From the NCBI GenBank assembly GCA_021234155.1, contig JAJEKV010000017.1:1107467-1171466 (forward strand): a DNA stretch of 64,000 nucleotides. The letters run 5' to 3'. The notes below the pieces were generated by a model. That model was given only the letters and a program-made list of their open reading frames with translations, had not been told where the DNA came from and made no database searches. The DNA is from Isoetes taiwanensis (Eukaryota > Streptophyta > Lycopodiopsida > Isoetales > Isoetaceae). Positions 1 through 64,000 of the stretch are shown piece by piece (positions within the stretch are counted from its first letter, which is position 1; each line of letters begins with the position of its first letter). The translations under genes and the position numbers were made by a program.

Positions 1-135
1 AACAAAAGCAAATAATGTTCATTCTTTCCAACATCAATATGCGTTGTTGTCTAAGTTGCACATATGGATGTTAAAGGCCGAGTAAAAACACATGCAAGGA
101 CATTAGCCCGGCAATGCCGGGCATACGTTTACTAG
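1..135 (+). mobile_element. Probable 3' end of a Helitron
   Basis: Positions 106-122 form a perfect 7-bp stem with a 3-base AAT loop. Nine bases later comes CTAG (132-135), followed by T. A short GC-rich hairpin about 10 bases before a terminal CTRR, with insertion before a T, is the known 3' signature of Helitrons. The element body would lie to the left, outside the window, so no Rep/helicase gene can be seen. Short signatures of this kind can arise by chance. Confidence 0.5.
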
Positions 136-360
136 TATATAACTAATTTAGAATATGTGAATAGATTAGCTAGGCCACTACCCTAAAACCGATGGTATTC
201 TAGGCGCCCTTTTGCCTGAGAATATGGCACTAAAGGCAATGCTGATAGTCTTCTGGCATTGACATCTGTCAGTGAATGAATACAAACAGAAATAGGGCCG
301 TCAACATTAAAAATAGTATCCAGCTGTTCGATATGTCCAAGAGTTGTGTGCTGGAAAAGA

Positions 361-830
361 GGCAAAGAATAGAATAGAATAGAATAGAATATAATAGAAT
401 AGAATTGAATTGAATTTTTTGCGTCCACGGAGACCGATTGGCCTATGGGACCCAAACAAAAAAGGGAGCAGCAAGCGTATTACCGAAAGGATTAAAAAAA
501 CCCCGCCCCGAAGGGTTTTCGAGGGAAAAAAGTTAGCAGTAATAAGTATGCTGGCACGCTGTACAATTGTATAGGACAGTTCAATACCGTCCCGGAGGAC
601 ACAACTGAGTCCGTGCATCCATAACCTCCTGGAGGTATGACCCCAACAAACCCACTGACGCCGTAGTCAATAACTGATGCAACGGCTGGCCAGGCACTAA
701 TAATCGAACATATCGCTCTCGGATATGGGCAAACGACTGGGCAGATCTGGAGGGCATGACATTCATCCTCAATGGCGCCCTGGCGGCAACACTGACAAAA
801 GGCAAACATAGTCAAATCGTTTTATATACA
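361..830 (-). mobile_element. LINE 3' end with zf-RVT-like C-terminus
   Basis: On the minus strand this is the 3' end of a non-LTR retrotransposon. The first readable part encodes a cysteine/histidine cluster (FCQCCRQGAIEDECHAL), like the C-terminal zinc-finger region of plant L1-type ORF2 proteins. After a frameshift the frame continues with HIRERY and then a stretch ending RTQLCPPGRY before a stop. The 3' UTR has the TCTCCGTGGACG motif shared with other copies in this window and ends in a run of ATTCT-like pentamers (about 361-418) instead of poly(A). The copy is 5'-truncated at about 830. It is a dead fragment. Confidence 0.65.
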
Positions 831-839
831 CACACATGC

Positions 840-2100
840 CTAGAAATTTCAAAATAGAACCAAAGAAGCAATGGCGGAATAATTTAAGGGCTAAACTTAG
901 CTATTTGGCGATTTCTTAGCACATAGTCCAGGTCACTTTAGCCAAATGCTAGAAAGTAAGAAACTGAAATTCTGTATTGTTTAGCTAAACCAAAGAAACT
1001 TTTGGAATGAGTGTCATGCTAGTTTAGTTACCATCATCCTAGTTTATAAGAAATAAATGATTAATAATTTATTTTCTCGCATCTATGGAATAATTTGAGG
1101 TCTAGACTTAGCTAGCTGGTATTGTTTTAGAATACTTTCACAAAGAAAATGACTAAAGTAAATAGAAACAATTGAAAAAAGATATAGTAATTTTAGCTTA
1201 ATGTTTTCTATTGACCACACCATAGAAATTTCTGGAATGAATTTGGGTTAGTTTAGCTAAATGCTAGAGTATAAGAGGGAAAATGTGTAGAGTTTAGCTA
1301 AACCACATAAAATTTTGGGATTAATCTTAGGCAAGTTTAGCTAAAGCCATTATGGCTAATAAAAATATGTGATTGGTAATTTATTCCATGGTTCACATGC
1401 ACTCAAATTTTTGCAGCGCCGCGGTATGGTTGCACCGTCGGCGTGAAGAAAAAATGCAGCAAATGTTGATGGTTGCATGCGGCTTTGGCTATATGGATAT
1501 TTTTTATTTCATCACAGTAGCCACGGCCGTGGATTCACATGCAAATCTTTCCTGTTGGAAGGCAAAAAGGCGTCTGCTGCAAAATCAAAACTGCTTGTAG
1601 TCTCCTGATAATTTTGATCGTGATTTCCTGTGAATGGAATCAGCTGTCAGCATGGCAGCGCTGCAATTTTAGCTGCTGAAAGACAATGGGATTTTCCCCT
1701 TGTGAATCAGCATAATCCCTAATTCGATTTTTACGACCTTGAAAGTTTCAAAGGTCATGTGCTCCACATTCTTTTATTTTGTTTTTGATGTCACCCTTGC
1801 AACATCCATCATCACATATTTATTCAAATATCATATTCCCAAACATATGAAGTATTTTTCACAAAATTAATTATCTTTGTCAATCTTTTTCACGCAATCT
1901 TATCTTAGCAACCTTGCAGTTTTCAATCCCCTGTTATGACCAACATTGTTTTGATGATGCCCTTTCTTGATGAATAGGGTTATGATCAAGGTCATGACAT
2001 TTAACAGGAAGAAGTTAAGTCCACTCCCACATATATATTTCCATGGGTCTTTTTCCCGAAGACATTTTTAGGATTTTAAGATCGTCCCCTTAAAAGATAT
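840..2100. other. AT-rich intergenic stretch with an internal duplication
   Basis: No coding sequence is supported. About 940-1,080 and 1,250-1,390 are diverged copies of each other: both have a TTTAGC(C/T)AAATGCTAGA start, then a TTTAGCTAAACC block, then an ending like ATTNGTAATTTATT. They are about 310 bp apart, so this looks like an old tandem duplication. Confidence 0.4.
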
Positions 2101-2202
2101 CAAACATGTTTTGTCTTGTGCATCTTCGAGATCCAAAGTGTTTGCATGTTAAAATTTCTTAAGGAGGACGTAAAAATTCTTATCTTATCTTATCTTATCT
2201 TA
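2100..2202 (+). mobile_element. LINE 3' tail, pentamer type (TATCT)n
   Basis: A short 3' fragment with the GGACGTAAAAATTCT motif runs into four TTATC-type pentamers at about 2,180-2,202. The motif and its spacing to the pentamer run match the other LINE tails at 361-418, 7,909-7,926, 58,588-58,612 and 63,468-63,497. Only the end is recognisable. Confidence 0.4.
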
Positions 2203-2431
2203 ATAGCCATAACTTAAGTAGAATCTTCTAACAAGACCATCATCTTCTATTGTTCAACACAATTTTAACCAGTCTCCAGGGCAATTTTTTGCTCATAGTG
2301 TCCCCATTGTACTTTATAACTTTCTCTAGATAATAAAGGCTCAAGTCCTTCAAAAAAAAAAAAATTTGCTCATAGTTCCTAGGATCGAGTCCACTATTTA
2401 ATTTCATATGACAAAAAACAATCACAACCCT

Positions 2432-2464
2432 AAATAAACAAGGTGCTGCGCACGGAGGGTTGCC
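2432..2464. repeat. Dispersed 33-bp motif, copy 1
   Basis: A sequence of the form TAAACAAGGTGCTG, then a short variable part, then GAGGGTTGCC. It recurs at 10,872-10,903 in the same orientation and at 42,706-42,740 inverted. It may be the end of a repeat family that I cannot name. Confidence 0.4.
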
Positions 2465-2469
2465 TTTCG

Positions 2470-5400
2470 GTGGCTCGAGAGTGTGTTTTCATGTTTCTTG
2501 CTATCGTTTCGTTTCATGGTTCTTGTTGGGTCATTTGATGTGTTTGGGGTTATTAATGGTTTGAAAGGGGGGTTTTGTTTTGTGTTGTTTTAGTTTCCTT
2601 TGTTTATGAATTGTGCATGGACCAAGCCTATTTCTAGCATGGTGCTAATGACTTGAGATTCCTGACATGAGATTTTTATTATTCTTTTTGCCTGCAGCGT
2701 TACATACTTTGTAGGAAGATGTGTTATTTGTTGTTTTTATGTTCTAAAGCATCAACAACAGTTCCAAGACCTCTACTTTATAGAAATCCTTGCGATCCAT
2801 CATTGATAGGATAGAGTTAGTTGTCTAAGAAATGAAAACCATTTTGATACAGGAAACAATACAGTTAACATACCGCTAGCTGGATCGTATGCGCACGACA
2901 ACCGAAGTTTTTTGGTGAGGTCTTTTGGTTATTATATGGTTGCTGCAACAATATATAATTCAACAACATACATTTCCCGGGTTTATTATATTTTTAGGAA
3001 AACTTTTCCTCCTTTATTATATTTTTACAAAAATTTTGTGACAACAGTGGACAATCAGTATCTCAAACTTTCATCTAGATACAACAATCTATGTGACTTC
3101 TATTGAACATAAATTTACAATTTTATGTCCTGAAATAAACGTAATAACAGAATACATAGCTACAATGGTTCAAGACGATGCTGCACAATCATACTTATAT
3201 ATCTAACCAGCAGTCATACATAAAACCATGGAAGTTGGGTCCTTATGAAGTTGAGTCATGATTGCAATGTCGATGTTCATCTTTCACAAAATGAGCTGTC
3301 CATTTCAATTGCACACCTAACTGCGACATATAATATTTTGATAATGTAAACTGAGTATGGAAAAATCTCTAGAAGCTAGAGAACATATGTACACATGAGC
3401 ACGTACCTTACTTCAAATCGTCTGAATTTATCATTGTTTGATGGCATATCAGGTTAAAAATTATACAAATGCTTCATCATCTGGCATAGCAAAAAACACC
3501 ATTGTCTTCGATTCTGGATCAACAATCTGTAAATACTCATAACATCAACAGACTGGAAAAGGCTTGATTCACGAGGTAAGATTTTCAAAGAAAAGATTGA
3601 TGCTGCAAGTTCATAGTTTTCAGGTTTGTCACAGAGATGCAACATAGATGAATAAGTGACATTGTTTTGGCTTGCATCTCAACATAGATGAATAACACTG
3701 TTTTGGAAATCCTGGTACTTTTCTGGTTTCTCCAACTATTTTTCCAACTATTTGCCATGCTATACACATAAAAAACGTGCATGTGCATGTCCTCAGACAC
3801 CTTTAAATCTTTCACAATGTTTCCTAATTTCTTGTAGCTGCTCGTTTTGAGGAAGTGGCTGCACATTTGCTTCAACCATATCCTTAAAAGAAAGGTTGGC
3901 TTCATGCAGTCTTTTTACTGCCTAATGGATGAGATCATCATAGTAGAAAAAGACAACGAGAAGGCAACAAACCTCGTTCTCACATGGCCCCATTAATTAT
4001 AAGCTAAAAAGCTAATTACCTTCTTTGGTCTGCATTAACACCGTTCCAAGTGCAAGGAAAGTTTGCATCTAAGATTTTATTACCTTTGCAACTCTGCCAA
4101 AATAGAAAGTTAGGGTCCATTCCTATGCCATACATTGTTTACTGAAAAAGATGCACGCGATTTTGCAATCACAGTTTTATGTTTATGAATTTTCCATTCG
4201 TGATGGTCTGCATCATGTCATTGGGTTTCAAACAGTTAGATATTGAGCTTTCATTTGGTATCACGCGGATTTCTTACCATGAATATGAATATATCATGGC
4301 TGGCACATATCAACGACCATGTATTATTTTGTCTCAAGCCAGTTGTTCTTGCAATTAAAAGGAGCATTGACTCGCTGTATGTTCAATAACACTTTTAATA
4401 CGTAAAGAAATCTATTGCATTCTAATGGTCATAACATATACATAGTAATTACAGATAAGGACTGCCTTATTGCTCATGTCTTTATGCACCATACTGACTG
4501 CTTCAGAAAGTACAACCTACCACAGCAGAGAGGTACTCCAAAATTGCAGAAAGGTAGACAGGAGCTCTGGCTCCAACATGATCTTTTAGAAACCTAGCAA
4601 ACGAAAAGGGCAAACATTTAAGTAAGATTATTCTGATCTTTCCTATTGTCTCCATGCATGTTACCTTAAGAATGTTTCCAGTATTACAATGTTGCAGGAA
4701 AAGCTTATTCCCCCCTTCAAATCTGCAAAATAGTCACACAGTTTTATGTGATGATCAACAACTATATGTGAGATGGTGCCCTTGGATCACTGCAAAATAA
4801 GCAGACATCTTAACATAGAAAAGAGACAAAGAAGGCATACACATTTTAGGATAAGTCAAGTCGAATATGGCAGCTACAGCCGTTTCCAGTTCCAATTTCT
4901 CATATTGCTACTTGTTTTACCAAATTCCCATTAATTGCCAGCAAGCCCCAGCTTGGCAGCAAGTTGTATATGCCTGGAGATGATACCAAGCAGCATTTAA
5001 ACCTAAACAATATGCAAAAACCCACATCAAAAAACCCACAAAAACAAAACATCAACTAAGATTTTTGTTGGATTCATACTGAGCTTTTAGTTTTTTCTTG
5101 CAAGCAATGATAGACAACGCCCAGAGGCACTAGGTTTAATCTCTTCTAACATCATAGATGCCACGCCATGACCACACATGATACGTCTCTAGACAACCCG
5201 GCAATGTAGCCCACTTCAAATGAAGATAGCTGCAGGCTTACAACAGCAAGAAAGCATGCCCTTACAACAGTAAAAAACATGCCCTAGTAATGAATGTTTT
5301 TTCACTGGGATGAGAAGCACTGCTATATTGCTTGCTGGAGAGCTATGTTCCATTCAAGGGCTACCCTTGAACAGAGGAAAAGCTGCCTACAACAAAATCG

Positions 5401-5780
5401 TTGCCCCTGAGAGAGCAACAACAATCCCGCCAAACTCGCAGCCACTTGTAAAAAAAAAACGTACCTCTGGAACAACTTCTTCTGTTTTATTATGGCACAG
5501 AGTGACGAACTCCAAAGCAAGCCAAGTCGGCCATCTGTAGGCATAAGAAGCAGCGGTCGAGGCATAAGCAGCAGCGGCCAAGTATATCTATGCTGCAGAC
5601 CGTTGGTCTAAGCCAAAAGCCTGCAAGGAAACATTTGCAAGCCAAGAAGGAGAAGGTTTTCCCCAAAACGAACCTTAAGAAACTCGTCTACTTTCGAGAA
5701 AAAGAAACCTGATCATAAAGCTTATATCACATTCTTTGGTCTGCACTCAAAGATTCAGGTTAAACCTGTAGTAATCAAAG
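2470..5780. other. Intergenic stretch without a supported gene
   Basis: AT-rich sequence with many stops in all frames. A minus-strand stretch at about 3,780-3,905 reads like protein for some 35 codons (FKDMVEANVQPLPQNEQLQE), but I cannot assign it to a family and it has no clear continuation. I see no RNA gene or mobile element here. Confidence 0.35.
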
Positions 5781-5899
5781 CCTCAACTTGGGAAAATCAC
5801 TGCAAATACGATAGAACTGGCCTGCATGTCCCTGAGCCACGAAGCAAAGCTAACCCTTTGATGGGAAGAAAAATATTCGGTTAAAAGCTCTGTTGCAAA

Positions 5900-6085
5900 T
5901 GGACGAACCGGTTGCCCTTGAAGAAATTGGCATGCAGTGCTGAAAACTCCGTAAGCAAGAAAATAGTTCGATGCAAGATAACCAGGTGTTCCCTTTATCT
6001 GTGTAGTGACATTACCGCTTTCTTGAGTGATGAGCTTGGCCATGCCAAGGTAAAATAACCCTGGCGAGAGGCCTGAAGCTTCCAA
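5900..6085 (-). pseudogene. Protein-kinase fragment (activation segment)
   Basis: The minus-strand frame contains GMAKLI followed by NVTTQIKGTPGYLA and then FLAYGVFSTAC. This matches the activation segment of plant receptor-like kinases (GLAKLI ... TTQIKGTPGYLAPEYL ... STACDVFSFG). The DFG Asp and the APE motif are not intact, and the frame turns into unrelated residues after about 50 codons. No other kinase subdomain is visible nearby. It lies just downstream of, and in the same orientation as, the hairpin repeat at 6,152-6,318. A dead fragment is the best call. Confidence 0.5.
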
Positions 6086-6151
6086 GCCAAGATCAAGACA
6101 CGAAAATCAGCAGCGTGGACGCCAAGGGCAGAGACTTGGAACTGTCTTCCC

Positions 6152-6318
6152 AGTTAGCCGGTTCAAGCATCCCCCATCCACAACGCAGGTGACCGAGAAT
6201 TTACAGGGAAGAAGAGGTTTGTAGCAGTCACCAGCATATCCTAGGGATATTCTAGCATATACCTAGGATATGCCAAAACCCCACATAAACAAGGGTTTGC
6301 CCCCCTAGGGGCAACCCA
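6152..6318 (-). repeat. Dispersed hairpin repeat, copy A
   Basis: On the minus strand this begins GGGTTGCCCCTAGGGG, an imperfect hairpin with the following GGCAAACCC. It goes on through a TATCCTAGG / CCTAGGATA palindromic block and a GTAAATT(C/G)GCGGTCACC-like block, and ends near AACCGGCTAAC. Copies B (35,600-35,775) and C (40,421-40,590) share the same order of blocks. The class is unknown. Confidence 0.6.
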
Positions 6319-6319
6319 A

Positions 6320-7780
6320 AAATTCCAAGTCTAATAAGACCTTTACTTTTAGGTTTATATTTAGTTCATTCAAGTGGGTCATAGAAATCTCCAGGTAAGT
6401 GCTTTCTTGCCTCTTATAAGCAGAGATTTTCATGATCTAAATGGTGTTTCTCTAAAATTGGAAATCCTTTTTGCTCTCACTCTTTTTTTTTTTCTTTTTT
6501 GAGGGAGCGAAGTTTTTTTTTATATTATTTTAGAATAATAAGTACAATGTTTCAGACATATAAAGGATTACTACAGGAGAAACCTCAACATCTTCGTCCT
6601 TTATGTGCAGAAACTTATTCTCTGCTTTGTATTATACATGAAGCGCATGGTAATCTCCCATATGGTAACCAGAGTAGACAAGAAGATACTAGAAAAAATA
6701 GGCTCCCGAAGCTTTCTTTCACATATTGAAGAACCAAAGCGGATAATCTGGAGATACTGAACAGAAGAGAAAGTACCATAATATGAGGTTGCTGCCTTGT
6801 AAGCATTTGAGATTCAAGAGGTCCTATAGATTTGTAATTCCTAAGGGCATTGCTAAGGACACCTCAAAAGCAAATAAGTAGTGATGTCGTGATATCAACT
6901 AGATTTTCTTTGAAAACCTTTAGATTGGAAGATGCCCATCACTAGGTTGAATTCAATAAGGCATTTAACTAGGCATATGTAGTTAGGTTTAAACTTAGTT
7001 TCTTATCATAAGTCAACTAAGTCTTAAATCAAAATATATTCATACCCCCAAGTGCACTTTGCAAGCGAACATGTAATGGAATAATAATATCTACTGGACT
7101 TTCTTATAAAACACTAGTTTTTATTCTAGGGAAAGGTCCTTTGCAAAGCAACAACATAGTGAAGTGGTGTTCCATTGAACTGAATGAATGAGTACAATGA
7201 TACATAGGGGTACCCAATGATGAACCCCAAAATGAGTAAGAAGAAACAATAGCATCCCCGATTGTCTAGACAAACCCAATTGTAACATAAAAATCTTCAT
7301 AGTGAGACTAGGCCCCAATAGAATGTCAAGACAGAAAAAAGCCAGAGGATCGCCGCTGCACTGCCCAAATCTCAACTCCAAAAGTACTGCCACTCGCCAA
7401 AGCTGCGCCTCAACAAGTCTTACTAAGATCTCCACCCCAATATTATACGTGCCCACCTTGGTAACCATCCAAGCTGCAACTCAAAACATGTCTCGCTAAG
7501 GTTGCCACACCAACTCCATGTGCCGACCCTTGGCTGCTCGTCAAAGCAACTCCGCCCGCACTGGGGAGATCAGAGCTAAAAATTAGGCAGCTCGGCAAGA
7601 CAAGCCACTCCACGAGCATTAGAGAGTTCAAAGCTCCAAAAACTGCAAAATTCATGCCAATAGTCAAAGTGTAAAGGTTAGGAGCCACCCACGGGCCAAG
7701 TGTCAGGAGACTATAAAACTGAACCAACAATACAAGAATTACAGTATCGAAAAAGAGAAATGATCCATGAGAATCCCTAG
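6320..7780. other. Intergenic stretch, nothing assigned
   Basis: AT-rich, with a poly(T) run near 6,485. The open frames at 7,121-7,730 on either strand show no family I recognise and no consistent splice signals. They are probably repeat-derived. Confidence 0.3.
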
Positions 7781-7784
7781 AAGC

Positions 7785-7926
7785 TCGGGGCTACACCAAG
7801 ATGGAGAAAACCTTCAAACGGGGTTTTTTTAATTCTGACAGTAATACGCTTGTTGTTTCCTTGATTGGGTCCTATAGGCTAGTTAAAACTTTGTGGACGA
7901 TAAAAATACATTCCATTCCATTCATT
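7785..7926 (+). mobile_element. LINE 3' tail, pentamer type (ATTCC)n
   Basis: The order of blocks is that of the LINE tail family: ACGGGGTTTTTTTAATTC, GTAATACGCTTG, GGGTCCTATAGG, TGTGGACGATAAAAA, then about four ATTCC/ATTCA pentamers (7,909-7,926). The corresponding blocks in the copy at 361-600 (minus strand) align well. The upstream limit is uncertain. Confidence 0.55.
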
Positions 7927-8640
7927 TATAACAAATACAAAGTAGACAATTTCAATAGTCCAAGGTAGCCATGTAAATTAAACTATAGTAATACTAATGA
8001 ATAAAAAATAGAGCAAGTAGGTTTCCCAATGAGTTTCAGTTGGTTTTTTTTTTTTTTGCTTTTTCTGTCAAAATGTTCGTGGTCGTTGAACAGGGTTTTT
8101 TTTTGTTTTTTTGCCATGGTTGTGCATGGGCGGCTGGATTTGCATGCCATACTGTTTTGGCATGTCGGAGAGCCCTATTTCGCATCTACACATGGCAGAA
8201 TCGGTCTGCCTGAAGGCCTCCCTGGCAGATTTCCTCCGAATCTCTTGGAGGCTGGCTGCGTGGTGCTAGATGGTAGCTATGAATTTGTATTTCCTACAGG
8301 TTTGCGGAGCGGGATGGCTGAAGTGCGATCCAATCTACCTTTGCTTAGCCTTTCTGGAGCATGGCTAAGCAGGATTCTTAGTGTTCTGGATTTTGATTTT
8401 TTAAGGCCTTGCATCTTTGCACGGTTTAAGTCTGGATTGTGTAGCAACCATATAAAGGCTCATGGTTTTGAGATTTGTTGTAGCGCTGCATCTTTGCAGC
8501 AAATTCAGTCTGGCCATATAGAAGCTCATGGTTTCGAGAGCTCATGTTTCCTCTGTTAACATTTCTATAGTTATCTTTTTAGAGCAGTAGAGTTAAAACC
8601 GTACATCATGCCTCTGCTTTGCCTGAGGTACTCTGTTATG

Positions 8641-8746
8641 TAGATTGGAAATAATCTTAAATGACTATGGTAACAAGAAAAGAAAGAGGGTACTAGATTG
8701 GAAATAATCTTAAATGACTATGGTAACAAGAAAAGAAAGAGGGTAC
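8641..8746. repeat. Exact 53-bp tandem duplication
   Basis: The unit at 8,641-8,693, starting TAGATTGGAAATAATC and ending AAAGAGGGTAC, is followed directly by an identical copy at 8,694-8,746. No coding context is seen. Exact identity implies a recent duplication. Confidence 0.9.
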
Positions 8747-8759
8747 TGGTGTTGAAAGC

Positions 8760-11560
8760 TATTGAAGGTTTATTTTGGGAGATGTTGAAGAGTATGTGAG
8801 TATCCCAATTATGGTGTATCTGCCTATGTACAGTCTAGTTTCTTGGATAAGTAGCAGCTCTGCTACTGTTTGTGCTATTATTTTGTGCTATTGTAATGAA
8901 GATGCCTTGGGCATAAGTTATCTTGTCTTATTCTTGATTGACACATGTACGATGGCAAATTTTTGGAATTACCAATGGTCTTAAGATGTGTGGTTCAAAA
9001 TTTTTTTTTTTTTATTTCTTGGAAATTGATTAGGATTAGGATGGATAGAGCAAATACATAAGCCAAAACAAAACATGGGGGTAAGATTTATATGTCTAGT
9101 GCCCCACAAAATGAAGGCATACTCTAATTTCATATTTTAGCAAGCTAAATCCCTCGAAATAAAAACCATTGGAAATTTTAAGCTTGAAAAATGGTGCTCA
9201 TTTGTTATTGGTTCGATCACTATTGAACCAACCTACATCAAAACTTGATTCAAACCTTCCGAAACTTGAGAATAATCTAAAGAATGGATCATCAATTCTT
9301 GCCTACAAAAAGCTTATTGAAGATCCTGGGAAGCCTAGATCTGCCCTCTGGAAAAGTGTAAAAATAGGTTAGAAAGAGTAGGTTCCGATGTAGGAGGAGT
9401 GATCCGTGAATTCCAGAGTCCAATCCCCAATTCAACAGCCCAGGCAATCTATCTCCATCAATAGCATGAGCGTACTATAGAACCAGAATAGAGTGGTCAT
9501 CTGATAAATCCCCTTACAAAATTCTAATGCCCAACTGATTTGATTTGGTGGCACTTGATGTAGCCAATTAAAGAGCTTACCTCTAACCTTCCCTGTCCAG
9601 TAAATATCATCATCTTGAATCACGTCTATCAAACTCTGGCTTTGTATTTCCACAAATCATTTTGATGCAATAGACCATCTCTATGCTGGCTGCAATCATT
9701 TAACATATGCAACTACATGACAATTTAGAATTGCAGTTTGACTCTCATAATCTTATCAATAATGAGTCTTTCACAAAATGTAAAAAAGAAATTTGATAAG
9801 TTTGTACAAGAAAATCTGAAGATAAAAAGGTTTTTCACCTGCTAGGTATATCCTGCATCAGTGAATTCTATCTCCTAAGAGTTCCAAAGACCAGAATGAG
9901 AAGCTTGCTGGCAGAACTTGTGTGCAAAAGTGGAAACTAACTGTTACAAAAATACAGAACTGTTACGAGCACAAAAGTAATAGCACCTTATAATCAGACG
10001 TTTTCATAGGCAGCATCTTGATTCATATCTTTGCCAATGGAAGAGTCTAGAAGGGCATGCAATGCCTTCGATAAATTGTCAATTTGGGGAACTCCATCTT
10101 AGAATACAATGGCATACAACAGGGCATACAACAGGCTAGATACATAATCTTGTTACATGCATAGGTGCATACGATATTTGAAATGGATGAAATAAGATCT
10201 AAAAATGCTGCTGACAACATATTCTGTGTATCAGAACCTTCATCGTCTTAACCTAAATGCTTTGACTTTCCTGCCCTCTTTTTTGGCTTCAACCCATCAG
10301 GGCTCCAACAAAAACCTGTCCATATTTCTAGCATGTTCCTCAAATATTCCATCCAATGCCTGTCATTATCCATATCTAAAATCTATTTTTCCTGCAGATA
10401 AGAGTAAAGATACCTGATTCTTTATTAAGCAAATAGGAGTAATTCAGATGCCTGATTCCTCATTGAAAAGATGCCAATCTATGCCCAAAAACTCCTATAC
10501 AAAAGATCATTATAGGCAGCAAGAAGAAGTTGATCAAAGAAGGGATCAAAGAAGGGAAGTCCATTAAATTACCCTCTCTAAAAACTGCACCATATTCTAC
10601 ATATGATTAAAAGTTAAAGGAGCAAATACCTTGTAGGCAAGACTTACCACTTGCACTTACAGTGTTCCTCTGCACTGAGCTGGAATTCCTCCCAAAGAAC
10701 AAGCCTGCTAAAGACTCTTAATAACTCGTTATAAAGTAATGATGATTAGTTGGTTTGTACAACATGGTGATGTCTAACAAAACCCAATATGAACTCCAAT
10801 ACAGACACATATCATTTAGCTCAAGGGACCCACGCATTTGAAAATCTTAGTATTTCCATTCGTGTAAAACTTAAACAAGGTGCTGCCACACAGAGGGTTG
10901 CCCGAGAAGACCTAATGTTACTTTAATAGACGTCCAAATCCACCTGTATGCTACGACCTTGTACCAACCCATTCATCCCATTATTCATGGTCCCATATGG
11001 GTTAGGCCCCATAACGACCTTGTAACAACCCATTCATCTCATCATTCGTGGTCTTATATGCGCTAGGTCCCCTACAGGTAGCAAAAATTTGACGTGTACG
11101 TAAATCTGAAATGTATCACCAACGCCTTGAATTACTGTTGATTGTCCAAGGTGAAATAAGTGGTGTCATATGTGTAGTCTAAAACACTCAAGTTGCAAGA
11201 ATTGCTTGAAAACAGCCTGGTTGCTGCCCCTTGCTTGCAATTACATGATTTCTTCCACAAGCAATTACATGGTTTCCTCCAATTATCCTGACAGGGACTA
11301 TGCCTATAGCATTAACTTTTTCAGGATGGGAAAGGGGGCTACATAGATTTCTTGTCTGCCATTTTTATAAATTGGCCACCGCCTTTGAATGCCTTAGTAT
11401 TTGAGCATTATTTGTCCTCCCTTCGGCCATTAATCTGATTAGCAGGATGCTTATTAAAGCGGGTAACAATATTCTTGGGCTGCTGTTTCAAACATCCCAA
11501 GTTCAGGTGTATCCCTAGAGTCTTCTTCCAAATGTTCTTTAACTTGGTAATGTAACAGCA
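8760..11560. other. Intergenic stretch 3' of the PPR gene
   Basis: No gene is supported. It holds poly(T)/poly(A) runs and one copy of the dispersed AAGGTGCTG..GAGGGTTGCC motif at 10,872-10,903. The last few hundred bases before 11,575 would carry the 3' UTR and polyadenylation signals of the minus-strand PPR gene, but I cannot fix a site. Confidence 0.35.
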
Positions 11561-11574
11561 TGTATATCTTCATT

Positions 11575-13854
11575 TCAATTGAAAGTTTCTAGTCCATTAC
11601 TATTCTTCTCAGATAAACTTATAGCTGCAGCAGTTCTATCTTGCATTAGCGAAGAAACCATTTCATGCTTATTTGCACGTCTGTTTGCACTGATCAAAAG
11701 TTCACATGTCATAGAATCTGGCCTGCATCCTTTTTGGGTCATCCTTCCATACATATTGTTGGCTTCCTCCAGCAGCCCTCCTTTAGCAAGAACATTTATC
11801 ATAGCATTAAAAGTAAGGCTGGAGGGATCATACCCCTTCTCCTCCATTTCATCCAACAGTCTGTAAGCGACATCAAACCTATACTGCCTACCAAACCTAT
11901 AAATTAATGAAGCATATGTGTTTAGAGTAGGTTTTATGCCACGTGCTTCCATTTCCCGAAACAAGTCAAAAGCCTCACTCATCTTCCCTGTTTTACCAAG
12001 GATTTCAATCATTTTCTCATACACAGAATCTAAGATCTGGCTGCTTCCTTTCATGTCTTCAACAACATTAATAGCTATGTCCAATTTACCATTCCTGTCC
12101 AGGGCATCCAGAAGTGCACAATACGTGTTTACCTCCGGAACAATACCTGTGACTTCCATCTCCTGGTAGACATTTACAGCCATTTCACAATTATCTGAAA
12201 TGGAAAAACTAACAACAATATGATTATAGGCTGTAGAATTTGCATAACCTGTCAACCCTTTCAAACCTTCAAAAAATGTTAAAGCCACAAGGGGCCTGCC
12301 GAGCTTGCAGTAGGCAAGAACAAGGTTATTAAAAACAGCAGGACTGAACTGATGACCTTTGCTTGCCATATCCTTGAAAAACCTACGAGCTTGATAAACA
12401 TCACCAACTTTGGCAAAATTTTGCACCAAAATATTATGCAGAATGCTATCTGGCGCATGCCCAACTTCCAGCATCTCCAGATATAAAGCGCATGCTTTTG
12501 CCATTTGACCAGATCTCCCAAGGTAGTCAATTAGGATAGAGTAAGAAATTTTGTCCACTCCACGCCCTTCTTCCTTCATGCTCTGGAAAAGAGAATATGC
12601 CCTGTCTTGGCTGCCTGTCTTGCAAAACGTATTTAGCATTGTGTTGTATGTAATCAGCTTCAATGCAATGCCATTTTCCTGGAGCATTTTAAAAACTTGG
12701 AATGCCTTGTCAACCTTGCCAAAATTTCCTAGGGATTCTATGAGCATGTTATATGCTGATTGAGTTGGTGGACATCCTCTTCTAAGCATCTCCTCAAAGA
12801 ACTTATATGCATCATCAGCTTTACCAATTCTACAAAGACTCTTGATGATAGTGACAAATGAGAGATAGTTGGGCTTGTACCCTCTTTCTTCCATTTCTTT
12901 TAGTAGTTTGCATGCACCATGCAGATTATTTGTCCGGCAAAGGGCAAGGATAAAAATTGTATAGATATGAAAGCCATTTGCACTTTGCTCCTTTAGTGTC
13001 CTCTCCTTTAATCTTATGGCATCATGCAGGGCATCCTCTCGTAATAGAAAATTAATAATGTAGGTATAAGTACTTGTAGACGGAACCCAATCAACTCGCT
13101 CCAACTTATCAAGAATCTCAAGCATTTCCTTTAGCTTATTTGCTTCACCATAGCTACATATAAATTGCCCCAGCAATTCCTCGATCTTTACTGCTTTACC
13201 ATAGCATTTCAGAAGAATGGAAAATGTTCCATAATCTGGAATACAGGAATCCACCTGCATTTCTTCTAACAAAAAGTTTAACTCTTCATATCTACCAGCT
13301 TCTGCAATAATTTCTAGCAGCACATTATAATTATAAGTAAGATGACGATATCCATCTATCTTTCTGGCCCAATTAAAGAAGCCAAACGCCACATCTACAT
13401 TGCTCAACTTTTTTGAAACTTGGGCAACAAGAAAAGGTTCAAGTTTTAAGGCTGCATGCTTCAGACGATCTTCACAATCTGTGCTCCATAATTTCTGATC
13501 AATCATTGAAACAATGCTAACTATTGAAGCCCTATCTTCGGCAGAATCAAATGTCCTAATTTGCATATAATCTTCCTTACTTGTATTGAGCAACTCTTCA
13601 GCACGTAATTCTCGTTCGATATCGGCCAAGTCCCTCTCTTGCATTCTGCTGCAGGATACTGTACAAATGTGCCGCCATCGCCACTTTTGTTCATCAATAC
13701 CTAGGGAAAATGGGCTGGTTCTGTACCTCTGGGAACCCTGAGGCTTAAGGAATTCAAGTGCATTTCCTACAGTCAATAAATTTGAACGCCTGATGTTAGC
13801 TTTCAAAAGGCAAGCTAAAATTGGATTGCGCCAAAGTGAGCCTTTTCTGTGCAT
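11575..13854 (-). CDS. P-class pentatricopeptide repeat protein, intronless
   Basis: Encodes about 759 residues from the first in-frame ATG (13,852-13,854, MHRKGSLW). The frame stays open 35 codons further upstream, but no ATG lies there before an in-frame stop. The N-terminal ~70 residues are rich in Arg, Ser and Lys and poor in acidic residues, as expected for an organelle transit peptide. A linker and the FFNWARK signature that often precedes the repeats follow. The rest is an almost continuous run of about 15 P-type 35-residue PPR motifs, for example TYNTMLNTFCKTGSQDRAYS and TYASLIYRFGRQYRFDVAYR. There is no E or DYW extension. P-class PPR proteins bind single-stranded organelle RNA and act in its processing, stability or translation. 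Mitochondrial targeting is inferred, and the RNA target cannot be read by eye. This is the only undamaged host gene in the window. Confidence 0.9.
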   Translation of the reverse strand: MHRKGSLWRNPILACLLKANIRRSNLLTVGNALEFLKPQGSQRYRTSPFSLGIDEQKWRWRHICTVSCSRMQERDLADIERELRAEELLNTSKEDYMQIRTFDSAEDRASIVSIVSMIDQKLWSTDCEDRLKHAALKLEPFLVAQVSKKLSNVDVAFGFFNWARKIDGYRHLTYNYNVLLEIIAEAGRYEELNFLLEEMQVDSCIPDYGTFSILLKCYGKAVKIEELLGQFICSYGEANKLKEMLEILDKLERVDWVPSTSTYTYIINFLLREDALHDAIRLKERTLKEQSANGFHIYTIFILALCRTNNLHGACKLLKEMEERGYKPNYLSFVTIIKSLCRIGKADDAYKFFEEMLRRGCPPTQSAYNMLIESLGNFGKVDKAFQVFKMLQENGIALKLITYNTMLNTFCKTGSQDRAYSLFQSMKEEGRGVDKISYSILIDYLGRSGQMAKACALYLEMLEVGHAPDSILHNILVQNFAKVGDVYQARRFFKDMASKGHQFSPAVFNNLVLAYCKLGRPLVALTFFEGLKGLTGYANSTAYNHIVVSFSISDNCEMAVNVYQEMEVTGIVPEVNTYCALLDALDRNGKLDIAINVVEDMKGSSQILDSVYEKMIEILGKTGKMSEAFDLFREMEARGIKPTLNTYASLIYRFGRQYRFDVAYRLLDEMEEKGYDPSSLTFNAMINVLAKGGLLEEANNMYGRMTQKGCRPDSMTCELLISANRRANKHEMVSSLMQDRTAAAISLSEKNSNGLETFN

Positions 13855-13989
13855 CCGGATAATCGGACTAGGGTGTCCAGCATTGAACACTAAATGGTGC
13901 TTACACTGTTTGGAAAATAGATTCTTTGCAATTCTTACAGAGGTTACATCTACAAACAATATGGTATTTGGGTCGCAAAATTTGGTTTA

Positions 13990-16180
13990 GGCTTATTGTG
14001 GTGCTTCCACGTGGCAAGTAATTCCATTGCAGAATGGTAGTTGAGTCTACCATTCTGCATCTCCGGTTTCCAGCCAGTTAACACCATACTCTGTTTTCTC
14101 TGTTTTCTGCAATACTTAGTTTCTGCTTAGAATTAAGAGCTCTGTTTCTACAATACTTTGTTTATCCTCAGTTTTGAGGTCGCCCTGCCAACAACAACCG
14201 TGATTCATCTGAATCTGCCATCTGAAATCCATGAATCGACCCTTTTATATTTCGAAACACTGTTTTCATATGAGGCAAAAGCCTGATTTGGCCGGATTTG
14301 GTGGAGGCGGAGCTCTGCTCTGCTGTAAACCCGTTTTTTATAGAAGTCAGAAGCAAAAGAAAGCTAAGGTCATGCATGCATGCATTTACAAGATCGTTAC
14401 CATATCTACAAATTTGCAAGCACGGTTATGGCCGCATGCATGAATCTTGAATCCGGCGGTCATATTTTCAAACCTGGACGATGCCTGTGCAAGAATCTTT
14501 GCAAATACATGAGATTTAGGAAAAAAACAAACAGAAGCTAATTTGATTTTGAAGAGATATTTGTCATAAAACATAAAATATCTGATGTTTTTATGCATTT
14601 ATAAGAGAATATAACATGGTAGAGTCTTATTTTTATTTGGCCATTATTATACATCACCCTTTGACATTTTCTACTTGAAAACTAGTTCAACATGTTAATT
14701 AGCCCATGGAACGCCAAATCCATTTTCAAAATTTAATTTTTTCAAAGTTGAATGTTCCCGTTTCGACTTGTTGACATTCTATGTACTTATACGGTATACG
14801 TTTCCATACTATGACACATCGCCAGAGCATGAGTAGACCCTTAAGGGTCGATAGGGGCTAACTTGGGCTAACCTAAAAGGGTTTTTATTAGCTATGCTAA
14901 TATTTGTATGTGAATAATCTAATTAGGCTAATTAGGTTATTATTTAGTAAAAGTCAACCAATAGGGCAGTGCCACTTAATCCAAATCGATTGGCCGGGTA
15001 GAACTTGCCATGTTTGGAGGCAAATTAGGGCCCTACCCCCAATTCTGCCCCAAATCGATTTGGAGGAGTTGGAGGAAGGAGGAGCTACCAGCTGCTAAGA
15101 CCAGACTTGGAAAATGGAAGTCTTTCGTGACAATGGCTCTAGCCAAGAGACCGGTTAGTCCCTAGATAGTCTGTGCTTCAGCTAACACTTCTCTGATTAG
15201 GTGGAATGGTTAATTTCTTTTTTATATGTTACTAAGTTGATGATGGATACTTTGATTATGATTGTGCTCTCTCTTTCTGTTTCTCCTGTATGTATGGGAT
15301 TAAGGGAGAGTAGAGACATGAGAGCTTCCTAGAAGTAGAGATGTTTCTAGTTAGAACCCTTAAAGCCCAGTAATTGCAGCCTGTGCATAAGAGCCCACCT
15401 GGCTTGGATGCTATGGTATGATTCAGCCCTAGATAAGGGGTATGATGGTGAATCGGAGTTGGGGTCTTGCCTAGCTTGGCTATAGGACTCCTATAGTGGG
15501 CTAGGCTTATAGTCGGTCACTGAGTGTGGGCCGGGTTTAGGTCTGACAGTCCTAGGTCACAGGAGACGTGCCTATATGGACGTCCTGGACTCGAACGAGC
15601 GCGGTGAGCCGTGCCTTTAGATTTAGGGGAGTAAGTCGGGTACGGATGCGGGGGTCACTGAGTGGGTGGCACGTGTTCTCTAGCACACCCAGGGATCTAT
15701 CATACTCGGGGATTTGCATCTCTGGAGGGCTATAATCATGCCATAGCATGTTTCAGCTGCGAGTGGACTACCCTAACAATTGTTCTATGCCAGCCAACTC
15801 CATGTTATACTTATGTCTGCTGATATCTTGAGGCCCTGACCATCAATCGACCCCATGGAGTCTGACCCAGGGTAGAGCCCTTGTTTACTTATGTTATCTT
15901 GTACTTGTATTACCATGTAGATGATGTTGATGGATGGACCACTCTTCGTGGTGGTATATTATTTGAGCATGATTTTTGTGTGCTAACATGTATGCATGCT
16001 TCCGCTATATAGGATTCTCATAGAGGACATGGGACGAATGCATCTCCATGTTCCTCGGCCGGACACTTGGCCATCCCAAGTGGTCCGAGTTAGATGGATG
16101 GGCTCTTCCATGGTGATGTAGTTACCATGGGAGGAAAATTCTCGTATTTATATGATGGGAGCATCGTATAGATTCTGGGA
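13990..16180. other. Intergenic stretch upstream of the PPR gene
   Basis: The first ~200 bases would hold the minus-strand PPR promoter; no convincing TATA box is visible. From about 14,820 the composition becomes GC-richer and unlike the surroundings, up to the LINE start at about 16,190. This could be repeat-derived sequence such as a solitary terminal repeat, but I cannot show matching ends, so no element is called. Confidence 0.3.
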
Positions 16181-16189
16181 GCATCACAG

Positions 16190-17323
16190 ATTCTGGCTTT
16201 TGGGGTGTCATTCCAGTTCCCGTTCCGGGTAACTATGCTCCAGTGTTATGGATTATGTACTGGCAGAGGAACAGGATCTGCATCTGATTATCCATTTTGG
16301 CACTGGAACAGACAATCGGAATGAGGAAGTTGACTCAGACCACCACCCCCTTTTCTTGCATGTAGATTGGCAGGCTACCCATACATTGCCTCAACCCCCG
16401 TGTGCCCCAGTTGTGCCTGGACTACGGCCGTGCAAAGACCTATGCCCAGATGGTTGAGCATGACCTGGAGGGAATACTTTAACTTTCCACACTGTAGCAG
16501 CAGACTGCCCAGTTGACTCAGTTGCTTTTGTTGGTTGCTGACAAATGCTTTGGGAGAGGTTGCTCACATAGGCCCTTGGGAGCTACCACCTTCCCCCGCA
16601 ACCAGTGGTTTGATGATGAATGTAGGAAGTTCAAATGATGGCTCCAACAAGTCATTGGCCCCACCTTGCATCCACATGCCATCAGCCAATACCACTCCTT
16701 CCTCAAGGCCAAGAAAGTCAAATATCTCGTAGAACACCAGCAACAAATATTCTATCTCCTTGATCGTCACTCCAGGACATTCTAGAGAAAGGTATTGAGC
16801 AAACCTGCACAACTTATAGGGAACATTACCTTAGAGCAATGGGCGCAATAGTTACAGCGACTTTATGATCCATTGGGGGGTTGGGCAGCAGTACCCCCCA
16901 GATGGGCCTAGCACTGGTCATTACAGAAGGAGATGTTATAATGGACATACAATGCCTCGCTAATGGGAAGGCAGTAGATTTGGATGGCATGCACACAAAG
17001 CTTCTCAAATGGTTTGGGTCTCTGATGGCGCCTGTCCTCACGACATTATTCAATAGAGAATTGCAATAAGGCTTCCCCCTGCAGTGGATCAAGAGTTGTT
17101 CCCATATACAAGGCAGACGACCCTCACTGCCCAGCCAACTATCACACAATCATGATCAGATTTCTTTTTGTAAAATTGTTAGCTGGCATCCTTGAGTAGC
17201 AGTGGACCATATGGGTAGAAGATGTAGAGGTACATGCTCTGACACAGGCAAGCTTCTGGCCCAAGCATTCCACCATTGACCATATTTTCACCCTATGTAC
17301 ATTGATTGAGGATAGCAAGAATT
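16190..17323 (+). mobile_element. LINE ORF2, 5' part (endonuclease and start of RT)
   Basis: A decayed non-LTR retrotransposon. About 16,245-16,370 reads MDYVLAEEQDL ... VDSDHHPLFLHVDW, the C-terminal end of an apurinic-type endonuclease with its SDH motif. About 16,600-16,790 holds the linker (FDDECRKFK ... FLKAKKVKYLVEHQQQIFYL). About 16,960-17,320 holds the start of the reverse transcriptase: KAVDLDGMHTKLLKWF, then HSTIDHIFTLCTLIEDSKN at the break. Several stops and frame changes are present. It is cut at 17,323 by the insertion of a DNA transposon and resumes in frame at 23,894. The organisation is L1-like. Confidence 0.75.
17320..17323. repeat. AATT target-site duplication, left copy
   Basis: AATT directly before the GGGTG end of the 6.6-kb element. 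The same four bases directly follow its CACCC end at 23,894-23,897. With one copy removed, the LINE frame reads on as SKNCQQDLYCCFIDF. Confidence 0.75.
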
Positions 17324-17624
17324 GGGTGCAAAATCGGTACTGGGTAGCAGAAATCACCGTCCGGACGCCGCTTACAAGTGCTTAAAATCGGTGTGTTTTA
17401 AACACGACGTGCGTGATTGAAGTATTGACATGTAGGGTGCGCGCCCGTCAAATGACAGGCTGAGAGAATCATGAACATGTTTGGTGCCGGAAACATGAAT
17501 GCCTGTAGCCCGCCATATTCCTGGATGGCGGGCTAACCCATCTTGATTGTTTCCAAGAATTGCCTGAACCGAAATTCAACAATTTGCCCTCACCAATTTT
17601 GCAATACACAGAAATCCGGGATAG

Positions 17625-19300
17625 ATGAAGCCCAATTCCTCTCCCCGTTCAATTTACAGAGCCATTGATGCAACAAGGAAGAGAAATCAGAGGCAGAGAT
17701 TGTATGCAAAGAAGGTAGCAATGAAGAAGAATTCCCCTTCTGAAGATTCGCCTTCAAAGAAGAATAAGAAATTGAGGCCCGAGTGACCAAGAATAAAGAG
17801 AAATTTCAGGAGAAATTTATGAAGTATTCAACCAAATTAGTACAAATGTTGATGACAATGACAAAGGCGCATCCTTGACAGTCTTCTTTGGAGGCAAGGG
17901 ATTTACCAATTGCTTCTATAAAGAAATCTAAGCGAGTTACTATGGCCGAGCAAATGGTGAAGAATTTGAAGGAAACAATGCAAGAACATAAGTTTGAGAG
18001 GAATCATGACATGCTTCGTGCAAGGAAGTCCACCCTGATAATGGCAGCAGCAGGTAGAAATGGTGTCAAGCCATTGAATCAAGCAGAAGTGGCAGTTTGC
18101 TCGGCATCCCGGAAAAACAATTTCAAATGCTTTTCAAAGAAGGGTGCAAGCTAACAAAAGGGAAGGACCTTGGTCAATGTTCAGGAGGAGGAAGCGGATG
18201 GATAGCATGTTAGATTACAATAGAGGAGCTGTTATCAAGTTCTGGACAGAAAATACAAGAGTTTCTCCATACAAGAAAGACGTGAGGAAGTATGTATCAG
18301 AGACAGGAATAAAGATGGAACATCCAATTCACCTTCTTGAAGTCAGCCAAGTAAGTATTCATCCTATATTGTAGGGTTCATTATATGTAGCATTTATTTG
18401 GCATTCACACGATTTCCCTGCAGTTGCAATTCTACCTCAGATTTAGAGAGGAGAATCCTCATATCAAAATTGCATTGCAGACTTTTGAGAGGTTGAAACC
18501 GAGTTTTGTAAGGATGGTGCAGGTGCTATTATCAAAAGGCTGCTAAGTAAGGAACAACTCAAACCCAATGGTGTGCAACTGAGGCATGCTAAAGATATTG
18601 TAAAATTTCTGTGTACATATTTCAGCAGTCTACCAGTCGATGAAACAGATGAGATCAAAAGATATTTTTGGGAAATTGAACTTGCTGTTGTGGCAAACAT
18701 GGAAGAATATGAAATTGAAACACTCAAAGGCACAAAGAAGATTCATCAGATCGGACACACCGGAGGAGTAAACCAAACAGGCTTGCTCATAGATGCACTC
18801 ATGTTTACGCTTCGTTTTGCATGGATCATAATTGGGACTCTGCATCAATACAGGTAGATTTGGAAAGTGGGAGGTGACTGACTTAAAACTAGGAGTTGAG
18901 AAGAAAAAGGAGACTCTTGAACAAGCCAACGAATGGATCAGTAATTTGGTAGAGGTAGGTGACAATTTTGCAGTGAATGCGGAGGTAGACAATTCAGAGG
19001 GTGTGGACTTCTACATCCTCAAGTGCCTGAACCAAATGCACACTTGAAGATTCATACAAAGATGGATGGGGGCAAAAATTTGGAGTGCATGAGGTTATCT
19101 TAAGTGGTTTGTATTATCAATTCTTGGGTAATTTCAAGTATATGTTGCTCACTAAACAACCCGAAGCCTCCATGCACAGCCATGTGGTAAGATATCCTAA
19201 AATTGATATGGAAAAATAGAAGGCCTGAGACATGTACAGAATTTCACAGGAGACCCACGAAAAAATTATGGCCAGTCTCCCAATAACAATGTAATTCTTT
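17625..19300 (+). CDS. Basic protein of the AATT element, multi-exon, frame damaged
   Basis: Starts at the ATG of MKPNSSPRSIYRAIDATR, a strongly basic N-terminus. Further blocks are EARDLPIASIKKSKRV ... NHDMLRARKSTLIM (17,888-18,150), AVIKFWTENTRVSPYKKDV with HPIHLLEVSQ (to about 18,350), an intron (GTAAGT at about 18,351 to TGCAG at 18,423), LQFYLRFREENPHIKIALQ, then KPNGVQLRHAKDIVKFLCTY, and GVDFYILKC near 19,010. Frame changes separate several blocks, so this copy is probably not functional as it stands. The block from FWTENTRVSP to the TFERLKP region resembles, from memory, a conserved region of proteins encoded by repeats in plants and animals. I cannot name the family. It could be the mobility protein of the element. 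End coordinate approximate. Confidence 0.45.
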
Positions 19301-19772
19301 GACACTTAACGAAATTGATGTGATTCTTTTCAAGTGATTTGTTGTTCCAGCACCTAAGCACGTAAGCACATATTTTTATATATATTAACAATAGTGAGGA
19401 TGCACAAGGGTGGTGTGCATGGACACGTACTTCGAAATGAAGAGTGAATTGTTGTTTATAAGAATGTAGAGTTGTGACATTGGAATAAGGTTCAATTATT
19501 TATTTTGGTACCATCACTATCCCAACATTCTTGGCAAAATTATATTGTCAAGGCATTCCCACGATGTGACATGTGTCAATTCGACTGGTCATACGAAATA
19601 TTTAAGCCTGGTTACGAATTAATTGTTCTGGCGCGTGTGAGGTTTATCGTACACTGACGCGCCTAAGCACAGGACTTAAGCAGTCTAGGCGCCTAAGCGT
19701 AAGCTCTTCTCACAAGCTCACGCTCCGCCCTCTGCACTCCGCCTCCCAATTCCTCATTCCGCCCACTCTACA

Positions 19773-20123
19773 ATGAAGCGAGCAAGATCAGAGGAGCCGG
19801 AGGTCACCTCGAAGAGGCGCTTACTAAGCGTCGAAGAGGTGTTCCCTCCACTCTTCCCGCCTCTGCCGGAAATTCTTGCTGCCTCTGCTGCCTCCTCTCC
19901 TGCCCACTCTGCTGCCTCCTCCTCCGCTTCCACTCCCATCGCCTCCCAGTTTGAGGAGGAATCTGATTCCGATTCCTCATCTTCTGATTCCTATGAGGAA
20001 TCAGAAAATGAGGAATCGGAAATGAATTCGCAGGAGTATGTCACTGCTGTTATGCAGGGTTGGATAGGGGACTCGGAAGAAGAGGACGAGTCCGAGAAAG
20101 AAGAAGAAGACGAAGAGGAAGAA

Positions 20124-20158
<35 letters not shown>

Positions 20159-20282
20159 AGAAGAAGCCGACTTGGAGGAGTTCAGGGCGGTCCTTAAAGG
20201 TACATGCATTTTCATTTGTTTTCTGTTTTCAATTTTTCGTTTGTTTAATCTTTCATTTTCATTTGTTGCAGATGGAGAATGA
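19773..20282 (+). CDS. Small acidic protein of the AATT element
   Basis: The start context is CTACAATGAAG. Exon 1 (19,773-20,199) encodes MKRARSEEPEVTSKRRLLS, a short basic nuclear-localisation-like start, then a Pro/Ala/Ser segment, two Ser/Asp/Glu blocks and a run of more than 20 consecutive acidic residues (about 20,097-20,166). It ends DLEEFRAVLK. A GT..AG intron (20,200-20,271) leads to a tiny last exon that adds DGE and a stop, about 145 residues in all. There is no known domain. Acidic stretches of this kind occur in histone-binding and chromatin proteins, but a function here is only a guess. It ends shortly before the TAAGCACTT cluster. Confidence 0.5.
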
Positions 20283-20599
20283 ACATGCAGAAGCAGATGA
20301 AGATGAAGAAGACACCCCCCCCCCTTGAAGAAGACACCCCCTGCCCTCTAGAAGACAATGGCCTCAGGGCCGAATTTTTTTGTAAAATTTTTGTATATAA
20401 CTTTTTTTGTACACTGGCCTGGGGGCCTTTTTTTATAAAAATTCTTGTTTCCATCAAACGATTTTGTAACTGTTTCTATCTTTGTTTCATTAAAATCTCT
20501 TCTTCTTCTATCAAATGTTTTTGTTGTCTATCTATCACATTTATGAAGTTCGAATTCCTGTGCAGTCCATTCAGATTCTGCTTGAATGTAACAGTGCTC

Positions 20600-20960
20600 T
20601 AGCTCTTTAATTAGTTTCAAACACTAAGCATTTTAATCAGTTTCAGCAGTGCCACTGAGTAAGCACTGGAACACACGAGCACTTATGCAATAAACAGCTA
20701 CCTTCAAACAGTTATATACCTTAACAATAAGCACTGCACCTTAACTGCATGACAGTAAGCACATGATGACATTAACACTTCTGCTAGCGTTAAGCAACTA
20801 CATAAAAGTAACTGTCACTGCATGACAATAAGCAGTATCTGCCATTAAGACTCATACCAGAGTAGCACTTGCAGGAATTTTTTTTTTTAAGCACTTGATA
20901 AGTTTTAAGCATCCCTTTCAGTCAGCATTGAAGTAGATATAAACACTATAGCAAAAACTT
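20600..20960. repeat. Cluster of TAAGCACTT-type motifs in the AATT element
   Basis: About ten TAAGCA/AGCACTT variants occur within 360 bp between the convergent 3' ends of the acidic-protein gene and the FCP1-like gene. The same motif lies just inside both ends of the element: AAGTGCTTAAAAT near 17,377 and CAGCACTTAAAGTGCTTAAA near 23,835. It is also found in the region before the acidic gene (19,330-19,700). It may be a protein-binding site of the element's mobility machinery. Confidence 0.55.
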
Positions 20961-21248
20961 ATAGACAAGTCTGCATTGAACTACATAAACAATATAGCAA
21001 AAAGATTCTTAAATTAAGATAAAGATGGTACATGAAAAGTGTAGGATTCCTTGGCCTACATAAATGACAAACAGGCCAATAATTATGGAGAATGACAATC
21101 GTCATCACCATAAACCTTCTCCAATTCCTCCTTCACAAACCTTTCAGAATCAATGTTTTTTCGAAAAGTCTTTCCAAGCATAGCTTCATAATCTTTCTAT
21201 CTATCTTGGGCCAGGGCTTGTATCTGTGTGTGTTCTTCACCGGTGACT

Positions 21249-23744
21249 TCATTTCTTCCTCGCCTTGGCCTGCCGTATTTCTTCTATCTTTGGGGTGAGT
21301 ACTGTTAGCACTTCATCATGGACATCCATCTTGAATGCAGGTACCCGCAGAAATTTCCAGGGACTGCTAAGGTAAGACTTGTATAATGAATCATCAAGAA
21401 GCAAAGTCTTACCTTTGAATCTTGGGTATGGCTCATATATTTTCCCAAAGTGGCTTCATCATGATCGACAAATCGGGTTTGTTAGGGTGGTGAAACCGGT
21501 GCGCACACATTTTTCCCCGGTCCCCCATACAAATTGAAATCTGTCCCTCAAATCTGGACATAGTACTTGCAGCACATCTTCCACATTAGAGAGTTGCATT
21601 GATGACCATATACCAACACAACACTTCTGTAACAAAGTCTTCAAGAAGAGGACTGCTTCTGGTGTGAATATCACTTTCTTTCTGCTAGTGTATGTCATTG
21701 TCAATCCTGCTTCCAAGCGTATGTGTTCATTTGCACCAAATGTTTTTACCAACACACCATTTAAATCCAAGACAATGAGTTTATCTTTTGCTGCCAAATC
21801 AATATTTAGTACGTTGGAACATCCTGAATACCTACACAACAGGAATTACTACATGAATAAATAGATGAAGATGAAAATGAAAAATGGGTTGAATGTGGAA
21901 ACCTTTCTGTATCAACAAAGAGGATTCTCGACCTAACGTAATCAACCGGTAATCCTACAGTGAATGCAACAAAAGAAAATCAATAATATTCAATGTCTTA
22001 AGCAACACGATTTCTGGGCTTGCCCAGCAATGCCCACACTGACCCTCCAGGGTTCTGCAGGGCAGCAATCACTTTTTGAACATCAGGCTCACCTGAAACT
22101 TGAGGCCCTGATTCTGCATTTTCTTCAGAACACACTTCGATAGGTGTGGTGTCATGATTGAGACTGCTTCCTGCATCTTTTGCATAGCTACTTCTTGTTC
22201 TCTTTCTTGGAACCTGAACAACTTCTGTGCTGTCCTCAAGCTTACCCCTCTTTGTTCTTCTGCCCTTTCCTTTTGGCAAATATTCACCCAAGTTGCCCTC
22301 ATCCGATGGAATTACTCCCTCAACTTCCTTAGGTGCTTCAGTGTGTACAATCGGGTCTGTTGTGTTTTCCACAACTGGTGCCAGTGTTTACAACCGGTCT
22401 TTGTTTTCTGACTTCTTCTATAGCTTCTTGATCGGTGGTGGTGGTTCTCATTGTTGCATTCAAATCAGTCACAATTGATCAGTACTCCTATAGGACTTTG
22501 CGGTGTTGTGCATCTTCAAATGGCACCATTGTCCTTCTTTGAACACTCAACGGTGAGACCTCAATTGCGGATCTGGATTAACACATCCTTTTTGGTGTAC
22601 TATTTGAAGCACCTCGCAACATGGCCAAAACCTAGCTCGTCAAATACACCCTCTGGCACAGATCCAGGGCAACCATGAATATATTGTCCTCCTCTCAACA
22701 ATGAACAACAAGCTATATGGTACTCATGTTGGCAATTGAGTGCTAAACTTAACCCAGAAGCTTTAGTGAATTCCGGACCACATGCCTAACATGTATAAAA
22801 TGGATCTTCCACTAACAACTTATCTCATATAATAGTAGAGATGCTAAATGTTGCGGGAGTATCCATTTTCAGCTTCCACAAATTGTTTATGTAGAAATGC
22901 GGAAGTCTGTTCTTCTTCGAGAACTTTTAACTCCTCCTCAAGTTTGAGTTTACGTTTGACCTGCTCATTAACGATATATAGGGTTCATTGCTTTTTGTAC
23001 CTTGTTCCTGCCAAGTTTCCATCCGGACATCGCTCCAAATCTTTAATTTCGCCTCCAACTCACATGTTGGATTAAGCTTGAACTCCTCCCGTTTTGTAGC
23101 CAAATCATTTGTGGCCTGTCTTAAACCTGCTTTCCCTCTTCCAACATCATTTTCTCGTAATTCGTGAGGCCTTCTCATTGCCTTTCAGCTCACTTCCCTC
23201 CGCTTCCAGATTCTTTGTGATAAGTAAAACTGATTTTCCAATCTCCCATCTTTGCATTCTCTAAGGTTTTTATGTTTTCATCACATGCACTGATCTCATT
23301 TGATCCAGCTGCCACCTTTGGCTTTGCCTTCATTTCAGTTTTCCTAACATGTGCTACAACATCTCCCTCTATTTTTACTTGTCTATTGTTGTGGTATCTT
23401 TGGCATTGCACAGCAAATGCAGCCCAGTTTACTTTGTGTTCCTCAGGTGCAAGTATTGATCTAGTGCAATTTTCAAACGCAAAAGCAAGGGCCAGTTGCT
23501 TTCTTACTTCTTTGTTGTGACAATTCTTGTAGATTTTTCGGCAGAGTGTTTCCAACTTCTCTTGAAGATGCTCCTTTGCACAGTGCCATTTTATCTTTCC
23601 CTTGTTCAACTTCTTTGTCCAAACAGAATCCCAATCTCGATCCGTGACATTATTTTCCAACCAAGCTTCTTCCTCATGGGGCTTCACCCCCGAATTGCAC
23701 AGACCTCTGATGCTGTGAAAATCATCCGCGCTCCATGCCTCCAT
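21249..23744 (-). CDS. Multi-exon protein with C-terminal FCP1-like (HAD) domain, carried by the AATT element
   Basis: The ATG at 23,742-23,744 starts MEAWSADDFHSIRGLC. A large first block follows (to about 23,190; ASP/LYS-rich, with a repeated charged pattern), then a coiled-coil-like block (about 23,000-23,130), a Cys/His block around 22,650-22,750 (LNCQHEYHIACCSLLRGG, RING-like spacing) and a Lys/Arg-rich block (22,000-22,372). The last part is an FCP1-type domain: KLIVLDLNGVLV (motif I), IWSSMQLSNVEDVL, FVWGTGEKC, then in the last exon KTLLLDDSLYKSYLSSPWKF (motif III) and a stop at 21,249. FCP1/SCP enzymes dephosphorylate proteins such as the RNA polymerase II tail. Motif I here is DLN instead of DLD, losing the acid/base Asp, so it may be a pseudo-phosphatase. 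Several exon joints are unproven and some blocks may be damaged. Confidence 0.6.
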
Positions 23745-23893
23745 CGTCAACAAAGTGAAACAGTTGATCCGAAGCGCGCCTTTGGGAAAAGGAGGGAGAA
23801 GGGCGAAGGGCGTGGCCGACGTCCACGAGTTTCAGCACTTAAAGTGCTTAAACGCTTCGCCAAAAGTTGTACCCCACTAGCAATTTTACACCC

Positions 23894-24235
23894 AATTGCC
23901 AACAAGACCTATATTGTTGTTTTATAGATTTCACAAAGGCTTTTTACACAGTACCCTGGGACAATTTATGGGACCCCTGTCGACTTGCAAAATGCAATAT
24001 ACAGGTTATATGAGGCATGATCAGGCCATCTCATACCATCAGGCATCATCAGTAGTATTGGGGTGCGCCAAGGTTGCCCCCTCTCCCTGACGCTCTTTGA
24101 CCTTTATATTGATCAGCTGGAAGATTGGATTGATGAGCACGAAAGGGCAGGCACTCAACTCATGCACCACATAATTCGACAACTCATCTATGCTAACGGT
24201 GTGGACTTCTTGGCCTACAATCACATGCAATAAGA
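23894..24235 (+). mobile_element. LINE ORF2, 3' part of the RT (continuation)
   Basis: Resumes in frame after the inserted transposon: CCFIDFTKAF (RT motif A region), then SIGVRQGCPLSLTLFDLYID (motif B), then LIYANGVDFLA, where active LINEs have YADD. The catalytic YADD is therefore changed to YANG. Stops are present. Similarity ends at about 24,235, without a recognisable 3' tail. Confidence 0.75.
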
Positions 24236-24339
24236 AACAAATGCCATAAGAAACAATGCAATATAATAGCACGCTACCTGAAAAAAAAATGCTCAAAGCT
24301 GAGCAGACAATCAAAACACAATCCCAAGATTAATACTCG

Positions 24340-25630
24340 AACCTTGTGCCGCTTGCAATTAGAAATCTTAATAATACTACCTATTAAGTGGCAAAGCATG
24401 CTGATGCAGAATCTGCAAGAAAAACTCTAGGAATGCACCAGGCTGCAAATATTGGTTCGGATTCTGAAAGGCAAAGAGTTTACGTGATATATTTGCCACT
24501 GCTTTTTTTACATTCGTAGCTTCAGTCTGTGCGCCTTCAGCACCACAGACCATAGTTGGAAAATAGAATAGAAAATTAATCCAAGGGATTCATGTCTTGA
24601 ATCTTGCCACAGCACCTGCAAATCAAACAGATCCTGATCACCTTGCATTCACAAAGCATCTAATTATAATTACTTTGGCAACAATTTACAGGTGAAAACC
24701 AAAGAAGGGGATTGAATCCAGCCATCGAATCATTACCTGAAGAGCAGCAGCCATATGAGCAACGCAGTTCCAACTATAGCATGCTTGTTTCAGTGCATTA
24801 TAAATCCACCAATATCTAAGCGCATCAAGTTTTTAATCACACTGATCTAGAGCATCTGTTATGGATGTCAATCCTAGCCGCCAGAAATGTATCATGTACA
24901 GACCTTAATCGGCAGAAGCAAGTTTTTGCTTGGTTGCAAATGGTGGAGGATCAATCCTATTGTGAAATGGAAGAGCAGACACCGGATCAAAAGGATTAAA
25001 CTGATCGGAGCCCTTTTTTCTTGGACAGAACATGGAACATGGGCGTATTGAATGATGAAATCCCTGGCCATTGAATCTAGGGCGGGACTTAAGACAGACA
25101 TACAGTATTATATATAAGATAGACCAGCTCTTTATCGTGAGAATAAAGCACAGAGTCTTGAACAACTTACTTAAGGGTGGAAATTCATACAAACATACAG
25201 TGCTCTGATCTGTTTTCCAGAGATCATTGAAGAGAGTTGTTTAGCGTTATTTGCACCCAAACTGAAGAAAAAGAGATAACATGCTACAAAGCAAGGATCC
25301 ACAGATTTGGAAAAAGCGAATTATCAGGAATTCCACAGGTCGAAGTTCTTTTCAAACTATCCTAGACAAATCATTTATGCTTGATTCCTCTGTGGCTTCT
25401 CTCTCTTATCAATACCCATTTAAGATTTTGTAGTGCTATATAGAACAGGAACAATGCAATAAAGGGAAACAAAAAAAATACCTGTTTAGAATCGGTACCC
25501 TGTTTCTTCCAGAATCCAGTCGCACCACTGTATAAAGCCAGGACCTCTGCTTCGTTGCCTTCTCCGAAGCTTTGCCAAATAATCATAACCGCCTCCATTA
25601 TCTTGCACTTTGGCGCAGATTGCATCAAGC
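24340..25630 (-). other. Possible remains of a multi-exon gene, unidentified
   Basis: On the minus strand several exon-like blocks occur in order: KIMEAVMIIWQSFGEGNEAE (about 25,490-25,628), GQGFHHSIRPCSMFCPRKKG ... FATKQKLASAD (about 24,905-25,090), LDALRYWWIYNALKQACYSW ending at a good donor CAG/GTAATG (about 24,736-24,835), and AVANISRKLFAFQNPNQYLQ (about 24,370-24,530). Composition looks protein-coding, but stops lie between blocks and I do not recognise the family. It may be a broken host gene. Confidence 0.35.
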
Positions 25631-25869
25631 CAAAATACCTAACCTAACCCTAACGTTTTTGTTTGCCGGACACAATCCCAAGAAGGTCTGCCCAACTTGG
25701 ACTGAACTTCAAGCCTGCACAATAACATGAAACGAATAATAACAAAGCTATTACCAATGCATATTGCTGTCGGAGTTTTCATGATCTTCATCGGCATGTT
25801 CATTATTACATGTTTCTTTGTTACGCCAAGCATCAGATTGGATGCAGGTTCGAGATGATTCTAAAAATG

Positions 25870-26084
25870 CGGCTTCCCTTGGAATCAAACGACAACAAAA
25901 TTCTAAAAAACGTGCCCTTTATTTTAATGTTTTAAATTTATGCCACATGGCAAAATATGGACCATCGATCGGGCCAAAGGGACATGGGAAAAATCTGGAC
26001 CATCCATTGGGGCGGAGGGACATTGGAATGATCTTGGCCGTCGATCGGGCGGACAAACAGACACCACGGTTTTATAATATAGGA
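25870..26084 (-). mobile_element. Possible Helitron-like or MITE terminus
   Basis: Read on the minus strand, the sequence starts TCCTATATTATAAAACCGTG after an A, then runs into GGCGG/ATCGAC-rich sequence with repeated GGACCATC-type blocks. A TC start followed by an AT-rich TATATTATAAAA stretch resembles 5' ends of plant Helitrons. No matching 3' hairpin plus CTRR was found to the left, so the call is weak. Confidence 0.25.
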
Positions 26085-26779
26085 TAAAACATATTTACAT
26101 AATAATGTAATGATGATATGAATGCCATCAAGCTATGATTGGAACTAATAAAACATTCCTGCTACTTAAATCTTGACGAAAGCTCTGTAGATCATTCTGG
26201 TGATAAAAAGCAAAGATGATAGCCGTGGAACTTTGAAATCATTTAGCTGCATATTTCAGTTAACATTCTCATTTCTAGGTTCCTTTTTCCATTGTTGCAC
26301 CTTTATGAGTGAGAGAAAAACCCCAACAAATCGATGCGCTACTGAGCTATAGAGAACTGCCATCTGATGTACAATTTGCAGCAGTGCCAAAGATAGTAAT
26401 GTTATGAGTAATAATCATTTCTGTCTGTATCATTCTACTGTGGAATGACATTTTCAGAACTTCTAGGCTCTAGCAAAGCTATCATATTTTCGATCCCGAC
26501 TATGGCCAAAAACCTTTGACAATCATATGTTAAGGATGTCAAGATATAAACTGAAATATCAGAAGACCAAGAGTATTCTCAAACACTGATCTCTGAATTT
26601 ATTTGTGTTTGCATGGCTTTTACTTCTGCAAGAATCCCGTCAATGGAAACACAAGGCCCCCAAAATTGAATCATTATGATTTTTTTTTAATGGTTTGTTG
26701 GTGAAAACCAAATCCATAAATCAGTACATGTTAGTGGGTTCAAAAGTTTACAAACCATGTCCAGTTATCTAATACGGTT

Positions 26780-27315
26780 CACCAACATATTTTTCTAAGG
26801 TGATAAGACAATTATGACATGGTATTGAAACATGGCAATTTTAATTGGTCTCTGTAACAACTTAAACTATAGGATTCATCAACATATTTTTATAAAGTGA
26901 TAAGACAATATTGTTTTATAACATGGTATTGAAACATGGCAATTTTTATTGGTCTATGTAATAACTTAAATTATATGATATGAGCTACTATTTAGTATGT
27001 CAAGTTTATTAGACTGGTATTTGATCACATCTATCTTCTTCAATATATTGATATGGTAATTTTAAGCGCATATTTCTCATGATGCTTTACAGTGATTAAT
27101 CATCAATACACAACGTGGTAAATAATTATAGTTTAAATATGCTAATATGACTTTTTTTACCTTGTTTTTCTCCATGGTACTAAAACATAATTATGACAGT
27201 TAGTTTTTCTAACAACTTAAAATATCTAACACGAACTAATGCTTAGTATTTCAAGTTTAATAGAATGGTATTTGATCGTATTTATCTTTATCAGTATATT
27301 GACTTGATAAATTAT
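26780..27315. repeat. AT-rich imperfect tandem repeats
   Basis: CAACATATTTTTCTAAGGTG-type units at about 26,780-26,873 and 26,877-26,975 are near copies. The following block GTATGTCAAGTTTATTAGAC..ATTTGATC at about 26,995 recurs in diverged form at about 27,245. The stretch 26,090-28,480 around it has no supported gene. Confidence 0.5.
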
Positions 27316-28539
27316 TCAGATATTTGTAGCAATCAATGGACAAGATATGCCTAGTTTCTAATACACGATATTTGATAGTGCTTCCTGACCTAGTAATATA
27401 ATATTAGAGCATGATACTTGGCCTTAATTAGCACAATAAACTTAAATGCTTTGAATATGTTTGATCACAAACCATGTTGTTAATTGGTATTCGTTTATAA
27501 AACAATCTCACTCCAATATTTATCATTGTTTTTACATAGGAGAAAAAAGAAGACAACATTTGAAAATGCTCATTTACACTTCTTATGTTACTAGGATCTG
27601 AAGGACAGATTATATAGATAAACAACTCTTTCAATGCAAGGATTCTCTCATTCGCTGAATTCCCATCTATTGCAGCATTTGTACTACATGACTCTGCACC
27701 AAAAAGCTTGCTGGATCTGCATACACAATGTTGAGCAAAAAAATTCAGCACAACAAAAAATAAACTGAACAACAAACATCAAACTCTGTGTTGTGCAGGA
27801 ACAAACATGCATAAGTTGAAGGAACAATTGTGCAATTGTGAAAGTGCACAACTCTCAAACTTCAAGCTAAAGAAGCTAGTATAGAAAGGTTTTTTTTTTT
27901 TTAGAACCAAATGCAATTACTCCTCGAGTTGTGGGTTTAAAAAACTCTTTACAAAAAATATGAATGCAAACATACCCCGTCGTTCCTCAATTCCACAAGT
28001 CAATCCCATATAAGCTCCACCAAGGCATCCTGCATGTTTTATAAGTATCTCTTCAAAAGTAATAAAAATTATTCATACAAAGAAATATTACCGCCATTTT
28101 GCTAAGATGATTTTGCCTGAAAAATGAGCAAATGAGTAGGGGCACCTTAGCCATTTAACAAGGACTGCAATTTCTGGCATTTTATCATAAATGCCACCAC
28201 ATAGAAAAGATGGGCGGCTCCATGATGTCCTGAAATTACATTTACATCCCTGTGATAAAAAAAAATATGTCAATTACTAATCATATGCTCGATCAAGCAA
28301 GCCGTAAATATAATCAAACATGCAATACTTGCTGCATTTGGCTAATCAAATGACGTAAGGAAAGCAGGGTAACAATCAGAGATCATGTTTTAACACCTTA
28401 TTTTGCCTAAACTAGCTTCAAATCTCGTCCAGAGCAACAGGGGGGAAGTCCTTACCAGTCTTAATCTGCTGCAGTAAGAGAGAGGCATTGTAACTAGAGG
28501 CCATACTCCAAAATCGAACCCTTGCTATACCAGATTGAA

Positions 28540-29060
28540 TGGAGATATGAAGGAGATTCGTCGATGAAAGTTGTTGCGCCACGTATTGCTGTCAAGAAAT
28601 CACATTGCATAAGCAGGTATTCTAGCCAGTAAGTTTGTGTCCTATAATTTCTTAAAGCTTTCAATTCAAGAAAACTCATTTGCATAGAAAACTCATTTGC
28701 ATACTATGGCCATAATTTTATTGTTTCCCCTCGTCGGACGCATGATTTCAACAAACATCATCCACAAGCACTCACCAGTTGCAGCAGCTGCAGTGAGTGT
28801 CATGACGTCTCCAGCAGTTTTGACATTAACAGCAGAGCTCACAATGGATGAGAGTTGGTCCCGATCAACACCCATATTCTCTGCTACCTCAACACATTGA
28901 GCTGCTACAAGTGATGCGGCAGATGCTACAGCCATGCTTGTACGCGTCAAAAGCGAGAATCAATTGCGATCCCCGCAGCGGTACCGCAATGGCGGCTATC
29001 GCAGCAGCAACTCCAAAGAATGCACATATAGCTGCATGAAGTTGTGCAATCGTGTAACCC
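28540..29060 (-). pseudogene. VAN3-binding / FORKED1-like gene fragment (two exons)
   Basis: The minus strand reads QLHAAICAFFGVAAAIAAIA, then after a frame change [20 protein letters not shown] ... [17 protein letters not shown], ending at a good donor (CAACTG/GTGAGT at 28,775). A matching acceptor TTGACAG lies just above 28,588, and the next exon adds AIRGATTFIDE. The joined reading [13 protein letters not shown] matches the conserved N-terminal domain of VAN3-binding/FORKED1-like proteins, which act in auxin-related vein patterning with the ARF-GAP VAN3 through a C-terminal PH-like domain. That domain was not found. The frame change upstream of MAVASAAS and the missing parts suggest a pseudogene or a captured fragment. 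Exon edges other than the GT/AG pair are approximate. Confidence 0.6.
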
Positions 29061-29069
29061 GAAGACCTC

Positions 29070-30610
29070 CTTCCTCCGATCTCTCGGTCTCTTTCACCAT
29101 CTTACTATTGATCTTCCTCGAAAAGGTATCCTTGTTGCAATTATGCTTCTATAGCACCGAGAGCGTAAAAATATCACAAAGATTTTTAAATAAGGCCAAT
29201 CTTAGTGAAAGCAAGAACAGCCCACACCATATTTCATCCAAAGATCCAGGCTAACACAAACAGCTAGAGAAAATCATGATAGAGGAAATCATGAAAGGTA
29301 AAATTCTTCAGCATGTTCAAGCAAAGAATAAAATGTGCTACACATGTCATCACTTTCCATTGGTGAGACAGAGGGCTTGCTGCCGAGGACCACTCGATGG
29401 TAAATCAATGGACCATCGCTATGTGATTTTCTTCGAGGATGAAAAATGGACAGCCTCCTACAAATAATTGTCTTTCTTATCACACAAGTATTTCGAGTTG
29501 TAAAAACATTGTGTAATTTATGACTCAACCTTGTCTTTCGAGCATGCATTCAAGAGCACCAATGCAGGCAGCAAGGCAACCTAAAAACAACAAAGATCAG
29601 AGAATGGAAGAGCTGGAGTGGTTGAAGAATACCGTGGGTTGAAGAATACGTTCCATGACAATTTGGGAAGTGAGTGTTGATGCGAAAAGTAAAAGGCGAG
29701 ACCCGGAGTTCTTGCTCGATCCTCCTTCAACCTTGCCAAAACTACTTTCAAAGATGTACAATTGCATTATCCGTGGCCTCCTTTGCTAAAGGGCTACATC
29801 ATTACCTTTTCCAACTACAAACTAAACTCCGGGACCTTGAAAGGAACTCTAAGGGTTCTTCCGGAATTTCATGCTCGGATAAGAGGTCGGAGATGAAAAA
29901 AATGTAGGGACGTCTTCATTTATGTTGGCAAGTTGAGAAATGAAACTCTTATCATCGTGATTGCAATCCAAAGAAACGGTATACTCCAAAGATCCATTGA
30001 CCCAATATTCTTAGAATCTAAATACCAAAGCTTTCAAACTTTCTTTACAACTACGCTCAAATTTAAACTCCGGAAACATCTGCCAAGAAACATACCCCTT
30101 AAAGCTCTTTAGCTTCTGTTTCTAGTTCAACCACTCAAAGACAAATAACAGCAAAAGCGTTGCATTGCCTCTAGTAAACAGCAGATCCTCATGAATTCAT
30201 GTAAATTGTTTCATAAAAGCCAGGGAAAACGCACTTTTCTTCAAAAATACCCGCATTATTGAGCCCAGGTAGTAGTTATAGGTAAATCTCCATCTATCCG
30301 TCCACTTTCTCCCTCTCGAATCTGCAGGATTATCATATAATTTCACTCCAAAAAAGGTTGATTGCGCTTTCTTCTTCAATCCTGCAGCCACGGATTCAAG
30401 CAAAAGGCAGCAGCTTCGCTGCTCTTCCAGCAACGACGCTCAAAACCCTAACCATTCTTCCATGAATCGCAGTGTTTTTCCATGGTGACAGATCTTGGAA
30501 GTTAGGTTTGGATTGCGAAACCAAACAAAACGTTAAAACTGAAAAAAAAAATAATAAACCCCGGTTAACGTATGAACATGTCATGGCTATGATGTTAAAG
30601 ATTTAGGATG
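29070..30610. other. Intergenic stretch, nothing assigned
   Basis: Several short open frames on both strands. One minus-strand frame at 30,197-30,433 (SVAAGLKKKAQSTFFGVKLY) looks partly coding, but I cannot assign it. I see no RNA gene or repeat structure. Confidence 0.3.
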
Positions 30611-30630
30611 AGAAAACTTCTGGGAGCAGG

Positions 30631-30724
30631 GGGTTTCTGAGGGAAACTGGCCCTGGCAGTGCTGCCTAGAGTGGTGGCAGCCGCGAGCGGTGCCACCGCA
30701 AGGGCCAATTTCCCCTAGAAACCC
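30631..30724. repeat. Fold-back (hairpin) repeat, 94 bp
   Basis: Starts GGGTTTCTGAGGGAAACTGG and ends CCAATTTCCCCTAGAAACCC. The two arms are inverted copies with a few mismatches and continue inward as GGCCCTGGCAGTG / CACCGCAAGGGCC. Weaker inverted similarity extends 15-20 bp outward on each side. It may be a MITE-like fold-back element. No clear target-site duplication. Confidence 0.6.
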
Positions 30725-30749
30725 ATGGCGACCGGAGTTTCCCTCTGTA

Positions 30750-32300
30750 ATCTATTGCAGCTGTGAACCTCTATAACTCTGCAAAAAATTCCTTCTGATG
30801 CTCCGTTGCTGGAATAAGAGATGGAAAGGATAAAAAGAGAGGAAGAAAAGGAAGGATAAGTACACAACGCCGTGTGTTACAGACCATTTTTTGAAGTAGA
30901 AACGATTGATCCAAAAAATACATCTAGTTTTCAATCTGTTCAAGCCCAGAAAAGGCAAGAAAATACAAGCTGCTCTCTTGTAAAGCAATTAGGGAAAATA
31001 ATCTTTTGCGGTATGGAGCAGGAGCGTTCGGAACAGGTAGAAGCAGAGCTGGACTGCGGCAAAAATTAGAAATCAAGCTCAAGGTTACATTGTAAAGTCA
31101 TATCATTGTTCTTCACTTGCCCCTCGCAAGAGGCGATTGATTTTTGAGGAGTATTTGGATGTGCACTCTTATGCTTAGGCAGGTTGCTTCACTCGGTGGG
31201 TCTCTGCTTATCCGCTGAGATTTTATTCCTGTCTCTGCATTTATACTTGTATTTGACTCTTTGATTGAATAAAGTCTGACGTCCTTCAACAAAAAAAAAT
31301 TAGAAATCAACATAGCCAAGCCAATGATCTTCATCGCCGGAATGATCTTCAAACCAAGGGTTGTGGTTCTGCAAACTTCATTTAAAGGCTGCACTATACA
31401 TATGGCACTTTTTTTTTTTTAAGGACGAAAGCTTCACTATATATATGGCATTTTCCGATATAGAGACACGACGGAAATGGCATGTTCCCCAGTTTGGCCA
31501 CTTTAGCGGGTTTGGAATGGGGTTTTGACTTCATTACTGCACTCCTAGCTTAGTGCTATAGTGTAAAGATAGCATGTATTTGGCAGTCCGGGAGTTTGAT
31601 CGATCCTCTACTTCTCAAACATGTGTCCTAGGGTAACTCTGGCTTTTTGGATGCAACTACGCAGTCGAACGATGATTTTGTGCCTTTTGGCATGCCCAAT
31701 CGCACGATGTCCAGCTTGTTAAGAGCCTTCACAACCTGAAGGTTCACTCTTCAAAACCTAAACAATGTGATGAGGATTCAATGCCAAACTGCTCAAGTAA
31801 GACTAACAAGTTTCATGAGGCCAAGTTGTGACAACTTTTGGCCATACCGAGATTGCATGAAATAAAAGACGCAATGTAAGTTCTTCGAATAGTTGTGCTT
31901 AGGGGGCGTATGAGTAACTCTTCTTATCAGAAGTCTTGTGAAGGAAAGTTGGACATTTGTTGACTTTTTACATTATTAGATATCATATTATCCTTCTATC
32001 CTAGTCTTTCCTCGCGAGTCATATCCATTTTTAGGGAAGCAAACATAATACATGTACGACATGTTATCAATGGAATGCACATCCTGGATGAAGGTATAAA
32101 ACAAAAATATATTGAAGGTCAATATACATATATGTGCTTGTTTGAAAAAGAAGAATGGTACAATCTCAAAAGAGAAGGTGCTGCTTAAACCATTGCTGCA
32201 AAAAATAAACATTTTCCTTAGTCAACAAAGATAAATGCATACCACATAAACAACTGCATCAAAAATGTGACATTAGCAACATTCATATTTATTTTCATTT
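30750..32300. other. Intergenic stretch with a poly(A) retro-tail
   Basis: No gene is supported. At 31,255-31,301 GATTGAATAAAGTCTGACGT..CCTTCAAC runs into poly(A), and a similar AATAAAGGCTCAAGTCCTTC plus poly(A) is at 2,325-2,362. These look like 3' ends of a second, poly(A)-tailed retroelement family. Confidence 0.35.
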
Positions 32301-32700
32301 ACTCAAAGGATGCACTATGACAGAAGATCTTATATGCGGCAGGCTTATATATGAGGAGATAAATCACGACTGCATAGAACCGGATGTTCTTATTAGCAGT
32401 GCACTTATCCGCATGTATGCTAAATGTGGAAGTTTGGTAGAGGTATCTCAAGTGTTTGATAAAATGCCTCACAAAAACGCAGTATCATGGGGGTATCTTA
32501 TTGCAGGATATATCTGGCATGGACAGGACCATTCTACTCTGGAATGTGTTAAAAAACTACAGGAGCTAGGATTAAAACCAAAGAAGACCACAACATCAAG
32601 CATTTAAAAAGCATGCAATAATGCATGTTCAATTGAACATGGAAGGGTCGTACATAAAGAGGGCATTGCTAATAAGTTCATACTAAATGCTACTATCTAG
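32300..32700 (+). pseudogene. PLS-class PPR fragment
   Basis: The frame encodes LISSALIRMYAKCGSLVEVS, VFDKMPHKNAVSWGYLIAGY and LQELGLKPKKTTTSSI, a stop, and then KACNNACSIEHGRVVHKEGI. These are successive L, S and P motifs of a PLS-class PPR protein, the class that recruits RNA-editing activity through E/DYW domains in plant organelles. There are only about four motifs, with an internal stop and no start or C-terminal domain, so this is a truncated pseudogene. Confidence 0.7.
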
Positions 32701-33279
32701 CAAATCGCCTACAAAAATTACCTTAAATCGTAGCTTAAAAGGATAAATCCATTGCATATACTGCCGAAATGCCAGGTCGAAGCCAGATGCGAATTGCCAT
32801 AGACGACGGAGATAGATTAAGAGTTAGAGCAAGAGTTGGATGGAAATCCCCCCACAACAGAAGAGGTGAATATGATTTTTGCTGCAAGATTTTTTTTGGC
32901 CACATCCCATAAATGTGCAATGCCACTTCGTGGGCTGCCTTGTGATTCGTTGCCACCTCGTGTGGTGGCTTTAATTTTTCTTGATCTTATACCTAACGGT
33001 CAAGATCCAATGCCCTCATTTCAAGGGCCGAGATCGAAAGCCCCAAATCTTGCACCTTCTGAATACCATCCTTGGCACATTGGACGGTCAAGATTTCGCC
33101 TCCCCCCTTGATCTCATAGCTAGAGGCATGGTGCGTGCCCTCATGCATGCCCATGCATGACCCATGCATGCCCTTCCCATGACGTAATCAAATCTTCACG
33201 CCCATTCATGGGCATACATGGATGGAGGTATGTATGAAACCCCACATCCTAAAAACCTTATATATATTATGATATAGTA

Positions 33280-33960
33280 AGAAGTAGCAATAATTTTGCA
33301 AAATCAATATATGTCGACAACTAGCATGTAAAAGCATCCAAAATTGTGATATTAAACATATATATAAAAAAACCATTTAATAAATTGATGATTTCAAGAG
33401 ACCATCATAAAATCCAGAATTCATATAATTAAATATAGTACAAAGTAGCAACGGTTTTAGAAAATCAATATATGTGTAAAACACATCATATAAACTATTG
33501 ATGATTTCAAAAAACTATGTACGATTGTAGAATTCATGTAATTAAACATGATATGAATGAGCAATGATTTTGCTAAATCAATTTGCACTTAAAACCAATT
33601 TTACAAACTAATGATGATTTCTAGAAACTGGTGTGAAATTTTGAATTAGTACAAAAGATCTGATATGAATCACTATTGGTTTTGCAAAATCGATATATGC
33701 ATAAAACACATCTTATAAACTATCGATGGTTTAAAAAAACTATTGTACGATTGTCGAATTCATGTAATTAAACATGATATGAACTAGCAATGTTTTTGCT
33801 AAATCAATGTACACTTAAAAACAATCTTACAAACTAATGATGATTTTTAGAAACTAGTGTGAAATTTCAAATTAGTACAAAAAATATGATATAAACTACT
33901 ATCGGTTTTGTATAACCATAAAGGATACATGGTTTTTTTTACATTATGGATTGTTGTATA
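33280..33960. repeat. AT-rich satellite-like array, ~113-bp monomer
   Basis: GAATT(C/A) blocks recur at 33,418, 33,530, about 33,643 and 33,756, a spacing of about 113 bp. Alternate monomers are more alike (33,530 and 33,756 both read GAATTCATGTAATTAAACAT), giving a 226-bp dimer. About six monomers. No coding content. Flanking 32,700-33,280 and 33,960-35,590 hold no supported gene. Confidence 0.65.
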
Positions 33961-35599
33961 AAAAAATCATATACATACTGGTTTTTATGCTAATTTTTTT
34001 ATACAAGTTCATTTTTTGGGGGCCTTGTGAAAGAACACCATATCTCTTGCTTTGCTCCTACGTGGCTCTAGTATTTGATGGTGCAGGTTAAAAAAAAAAA
34101 AAATCCTTTTATCAAATTATATTTACTGAAGCATATAAGGTCGATTTGGTAAAGCTACATATGAGCTGAAATAACAAACATGCAGAATTATGCATGTTTT
34201 GCACGAAATAGTCTTAAGCTCTGGTGGATAAATGATGCAGCTCAGAGAAGAAGTTTTCATGCAAAGAAATTGCAAGTAGTAAGTAAATTACCCATTGTGG
34301 CTTAACTTATTTGGCTGCAAACATGATACCCTCATAAGCATGCCTCTGCATTATGCCCAGTTTGCCCTCTAAAAGATTGACATATAGAAATGTATGAGCA
34401 GTTGGCGGCTCTGCAAGCAATCATGTCTCCTTAAAGTAGCATAGTGGCTTGCTCTAGAAAATACCTTCACCACTAAAACTAATAGCTTCTCTAAAGTTGA
34501 TTGGGGGCGTCTATGATTTTGAAATATGAAATACGTTCGCTTAAGGTTTTGATGGAATATCAAGTCTCTATACGGCTTGACCTAAGATAAAAGACAAGAC
34601 TGAGAGGACTGTCTGCAATATTTTATCGATGTCACGGCTTCTCCATGCCGCAGTTGGAGATCAAAGAGAGGAGTAGGGAGTCAAAAATGAAAATCAATCA
34701 ACCGTTTTTGCCAGAAAAAGAAAAATTGTTGTCGGAAAAAGCATTCCAAAACTCACAGAATCTGGCTATGGCAGCCTGTGTGAATAATTATTTTGGACTA
34801 TTTCAAAAGTTCTTATAGATGGATTTGCTGGTGAGTAATCTCTTGAATTTTCAAGGATGTTCGCCCACAACATGGTTGCATATGAAACGGGAGCAAATCA
34901 TTGAAACGAGAGCAAAAGGAATATTCCTCAAAGATTCCCTTTTTTCCCCCAAAAAAGGGGCTAAAATGAGGTTAAGAAAAAAAAAAGGCATAAAATTGTA
35001 TTTTGACCCCCCCAAAATAGCCCCTTTTTTTATGCGAAGAGAGAATTGACTGTGTCAAAGTGACACTTTTCAACCAATTAGAATTTTTTTCCAAGCATGC
35101 TTTTTGAGAGAACTCCTGTTTTAAGAGAACACAACTTAACCGAAAATAAAAGTGAAGTAGTAACTGGCATTGTAGTATATTAAAAAACTGAAGATAAAAT
35201 CTTGATATTAACATGCAAAATTTACAGTATTTTTAAAATACTCATTTATGTGCAAAAGCATGAGGAATGATGAGAGAAGGATTGAGCACAAAAAATAACG
35301 ATTAGAGCTCTTTGATTCAAAAGGGCACACAAATATTTGGTTTTTCATGTGTCCTAGAAATTAACAAATTTCTCTTGTTTAAAGAACGGAGATAGTAGCG
35401 AAAAAGGAATACGGTGTTCGAACACGCGAAACCCTTTTTGTATTCCGGAATACACTTGCTATTCCAGAATAACGAGACGGAAAGAAAAATATCAAACCAT
35501 TTTTGTATTATGGAATACACATCCTGTTCAGGAAGAGCCAGAGGAAAAACAAAGCAGCAACTAGGTCATTTTCAATTTTTCAATCACCTTAGAATTTTT

Positions 35600-35775
35600 T
35601 TTGGGTTGCCCCTAGGGGGGCAAACCCTTGTTTATGTGGGCTTTTGGCATATCCTAGGTATATGCTAGAATATCCCTAGGATATGCTGGTGACTGCTAAA
35701 AACTTCCTATTTCCTGTAAACTGGCGGTCACCATCGATGTTAGGCGGATGCTGTGCAAACCTGCTAACCGGCTGA
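35600..35775 (+). repeat. Dispersed hairpin repeat, copy B
   Basis: TTGGGTTGCCCCTAGGGG start, CATATCCTAGG / CCTAGGATATG block, GTAAACTGGCGGTCACC block, GCTAACCGGCT end. Very similar to copy A (6,152-6,318, minus strand) over its whole length. Confidence 0.65.
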
Positions 35776-37289
35776 AATCTATAATCTGTGCGCATCCGAG
35801 GCTAACTCCGGAGGGGATCGGGCTAGATTGATCTAGGGCTGGGTTCGAATGGCTCTCAGGTAACTCTAGGATTCCGGTCAATTTAGTTGGGTCATTCCAT
35901 TTTCTATATTTCGCTTCATTTTGACTGCATCGGATTTAGGATCTTAGGAGAGGCCAGGGCTCATTGCATTGCCGATTTTATAAGTGCTCAAGCTTCTTTT
36001 GAAGGAGGGATTCCATTTCGTCATTGCCAAATTTATTTGCCAATCTTCGGAATATGAGTGTCTGGGAAATCTTCGAAAGTTATGGATATGTGGAACTAGA
36101 TGTGTATGCAGGCCCCAGTAACAGGTGCAATCCCGTCCTTTTTAAATTTCTTAAGAATTTGAAAAGCTTTAAGATAACAGTAAGTTATATGCTTATGTTG
36201 GTATCGAGTATCTTGGCATGCTTTTTGTACATGGTACCTTGGCACAGTTTATTCCCTCATTTCTTTGTTGCTTTGGTGGAGTTGACATAAATTCAAGGAT
36301 TTTGTGCTCTACACACATAAGCTGTTGCAAAAGACTGTATTGTCTTCTATTGTGGCCAGGGATTTGAGGAACCATAACATGCCTTTGCCCTTTCTTGCAT
36401 GTTATGTCATGTACGCTAGAGGTAGCCAGTGATTTCGACCAGGTAAGACATTCCTAGGCGATTGATTCTATGTTACATTCCCTGCTTTTTTCCGGAGAGG
36501 CCTCCCATTTTCGTCCTACAGTGCCCATGACGGAAATTTGGTCTTGGCCGAGGAAGCATATCAAAAGCGAAGGAAGAGCCTACAAACTAGGTCATTTTAG
36601 TTGCAACTAAGGTTTACTTGGGTATCGGAAATGCTGCATCCAAATAAGACAACAATGATGCCTTTGTGGAGTTTTCAGCCTTGATTGTGGCTCCAGTTAT
36701 GAGAGCTTCTTTTTTGAGTTTGCAGAAGTCAGCAACAAGGTATATGCTTCGTTAAACGTAGTGTCTTTGTGGATTAAAACATTTCCTCACTTGGCAGTGA
36801 TGTAATTATATCAGAAATTTTGAAGGCTGGTGTACGCTTGTTTCCAAGAACAAGAGGTATTTATTATAACAATTCTTGCCTTTGGCTATTTCTTGCACCT
36901 ATTTTTGTGATGGCATATAGAAATATATCTTATAGAAATGTATCTATTCCTAAGCATATCTGTTTATTATTTCGATATGTTGCAAGCTTCTATATGTGAG
37001 CTCCACCATGTCATGCATTTCGATATAGATGCAAGCTTCTATATGTGGGCTTCACCATGTTCATCATATTCTGCAAGTGCACCTAATGCCAGTGACATGT
37101 AAATATTTCTGCTATCAATCCTGTGATTTTGATAAGAAGGTGTCTCCCCTGGTGACAGACATGCCAGAGAGATAAAGCTGCAAATTTCCATCTCCAAGAT
37201 GGCCATAACCAAGCACTAAAACTTTCGTATTCCTAGTTCTCTCACCTTGTAAGCTTGCATGCAGATAGATCTGCTCTGCTTGTTAATTC

Positions 37290-38700
37290 TGGCACCGCAT
37301 TCAGCAAAATCTGAAATCATGGAACAATTCAACCTTTCGTCTTCTCCACAAAGTGGGCCTCCTCGATCGGTATCCGGACTAAAGAGTGGGTTGCGTTATG
37401 GCAAAGCTTCGATGACCTCACACTTTGAAGACAAGAAAAACCTAACCTGACCGTGGAATTCAAACTTGATAATTTTCTTCCTTGCAATGTAAAATACTTT
37501 GGAGATGAATACTTTGGAAATATTAGATGCGTCGATTCAAGAATTGATCTAGCCAAGGTTCAATCTTATGCCACTTTTACGAAGCCTTTTTCCTCATGGG
37601 GAACTCCACTTATGCTCATGGAATCATAGATCTTGGGATCGAAATGTATATTTTATTTGGTGATAACTCACATTCTTTGCATAGAAATTGTGATTATGGT
37701 GTGTGCAAAAATGGTCAATGCGGGGATGTGTTAGCAATGGTATTTTGTACAAGGGATGCAAGCCCGGTTGGTAGTAGCTACAATATGCGCGTTAAGAAAA
37801 TAGAAGGTTCACGGTTACTTTAGGTTCAAATACTTCTTCCATGAATAGAAATATCATTGTTTGAGCAGTTTTAGCAAGCCTTAATGCAAACATGCTATAA
37901 ACCCTTACGATCACGTAGATTTGAACAAGAAAACCACAACTTGCATGGTGATAATGATGATGTATTAATAGAAAGCTCTCTAAAAGAATATAGATTTTCT
38001 ATGAAGCATAGCAAGTGGTTAAATATAACTTCTCACAATCTTTTTGGTGCTGGAGGTTTTTAACTTTTCTAGAAGGTATACAAGTTGCAAAGTGGAGAAA
38101 TTAGAAATCGGACACCATCATAAGAAATTCTACGAGGGGATTTTAATACTATTAGAGAGAAGCCAACGCCAAGATCCGGTGAATTTATTAGGATTATGAA
38201 CCAGGTGCCAAGTTGAGCTTTCTTGTTATGAGTAAATGACAAACAATATGGTATCGGGAACAAACCTCCTTTAAAATGGATACCGCATTTGAGATTGTTG
38301 TGGGAACTTGCAAGGCGACTTGTATATTTTCATGAAAATGTCCAAATCAAGATCATTGGTTTAAATATGAAACAACATAAAACTCTTGTAGACCTTGGTT
38401 AAAGAATGTAGATTTTGACATTTGTCGACATATTGATAGAAAGCATACATGCTCTTTTTGTCCCGAGTTCTCGGCGACTACGCTTTCTTGTCGCGGCATA
38501 TGTCATAAAAGTTGCTTAAGAAGATGTCTGCATTAAGTTACTAGGATTTCTTTGTAACACACCGTTGATCCAAGTCTTGAATATGTTTTTAGGTTTACGA
38601 TCTGCAATCTTACGGCGGTGAAAGCTTGAAGACAACTAATGGATGAGCGAGGTTGGTAACGTCTTTGCTCATGATGTCAATGTATGGGCACTTGGCGATT
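37290..38700 (+). pseudogene. Receptor-like kinase pseudogene (WAK/LRK10-like ectodomain plus kinase traces)
   Basis: The best-preserved part (about 37,440-37,830) reads FKLDNFLPCNVKYFGDEYFG, SYATFTKPFSSWGTP, then in another frame NCDYGVCKNGQCGDVLAMVF, a Cys-rich ectodomain like the GUB_WAK type of plant receptor kinases. From about 38,030 weak kinase traces follow: a Gly-rich LFGAGGF, then ELARRLVYFHENVQIKIIG (cf. IARGLxYLHExxxxKIIH). Stops and frame changes are numerous. Identification of the kinase part is by pattern only. Confidence 0.45.
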
Positions 38701-39119
38701 AACTAACTAGAAGGTATCACGATTCTCATTGCTTTTCTTGTTTTGTTGCTTTACTTATCTTGCTTGCGAAACTTGTTGTTGATATGTTGCGGTTCTTTCA
38801 TAATGGAGCATTATATGTCGAAAATGTATGGACAATATTGGCATATATCGCGGCCATGCATATATGCTTGCAATAACATGGGCTCAACTTTTCGTGTCCT
38901 AGCGGTGTTTAGTTTTAGCAAAACTTGAATATGCATTATCTTGGGATAATAATCTCTGTGAGCATTTTCGGTTTTAGTCTTGTGCTTTACTCCTTAGAGC
39001 AAGAACGTCACGGAATGTCAAATATATCTTTTGCCGCGAGGATAAACCGGTGGAAGTTTTGTCATTGTTGTGGAGGACTATTAATAGAAACACTGTCAAG
39101 AGTTAAGCGGTGAACACAA

Positions 39120-40415
39120 GTAGTTTTAGGCTGCGGTAGCTTTTCGGTATGCTTTCCTATATAGTTTTCATAATGCAAATGATTTTCATTAATAGGCTGA
39201 ATATGTGCATATGTTGAAGGTTATTTGTCTTATATTGCCTAAAAAACGTATCTAACTAGAATACATGAGCAAGAATAGACACGGAAAAAGCAGATAAGCC
39301 ATTCTATCTGCAATATGCAACCCAAAATGCCTAAAACATCATGATAACTTTTAGCTAGATGCAAGAGCCCAAATAGTTTTGAGGGCAAGAAGGAGAAGGG
39401 CAGATGATATAACAAGGATCCAGCAAGAAAGTTCCAATTCTGTGCAAAGAAATTATACGGAACAAATCATTTTATTGTGACAATTGATGCTAAGTTGTTA
39501 TATGGTGCTAGCATAGTGGAACTTCCTATAGTGACTAATGATTTTTGATGTTTTCAAAATTTGCATTCTTTTAATGAATGCATGTTACGGCGCAATATAT
39601 TTGTTGCATCATTTTTTAGAATTCTGGGTCAGAATGTTTTGTTTTGTTTGCTAACCTAAGGAGGTAAATGTCACAGTTCACTTTTGTGGCAAGTAGAAGA
39701 TCAAGAGGAGTCTTCCAGAAAATAAGCCGCAATATTAGAGGAAGGTATCAAGAAGAAGTCTTCCAGGCAATAAGCAACATAATTTGAATTATAATACTAT
39801 TAGAGAATGTAGCAAAGCTATGAATGACATGATTGTCACCACAATAAAGTTCTGCTCTATTTCTTTTATTAGGGCTCCTAGTTTGATTGGTGTTAAATTG
39901 ATGGATCATTTACCTTGTTGAAAGTTGATAAATGGCTGTAGCGCAATTGTGATTCTTCATAAACATTTGTGGAAGGCCATCTTGGACAATAGTAGACACG
40001 GTCGCACTTCTCTCTTTTGTTTAGAAAGATGTTGCAGCATGGAATGTATTGATATCAACAAATCTAGAAAATCACAATATAGATGAAAATATTTCTAAGC
40101 ATATGGGAAACAAATACATCTTCCACCATGTTTAAAGTCGAAAATGTCAATCTTTGCACAAGAACGTATCTATTTTGAATGAACTTAACTTTTAAGATTG
40201 CCGAATGTGAAATATAATTAGCTTAGGTGCTTATTGCTTAAGGGCAAGGATCAAAGAGATATTGGACACAACCCTTTTGCATAAATCGTTACAAACACAA
40301 AAACTATAATGGAAATTTATGACCATTAAAAAGGTTATTACATAGGACATAAATATAGATTGCAATTGGACATAAGCATGGTCTCTATGGACATTAAAAT
40401 TAAATCAATTCAATT
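39120..40415. other. Intergenic stretch, nothing assigned
   Basis: AT-rich, all frames densely stopped. No RNA gene, repeat or protein similarity is seen. Confidence 0.3.
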
Positions 40416-40420
40416 CATTT

Positions 40421-40590
40421 TTGGGTTGCCCCTAGGGGGCAAGCCCTCATTGATTTGGGTTTATGGCATATTCTAAGTATATGCCAGTATATGTCAGGAA
40501 TATGCCAATGACTGCTCCAAAGCTGCTATCAGGTGTAAATTGGCGGTGGCCGTTGTTGTTGGGCATCCACTTTGAAAACCGGCTAACCTG
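40421..40590 (+). repeat. Dispersed hairpin repeat, copy C
   Basis: TTGGGTTGCCCCTAGGGGGC start, diverged ATGGCATATTCTAAGTATATG block, GTAAATTGGCGGTGGCCG block, AACCGGCTAACC end. It is the most diverged of the three copies. Confidence 0.6.
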
Positions 40591-41239
40591 TTCTTGCTCC
40601 TCCTAAGCAATCTACGAAAGCGTTGAAGCATCGAGACATCGACTCTGCTCTGCTCTTCGTGTAGGTAAACTTACTCTTGCTTTTGAATTAGGTTTATGTT
40701 GAAAGCAACGACACTTACTTTGTATTCATCCATAAAGCTTTCTCCAAAACCGGTGAATAATGTACTCTTGATCTGAGTTAGAATTCTTTCTCTGTATCCT
40801 TTATTTTCCATTTCTTTGTGGACCCATACTTTTCGCTGCTGTGCAGGTGGATAGGTTCCGTTTTGACTTGATGGGTCTTATGAAGCATGCTTCTTTTAAC
40901 ACTGCCAGAGATGGCTGCAAGATACAAATAAGCTACAAAAAGTTTATGTATTTTGGGCTTTACTATTAGATACTTAGTAGTCTCTAGCATAAGCACTTCT
41001 ACACTTTGCCAAGTAGTGCATGAGTCCCAAGTAACAAATTCGCTTCAGGTGCAACCATGCCATGGTAGGGTTGCAACTCAAATATTTGGAAACGAGTTTT
41101 CAAAAGAACAAGAAAGAAGAAGAAAGAGGGATGTAAAATTCTAGAAAAGAGATGCTTAACAGACATTAGCAACATGGATATTGACATGGAGCAGATTACA
41201 GAACAAAAGAAAAAGCAAAAGTGCCTAACCATCAAGAAG

Positions 41240-42186
41240 ATTGGAGCAACAAGTTGAGAAAGATGAGGTGCTGGATGTTAAACAAGTTGAAGAGCAAGTT
41301 GCCACACCTGCATTTAGGTATAATGTATTATTTTCCATAATTCTTCACCCCTCTATTAATTTAGATCCTATTCACACCAAGTTTTTTTTCTAATTGCAGT
41401 ATAGAGATCAATATTTTGTGGAGAAGTTACTAGAGTTAAGAGCCGGGGATGGTTTTGAAGTAAAAAAACTACTAGTAAATGTCTGGTATGCCATGGGGAT
41501 ATGGGCACTAATCTACACCATGCTTCTCATTCCTGGGGGAAGAAGGTTGGCAAATTTGTTTGCTACTGGAGCTTTTGCATTGTTACCATATTTTGGGCTA
41601 TGGCGGCCTCCACCACCTAAGATTGGGAGAGATGAGATACATAAATGGCCTCTTAATTTGTTGGAATCAAAGCTCCTTTCTGCGGTAGGTTGTTCGTAAA
41701 GCACATGCATTATCTGATGTCAATAAGACCTCTACTCGGCATGATATTTTAGCTTTGTGATTATATGGCTGACACAGGCAGTGACTATTGGAGCAGTTGT
41801 CTTAGCCAGTAACACTATTTTCCTAGACAGTGGAACGTGGCTTGAGTATTGGTAGTACGCTATCAATTGACTTTGTAACGCTATCATTACTCGCACCATT
41901 TTGGGTCTACAATGATATGACAGTTCGTCAATGGTAAGTGCTTTTTATTTTTTAATTAATTTTCTATGAAGGACTTAAGGGCATTTGGAAAAGGAAAACT
42001 GAAAATCGTATGATAGCGGATGATCTGATTCATATTGCATTCTCAAATTATTATTACAGGGTGGAGAAGGACTTGTGGCTGATACCATTTTCTTTAGTTC
42101 CTGTTGTTGGTCTAGCTGTATACCCCTTGCTCAGACCATCTTTAGCTTCATCTGTGCTGGAGAAAACTGCGCCAACTGAAATATAG
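41240..42186 (+). pseudogene. Conserved plastid-type membrane protein, one frameshift
   Basis: Exon-like blocks: VEKDEVLDVKQVEEQVATPA (41,240-41,317); QYFVEKLLELRAGDGFEVKK ... LIYTMLLIPGG, a predicted membrane segment, RPPPPKIGRDEIHKWPLNLL (41,400-41,684, donor GTAGG); a third block (41,782-41,933) that starts VVLASNTIFLDSGTWLEYW, meets a stop, and resumes one frame over as DFVTLSLLAPFWVYNDM; and a last exon (42,060-42,186) with DLWLIPFSLVPVVGLAVYPL and a stop. The pattern of blocks resembles, from memory, an uncharacterised conserved plant plastid membrane protein; I have no name for it. At least one indel in the third block, and the first exon joint does not keep frame, so a pseudogene is likely. 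Confidence 0.55.
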
Positions 42187-42705
42187 TAAGTGGATCTTAA
42201 ATGTGCACATGGAGTGTCACACTGAAGAAATATACTTACGCATATAATTGAAACCACTAACTGCTTTAGAACACAGGCATATTGCAGGAGGCTTTCCATC
42301 ACAGGATCATCTCGAACCAAATTTATCTATCCCACTCAAACAGAACCTTGGAGGTAATGCCACTTGAAACTGTGCATGCCACCTGTTGAATCTGAATGTA
42401 ACTTTTTCCTTCTGACCAATGACCTACATCATGTTGGTATACTTAAGATCACTATATATTTAAGTACGTGATGCCAAAAGCATTTAACCAAGTAATTTAA
42501 ATGACAAAATTCTTTATTTGCAATCTTTTCTTTCCAATGATTCTTAGCAGGTCGCTATTAGTGATGCAAATGGGTACCATCACCTTCACAAAATGTCAAT
42601 GTTTTAAAATAGCAATTTCGATTTACTGTTTAGTATGTTATCAAGTATCAAGTACTCTTTTGTCTTCAACTATGACTTAAGCCACTTCACCCTCCAGCCA
42701 TGGAG

Positions 42706-42740
42706 GGCAACCCTCCGTGCGCAGCACCTTGTTTTATTTG
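42706..42740. repeat. Dispersed 33-bp motif, inverted copy
   Basis: GAGGGCAACCCTCCGTGCGC followed by AGCACCTTGTTTTATT, the inverse of the copies at 2,432 and 10,872. Here it includes the short palindrome GGAGGGCAACCCTCC. Confidence 0.4.
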
Positions 42741-43638
42741 TTTTGTGGGGATACAGGAATAAGGTTATAATCAATAAAAGGAGTTTTTTTTTTTCGTTTT
42801 GGGGGACCGGGGATACAGGATTTGGGTTCCAAATTATAGAGGGAATCTTATTTGTATTCCAGAATACGTTTTGGTTTTCAGAGGGAGCTTGCATTTTTGT
42901 TTTTTCATGGCGATCTTTCTCTGGGGACTTAGCGCCTACCATTTTAGTGTGGCGCTGGCTTTTACACAAGTTTTTGCTACAAGATAACCCATCGCTGGCT
43001 ACATCGTCTTGGGTTTATTGGAGCTGGTCTGGAGATCTAGGCATGCTGCTCTGATACGTTGAAGGCATCCTGACCTTCAAGGCATGCTCTGAAGGTTTGG
43101 CAAGAGCCAAAGTTGTGTTTTGTGGAGCTGTGTCAGCTCTGATACGTTGAAGGTGAGCCACAAGAAGGTGAGGTATTTTCTGTAATTCAGCTATGATATG
43201 TTAAAGGTGAGGACGCAGGTGAGATCCCCTCTTGATATCGTCTACAAGGTTGTGCCAGTAGAAGCTATTGCTTGGATTTATGCATTTCCCATTCCTAAAT
43301 CGACAGCAGTTGCCCATGTAAAGCCCATCTGCTTCCTGCTGCTTAAATATTCGTGCAGAGCTCATATGAAGACCATTTTTGGAAACGATATCTGCTGCCA
43401 TTTTGACCTATCTGTCCAAGCCTTTGCCGCCCCTGTTCTATGAGAACCCAGAACCCCTGTTTTGTGAGAACCCAATTTTGTGCTTTTATTGGACATGCAG
43501 GAGCCCAGAGGTTCTACCATTATTATACCCCTCAGTTATTTTGAAGCTTTCTTACAAGCTCGGCAAATGTTGTGAGAAAGAAATAGAAAAACTAGCTACT
43601 TAAGCATGGGTGGGATCTCCAGACCAGAAGCGTAAGTA

Positions 43639-44060
43639 TTAGTCTACAGAAGGAGGCAGATATTGTAACAGAACACTCGATTGCCGCTCCAAGGTAATTT
43701 GGGCAGGATGCATATTCAAACATGCCTCCTCTGGTACCTTATAACTCTTATCTTTAGAATTTCTGCGCAAAGAAATTAGAACCCCATCAGCCCAGATATT
43801 GATGATCATGCCGACCACAAGTATTGCAGCTCCTATCATAAACCGTGGAGTTCTCCACCACCAATCGTGGGTATGTACCAAAATGAGAAATCCAACGTAT
43901 TTGTATGTTTGCATTTAGTATGTTGAATATTGCACCAAGAGCAAGCTGTCGAGATGGCATTCTTGAAGACGGCGATGAATTCAACCTCGAGGATTGATAA
44001 ACATTCTTTACACATAATGGATCTCAAAACAATGAGAAGGACTTTTGGCAATCATGTCTT
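43639..44060 (-). pseudogene. DET2-like steroid 5-alpha-reductase fragment
   Basis: The minus strand reads ALGAIFNILNANIQIRWISH, then in the next frame WWWRTPRFMIGAAILVVGMI and INIWADGVLISLRRNSKDKS plus YKVPE. This matches the C-terminal half of plant DET2-type 3-oxo-5-alpha-steroid 4-dehydrogenases (LNxYIQxRWISHF ... FxxGxxIFFxGMxINIxSDxxLxxLRKxxxxxYKIP), membrane enzymes of brassinosteroid synthesis. The region after YKVPE is not the expected GGLFxxVSxPNYxGE sequence, and the frame changes at least once. It is a truncated, dead copy. Confidence 0.6.
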
Positions 44061-44339
44061 TTCTATGTTCGACCCGGAGAAAAGATGAAGAGAGGCATGA
44101 GAACAAAGGAATGAGAGGCGAAATGGGGATTTAAAGATCCAAATTTAGATGTCTTAAAAAGGCAAAAGGCCTTTCTAGAAATAGACAAAGGAAAAAAGGT
44201 TAGAGTTTTATCCTTTCTATTGGCATATAATAAAAGTTGGAGTTATGTCCGCTCGAAAGCCGCGAGATCAGATTTTTTTCATGAGAATGGGTGTTGTAAA
44301 AGTGATGCAGACAAAGATGCTCTGTCGGCCAAGCCCACC

Positions 44340-44830
44340 CGGTGCAAAAGGATAGTGCGTGTATATGTTCCCCTTTTAAGCTCGCCCGGAATGATGCGGG
44401 GATGTGAAGGATAAACGCAGCCTCGAGTATCAGCGCTTGAAATGGGATGCTTTAAAGAAAAGTATTAACGGACTTGTCAATAAGGTGAATGCCACTAACA
44501 TTAGAAATATCATCCCTGAGTTGTTTGCGGAAAATTTAATTCGAGGCAGAGGATTGTTTGTCAAATTTTGTATGAAGTCTCAAATGGCATCTCCTGCATT
44601 TACTAACATTTTTGCTGCTCTAGGATTGGTGGTTACATTGGAGAACTTTTGTTGAAGAGGATAGTTTTGCAGCTAGAAAGGGCTTACGACAAGATGGTTT
44701 TACTTGCAACATCTAAATTTCTGGCACATTTGGTGAATCAGTAGGTTGCCCATGAGATTCTTGCTCTAGAGTTGCTTATTCGTCTGCCTTACAGCTCTCA
44801 AGCGCATTGGAGAAAATAAGACGAGTGTCA
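44340..44830 (+). pseudogene. CWC22 splicing-factor (MIF4G domain) fragment
   Basis: About 44,404-44,650 reads LEYQRLKWDALKKSINGLVN, KVNATNIRNIIPELFAENLI, RGRGLFVKFCMKSQMASPAF, the highly conserved start of the MIF4G domain of CWC22, a spliceosome protein that loads eIF4A3. In another frame it goes on [32 protein letters not shown], a stop, and VAHEILALELLIRLP. No introns are seen in this segment, so it may be a retrocopy piece or a captured exon. Indels and stops make it a pseudogene. Confidence 0.75.
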
Positions 44831-44839
44831 GTAGACATT

Positions 44840-44921
44840 GTATTCCTTCGAACAAGAGGCATGGCTAAATTGTTCTACTTGTATTCCTTCGAACAAGAGG
44901 CATGGCTAAATTGTTCTACTG
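44840..44921. repeat. 41-bp tandem duplication
   Basis: GTATTCCTTCGAACAAGAGG..TTGTTCTACTT at 44,840 is repeated directly from 44,881, with no differences that I can see except at the edge. Confidence 0.85.
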
Positions 44922-45251
44922 CATCACCATAATTTCACTTGTCCAAGCTTAACCCTCCTACTGAAGCTTTTACAAAGTTTTATTTTTATTCAAGTCGTCT
45001 TAGGATTTGAATTTCGCAAAACATCATTTTGAGTTTCCATTAGAAGCTCATTGGATTAGCACTGGTAATAAGCTTGCACTATTAGTTATTCATATGCACA
45101 TATGCACATCCTTTTCTCACTGCTAATCAACAAGAGGAACCATATCTACCCCATATCATAAACTAACATACTTTGGATGGCATCTCTGTGGGTAACTTTA
45201 AGTACGCAATGTTTAGAACATGATTTGGAATTTCTAGATTAAATATCATCA

Positions 45252-45429
45252 GCTCAAGTGTAATCTGATTGGTGGAGGCATGCTCATTTCAAGTTATTTT
45301 CATTTTGGTTCTTTTCATTTTTAATTGAGCGTATCTAAAAGCTCAAGTGTAATCTGATTGGTGGAGGCATGCTCATTTCAAGTTATTTTCATTTTGGTTC
45401 TTTTCATTTTTAATTGAGCGTATCTAAAG
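45252..45429. repeat. 89-bp tandem duplication
   Basis: GCTCAAGTGTAATCTGATTG..AGCGTATCTAAA at 45,252-45,340 is followed by a near-identical copy at 45,341-45,429. It is flanked by AT-rich DNA without a gene (44,930-46,920), which includes a run of GGAATACAC-like words near 45,450-45,530. Confidence 0.85.
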
Positions 45430-46939
45430 GTATTAACATGATACACATTTGATTCTGGAATACACATTCGATTTCTCAGGATACACGTTTGTTTTTAAAA
45501 AAAGCAAAGTGTATTCCAGAATACACTTTTTTTTTTTTTTTTTTTATGTGTGCTAGTATTCATTTATTTACTTGATTATTTTCTTGTTTTTTATTCAGTC
45601 ACTAGAACGTCAAACATGTTTGATGGAATAATTAAACGTGGAGACTTGGGACAGATATCCAGTTGCAATGGCTGACGAGTGTATTGTTCAATATGCACCA
45701 AATTTTGAGGGTGCCAAATTGATGTACTGAAAAAATTTAAAGAAATAATTATTATTTTTTTGTCTCCATTTTGATGTTTTTGATATCTCACTTTGAGAAA
45801 TTATGTATCCATGTCTACATTTTATCATTTTCAAGGGTGTTCCTTTGCAAAAAATAAACTTGTCACTTAATAAGGGGCCAAAATGAGGGGGAATAAAATT
45901 TGAACCTTTTAAAATTCTCAAGTTTATCTAAAAAATGCCAATTTTAAGAGTATGGTGTTTTTTTAAAGGGAATCTTTGAAACGAGAGTTCTGCAACACTC
46001 CCGTTTAATTTGCAATCTTGTTCCACATGTTTTCTTCATGTATAAGCTTCATGGAAATGATAATGGAGGAAAATCAACTTGAAATATAAATAGACATCCT
46101 TAATCATTGATACATGTAATTATTTCCTTCGTATTGAACGTAGATAAATGCCTATGCCCTACATTAGTACAAAGGCATTGACACATGCCCCTATAAAAAT
46201 CAAAAGTCAATATCGACACACAACCTATATATACTGCAACATACAACTCCTATCCCCTATATGATCATGATGCATTCCCCATACCGGATTTTCTTAGAAT
46301 GACATAATTTAGAAGAAGGAACTCTCTATTTTTCACTTTGTTTTTCCAAAGAAATGTTCGATAATGCATGTCTTTACGAAAGTGATCCAATGGTCGAAAT
46401 CTGATGCCGCAAGATGGCCAAGATTCCATGCTAGGCTTAAGATTTAAGTTCGTTGCAGTTTTTGTACGCAATATAGACTGTAGGTGCACAATTTCCAAGT
46501 AAAGCCCAAGAATGCTAAGCATCATTATTACTACACGTTTTTCACAATGAGCCAAAACATTTATAGACTTCCAACCTATGCCCAACAACGCTGGGCACGT
46601 TACTAATATGGTACTTGTTTATTATATTGGTATTGTGCTTATTTATTACAAATTATTGCTTGTGCACTATCCAAATAGTGCATGATCATATTCAGAATAC
46701 TTAGCAATATGATATAAACTACTGGGAAACACGTGCAAACAAATTGATCAGTGTGCCACGCCATGATCAAAGTCCAATCCATGTTTGATACAACGCATGT
46801 ATATTGAAGTGCCAAACAAATCATATATACAAACAAGAACAAAGCTGTACAATGGAAACAAACGACTGAAAACAAAAAGCACATAAAACTGTAATTAGAA
46901 ACAGAGTGAAACACCATAATATTCTAGTTCTAGTAGCTG

Positions 46940-47103
46940 CTACCAACAACGACCGTAGTGACAGCGATGGCCATAGCCATATCCACCGTAGCCACCGTAA
47001 GGCCAACCACCGTAACCGCCATATCCACCATAACCACCGTAGCCACCATAGCCACCATATCCGCCGTAATAGCCATTTGGCTGAGCTGCAGAGCTTCCAA
47101 GTT
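46940..47103 (-). CDS. Glycine-rich secreted protein, 3' half (split by the Mutator-like element)
   Basis: The minus strand reads SSAAQPNGYYGGYGGYG, a run of (GGY)n repeats, then WPYGGYGGYGYGHRCHYGRC and W before a stop near 46,940. This is the C-terminal half of a plant glycine-rich protein with a short Cys-containing tail. The 5' half lies at 55,693-55,951. With the 8,589-bp element and one copy of the 9-bp target duplication removed, the two parts join in frame (DSQLG then SSAAQPN) as a protein of about 137 residues. Neither host half shows any stop or frameshift. Glycine-rich proteins of this kind are secreted and associated with the cell wall. Confidence 0.8.
47095..47103. repeat. TTCCAAGTT target-site duplication, left copy
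   Basis: The nine bases TTCCAAGTT lie directly before the GGGCGCC end of the Mutator-like element. The same nine bases follow its GGCGCCC end at 55,693-55,701. A 9-bp duplication is the hallmark of the Mutator superfamily. Confidence 0.95.
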
Positions 47104-47300
47104 GGGCGCCCGTATATCGAGTCCGGGATCCGGTGTTTCCGGACATTTTGACTCGGTGTTTCGGGCGCCCGAAACACCCCATGCATCCCCATCCGCCAGT
47201 CCATGCATGCATCGATGCCTGGACGCCCGAGGATGCATGCATCCTCGCCATCTTCAACCGCAACGAACCGCGGTTTTGTGTCCGTAAACACCACCGGTCT
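47104..47300. repeat. MULE terminal inverted repeat, left
   Basis: Includes GGTGTTTCCGGACATT, a perfect 24-bp palindrome at 47,155-47,178 centred on GGGCGCCC, GATGCATGCATC, and two GTCCGTAAACACCACC units (about 47,279-47,325), the inverse of the GGTGGTGTTTACGGAC unit found in the internal array. Confidence 0.9.
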
Positions 47301-47404
47301 TTTGTCCGTAAACACCACCATGTTTTTGAAGGCACTTTTGGACCGGGCAGCATCGCATTCGTGGCAGTTCGCTTTGAGGTTGCCAGTACATTAAATTCAG
47401 GGTT

Positions 47405-47870
47405 ATGATTGCACCCTCCAAATTCAAACGGGATTGCATTCCCCACAGCGCCTTCGGCTCGCCGACGCCGATATACGCCGAGATGGGGCTGCCCCAACGA
47501 CAGCTCGGAGGAAGAAAACGCGAGCTCTGATAAGAGCTCGGACTGGTATTACAACAGCGGGGAAGCTAGCTCGGAGGAAGCGGGGGCGGGCCGAGGGAGC
47601 CGGCTCACCGAGGGGCGGTGGTCAGTCGAAACATGTCCAGAAAGCGCCTTTTGTCGCAAATGAGAGCAAGGGCCTTAGAAAAAAAGCCGTGGCAGCAGCC
47701 GATGCTATTCAAACAAAGTCTTTGAGAGAGACCAAGAAGCATAAAAGGAAAGATAAGGAAAGCCCACCGCGTGGAGCACCTCAGGATGCCAAGGTAGTTG
47801 CTGCTTACTCAGAGGAGGATTCCGAGATCGATGAAGCGGCTTGGGAACGCAGGTATTATTACAAAGAATA
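47405..47870 (+). CDS. Possible 5' exon(s) of the MULE ULP1-like gene
   Basis: Just inside the left inverted repeat, charged low-complexity frames follow one another: NDSSEEENASSDKSSDWYYN in one frame, then KAPFVANESKGLRKKAVAAA and ETKKHKRKDKESPPRGAPQD in another, up to SEIDEAAWERRYYYKE and a stop. A Ser/acidic then Lys-rich N-terminal region is common in ULP-like proteins of transposons. The change of frame suggests a lost base or a missed intron. The ATG at 47,405 is one possible start. Confidence 0.4.
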
Positions 47871-48517
47871 AGAAAAATAGGCATGTTTGTTTATTTCAAG
47901 GTTGTGTTTGGTCTTCGGTTAAGAAGCAAAGGTCGCAAGATCACTTGGCAAAGGAGCATGGATTGCATGTGGTTGTGCGTGGGTGCCCAGCAAGCGAAAG
48001 AGGTTGGTCGTTACCAAGCGAAAAAGAAGGGAAGGGCGAGATTTCTCCCAAAGATGCTTTGGCGAGCCTTTGATCCGTAATATAAGTATAAGTTAAATCT
48101 GTCTGTGTTTTTAAAGAGATGCAAAGATCTAGCTATGGGTCGGCCGGGCTATGCTCCAAAATATTGAAGATGGGGAGGAGAAAAGAGAACACTTTGGCGC
48201 CTTATGCCGAGAGGTATGTAGCCCTGGAGGAGGATGGAATGGGAGGCAATGAAAGAGAAAAAAAATAGCTCAAGATGAGAGGTACATAGCACACAATTAT
48301 GGTCCGAATCTGTGGACCCAAGTGAATGGGCTGACCGTGAGGCTTATGGGAATTTGGAGACATGCGTCCGGGGCTGCAGACCGCGGCTTCTTTATTGTGG
48401 CGAGTGTTTGAGGGCAGCTCTAGTGTTCCTAAATCTCCATCCACACCCGCCACATTGCTAACAAAATCCATAGTTGCCGGCTTCAATTTTAAAGCTCCAC
48501 GTAAAACCAAAGCTTAG

Positions 48518-49860
48518 GATTGGGGCGAAACTTCTTTGGGTACCCCTTTGAGTGCTGCTGCAGATTCTCCCGTGCACCAGATGTCTACTTACTTTGATGT
48601 GGTAGATGATGGGGAGACAGACCTGATCAAGAGAACCGTGGTAACTATGACCGAGGATTTTATTTTGGATTTTGATTTCTTCATGCATCTTGATGACCTC
48701 ACTACCTTGGAATGGGTTAACAAAAAGAAAAAGGGAAAGCCACCAAGGCCAATCCAATTCTTTTCATACGATGCTCAATGGCCCGTGCATCTTAGGAGCC
48801 CACTTTGGTCTACAGTAAAAGATGGCAAAGGTGAATTTGTGATACGTCAATCAGAAGCCATTGCCTTTGAGCATCCTGGTTCGGATAATCCTGAGAAGGT
48901 TGGCTTGTCTTGGCTAAATGAGCAATGCGTGGGTGCCTACTTGATGTAAGTGTCTTCCCTTTATACCTGGCCTGATTGTGCATCTTTTTCTCATTCGAAT
49001 TCTTGTGCGTGGTTGTCTCTCATACCATACCAGTCCACCGAGACGAAGTCATGTGTTTTTTTCATCCCGGACTGGTAGACCTCTACATGAATAAGAGAGA
49101 GTCAATTTGGAGGAAGATTATTCCTCCTAGACCTCGAGAACCATCTCTCTTCTACTGGTTGCCCGTGGTAAGAAGGTAAGTTATTATTGGTATGATGACA
49201 TTTATTTACATTTAAAATACTCGGCCCATTTATTTACATTTAAAATATCGCAGCCACCATTGGAGCCTTTACCAGATTGTCCTGATTGGGAAATATGTAA
49301 GTCACTTGGAGTGCCACACCCCGCCTTGCTTTGATTTTGATTCTATGATGAGATATCATTCACGATGTGGCCCGAGAAGTAGTCGAGTAAGTTGTTTGCA
49401 TGCAATACTATTTCTTGGTTTTTAAATTCATCTCTCACTAGCATGAGATGGTCCGCAGTCGCCTCAAGGAAGTGCATGCTAGTTGGGGCAGCCCCCAACA
49501 GCGTAAAATGGCTGACATTCAAGCAATTGAAATGCGCGGTCCACAACAAAGAAAATGGTTCGACCCGTGGAGTGTACACATTCTTGTATGCAAGGTGCTT
49601 TATAATGAGATTTCATTCTCCGATTTCCAAATGCTGCTTTGTCGAGGTGAGGGTATTGCTTGTCCGAAGATATACTCTTTGTGCAATCACACTAACAAGC
49701 TGAAATGCAGGTGACTAAGGACTGGTTTGACAAGATCGATGTGGCAAACTGCAGAGACACATTTAGCAAAGATGTCAAGGCGGGGCTACATGAAGCCGTG
49801 GTGCAGCCAAAAGCCACCCAAGACAATCTAAGAAGTGTTCTGTTTTTTTTTTGCTTTTAA
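48518..49860 (+). CDS. ULP1-like (C48) cysteine protease gene of the MULE, degenerate
   Basis: Exon-like blocks with GT..AG edges: 48,518-48,945, 49,034-49,175, 49,254 to about 49,385, 49,442-49,646 and 49,711-49,860. Motifs in order: LSWLNEQCVGAYL (cf. WLNDExINxYL, the substrate-side helix of C48 peptidases), WRKIIPPRPREPSL, HHWSLYQIVLIGKY (catalytic His in HWSL), FDFDSM (probable catalytic Asp), then GPQQRKWFD followed one frame over by GVYTFLYARCF (cf. PQQxNxxDCGVYTLLYA). The catalytic Cys codon is lost by a substitution plus an inserted base, so this copy is not a working protease. Enzymes of this family cleave SUMO/ubiquitin-like proteins. It converges on the transposase gene, as mudrB does on mudrA in maize MuDR, though it is unrelated to mudrB in sequence as far as I can tell. 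Confidence 0.65.
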
Positions 49861-50029
49861 ACTCTTGAACGCTGTTGGCTTCTAAACTCTTGATTGGCGG
49901 AACATGGTATTAGAAGTCATTTTGTAGTTATTCCATGATTTACAGCATAAGTTATTGCATAACTATGTTATCCCGCAAATGATACGGATGGTGTCTCTTT
50001 GACCGTAAACACCGCTATTTTTGCCGATA

Positions 50030-52260
50030 TGTTGGTGTTTCCGCCAAGTTAGTGGTGTTTCGTGCTATATTCTTGGTGTTTCGGCCTTTTCGGTGGTGTT
50101 TCCGCCAACTTCGTGGTGTTTACGGCGGGAAAAGAGGTGTTTCAAGCCACATCCTTGGTGTTTCTGACCACAAGACTACAACAAGTAGAACACTGAGTGG
50201 TGTTAAAGGTAGTGGTGTTTCTGGACATTAGAGTGGTGTTTCTGGCCACCCATATGGTGTTTCTTGCCAAATTGATTGGTGTTTCTGGCCAATTGAGTGG
50301 TGTTTCTGGTCGGGTGTGACCTCTAAATGGAATACAATATCTAAAACATTGGGAAGATACAATATCTAAAACATTGGGAAGAGTGGTTGCAATACAATAT
50401 CTATAACCTTGAATTGCAAGTTTCAACAAGTGAGTGCAACCCCTTGTAGGAATACGAGTGCCACATCCTTGGTGTTTCTGGCCACAAGAGCACAACATGC
50501 AAAACATTGAAGGGTTGTTTAAGGTAGTGGTGTTTCTTGCCATTTGGGTGGCCAGCCATATGGTGTTTCTGGACATTAGGGTGGTGTTTCTGGCCACCCA
50601 TATGGTGTTTCTGGACATTAGGGTGGTGTTTCTGGCCACCCATATGGTGTTTCTGGACATTAGGGTGGTGTTTCTGGCCACCCATATGGTGTTTCTGGAC
50701 ATTAGGGTGGTGTTTCTGGCCACCCATATGGTGTTTCTTGCCAAATTGATTGGTGTTTCTGATTGAGTGGTGTTTCTGGGCAGGTGTTGTGAGCACATTG
50801 AGAAGGATAATTAGAATACAATATACAATATATAGAACATTGAGACCTCTAAATGGAATACAATATCTAAAACATTGAGAAGAGTGGTTGCAATACAATA
50901 TCTATAACCTTGAATTGCAAGTTTCAACAAGTGAGTGCAACCCCTTGTAGGAATACGAGTGCCACATCCTTGGTGTTTCTGGCCACAAGAGCACAACATG
51001 CAAAACATTGAAGGGTTGTTTAAGGTAGTGGTGTTTCTTGCCATTTGGGTGGCCAGCCATATGGTGTTTCTGGACATTAGGGTGGTGTTTCTGGCCACCC
51101 ATATGGTGTTTCTGGACATTAGGGTGGTGTTTCCGCCACCCCCGGATGGTGTTCCTGGACATTAGGGTGGTGTTTCTGGCCACCCATATGGTGTTTCTTG
51201 CCATATTGATTGGTGTTTCTGGCCAATTGAGTGGTGTTTCTGGGCAGGTGTTGTGAGCACATTGAGAAGGATAATTGGAATACAATATACAATATATAGA
51301 ACATTGAGACCTCTAAATGGAATACAATGTGGTTGCAATACAATATCTATAACCTTGAATTGCAAGTTTCAACAAGTGAGTGCAACCCCTTGTAGGAATC
51401 TGGTGCCACATCCTTGGTGTTTACGGCCACAAGAGCACAACATGCAAAACATTGAAGGGTTGTTTAAGGTAGTGGTGTTTCTTGCCATTTGGGTGGTGTT
51501 TTGGACAGTTTGGTGGTGTTTCCGCCATTAGGGTGGTGTTTACGGACATTTGGGTGGTGTTTTACGGGCCGGTTTGGTGGTGTTTCGGCCATTTGAGTGG
51601 TGTTTTCGGACATTAGGGTGGTGTTTACGCCACCCATATGGTGTTCTTGCCAAATTGATTGGTGTTTCCGCCAATTGAGTGGTGTTTTGAAGGCAGCACA
51701 TTGAGAAGGATAATTGGAATACAATATACAATACATAGAACATTGAGACCTCTAAATGGAATACAATAGCTAAAACATTGAGAAGAGTGGTTGCAATACA
51801 ATATCTATAACCTTGAATTGCAAGTTTCAACAAGTGAGTGCAACCCCTTGTAGGAATCACGAAAGTGCCACATCCTTGGTGTTTCGGCCACAAGAGCACA
51901 ACATGCAAAACATTGAAGGGTTGTAAGGTAGTGGTGTTTCCGGACGGTTTGGTGGTGTTTCGCCATTAGGGTGGTGTTTCGGACATTAGGGTCGTGTTTT
52001 TACGGACATTTGGGTGGTGTTTACGGACAGTTTGGTGGTGTTTTACGGCCGTTTGGTGGTGTTTACGGACATTTGAGTGGTGTTTCCGGACATTAGGTTG
52101 GTGTTTACGCTACCCATATGGTGTTTACGGACATTAGGGTGGTGTTTTCGGACATTAGGGTGGTGTTTACGGCCAGCCCTTGGTGTTTCGGACATTAGGG
52201 TGGTGTTTCGGACATTAGGGTGGTGTTTCACGGCCAAGTCGGTGGTGTTTCGGACATAAT
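50030..52260. repeat. GGTGTTT array with ~500-bp higher-order units, inside the MULE
   Basis: By eye there are about 60 GGTGTTT cores in 2.2 kb, mostly spaced 20-24 bp. Two sub-types alternate: GGTGTTTCTGGACATTAGGGT and GGTGTTTCTGGCCACCCATAT. The array is organised in about four larger units, each opening with a unique AATACAATATCT..CAAGTTTCAACAAGTGAGTG segment (about 50,325, 50,855, 51,310, 51,755). The units at 50,401 and 50,902 are nearly identical over hundreds of bases. Toward the right the core becomes GGTGTTTACGGACATT, the form present in the terminal inverted repeats. All frames are open over long stretches because the period lacks stops, so a protein is unlikely. It lies exactly between the 3' ends of the two convergent genes. 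Confidence 0.9.
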
Positions 52261-52523
52261 CATGGTTACTTAACATATGTTACTTAACAAAGAAGATTAC
52301 TTAACAACAACATTGGATTGAAAATCCATATGCATCCATATGTATCCGAAAAGGAGCAACTCTGATATCTTTCAAATTATCGAAGTCATCAAAAGATGGA
52401 GCACACATACGACTAATGCTCAATAGCGCAATATTCAAGCAATGTACCCCTTTATGCTAACTGCAGCATCCATGATCAGACCTCCTTGGCATTGCCTCCA
52501 CCCACCTAAGAGCAACATGGCAT

Positions 52524-54727
52524 TTACCACTTAACATTACTATTCGCAAGTAGAGGAAATGTTTTCAAAGAGAGTGTTAGAATTATTGCAATACCTTCAC
52601 ATCGTGTGATATGATCTTCGCATTCCTTCGAGAAAACGCTAAGTGAACTCCTCTTCTTCCTCTTCTTGTGGCTCTCCACGAAAGGTACTGGTCTAGCAAT
52701 GGTGTTCCCATTGAAGTCTTGTACCATGGATAGACTCGGTGCCATGAAATTGACATTTCTACTTTCACTTAGCCTTGCCAGCTTATTGCTAAGTTCAGCT
52801 AAAAGGAACCTAGCTTCATTCCATACCTGGGGGCTCCTAGCAATGGTCTCCTTGAGACCTGCCATTGTCTCGTCTATGCTCTCTAACACCTTGGGCTTTT
52901 CACTCAAACCAGCCCCAATTGTACAATCCAATTCTTCATCATCGGATGCAACTCCTGTGCATGGCCCCTCTTCCCAAGAAGGCATGGTGTCATCATATGC
53001 CTCGGCAAAGGACCTTAGATTGGACAGCCCGCCAGCCTGAGAACCATGTAGAGTACCACAAAACCTTAGAATGTCTTCCTCTTTATACTTGGACATCATC
53101 CTGATCACCTTGACTTGATGCTTGCACATATTCCCTTTCATACCCCATGGACAATCACATGATGACCAATTTTCATGTGCAACATCCACTAAGTAAGGCA
53201 AAGCCTCTCGGTTATCATCCCAGTTGTCCATGTTTTGACTCCACACCTCGGCTCTCCCCTCCTTGAAGTTCAGCCATCTAACAGCTACATCTGGAATTTC
53301 TCGAGCACCTATGATGGCAGTTTCAACTATGTGCTCCTGTCTCTTGTTGGTTTTAAAACCCGACTCCTTCATGAACCTATCAAAGGACAAGTGAGTTTGT
53401 AATACACCTGTAAGCATGTAAATGAGCCAATCTATTCTCCTTCCTCTCAAGGCATGCTTGGATACCCCTAATCTCCTCTTCATATGCGAATGGTAGGACT
53501 CTATACCAGCATTAGTCTCTTGGTTAGCATGTGGATACATCCTTGTGGCAATTATCCAATGTGTGATGTTATTGGTCCAAACTCGGTTCATATACTTCAC
53601 AACCCTCTTCCACATCTTGTACTTTTCCTTGAATTCATCCAACAACTTCTTGGCCTCTTTGGTGCATGATGTCCTTCTTGGGTCAATATCTACTTTAGTG
53701 GCATACATAATATGACCGAGTTCCTTAAACATTTCCCCCCTCACCTTCTTGTTCTTCACGTGCTTTAAAAGCAACTTCATCCAGTTTCTTCGAACATGCC
53801 AAATACACAACTGAATTTTGGTTTCGGGCCAAACATCTTTCAAGGCATTGATTTCAGCATGTGCATCATCTACAATGAAGCATGCAGGTTCCCAAGTTGG
53901 GGTCTTCCCTATGTATGCAGTTCTTCATTGCAATCAGCCAAGGATGGATGTCCTCCTCGGTGGCACTAGAGGATAGAACCCAAGCAACAGGGACACCATT
54001 TCCATGCGTGTCATAAACTAGCAAGGTATAAAGGCCGTAGCAGTGGTCATTGGTCTTGAAGGTTGAATCTAAAGCTACAGCATTCCCCCTTCCATGCTCT
54101 AACAGGATCTTCATTTGGAACGGTGTGATGATGCCAATGTGAAAGGGACTCCCTCCTGATACATGAACACATATTCTGGATGTAAATCAACCCACATCCT
54201 AACACTTGTGGCCACATTCTTGTGCAGCATCCACGTGTCGGCCAGACCCGACTTTTATGGGACAAATTATATAAATCATCCATGGCTAAGAATGCATCTC
54301 TGTTCTTGGGGCATTGGGATCCATCCTCTTTTCTATCTCCCATTGTTCCTCGTGTTGACTGGGAAGACCTCTTGGGGAGTGTGGTTATGAAGCAAATGTT
54401 GGTAGGCCCAAGCCTTCTTACCCTTTGAGAGCCATGGAGCTACATCATGCCTTGTCCTTGCGCATTGGGGATCCTCGGTTCCATGGCGGACTTTCTCTTC
54501 ATTATCAATGTGCCTCATCTCGTAGTATGTAATTTTACATATATCGGGGCCTCGGATACAACCTGCTTCACACGAAAGTGGCACACCGCAACCTCGCCTA
54601 ATACTTCCTCTTCTCTGTCTCCTTGAGTAGGAAGGATTCTTCTTCTTTTCTTCAAAGAATTAGAGCTTTCGGGTTGTTTTATCTTTGACCTCCCGAGAAC
54701 GTTCCTCACGATAATCTTCGGGGCCAT
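52524..54727 (-). CDS. MULE transposase (DDE + SWIM), several frameshifts
   Basis: Starts MAPKIIVRNVLGRSK (ATG 54,725-54,727). An N-terminal region with a CHFRVKQVV block and YYEMRHIDNEEKVRHGTEDP follows, then DTWMLHKNVATSVRMWVDLH, then the catalytic domain: GNAVALDSTFKTND (first Asp), GVPVAWVLSSSATEEDI, FIVDDAHAEINAL (second Asp), QLCIWHVRRNW, and NAGIESYHSHMKRRLG (Glu). The SWIM zinc finger CDCPWGMKGNMCKH follows at about 53,150, and the protein ends in a variable tail with a stop at 52,524. DDE residues and the CxCxnCxH finger are present. The last 439 codons are uninterrupted, whereas the first half needs about five frame changes. This copy is probably not active, unless the indels are assembly errors. 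MULE transposases cut at the inverted repeats and make 9-bp target duplications, as seen here. Confidence 0.9.
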
Positions 54728-55489
54728 AGCTGCACCAAGTAGCTACAATTAAGAAATAGTTGTTCGCTTAGCTAAGTTCACAGTGAGAAATAGCAGCCCC
54801 GGTTCACTTCGGTTGAAATTCCATGAATCCAAATGAAACCGAATGACAAATCAATTCACTTACTTGGTTATTTTAAGGTGGGCATTTTGGTCGACTCTTT
54901 TCTTGGCAGATCCCTCTTCTCTACCCCCGATCCACGCTTCCCGAAGTTGGTGTTGCACCACCTCAAATTACGCTCCCCTTCCACGAAATCTTGCACCCTG
55001 TTTGTGGGGATATAGCATGCATACACCGAATAGTTTGCTGTCGGGGTAGGTTACTTGCACAAATGTAATCTTGCTCTATCTCCCATTGCAATTGCGGTCC
55101 TGAAAATACACCGATGGGGGATCTTGAACCGGAGATGCAAGAGAGTCCGGAAGACAAAAATTACTAAGTTACAAAGATTTGCCACACGCTAAAACTAAAC
55201 CCAATGTCAACCTCTATATAACCTTACACTGCTCTTCCCCGGACGCCATTATCCTCTGCCTCCATGCACGCCCGAACCCAGGCTCCCAATGGATCTTTTC
55301 GAGCAGGGGCGGACCGGTTTCGTGGTAACGAAAAAGATCCCCAATTCCGTTTGAATTGGGCGGAAACACCCCACCAACCTTGGGATGGAAATACCACCAC
55401 CGAGATTCATTAAATGCACTGTACAAAACAAGTACGGGGGACACCGCCACAATTACAAGTCAAAAGTGTCACGCCCAACTCTCCAACCG

Positions 55490-55692
55490 CCTTCAAAAAG
55501 ACCAGTGGTGTTTGGACACAAAACCGCGCTTTCATTTGCGGTTGAAGATGGCCGGGATGCATGCATCCTCGGCGTCCCCGGCATCGATGCATGCATGGAC
55601 CGGCGGATGGGGATGCATGGGGTGTTTCGGGCGTCGAAACACGAGGTCAAAATGTCCCAAAACACCGATCCGGGACTCGATATCTGGCGCCC
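55490..55692. repeat. MULE terminal inverted repeat, right
   Basis: The inverse of the left repeat, with scattered substitutions and small indels. The 24-bp palindrome of the left end is degraded here (GGTGTTTCGGGCGTCGAAAC). Weaker similarity continues inward to about 55,330. Confidence 0.9.
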
Positions 55693-55951
55693 TTCCAAGT
55701 TGAGAGTCGGGCAGGTCCTGCTGGTCCAAAGAGCCGTAGAAAAACGGCCTTCCTCGGCCTCTTCCATAGCCACTGCTTGCCTCCACATTTGGTTTGGCTC
55801 TCTCTTCAGTTGCCTCCACATTTGGATTCGCTTTCTGTTCAGCAGCTGGCTCTTGGGCCGGACCATTTGCACCTGCAGCTTCCGCCATTACAACTCCCAT
55901 TGCCATCAATATTGCCATCGCCATCGCCCATCCAGATCTCCCCCTCGCCAT
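55693..55951 (-). CDS. Glycine-rich secreted protein, 5' half (split by the Mutator-like element)
   Basis: ATG at 55,949-55,951. MARGRSGWAMAMAILMAMGV and VMAEAAG form a signal peptide with a Met/Ala-rich hydrophobic core and a likely cleavage after the AEA region. Then comes a repeated KANPNVEATEERAKPNVEA segment, YGRGRGRPFFYGSLDQQ and PDSQLG, where the reading frame meets the Mutator-like element. The 3' half is at 46,940-47,103. In the present allele the frame reads on into the inverted repeat for about 53 codons before a stop, so any product would lack the (GGY)n domain. Confidence 0.8.
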
Positions 55952-55990
55952 CGCTCTTCTGCTCTGAATTGCATTCTGAATTGTGGGTCT

Positions 55991-55998
55991 TATTTATA
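55991..55998 (-). promoter_or_regulatory. TATA box of the glycine-rich protein gene
   Basis: The minus strand reads TATAAATA about 40 bp upstream of the ATG at 55,951, at a suitable distance for a short 5' UTR. It suggests that the split gene kept its promoter. Confidence 0.5.
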
Positions 55999-55999
55999 C

Positions 56000-58200
56000 T
56001 CACAATCCTGTTGCTGCGTTTTGTGCCAATCTGCCACTTGGAACCAACATTCTGCCAAATGGACTCTTGGCTTTCTATACGTGTTCCATATCACCATGGT
56101 CCTTTATCCAGCTCAACTTTCTTTTCCTAGGACTTTGACCTTCGACTTTGACCCTCTATATTGTTGCTTACGACTCCCTCCCACTTGCTACCACCAATAA
56201 CTTTTGCCATATTTCCATGTTGCCCTTTTCTACACATCCAATAAACTTCCAACGTTTGAGTTTGGTATTGTGGGAGGGCCTTTTGGCAATGGTTAGGACT
56301 AAGATTATTGGTGCGTATTGTATGTCAAACCGTATAATTTAGCATGTTTGAGCAGCTTGTTTGCATTTAGTGGTCTAGTTTCTAATTTTGATGTGTTTGC
56401 AAGTTTATTGTTGCCATGGTTGGCTATTTTTCATGCTAAATTGTAGGGCGTGGATAGAGTTTCAGGCCACTTCCTTTTTCGAGCCTGGGTTCTCTAATTT
56501 TGCAGGTGCGGCGGAGCAGAGATGCTCACAGGGATGATTGAATGGAAACGGCATCTCCTTGTTCCGTTGTAGATAATTCGACTTAGATTTTGCGCAAGCA
56601 AGTTCAAGCAGAGAAAGTATGGAGTTCAAGCAGATTTTGTGCCGGGCTTTGGCAGTGGCGGCGGAGTTTTGTTGTCGTATTGTTGTTCTGTTTTTTCTTT
56701 AGGTTGTTGAGAGGCCATAGAAAGGCCAGCTGACTGTGGTTCAATAATTTGGGCTTGTCCTATAGAAGGAGATTCCAAATGCACTTCCATTCATTTCGTT
56801 TAGAGACCCTGAATATCATTCTGCAGACCAGCCAGCTTTCTGTGGTTCATTAATTTGTGCTTCTCCTATAGAGCTTCCGATTGAGCTGCAGGGCTTGCGA
56901 TTCAAGCCTTTCTGGTTTTGCATTCTTGTTCGTTTTTTTTTTTGGCAGACGAACAGGATTGCTCTCTTACTCTTTTGGCCGCCATGTGTACACATATTCT
57001 GATGCTGCATGCCAGGCCATCTTCTGTCGTTTCCCGCCATCTTCCGACCATGCCAGGCCATCTTCCGACCATGCAATAGTAATCCGGCAGCATGTTGTTT
57101 AGGAATCAGAGTTGCGATAGTCATTGGGCTGCAATTTGGGTTTTTATTTGGCCGAATTTAGTCATGGTGAATTTAAATGTCTACATGTTGGAAATCGACC
57201 TTAGGAAGTGGCGAAGCATTTTTTGAGAAAAAAGATGTGAGCCATTGATTTGGTATGATACTGGGATAATGCTCAAAATCAATGGTTCATATTGAATGTA
57301 AAAAACAAATCCCATAAACCCTTGAACATAAAATTACTAATTAAACATTGAATTACCAGTGATAAAACTTTACACGATTCGTGTCATATTGCGGGAGGGT
57401 ATTCTTGCAAAGGTTGGAAGTATGATTCTTGTTGTATTGTGTGCAAATTCGTATTTTTAGACATGTTTGAGCTGCTTAATTAGTTTAAAGGTCAAATTTC
57501 TAATTTAAAGTGTTTTCAGCACTTTTGCATAAACCCGAGTCCAGGGTTCGGTCCATTCTAAGGATATCGACATTGCAGCCAAATGGGTATTTCCCACATG
57601 GATGATGGTTTTACTCTTAGATCGCATCTACGGACAGGGAAATTAGAGGAAATTCCAAGTCTGTTACTCGGTGATAAGGACCACAATTGGCTTTTTGGCT
57701 GGTTCTTGTTGTGGTTCATTTTTTCCAATAGTACCATTGACCTCTTCAATGGTCTCCAATAAAGGGTTTGAGGGCTTTATCTTTTTTATGGCAGTTTTCC
57801 ATCTAGTATGCTCTACTTGTGCGTTGTTTTTCATCAAAATGCCTAAATCCGCTTTGTCTAAATTGGCAAAAAGAGAGAGCAAATCTCTAAATGCTGAGTA
57901 TTCTCTACACAAGGTATCTCAAAAATTTGATTTATGGAAGATAACGAGGCATGGCTTCAACATATCAAAGACATCTTGCCTAAATTTAAAAATAAACATG
58001 TTAGAATTTACCTTTTGGATAACAGTTGTAAAATATAAAAAAGCTTTGGATATGATCTGCACATTATCCGTCTCTCAAAACCGTCTTTTAATTTAAAAAA
58101 AAAAAAGTCTTTCACTGCCATGCTTAAGGGCTATGAGGGCTCTTGGTGTGTAAGTAACCTCTGCCTTAGAGTTTGTAGGGAGGTTGGCTCATGGTCAACC
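56000..58200. other. Intergenic stretch with two diverged direct repeats
   Basis: About 56,265-56,400 and 57,390-57,510 are related (GTGGGAGGG / GCGGGAGGG starts, then ACATGTTTGAGC-type and GTTTCTAATTT-type blocks), about 1.1 kb apart. About 57,005-57,075 has a small GCCAGGCCATCTTCCGACCAT tandem. An open frame at 57,664-57,912 (minus) is not recognised. No gene is supported. Confidence 0.35.
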
Positions 58201-58203
58201 TAT

Positions 58204-58850
58204 TATTTATGTAGCTATTTGCTTGTTTCGATTGCAATGGCAGTCTCAGCTTGGACCTAGTTCAAATTTGTCACAGGAAAATTAGATGATAGAAAACCTA
58301 AAAGACTGTTTGGCAAATGCCTCTAACCAGGCAGTTTACAATACCAACATCATCATGCAGATCATAAATTCTTCAAACAGCCAAGACGAATTAGTGTTGT
58401 TGTGGATGGCATTGACTATATGGGCATTTAACTAGTAAACTAATGCAAGGCAGTCCTACTTGATTCATGGTCACCCTACCCCTTGAAAACCTTTTGAGGC
58501 AGGGGTTTTTTAATCCTAGTAGTAATGATTGTACTAGCCCATTGTATGGGTCCCATGACCTATTGGTCTCCGTGGACGTTAAAAAAACTATTCTATTCTA
58601 TTCTATTCTACTATTTATTGTAGCTATTTGCTTATTTCTATTGCATTCTAAAATTTGTCACAAGAAAATGACCTGATAGCGAGCCTAAAAGATTGCTTGC
58701 AAATGCCTCTGACGAGACAGTTTATATTACCAACATCATCATGCAGATTTAACTTTTTGAAGCAGCCAAGACAAGCTTAGTAGAATAGAATAGAATAGAA
58801 TAGAATAGAATAGTGCTATTGTGGATTGCATGGACCATATGAGCTTTGCT
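58204..58850. repeat. Tandem segmental duplication (~230 bp x 2) flanking a LINE tail
   Basis: 58,204-58,430 and 58,613-58,850 share TATTTATGTAGCTATTTGC, AATGCCTCTNACNAG, CCAACATCATCATGCAGAT and GTGGAT blocks in order. The second copy has a (TAGAA)n run at about 58,775-58,813 where the first copy has a single GAATTAG. A LINE tail lies between them. Confidence 0.7.
58440..58612 (+). mobile_element. LINE 3' tail, pentamer type (TTCTA)n
   Basis: CCTTGAAAACCTTTTGAGGC, GGGGTTTTTTAATCC, GTAATGATTG, TGGGTCCCATGACC, TTGGTCTCCGTGGACGTTAA, then four to five TTCTA units (58,588-58,612). It is the best match in the window to the minus-strand copy at 361-600. Confidence 0.65.
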
Positions 58851-58859
58851 TCTGTGATG

Positions 58860-59860
58860 ATTGAAAGAAGCCTAGCTTGCGATTTTGAGAAGCATATTAC
58901 TGATATTAGGCATTGGCTCTCATCAGCTTAGGCTCATTTCTATAATTGCAACAATGCTTTGTTTTATGAAGGATCATCATGATCTGAGTTGGAGGAACAT
59001 CTTAAAGTTCAAACTGATAACTTTTCTTTGCTTATTTTGGCCAATGCACTTTCAGTTGCACAAGATCTTGCCAATCTCAACAGTTAATACTTCTATTGAT
59101 GATATACCTAATAACAACTATGACGATGGTCTTATTTTGCAATACAACCTAGGAAAGCTTGCACATTTTTTTCTGATACAGTATACAGTTGGTCTTACTC
59201 TATGCCAACGAAGTCCGGTCTTTGTATATCTAACTCATATAATTATTGTTGGCAAGATGCCTTTTAAACTTAGTGGTGACACGTCTACGTCTGAATATTC
59301 TGTGTTTTGGTATGGGGGAAAGCATAGCAGTTTAAGAATTAAACAAAAAAAAAACTAGCAAAAGGCACACCAAAAGCCTTTTCTATTTAGTTAGGCGTAC
59401 AATCTAAAGTTAATTGTAGTTTCTTTCAAAGTAGACGAAGCCAAGAAGATGGACTTATTAGAACCTATGGAACACATATCGACAATGACTTTCACTAACG
59501 TGGAATATCCACCTAGACAAATCCATCATGGTTTGGTGATCTAGGCTCTATGTAAGTACATTTTTATTGATACCACTTTATGACTTTGTACACGTTGGTT
59601 GATTCATATTATTGTACTTGATGTTACGTGATGAGCAAGTAGATATTATAGAGTATGTAGATCATGATGGGGCAGCCAAACATCTCAAAGTAGTACCAAA
59701 GAGATGATTTTTTATTGTGCATGGGTGGTTTTGCCTAGAGGTTCCTATTGTTTTCTTTAAGTTTTTAGTCTTGTACTACATTATCTATGATGTATATTGA
59801 TTTCCATTCATGAATATAGTCTTTTGGCATTAAAAAAGAAAAAATGCTAGTTTCTTCATA
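58860..59860. other. Intergenic stretch with possible retroelement 3' end
   Basis: About 58,960-59,090 reads NCNNALFYEG and SELEEHLKVQTDNFSLLILA in one frame, not recognised. About 59,795-59,845 has CATTCATGAATATAGTCTTT..GCATTA plus an A-rich tail, like a retroelement 3' end. No complete gene. Confidence 0.3.
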
Positions 59861-59872
59861 GCTTAAATTTAA

Positions 59873-60531
59873 GGGAAAACCTACAAAATACCCTTATGTT
59901 TTGAGGAATTTCACGACATACCCCTAAGTTTAAATAAATTATTGAGATGCCCTTGGTCAATGTATATCCCTCTGTGCAATTTTAAGTTCCACCTAATGCC
60001 CTCTAGTTTTTCATATTTCATGGAATACCCTTTTGTAACAGATATTCATGGTGCCTTTTTAGCAAAGATGCCTATTTCTATTCTCAGTACCTTAAAGGAA
60101 GGCAAGACACCAAATTAATTTCTACTCCATTGATTTGCTCTCAGCCCATCGATTTCCTCTAGCGATTTGCAATGATTCTCTTGTCGAAAGCACTAATTCG
60201 ATCCAATTTATAATAACAACTTATTATAGCTAAATAAAATCAAGAAAGAGGATTTGTAGAAGAAGTAGTGAAGGATGCAAGAGCAGAGATCATAGTTCAT
60301 TCATATGCAGGGCCTAAGAGTATTTGGTGAATTCTGAAGCATTTGAAATTTGAAGGAAACTCACGTTCTAGTTCTCAAGGTCGTTTGGGAAATTCAAAGA
60401 AAACTTAAGGGCATTTGAAAAAAATTAATGTATATCTTAAGGGCATTTGAAGGGCATCTCAAGAAATTATCAAAACTCAAGGGTATATGGTAAAATTTGT
60501 CAAAACATAAGGGTATTTTGTAGTTTTTCCC
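59873..60531. mobile_element. 659-bp non-autonomous Mutator-like element (MULE-type MITE)
   Basis: The left end reads GGGAAAACCTACAAAATACC; the right end, read inward, is GGGAAAAACTACAAAATACC. The inverted repeats extend about 85 bp, including ..CTTATGTTTTGA.. and ..TTGAGATGCCCTT.. blocks. A perfect 9-bp direct repeat TAAATTTAA flanks it (59,864-59,872 and 60,532-60,540), as expected for Mutator-type insertion. It has no coding capacity. Its ends differ from the 8.6-kb MULE, so another element must mobilise it. Confidence 0.9.
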
Positions 60532-60539
60532 TAAATTTA

Positions 60540-61690
60540 AATAGAAATGTTTTCAACAAAACCATTTTCACGTAGCGCTCCTTTTTGAGATCATTGAATC
60601 GAGATGCTATCACTATGGTATCAAGATGCTAACGAATGGACTCCCCTTATGGCTAAGTTCTAAGGCTTATTGTTATTTTACCAAAGTACTTTATGCTTTT
60701 CCAAACCTCTAAAATTCCTTAAATCTATTGCAACTGAAATATTGTGCTCCCTTCATTTTCTTTTCAATTCCTATTTATTCCTTTTCTTTTACAAAGATTG
60801 AGCACAGCGCGTTTGATGATAATTTATAAACTAGTATTTTCACCATTTTTTGCTCGGCTTACCTTAGCGGGTTGTACAATGTAATAATCATTTACATTAG
60901 AAATAGACTGTTCAAGAATGGCAGATCAAGCTACTCAATTTCTTGCATAACATCCTGCAAAGATAAGAATGCCAGAAATAGAAGACAAAGCATTAAACTC
61001 AACATATATTGACAATGCCTCCATAAGTTTTAGTTTAATTCCATTTAATGAATTTACAACTTATTAGGAGTAGATTGAGAATTGTAAAAAAAACTTCAAG
61101 TTTAGGCATGCTAGATGTTTCCATATAAACATTGTATTTGATTGGATGTAAAAATGGATAACCATGCACCTTTTCCAGTTGGGTGACATAGGTTGCAGCA
61201 ATTATGGTTGCCAGAAGTCCTATTCTGAGTAGAAGCAGCTGCTAAAGATCCTTCAAGAAATGCTAATTCTAAATCCTCCTAAGAATAGCTTCAACAAATT
61301 AGGAAGCTGCATCATGAATGTTCTTTGAGTTCTATTGAGCCAATTTAACAAGTTGAGGTAAAAGTTTTGAGTCGTAGGTTAGTAAAGTTTCCTGCTGTGT
61401 GTATCCTGCAAGCCTAAATTTCAAGCTATATATAAACATGGAATGGATATTAAAGAAATTTGATTTAAGATTCTTGGAGCGACGCACAAATTTAGGGAAT
61501 GTCTGATATTATGATCTCCATTTCGTAAAAGAGCATGGAATCACAAACTCACTGCAGATGCAACAAATTTACCAACACTGCCATGTGCATAAATATTTCT
61601 GAAGCCAGTTAAATTTATTCGTAAAGTTTCTTATATAGCTGAACTTAAACAATATCCAGCTCAATTCCCCTTTTGACAATATGCTGATGT
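60540..61690. other. Intergenic stretch with one half of a direct repeat
   Basis: No gene is supported. About 61,390-61,560 (TTCCTGCTGTGTG start, then CCTGCAAGCCTAAATTTCAA) is repeated with few changes at about 61,806-61,990. Confidence 0.5.
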
Positions 61691-61699
61691 AGGTGCCTA

Positions 61700-61800
61700 C
61701 TGTTTTTTATGGCTCCTATACATCCACATGCTTTTAAGACGCTAAAAAAAAGTTATTATGTTCTCCATTTGCATCATTCTAAAGAGCTCCAAAGTTGCAA
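61700..61800 (-). pseudogene. PPR motif fragment
   Basis: The minus strand encodes ATLELFRMMQMENIITFFSV, LKACGCIGAI, one PPR motif and a bit of the next, close to SVSKACGNMGALEQA at 62,800. It lies between the two copies of the 61.4/61.8-kb direct repeat. A remnant. Confidence 0.5.
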
Positions 61801-61805
61801 ACCAT

Positions 61806-61990
61806 TCTTCCTGCTGTGTGGGAATCCTGCAAGCCTAAATTTCAAGCTCTGTATAGACATGGAATGGATATTAAAGAAATTTGATTTAAGGTTTTTGGAG
61901 GAACGCACAAATGGTTAAACAGGGAATGTCTGGTATTATGATCTCCATTTCATAAAAGAGCATGGAATCACAAACTCACTGTAGATGCAA
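61806..61990. repeat. Direct repeat, second copy of 61,390-61,560
   Basis: Shares GGAATGGATATTAAAGAAAT, TTTGATTTAAG, ATTATGATCTCCATTTC and CATGGAATCACAAACTCACT with the first copy, about 416 bp away, with small indels. Confidence 0.85.
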
Positions 61991-62439
61991 CAACTTTTTG
62001 TAAAACAGATCAAGAACCTTGCCACTTAGGCATGAACATCACAATTTGCTTTGTGATCAATTCTGTCAGATCAAGAATGACAGAATTGATGGATGGATTA
62101 GAGATAGCAAGGACAAATGACACTTTACCTTGTATTTCCTGAACGCAAAGAAAGCTCTAAACTTTCCACTTTTCCTCCATAAGAATGGTTGCTCATATCA
62201 TCATCAGTCCGTACAAATAGAAATCGAACAAACGCTGCCCATTATTCTGCATCGTTATGCACAACTACTATTGCCCGGAAATGTGAATGCAGTCTAACTA
62301 TAGAAGAAAAAGAAAACACAGTTAGAACAATAGGACTAATGGCTTAGCAAGAATTAGAAGCAGAAATCAAAATCTCCGAACCATAGCTTCTAGCAAAATC
62401 CTAAGATTATTTTGCCATATATCTTCTCTGGGTTGGCAA

Positions 62440-62985
62440 TTCTTACGACAAAACTTTAAGGAATTCGAGATTAGTTTTAGAGAATCCTGCCGACCAAGAT
62501 CGATCATGCAGAGATAGTAGCCCACATCTGGCATAGCTATAAGCTTTTCTCATAAATTCAAAATAGTAGCGCCCGTTGTCTACAAGGCCTGCCCTGCTAC
62601 ATGCAACAAGGATATAGAGAAAAGTAAGTTTGTCTGGCTTGGTGCTTTCTTCCACCATCCTCTGCTACAAATTCCAAGATACAGTGTTCCGATTTGGCAA
62701 AGTATCGAAGACCATGCAGGACTCTTCCAAACTACCACAACCTGAATACGTCAATGACTGTTTACTATATTAACATCATGCCGAAGACCGTGTTCTAAAA
62801 CCATGTCATGGATTAGCCTAGCCTGTTCTAGAGCTCCCATGTTTCCACATGCTTTAGACACACTAAAAAATGTGACTTTATTTGGTTTAATTCCTTGTTC
62901 TTGCATCTTCTCAAAGCTATCTATTGCAAGTTTCTTTTGCATACCCTACGACTACCCTAGAATCATAAGCCATAGCCATAGTTGC
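62440..62985 (-). pseudogene. PLS-class PPR pseudogene
   Basis: The minus strand reads VGYAKEKLAIDSFEKMQEQG-like sequence, then KPNKVTFFSVSKACGNMGAL, EQARLIHDMVLEHGLRHDVN, a damaged S motif (SCMVFDTLPNRNTVSWN spread over two frames) and MVEESTKPDKLTFLYILVAC, SRAGLVDNGRYYFEFMRKAY. Motif order P-L-S-P fits a PLS-class (E/DYW) protein. Several frame changes; no start, no E/DYW domain. The fragment at 61,700-61,800 may come from the same decayed copy. Confidence 0.7.
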
Positions 62986-63346
62986 CTGGGATCTGTGGCG
63001 GCAGAGGTCCTCCTGCCGTTTGGATGCTATGGTACTGCCCTTCCATCTTTTTCTTCTTGTGCTTATGCTTCTAAGCTTATTCTCATTTATAAACGGATCA
63101 ACAGGGGATGATGAATAAAATAGATGGATAAACCGATGAATAAACAGATAGACATCCTCCGGTTCAGCATAAATCTATGCCTTTCCAACCTCAGACAGAA
63201 AAAATCTATGGTTGCTTCAAATCTGTGGTTGCTTTAGAACCTTAATCAAGTCGATTATGCTGCCGCCATAGCCATGGCATATCCAAGAATAGGTAATTTT
63301 AATAAAAGTTCCTTTACGTTTTAGAAAAACCCCTTAAGATTTTTAA

Positions 63347-63417
63347 AAGACCTCGGCAGCGCCGCCAGGCTCTGTCGCTCGCCCGCCACCGAGCCTGGCA
63401 GCACCGCTGAGGTCTTT
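63347..63417. repeat. GC-rich fold-back (hairpin) repeat
   Basis: AAGACCTCGGCAGCGCCGCC..AGGCTC and GAGCCTGGCAGCACCGCTGA..GGTCTT are inverted copies with only a few mismatches around a short GC-rich centre. Weaker inverted similarity (CCTTTACGTTTTAGAAAAA / TTTTTA..CATGTAAGGG) extends it to about 63,309-63,442. Confidence 0.7.
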
Positions 63418-63467
63418 ACTCCCCCTAAAAACATGTAAGGGATTTCTATATAATACGTAACATGCGC

Positions 63468-63580
63468 AATAGAATAGAATAGAATTTGAATTGAATATAA
63501 GAAAGAAAGAATGATGTTTATCGTCCACTAAGACCAATCGACAAGCATAGACATATAATAAAAGCATGTAACCTCAAGTA
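63468..63580 (-). mobile_element. LINE 3' tail, pentamer type
   Basis: On the minus strand: GATTGGTCTTAGTGGACGAT, then ATTCTTTC-type sequence and three ATTCT units (63,468-63,497). It fits the TCTCCGTGGACG plus pentamer family, but is short and diverged. Confidence 0.45.
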
Positions 63581-64000
63581 TAGGAAATCATAAAATCTAG
63601 CCTACACGGTTATGCTCTAGGTTTGACTATCAATTCTAGTAGATGTAAAGGCAGGTTAAGCAACATTATACCAATTGATCCAATTGCATAGCGCCACGTG
63701 GACATTTTTCTTTCCTTGGATCAACCAAAAATTTCATCCCTGTGCTACGACGTTGCTTCTGGCGTTTACCTGCATCTAACAATTTTACTCTTCATTCTGA
63801 GATATTTACCATACATTCTAGCTCCAGAAATCTTTGTGTCTTTTTGTGGGGTAATGCAAGGCAAGCCGGAATGTAATGACCTCCTCCCCTCACTCACAGA
63901 TTGAGGAAAAACTCACAGATTGAAGCATTTTGGGCAAATTGAATGGCAACTCTTATAGAAAAACATTGCAAAATTGCATGAAATAAACCTTTTCAAATAA

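Follow-up and report, generated by a model that had tools for sequence, protein, structure and literature searches.

The element and its insertion site

The window, i.e., the 64,000-nt stretch of Isoetes taiwanensis DNA analysed here, contains an element of 6,570 bp (17324-23893) with GGGTG ends and imperfect inverted repeats, flanked by AATT on both sides (17320-17323 / 23894-23897). The inverted arms (17320-17344 / 23873-23897) are 84 % identical over 25 nt including AATT, and match in 17 of 21 positions without it. The following features are distinguished:

17320–17323, no strand: left target-site duplication (TSD) AATT; other copies have differing 4-mers
17324–17344, plus strand: left terminal inverted repeat (TIR) GGGTGCAAAATCGGTACTGGG; arm comparison and exact-end genome search
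17324–17623, plus strand: left terminal region of ~300 bp, nearly invariant in the sampled copies (divergence bins), a putative cis-acting transposase-binding region
17879–18350, plus strand: degraded exon for the transposase N-terminus (basic/HTH-like, FWTENTRVSP..KKDV, HPIHLLEVSQ) in overlapping broken frames; recognised from sister copies
18512–18514, no strand: junction of a ~1.05-kb internal deletion with loss of the catalytic core; comparison with sister copies
18513–19276, plus strand: 3' remainder of the transposase gene, with shifted frames (..DGAGAIIKRLLSKEQLKPN onwards); comparison with sister copy L064
19773–20282, plus strand: Ser/Glu-rich acidic ORF (MKRARSEEPEV...) in the hypervariable middle; ORF list and copy alignment
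21285–21845, minus strand: NIF/FCP1-like phosphatase domain, motif I DLNGVL; PF03031, E 3.1e-6 over 21459-21845
21285–21443, minus strand: C-terminal part of this NIF/FCP1-like domain with DDS motif; comparison between copies
21998–22387, minus strand: basic linker of the second protein; ORF and copy comparison
22678–22791, minus strand: RING-H2-like Cys/His motif of the second protein, with a stop inside in the window copy; sub-threshold RING models of relatives
23190–23745, minus strand: N-terminal part of the second protein, MEAWSADDFHSIRGL...; ORF and copy comparison
23873–23893, minus strand: right TIR (GGGTGTAAAATTGCTAGTGGG in minus-strand reading); other copies end almost identically
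23894–23897, no strand: right TSD AATT; ends and joined-flank reconstruction

The host site of the element is an old LINE. Joining of the flanks yields a single AATT and an open LINE reverse transcriptase-like frame (...IEDSKNCQQDLYCCFIDFTKAFYTVPW). A genome search with the joined flanks returned other LINE copies running through the junction with 82–85 % identity in 39 of the 40 scored rows (best 40 of 1,518), the 40th row being the window's own left flank. These results agree with the earlier note, which had proposed, from the letters of the window, a DNA transposon with exact GGGTG ends and a LINE frame restored upon its removal.

The left end (21 exact bases with a non-A at position -5) occurs 201 times in the genome and the right end (22 exact bases) 252 times; both reversed controls gave no occurrence. 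Pairing of left and right ends within 15 kb, among the matches listed from the two genome-wide searches, yielded 37 pairs with identical 4-bp flanks in 32 cases, agreement in 3 of 4 bases in four and in none in one. In case of 14 fetched copies, which partly overlap with these pairs and two of which represent one duplicated insertion, the 4-bp flanks agree fully in 12 and in 3 of 4 bases in two. The duplicated 4-mer varies between copies with a weak preference for A at position 1 and T or A at position 4; a fixed AATT or TTAA target is ruled out by this variation. From the previously claimed 4-bp AATT duplication, the length is thus retained and the fixed AATT site abandoned: other flanking duplications, set in advance as a refutation, were found, speaking against an AATT site and for a transposon with a varying 4-bp TSD.

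Divergence from the majority amounts to 0–2.7 % in bin 151–300 vs 2.5–13.3 % in interior bins outside the middle, in a sample picked by element ends. Since most of the compared copies were selected by those ends (best 40 of 543 and best 40 of 527 candidates scored), the strong conservation at both ends is given less weight as evidence of selection, and the argument is based only on the parts outside the queries (element positions 158–300, and 200–350 from the right end).

Transposase gene and related copies

Relatives of the window copy carry two convergent genes. In the sister copy L064, the transposase gene keeps a 627-aa frame with the blocks DFAEN, WSDG and HGKGEHDG. The remnant at 18513–19276 shares 95 % identity with residues 327–406 of this frame and continues with residues 407–582 in other frames, while residues 1–326 are absent from the window copy. 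The earlier observation that the window holds no recognisable transposase is explained by the deletion of most of the core; the 627-aa frame itself also gave no match to 24,736 Pfam models at E 10 (HMMER filters hide most matches above ~0.1), and no significant match to the transposase was obtained with NCBIfam or PDB sequences. The basic protein, previously favoured as mobility protein, indeed belongs to it; in sister copies, it corresponds to an exon preceding the transposase core. A longer counterpart of this N-terminal exon (L065:578-1741) matched HTH_23 below cut-off in a profile search (E 0.015).

The acidic residues of the three blocks are spaced as D2-38-E or D2-40-D in all five rows examined (eight in the alignment), and the third residue could be E or D. 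From this motif order only, we infer an RNase H fold; structure predictions reached mean pLDDT values of 45 and 36, both models being unusable. The C/DxxH signature between the second D and the last E is absent in all five core rows examined, and hAT, MULE/MuDR, P, Kolobok and Dada were rejected as candidates on this basis.

The relatives are longer than the window copy: 14 copies were measured at 6.76–7.93 kb, 13 of them reaching at least 7.38 kb. Three transposase pieces returned 2,741, 2,959 and 4,399 first-look genome candidates, and the best 150 of each, which were scored, all matched. The acidic blocks are common to three diverged families. Family 2 has a related end (GGGTGTAAATTCTATAGTGG) and, among the matches listed, identical 4-bp flanks in all five opposite-strand pairs within 30 kb; the right end of its copy L065, the right side of which looks interrupted, was looked for and not found. 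No fully autonomous copy was seen among the window copy, the 14 long copies, L064 and L065. Neither the window copy nor any of the 14 long copies retains an extended frame for the transposase (stops occur, and no ORF whatsoever exceeds 253 aa), L064 harbours a Helitron and by reading appears broken upstream of its 627-aa frame, and L065 has stops within the transposase core. The acidic ORF in the middle of the element was dropped as a fixed third gene, as long alignments of this region were obtained for no more than 7 of the 14 other copies.

The opposite-strand second gene

The second gene, located on the strand opposite to the transposase, combines a RING-like motif with an NIF/FCP1-like domain, the first catalytic motif of which reads DxN. 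PF03031 (NIF) scores 27.4 bits in the window (21459-21845) and 35.8 bits in the second family vs the Pfam cut-off of 21.8; the domain is thus shared with NIF/FCP1-SCP phosphatases in two element families, whereas the NCBIfam dullard/FCP1 models remain far under their cut-offs. The best PDB match of the domain is FCP1 (E 0.062). RING profiles score below the Pfam gathering score in relatives (12.6 of 27.4 bits and 13.9 of 27.3), with the Cys/His pattern fitting by eye only. Active NIF/FCP1-SCP phosphatases possess motif I in the form D-x-D-x-T/V, from which the element differs by D-x-N-G-V as well as by the fusion to a RING-like motif and the location inside a transposon. Since motif I is DxN, the second protein may, judged by this motif, bind phosphorylated partners instead of dephosphorylating them.

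Two families sharing only about half of their transposase residues both carry the modules of the second gene in the same order, opposite in strand to the transposase. Between these families, the modules are 26–54 % identical on the amino acid level (34–54 % with copy L053), and blastn finds similarity in the transposase region only. Of 34 low-identity NIF matches picked by hand in a third group, eight are located within 6 kb of a core match, all of them downstream and convergent, and 26 are without a core match nearby (among the matches listed). Transposons often acquire pieces of host genes, NIF is a host-type domain, and copies of the element vary in their middle part, all of which would agree with a chance host capture or a nested element that plays no part in transposition. 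Such an origin is nevertheless rather doubtful in view of the two families and of the eight convergent matches in the third group; the conservation of modules, order and strand across families suggests selection on the second gene.

A further-reaching reading, considered unlikely, regards the elements as a distinct two-gene lycophyte lineage, in which the RING-like/NIF pseudo-phosphatase would be obligate for transposition or for escape from host silencing. As an example, the protein could bind the phosphorylated tail of RNA polymerase II or another phospho-protein and tag it for degradation. Under this reading, the transposon would encode a hitherto undescribed modulator of host transcription.

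Affiliation and proposed mechanism

With a probability of about 0.7, the window element represents a non-autonomous copy, shortened by an internal deletion, of a large lycophyte cut-and-paste transposon with several families, most likely Sola or a close relative. Sola is not known to be represented in Pfam, and a blank Pfam result is therefore expected for a Sola element. According to PMC10741241, Sola elements have 4-bp TSDs, a DDD transposase, a size of mostly 2–9 kb and TIRs of 11–1124 bp; Sola1 is reported from the moss Physcomitrella, and Sola is apparently not common in flowering plants. Sola is also reported in the ferns Azolla, Salvinia and Ceratopteris, contradicting the earlier opinion that a 4-bp duplication fits no plant superfamily. 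The TIR of 21 bp and the copies of 6.76–7.93 kb fall inside these ranges, and the 4-bp TSD, the imperfection of the short TIRs and a seed-free plant host are likewise shared; the three conserved acidic residues, the third being E or D, may correspond to the DDD triad. Membership in Sola is likely, judged by TSD, short TIRs and size. A probable Sola member is abundant in this lycophyte genome.

The element differs from Sola by its conserved opposite-strand second gene (RING-like plus NIF-like), which is unmentioned in the Sola descriptions consulted. Second proteins are known from comparable systems. Sola2 of Dictyostelium/Polysphondylium likewise combines AT-rich 4-bp TSDs and 12–21 bp TIRs with a transposase and a second protein, and its families similarly have a common 5' part while differing elsewhere; there, the second protein is Fanzor1 (PMC3627910). 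Kolobok lineages with KolX, RecQ helicase or exonucleases also pair a DDD/E transposase with a lineage-specific second protein (PMC9587614). Kolobok elements have TTAA targets and the C/DxxH signature, neither of which is seen in the quillwort element.

The blank Pfam and NCBIfam searches with the 627-aa frame, as well as the second gene not mentioned for Sola, could also point to a separate, undescribed cut-and-paste superfamily sharing only the 4-bp duplication with Sola. Consistent with this, searches of 50,697 phage records, 72,556 plasmids, IMG/VR and GTDB contigs yielded no relatives, the contig scans starting from short peptide patterns that would miss distant ones. However, Sola occurs in moss and ferns and agrees with the element in TSD, TIR length and size, and the blank Pfam result is what Sola would give, rendering a separate superfamily improbable.

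Kolobok targets are TTAA with a 4-bp TSD, piggyBac has the same 4-bp TTAA, and the TSD of hAT elements is 8 bp. Ginger has TSDs of 4–6 bp, TG..CA ends and a Gypsy-type integrase, and MULEs have TSDs of 7–12 bp (both from PMC10741241). Affiliation with another known superfamily having a 4-bp or near-4-bp TSD (Ginger, Chapaev (EnSpm), Academ, piggyBac or Kolobok) is nonetheless very improbable: the element ends with GG..CC and no integrase model matches its transposase frame, which excludes Ginger, while superfamilies restricted to TTAA (piggyBac, Kolobok) are excluded by the varying TSDs. MULE and hAT were rejected by the TSD length of 4 bp.

For the Sola-like transposon, the following mechanism is proposed. 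An RNase-H-type transposase (D..D-38-E or D..D-40-D) supplied by more intact relatives would bind the conserved ~300-bp terminal regions, excise the element and insert it at cuts staggered by 4 bp. Having no enzyme of its own, the window copy would be mobilised in trans. With its RING-like motif, basic linker and NIF-like domain, the second protein would serve as a standing accessory factor rather than being a chance passenger.

The element is real and represents a variant of a probably known kind of transposon, with the second gene as the unexpected part. It has sharp ends, and its two-gene design is seen in three diverged families. The transposase core, for which no Pfam model matches, could be of use in annotating so far unclassified repeats of seed-free plants. 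Should the NIF/RING protein be required, the question arises in what way a transposon makes use of a host domain resembling a phosphatase.

Ends, insertion site and family size

In the window (G000:C985:1107467–1171466), the transposon at 17324–23893 is bordered by AATT on either side and has inverted ends matching at 17 of 21 bases (AATT excluded), in agreement with the exact ends and direct repeat described in the earlier note. Its claim that removal of the element restores the LINE frame also holds, as joining the flanks leaves a single AATT and gives a LINE RT-like frame that is open. The empty site is seen in related LINE copies: 39 of 40 scored matches to the joined flanks are other LINE copies crossing the junction (82–85 % identity), the remaining one being the window's own left flank. 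The window also contains:

11578–13986, minus strand: PPR protein gene, 803-aa open frame (PPR_2, E 2.5e-91)
50142–50810, minus strand: repetitive frame in which a short unit resembling ARNTIWVARNTTLMSRN recurs several times
52527–53924, minus strand: frame of 466 aa matching a MULE transposase (E 1.7e-7; SWIM motif sub-threshold), possibly a MULE remnant or a domesticated gene

Searches of the genome (1,658,258,908 bases, 1,110 contigs) with the left-end 161 bp and the right-end 198 bp gave 543 and 527 first-look candidates, respectively (40 scored each). Both ends are present in 14 of 15 fetched loci, with element lengths of 6.76–7.93 kb; at the exception (L056) the fetched stretch stops before the right end. 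The 4-bp flanks of these 14 copies agree fully in 12 and at three of four bases in 2, with L049 and L063 among them representing a single insertion duplicated together with its flanks. A less biased count relied on exact ends with a non-A base at position -5, of which 201 left and 252 right ones were found (reversed controls, 0). Pairing of 75 of the 100 listed left ends (those on contigs that the list of right ends also covers) with the 100 listed right ends gave 37 pairs within 15 kb, a sample overlapping in part with the fetched copies; flanks are identical at 4/4 bases in 32 pairs, at 3/4 in 4 and at none in 1. Other copies in the genome share the ends and mostly carry 4-bp flank duplications. 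Their composition is only weakly biased (position 1, A; position 4, T, then A). Of the AATT duplication proposed earlier, the length of 4 bp stands but not AATT as a fixed site; since the letters vary among copies, AATT is one instance only.

The transposase and its catalytic core

The family copy L064 carries a 627-aa frame (L064:4928–6811, minus strand, stop included) spanning the part missing from the window copy. The latter retains residues 327 onward of this frame, spread over three frames, and is devoid of residues 1–326 including the first two acidic blocks; the deletion comprises ~1.05 kb at element position 1190. The core is lost from the window copy. The basic protein containing HPIHLLEVSQ, earlier regarded as candidate mobility protein, proved to be the N-terminal exon of the transposase, located upstream of the core, with a GTAAGT donor following HPIHLLEVSQ (read by eye).

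The blocks IDFAEN, WSDGCSSQFK and HGKGEHDG are kept in a second (L065, L067) and a third (L066, L069) family, and the cores of L064, L066 and L069 share 60–68 % identity with that of L067. The first and second conserved acidic residues (D1, D2) are spaced by 105–117 residues (three sequences with both readable), and D2-38-E or D2-40-D is present in all five sequences examined of eight aligned. We infer a possible RNase H fold from this motif order; confidence was low in the two AlphaFold models (mean pLDDT, 45 and 36). The L064 frame has no Pfam match at E 10, and L067 and L066 yield only chance-level ones (best E 0.06). The transposase finds no match in NCBIfam and none below E 0.6 in the PDB, and searches of phages, plasmids, IMG/VR and GTDB contigs revealed no relatives.

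The second gene

A second gene resides on the minus strand in the right half of the element, convergent to the transposase gene. Its product comprises, in this order, an N-terminal conserved region, a charged stretch (by eye possibly a coiled-coil), a RING-H2-like Cys/His motif, a basic linker and a NIF/FCP1-like phosphatase domain (NIF, PF03031). NIF scores above the Pfam cut-off in the window copy (27.4 bits) and in L065 (35.8 bits), while neither the NCBIfam dullard and FCP1 models nor the RING models reach their cut-offs. In the PDB, FCP1 comes out best (E 0.062). Canonical NIF/FCP1 motif I is DxDx(T/V), departures from which are linked to inactivity; both families compared have DLNGVL.

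The modules of this gene share 26–54 % amino acid identity between first and second family (34–54 % with copy L053), and blastn similarity between the same two families is confined to the transposase region. Of 34 low-identity NIF matches picked by hand in a third group, 8 lie within 6 kb of a core match among the 150 listed of 4,399 core candidates, each of the 8 downstream and convergent; for the other 26, a neighbouring core may lie beyond that list.

In L064, the second gene contains a Helitron-like insertion (L064:155–3935; PIF1 helicase match, E 1.7e-81) with a GC hairpin at its end followed by CTAG (by eye). The right side of the second-family copy L065 (7200–9001) is broken by an apparent retrotransposon gag with CCHC zinc knuckle (by eye).

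Copy history and probable relation to Sola

Divergence was measured per bin from the majority base of each column in 15 copies. Outside the middle, the interior is 2.5–13.3 % off majority; the middle itself (3401–4600) is 9.7–25.9 % off. By comparison, values are 0.0 % in 14 of 15 copies for the first 150 bp (L063, 6.9 %), 0–2.7 % for positions 151–300, 0–3.4 % for positions 7301–7450 and 0–2.0 % in 13 of 15 copies for the last 200 bp (window copy, 9.1 %; L063, 13.4 %); this low terminal divergence is partly due to selection of copies by their ends, yet terminal stretches beyond the queries still stand out. These conserved stretches, together with mostly intact target-site duplications, suggest that copies already diverged and defective were mobilised in trans. 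In the window copy, the right end (23690–23893) thus departs from the majority by 9.1 % and the left end by 0.0 %, so that the copy may be a mosaic or carry the end of a minor subfamily. At least two types of middle exist among the copies, as window 19691–20290 aligns at length in L049, L050, L051, L057, L060, L061 and L063, whereas in the remaining seven copies an alignment is absent or covers no more than 108 nt. L049 and L063 (G000:C907:15489101–15535928) are 38 kb apart and have flanks and target-site duplication in common, pointing to segmental duplication after insertion; they differ by ~3 % in the flanks, 5–9 % in most of the element and 12 % in the last 200 bp.

Transposition may follow a DDE/D-type cut-and-paste mechanism with cuts staggered by 4 bp, the transposase for defective copies would be supplied in trans, and the second protein could have an accessory role.

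The founding paper of Sola is reportedly that of Bao et al. from 2009. Sola elements have DDD transposases, 4-bp target-site duplications, mostly 2–9 kb length and terminal inverted repeats of 11–1124 bp, and are present in Physcomitrella (PMC10741241), for which Sola1 is tabulated in a table also including two Capsicum species (PMC9033089); they are more represented in Azolla than in Salvinia (PMC6786969) and reported from Ceratopteris (PMC6890710). Dictyostelid Sola2 combines AT-rich 4-bp duplications with Fanzor1 as second protein (PMC3627910), whereas that of the Isoetes element has a RING-like motif and NIF. In literature searches with many papers beyond their reach, neither a transposon with a NIF domain nor a Sola element of lycophytes or related plants was found; the publication on the Isoetes genome uses neither 'Sola' nor 'TIR' in its main text. 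Affiliation of the Isoetes element with Sola is likely but unproven. This is a real and abundant family, its superfamily probably already known, in which the conserved second gene is unusual.
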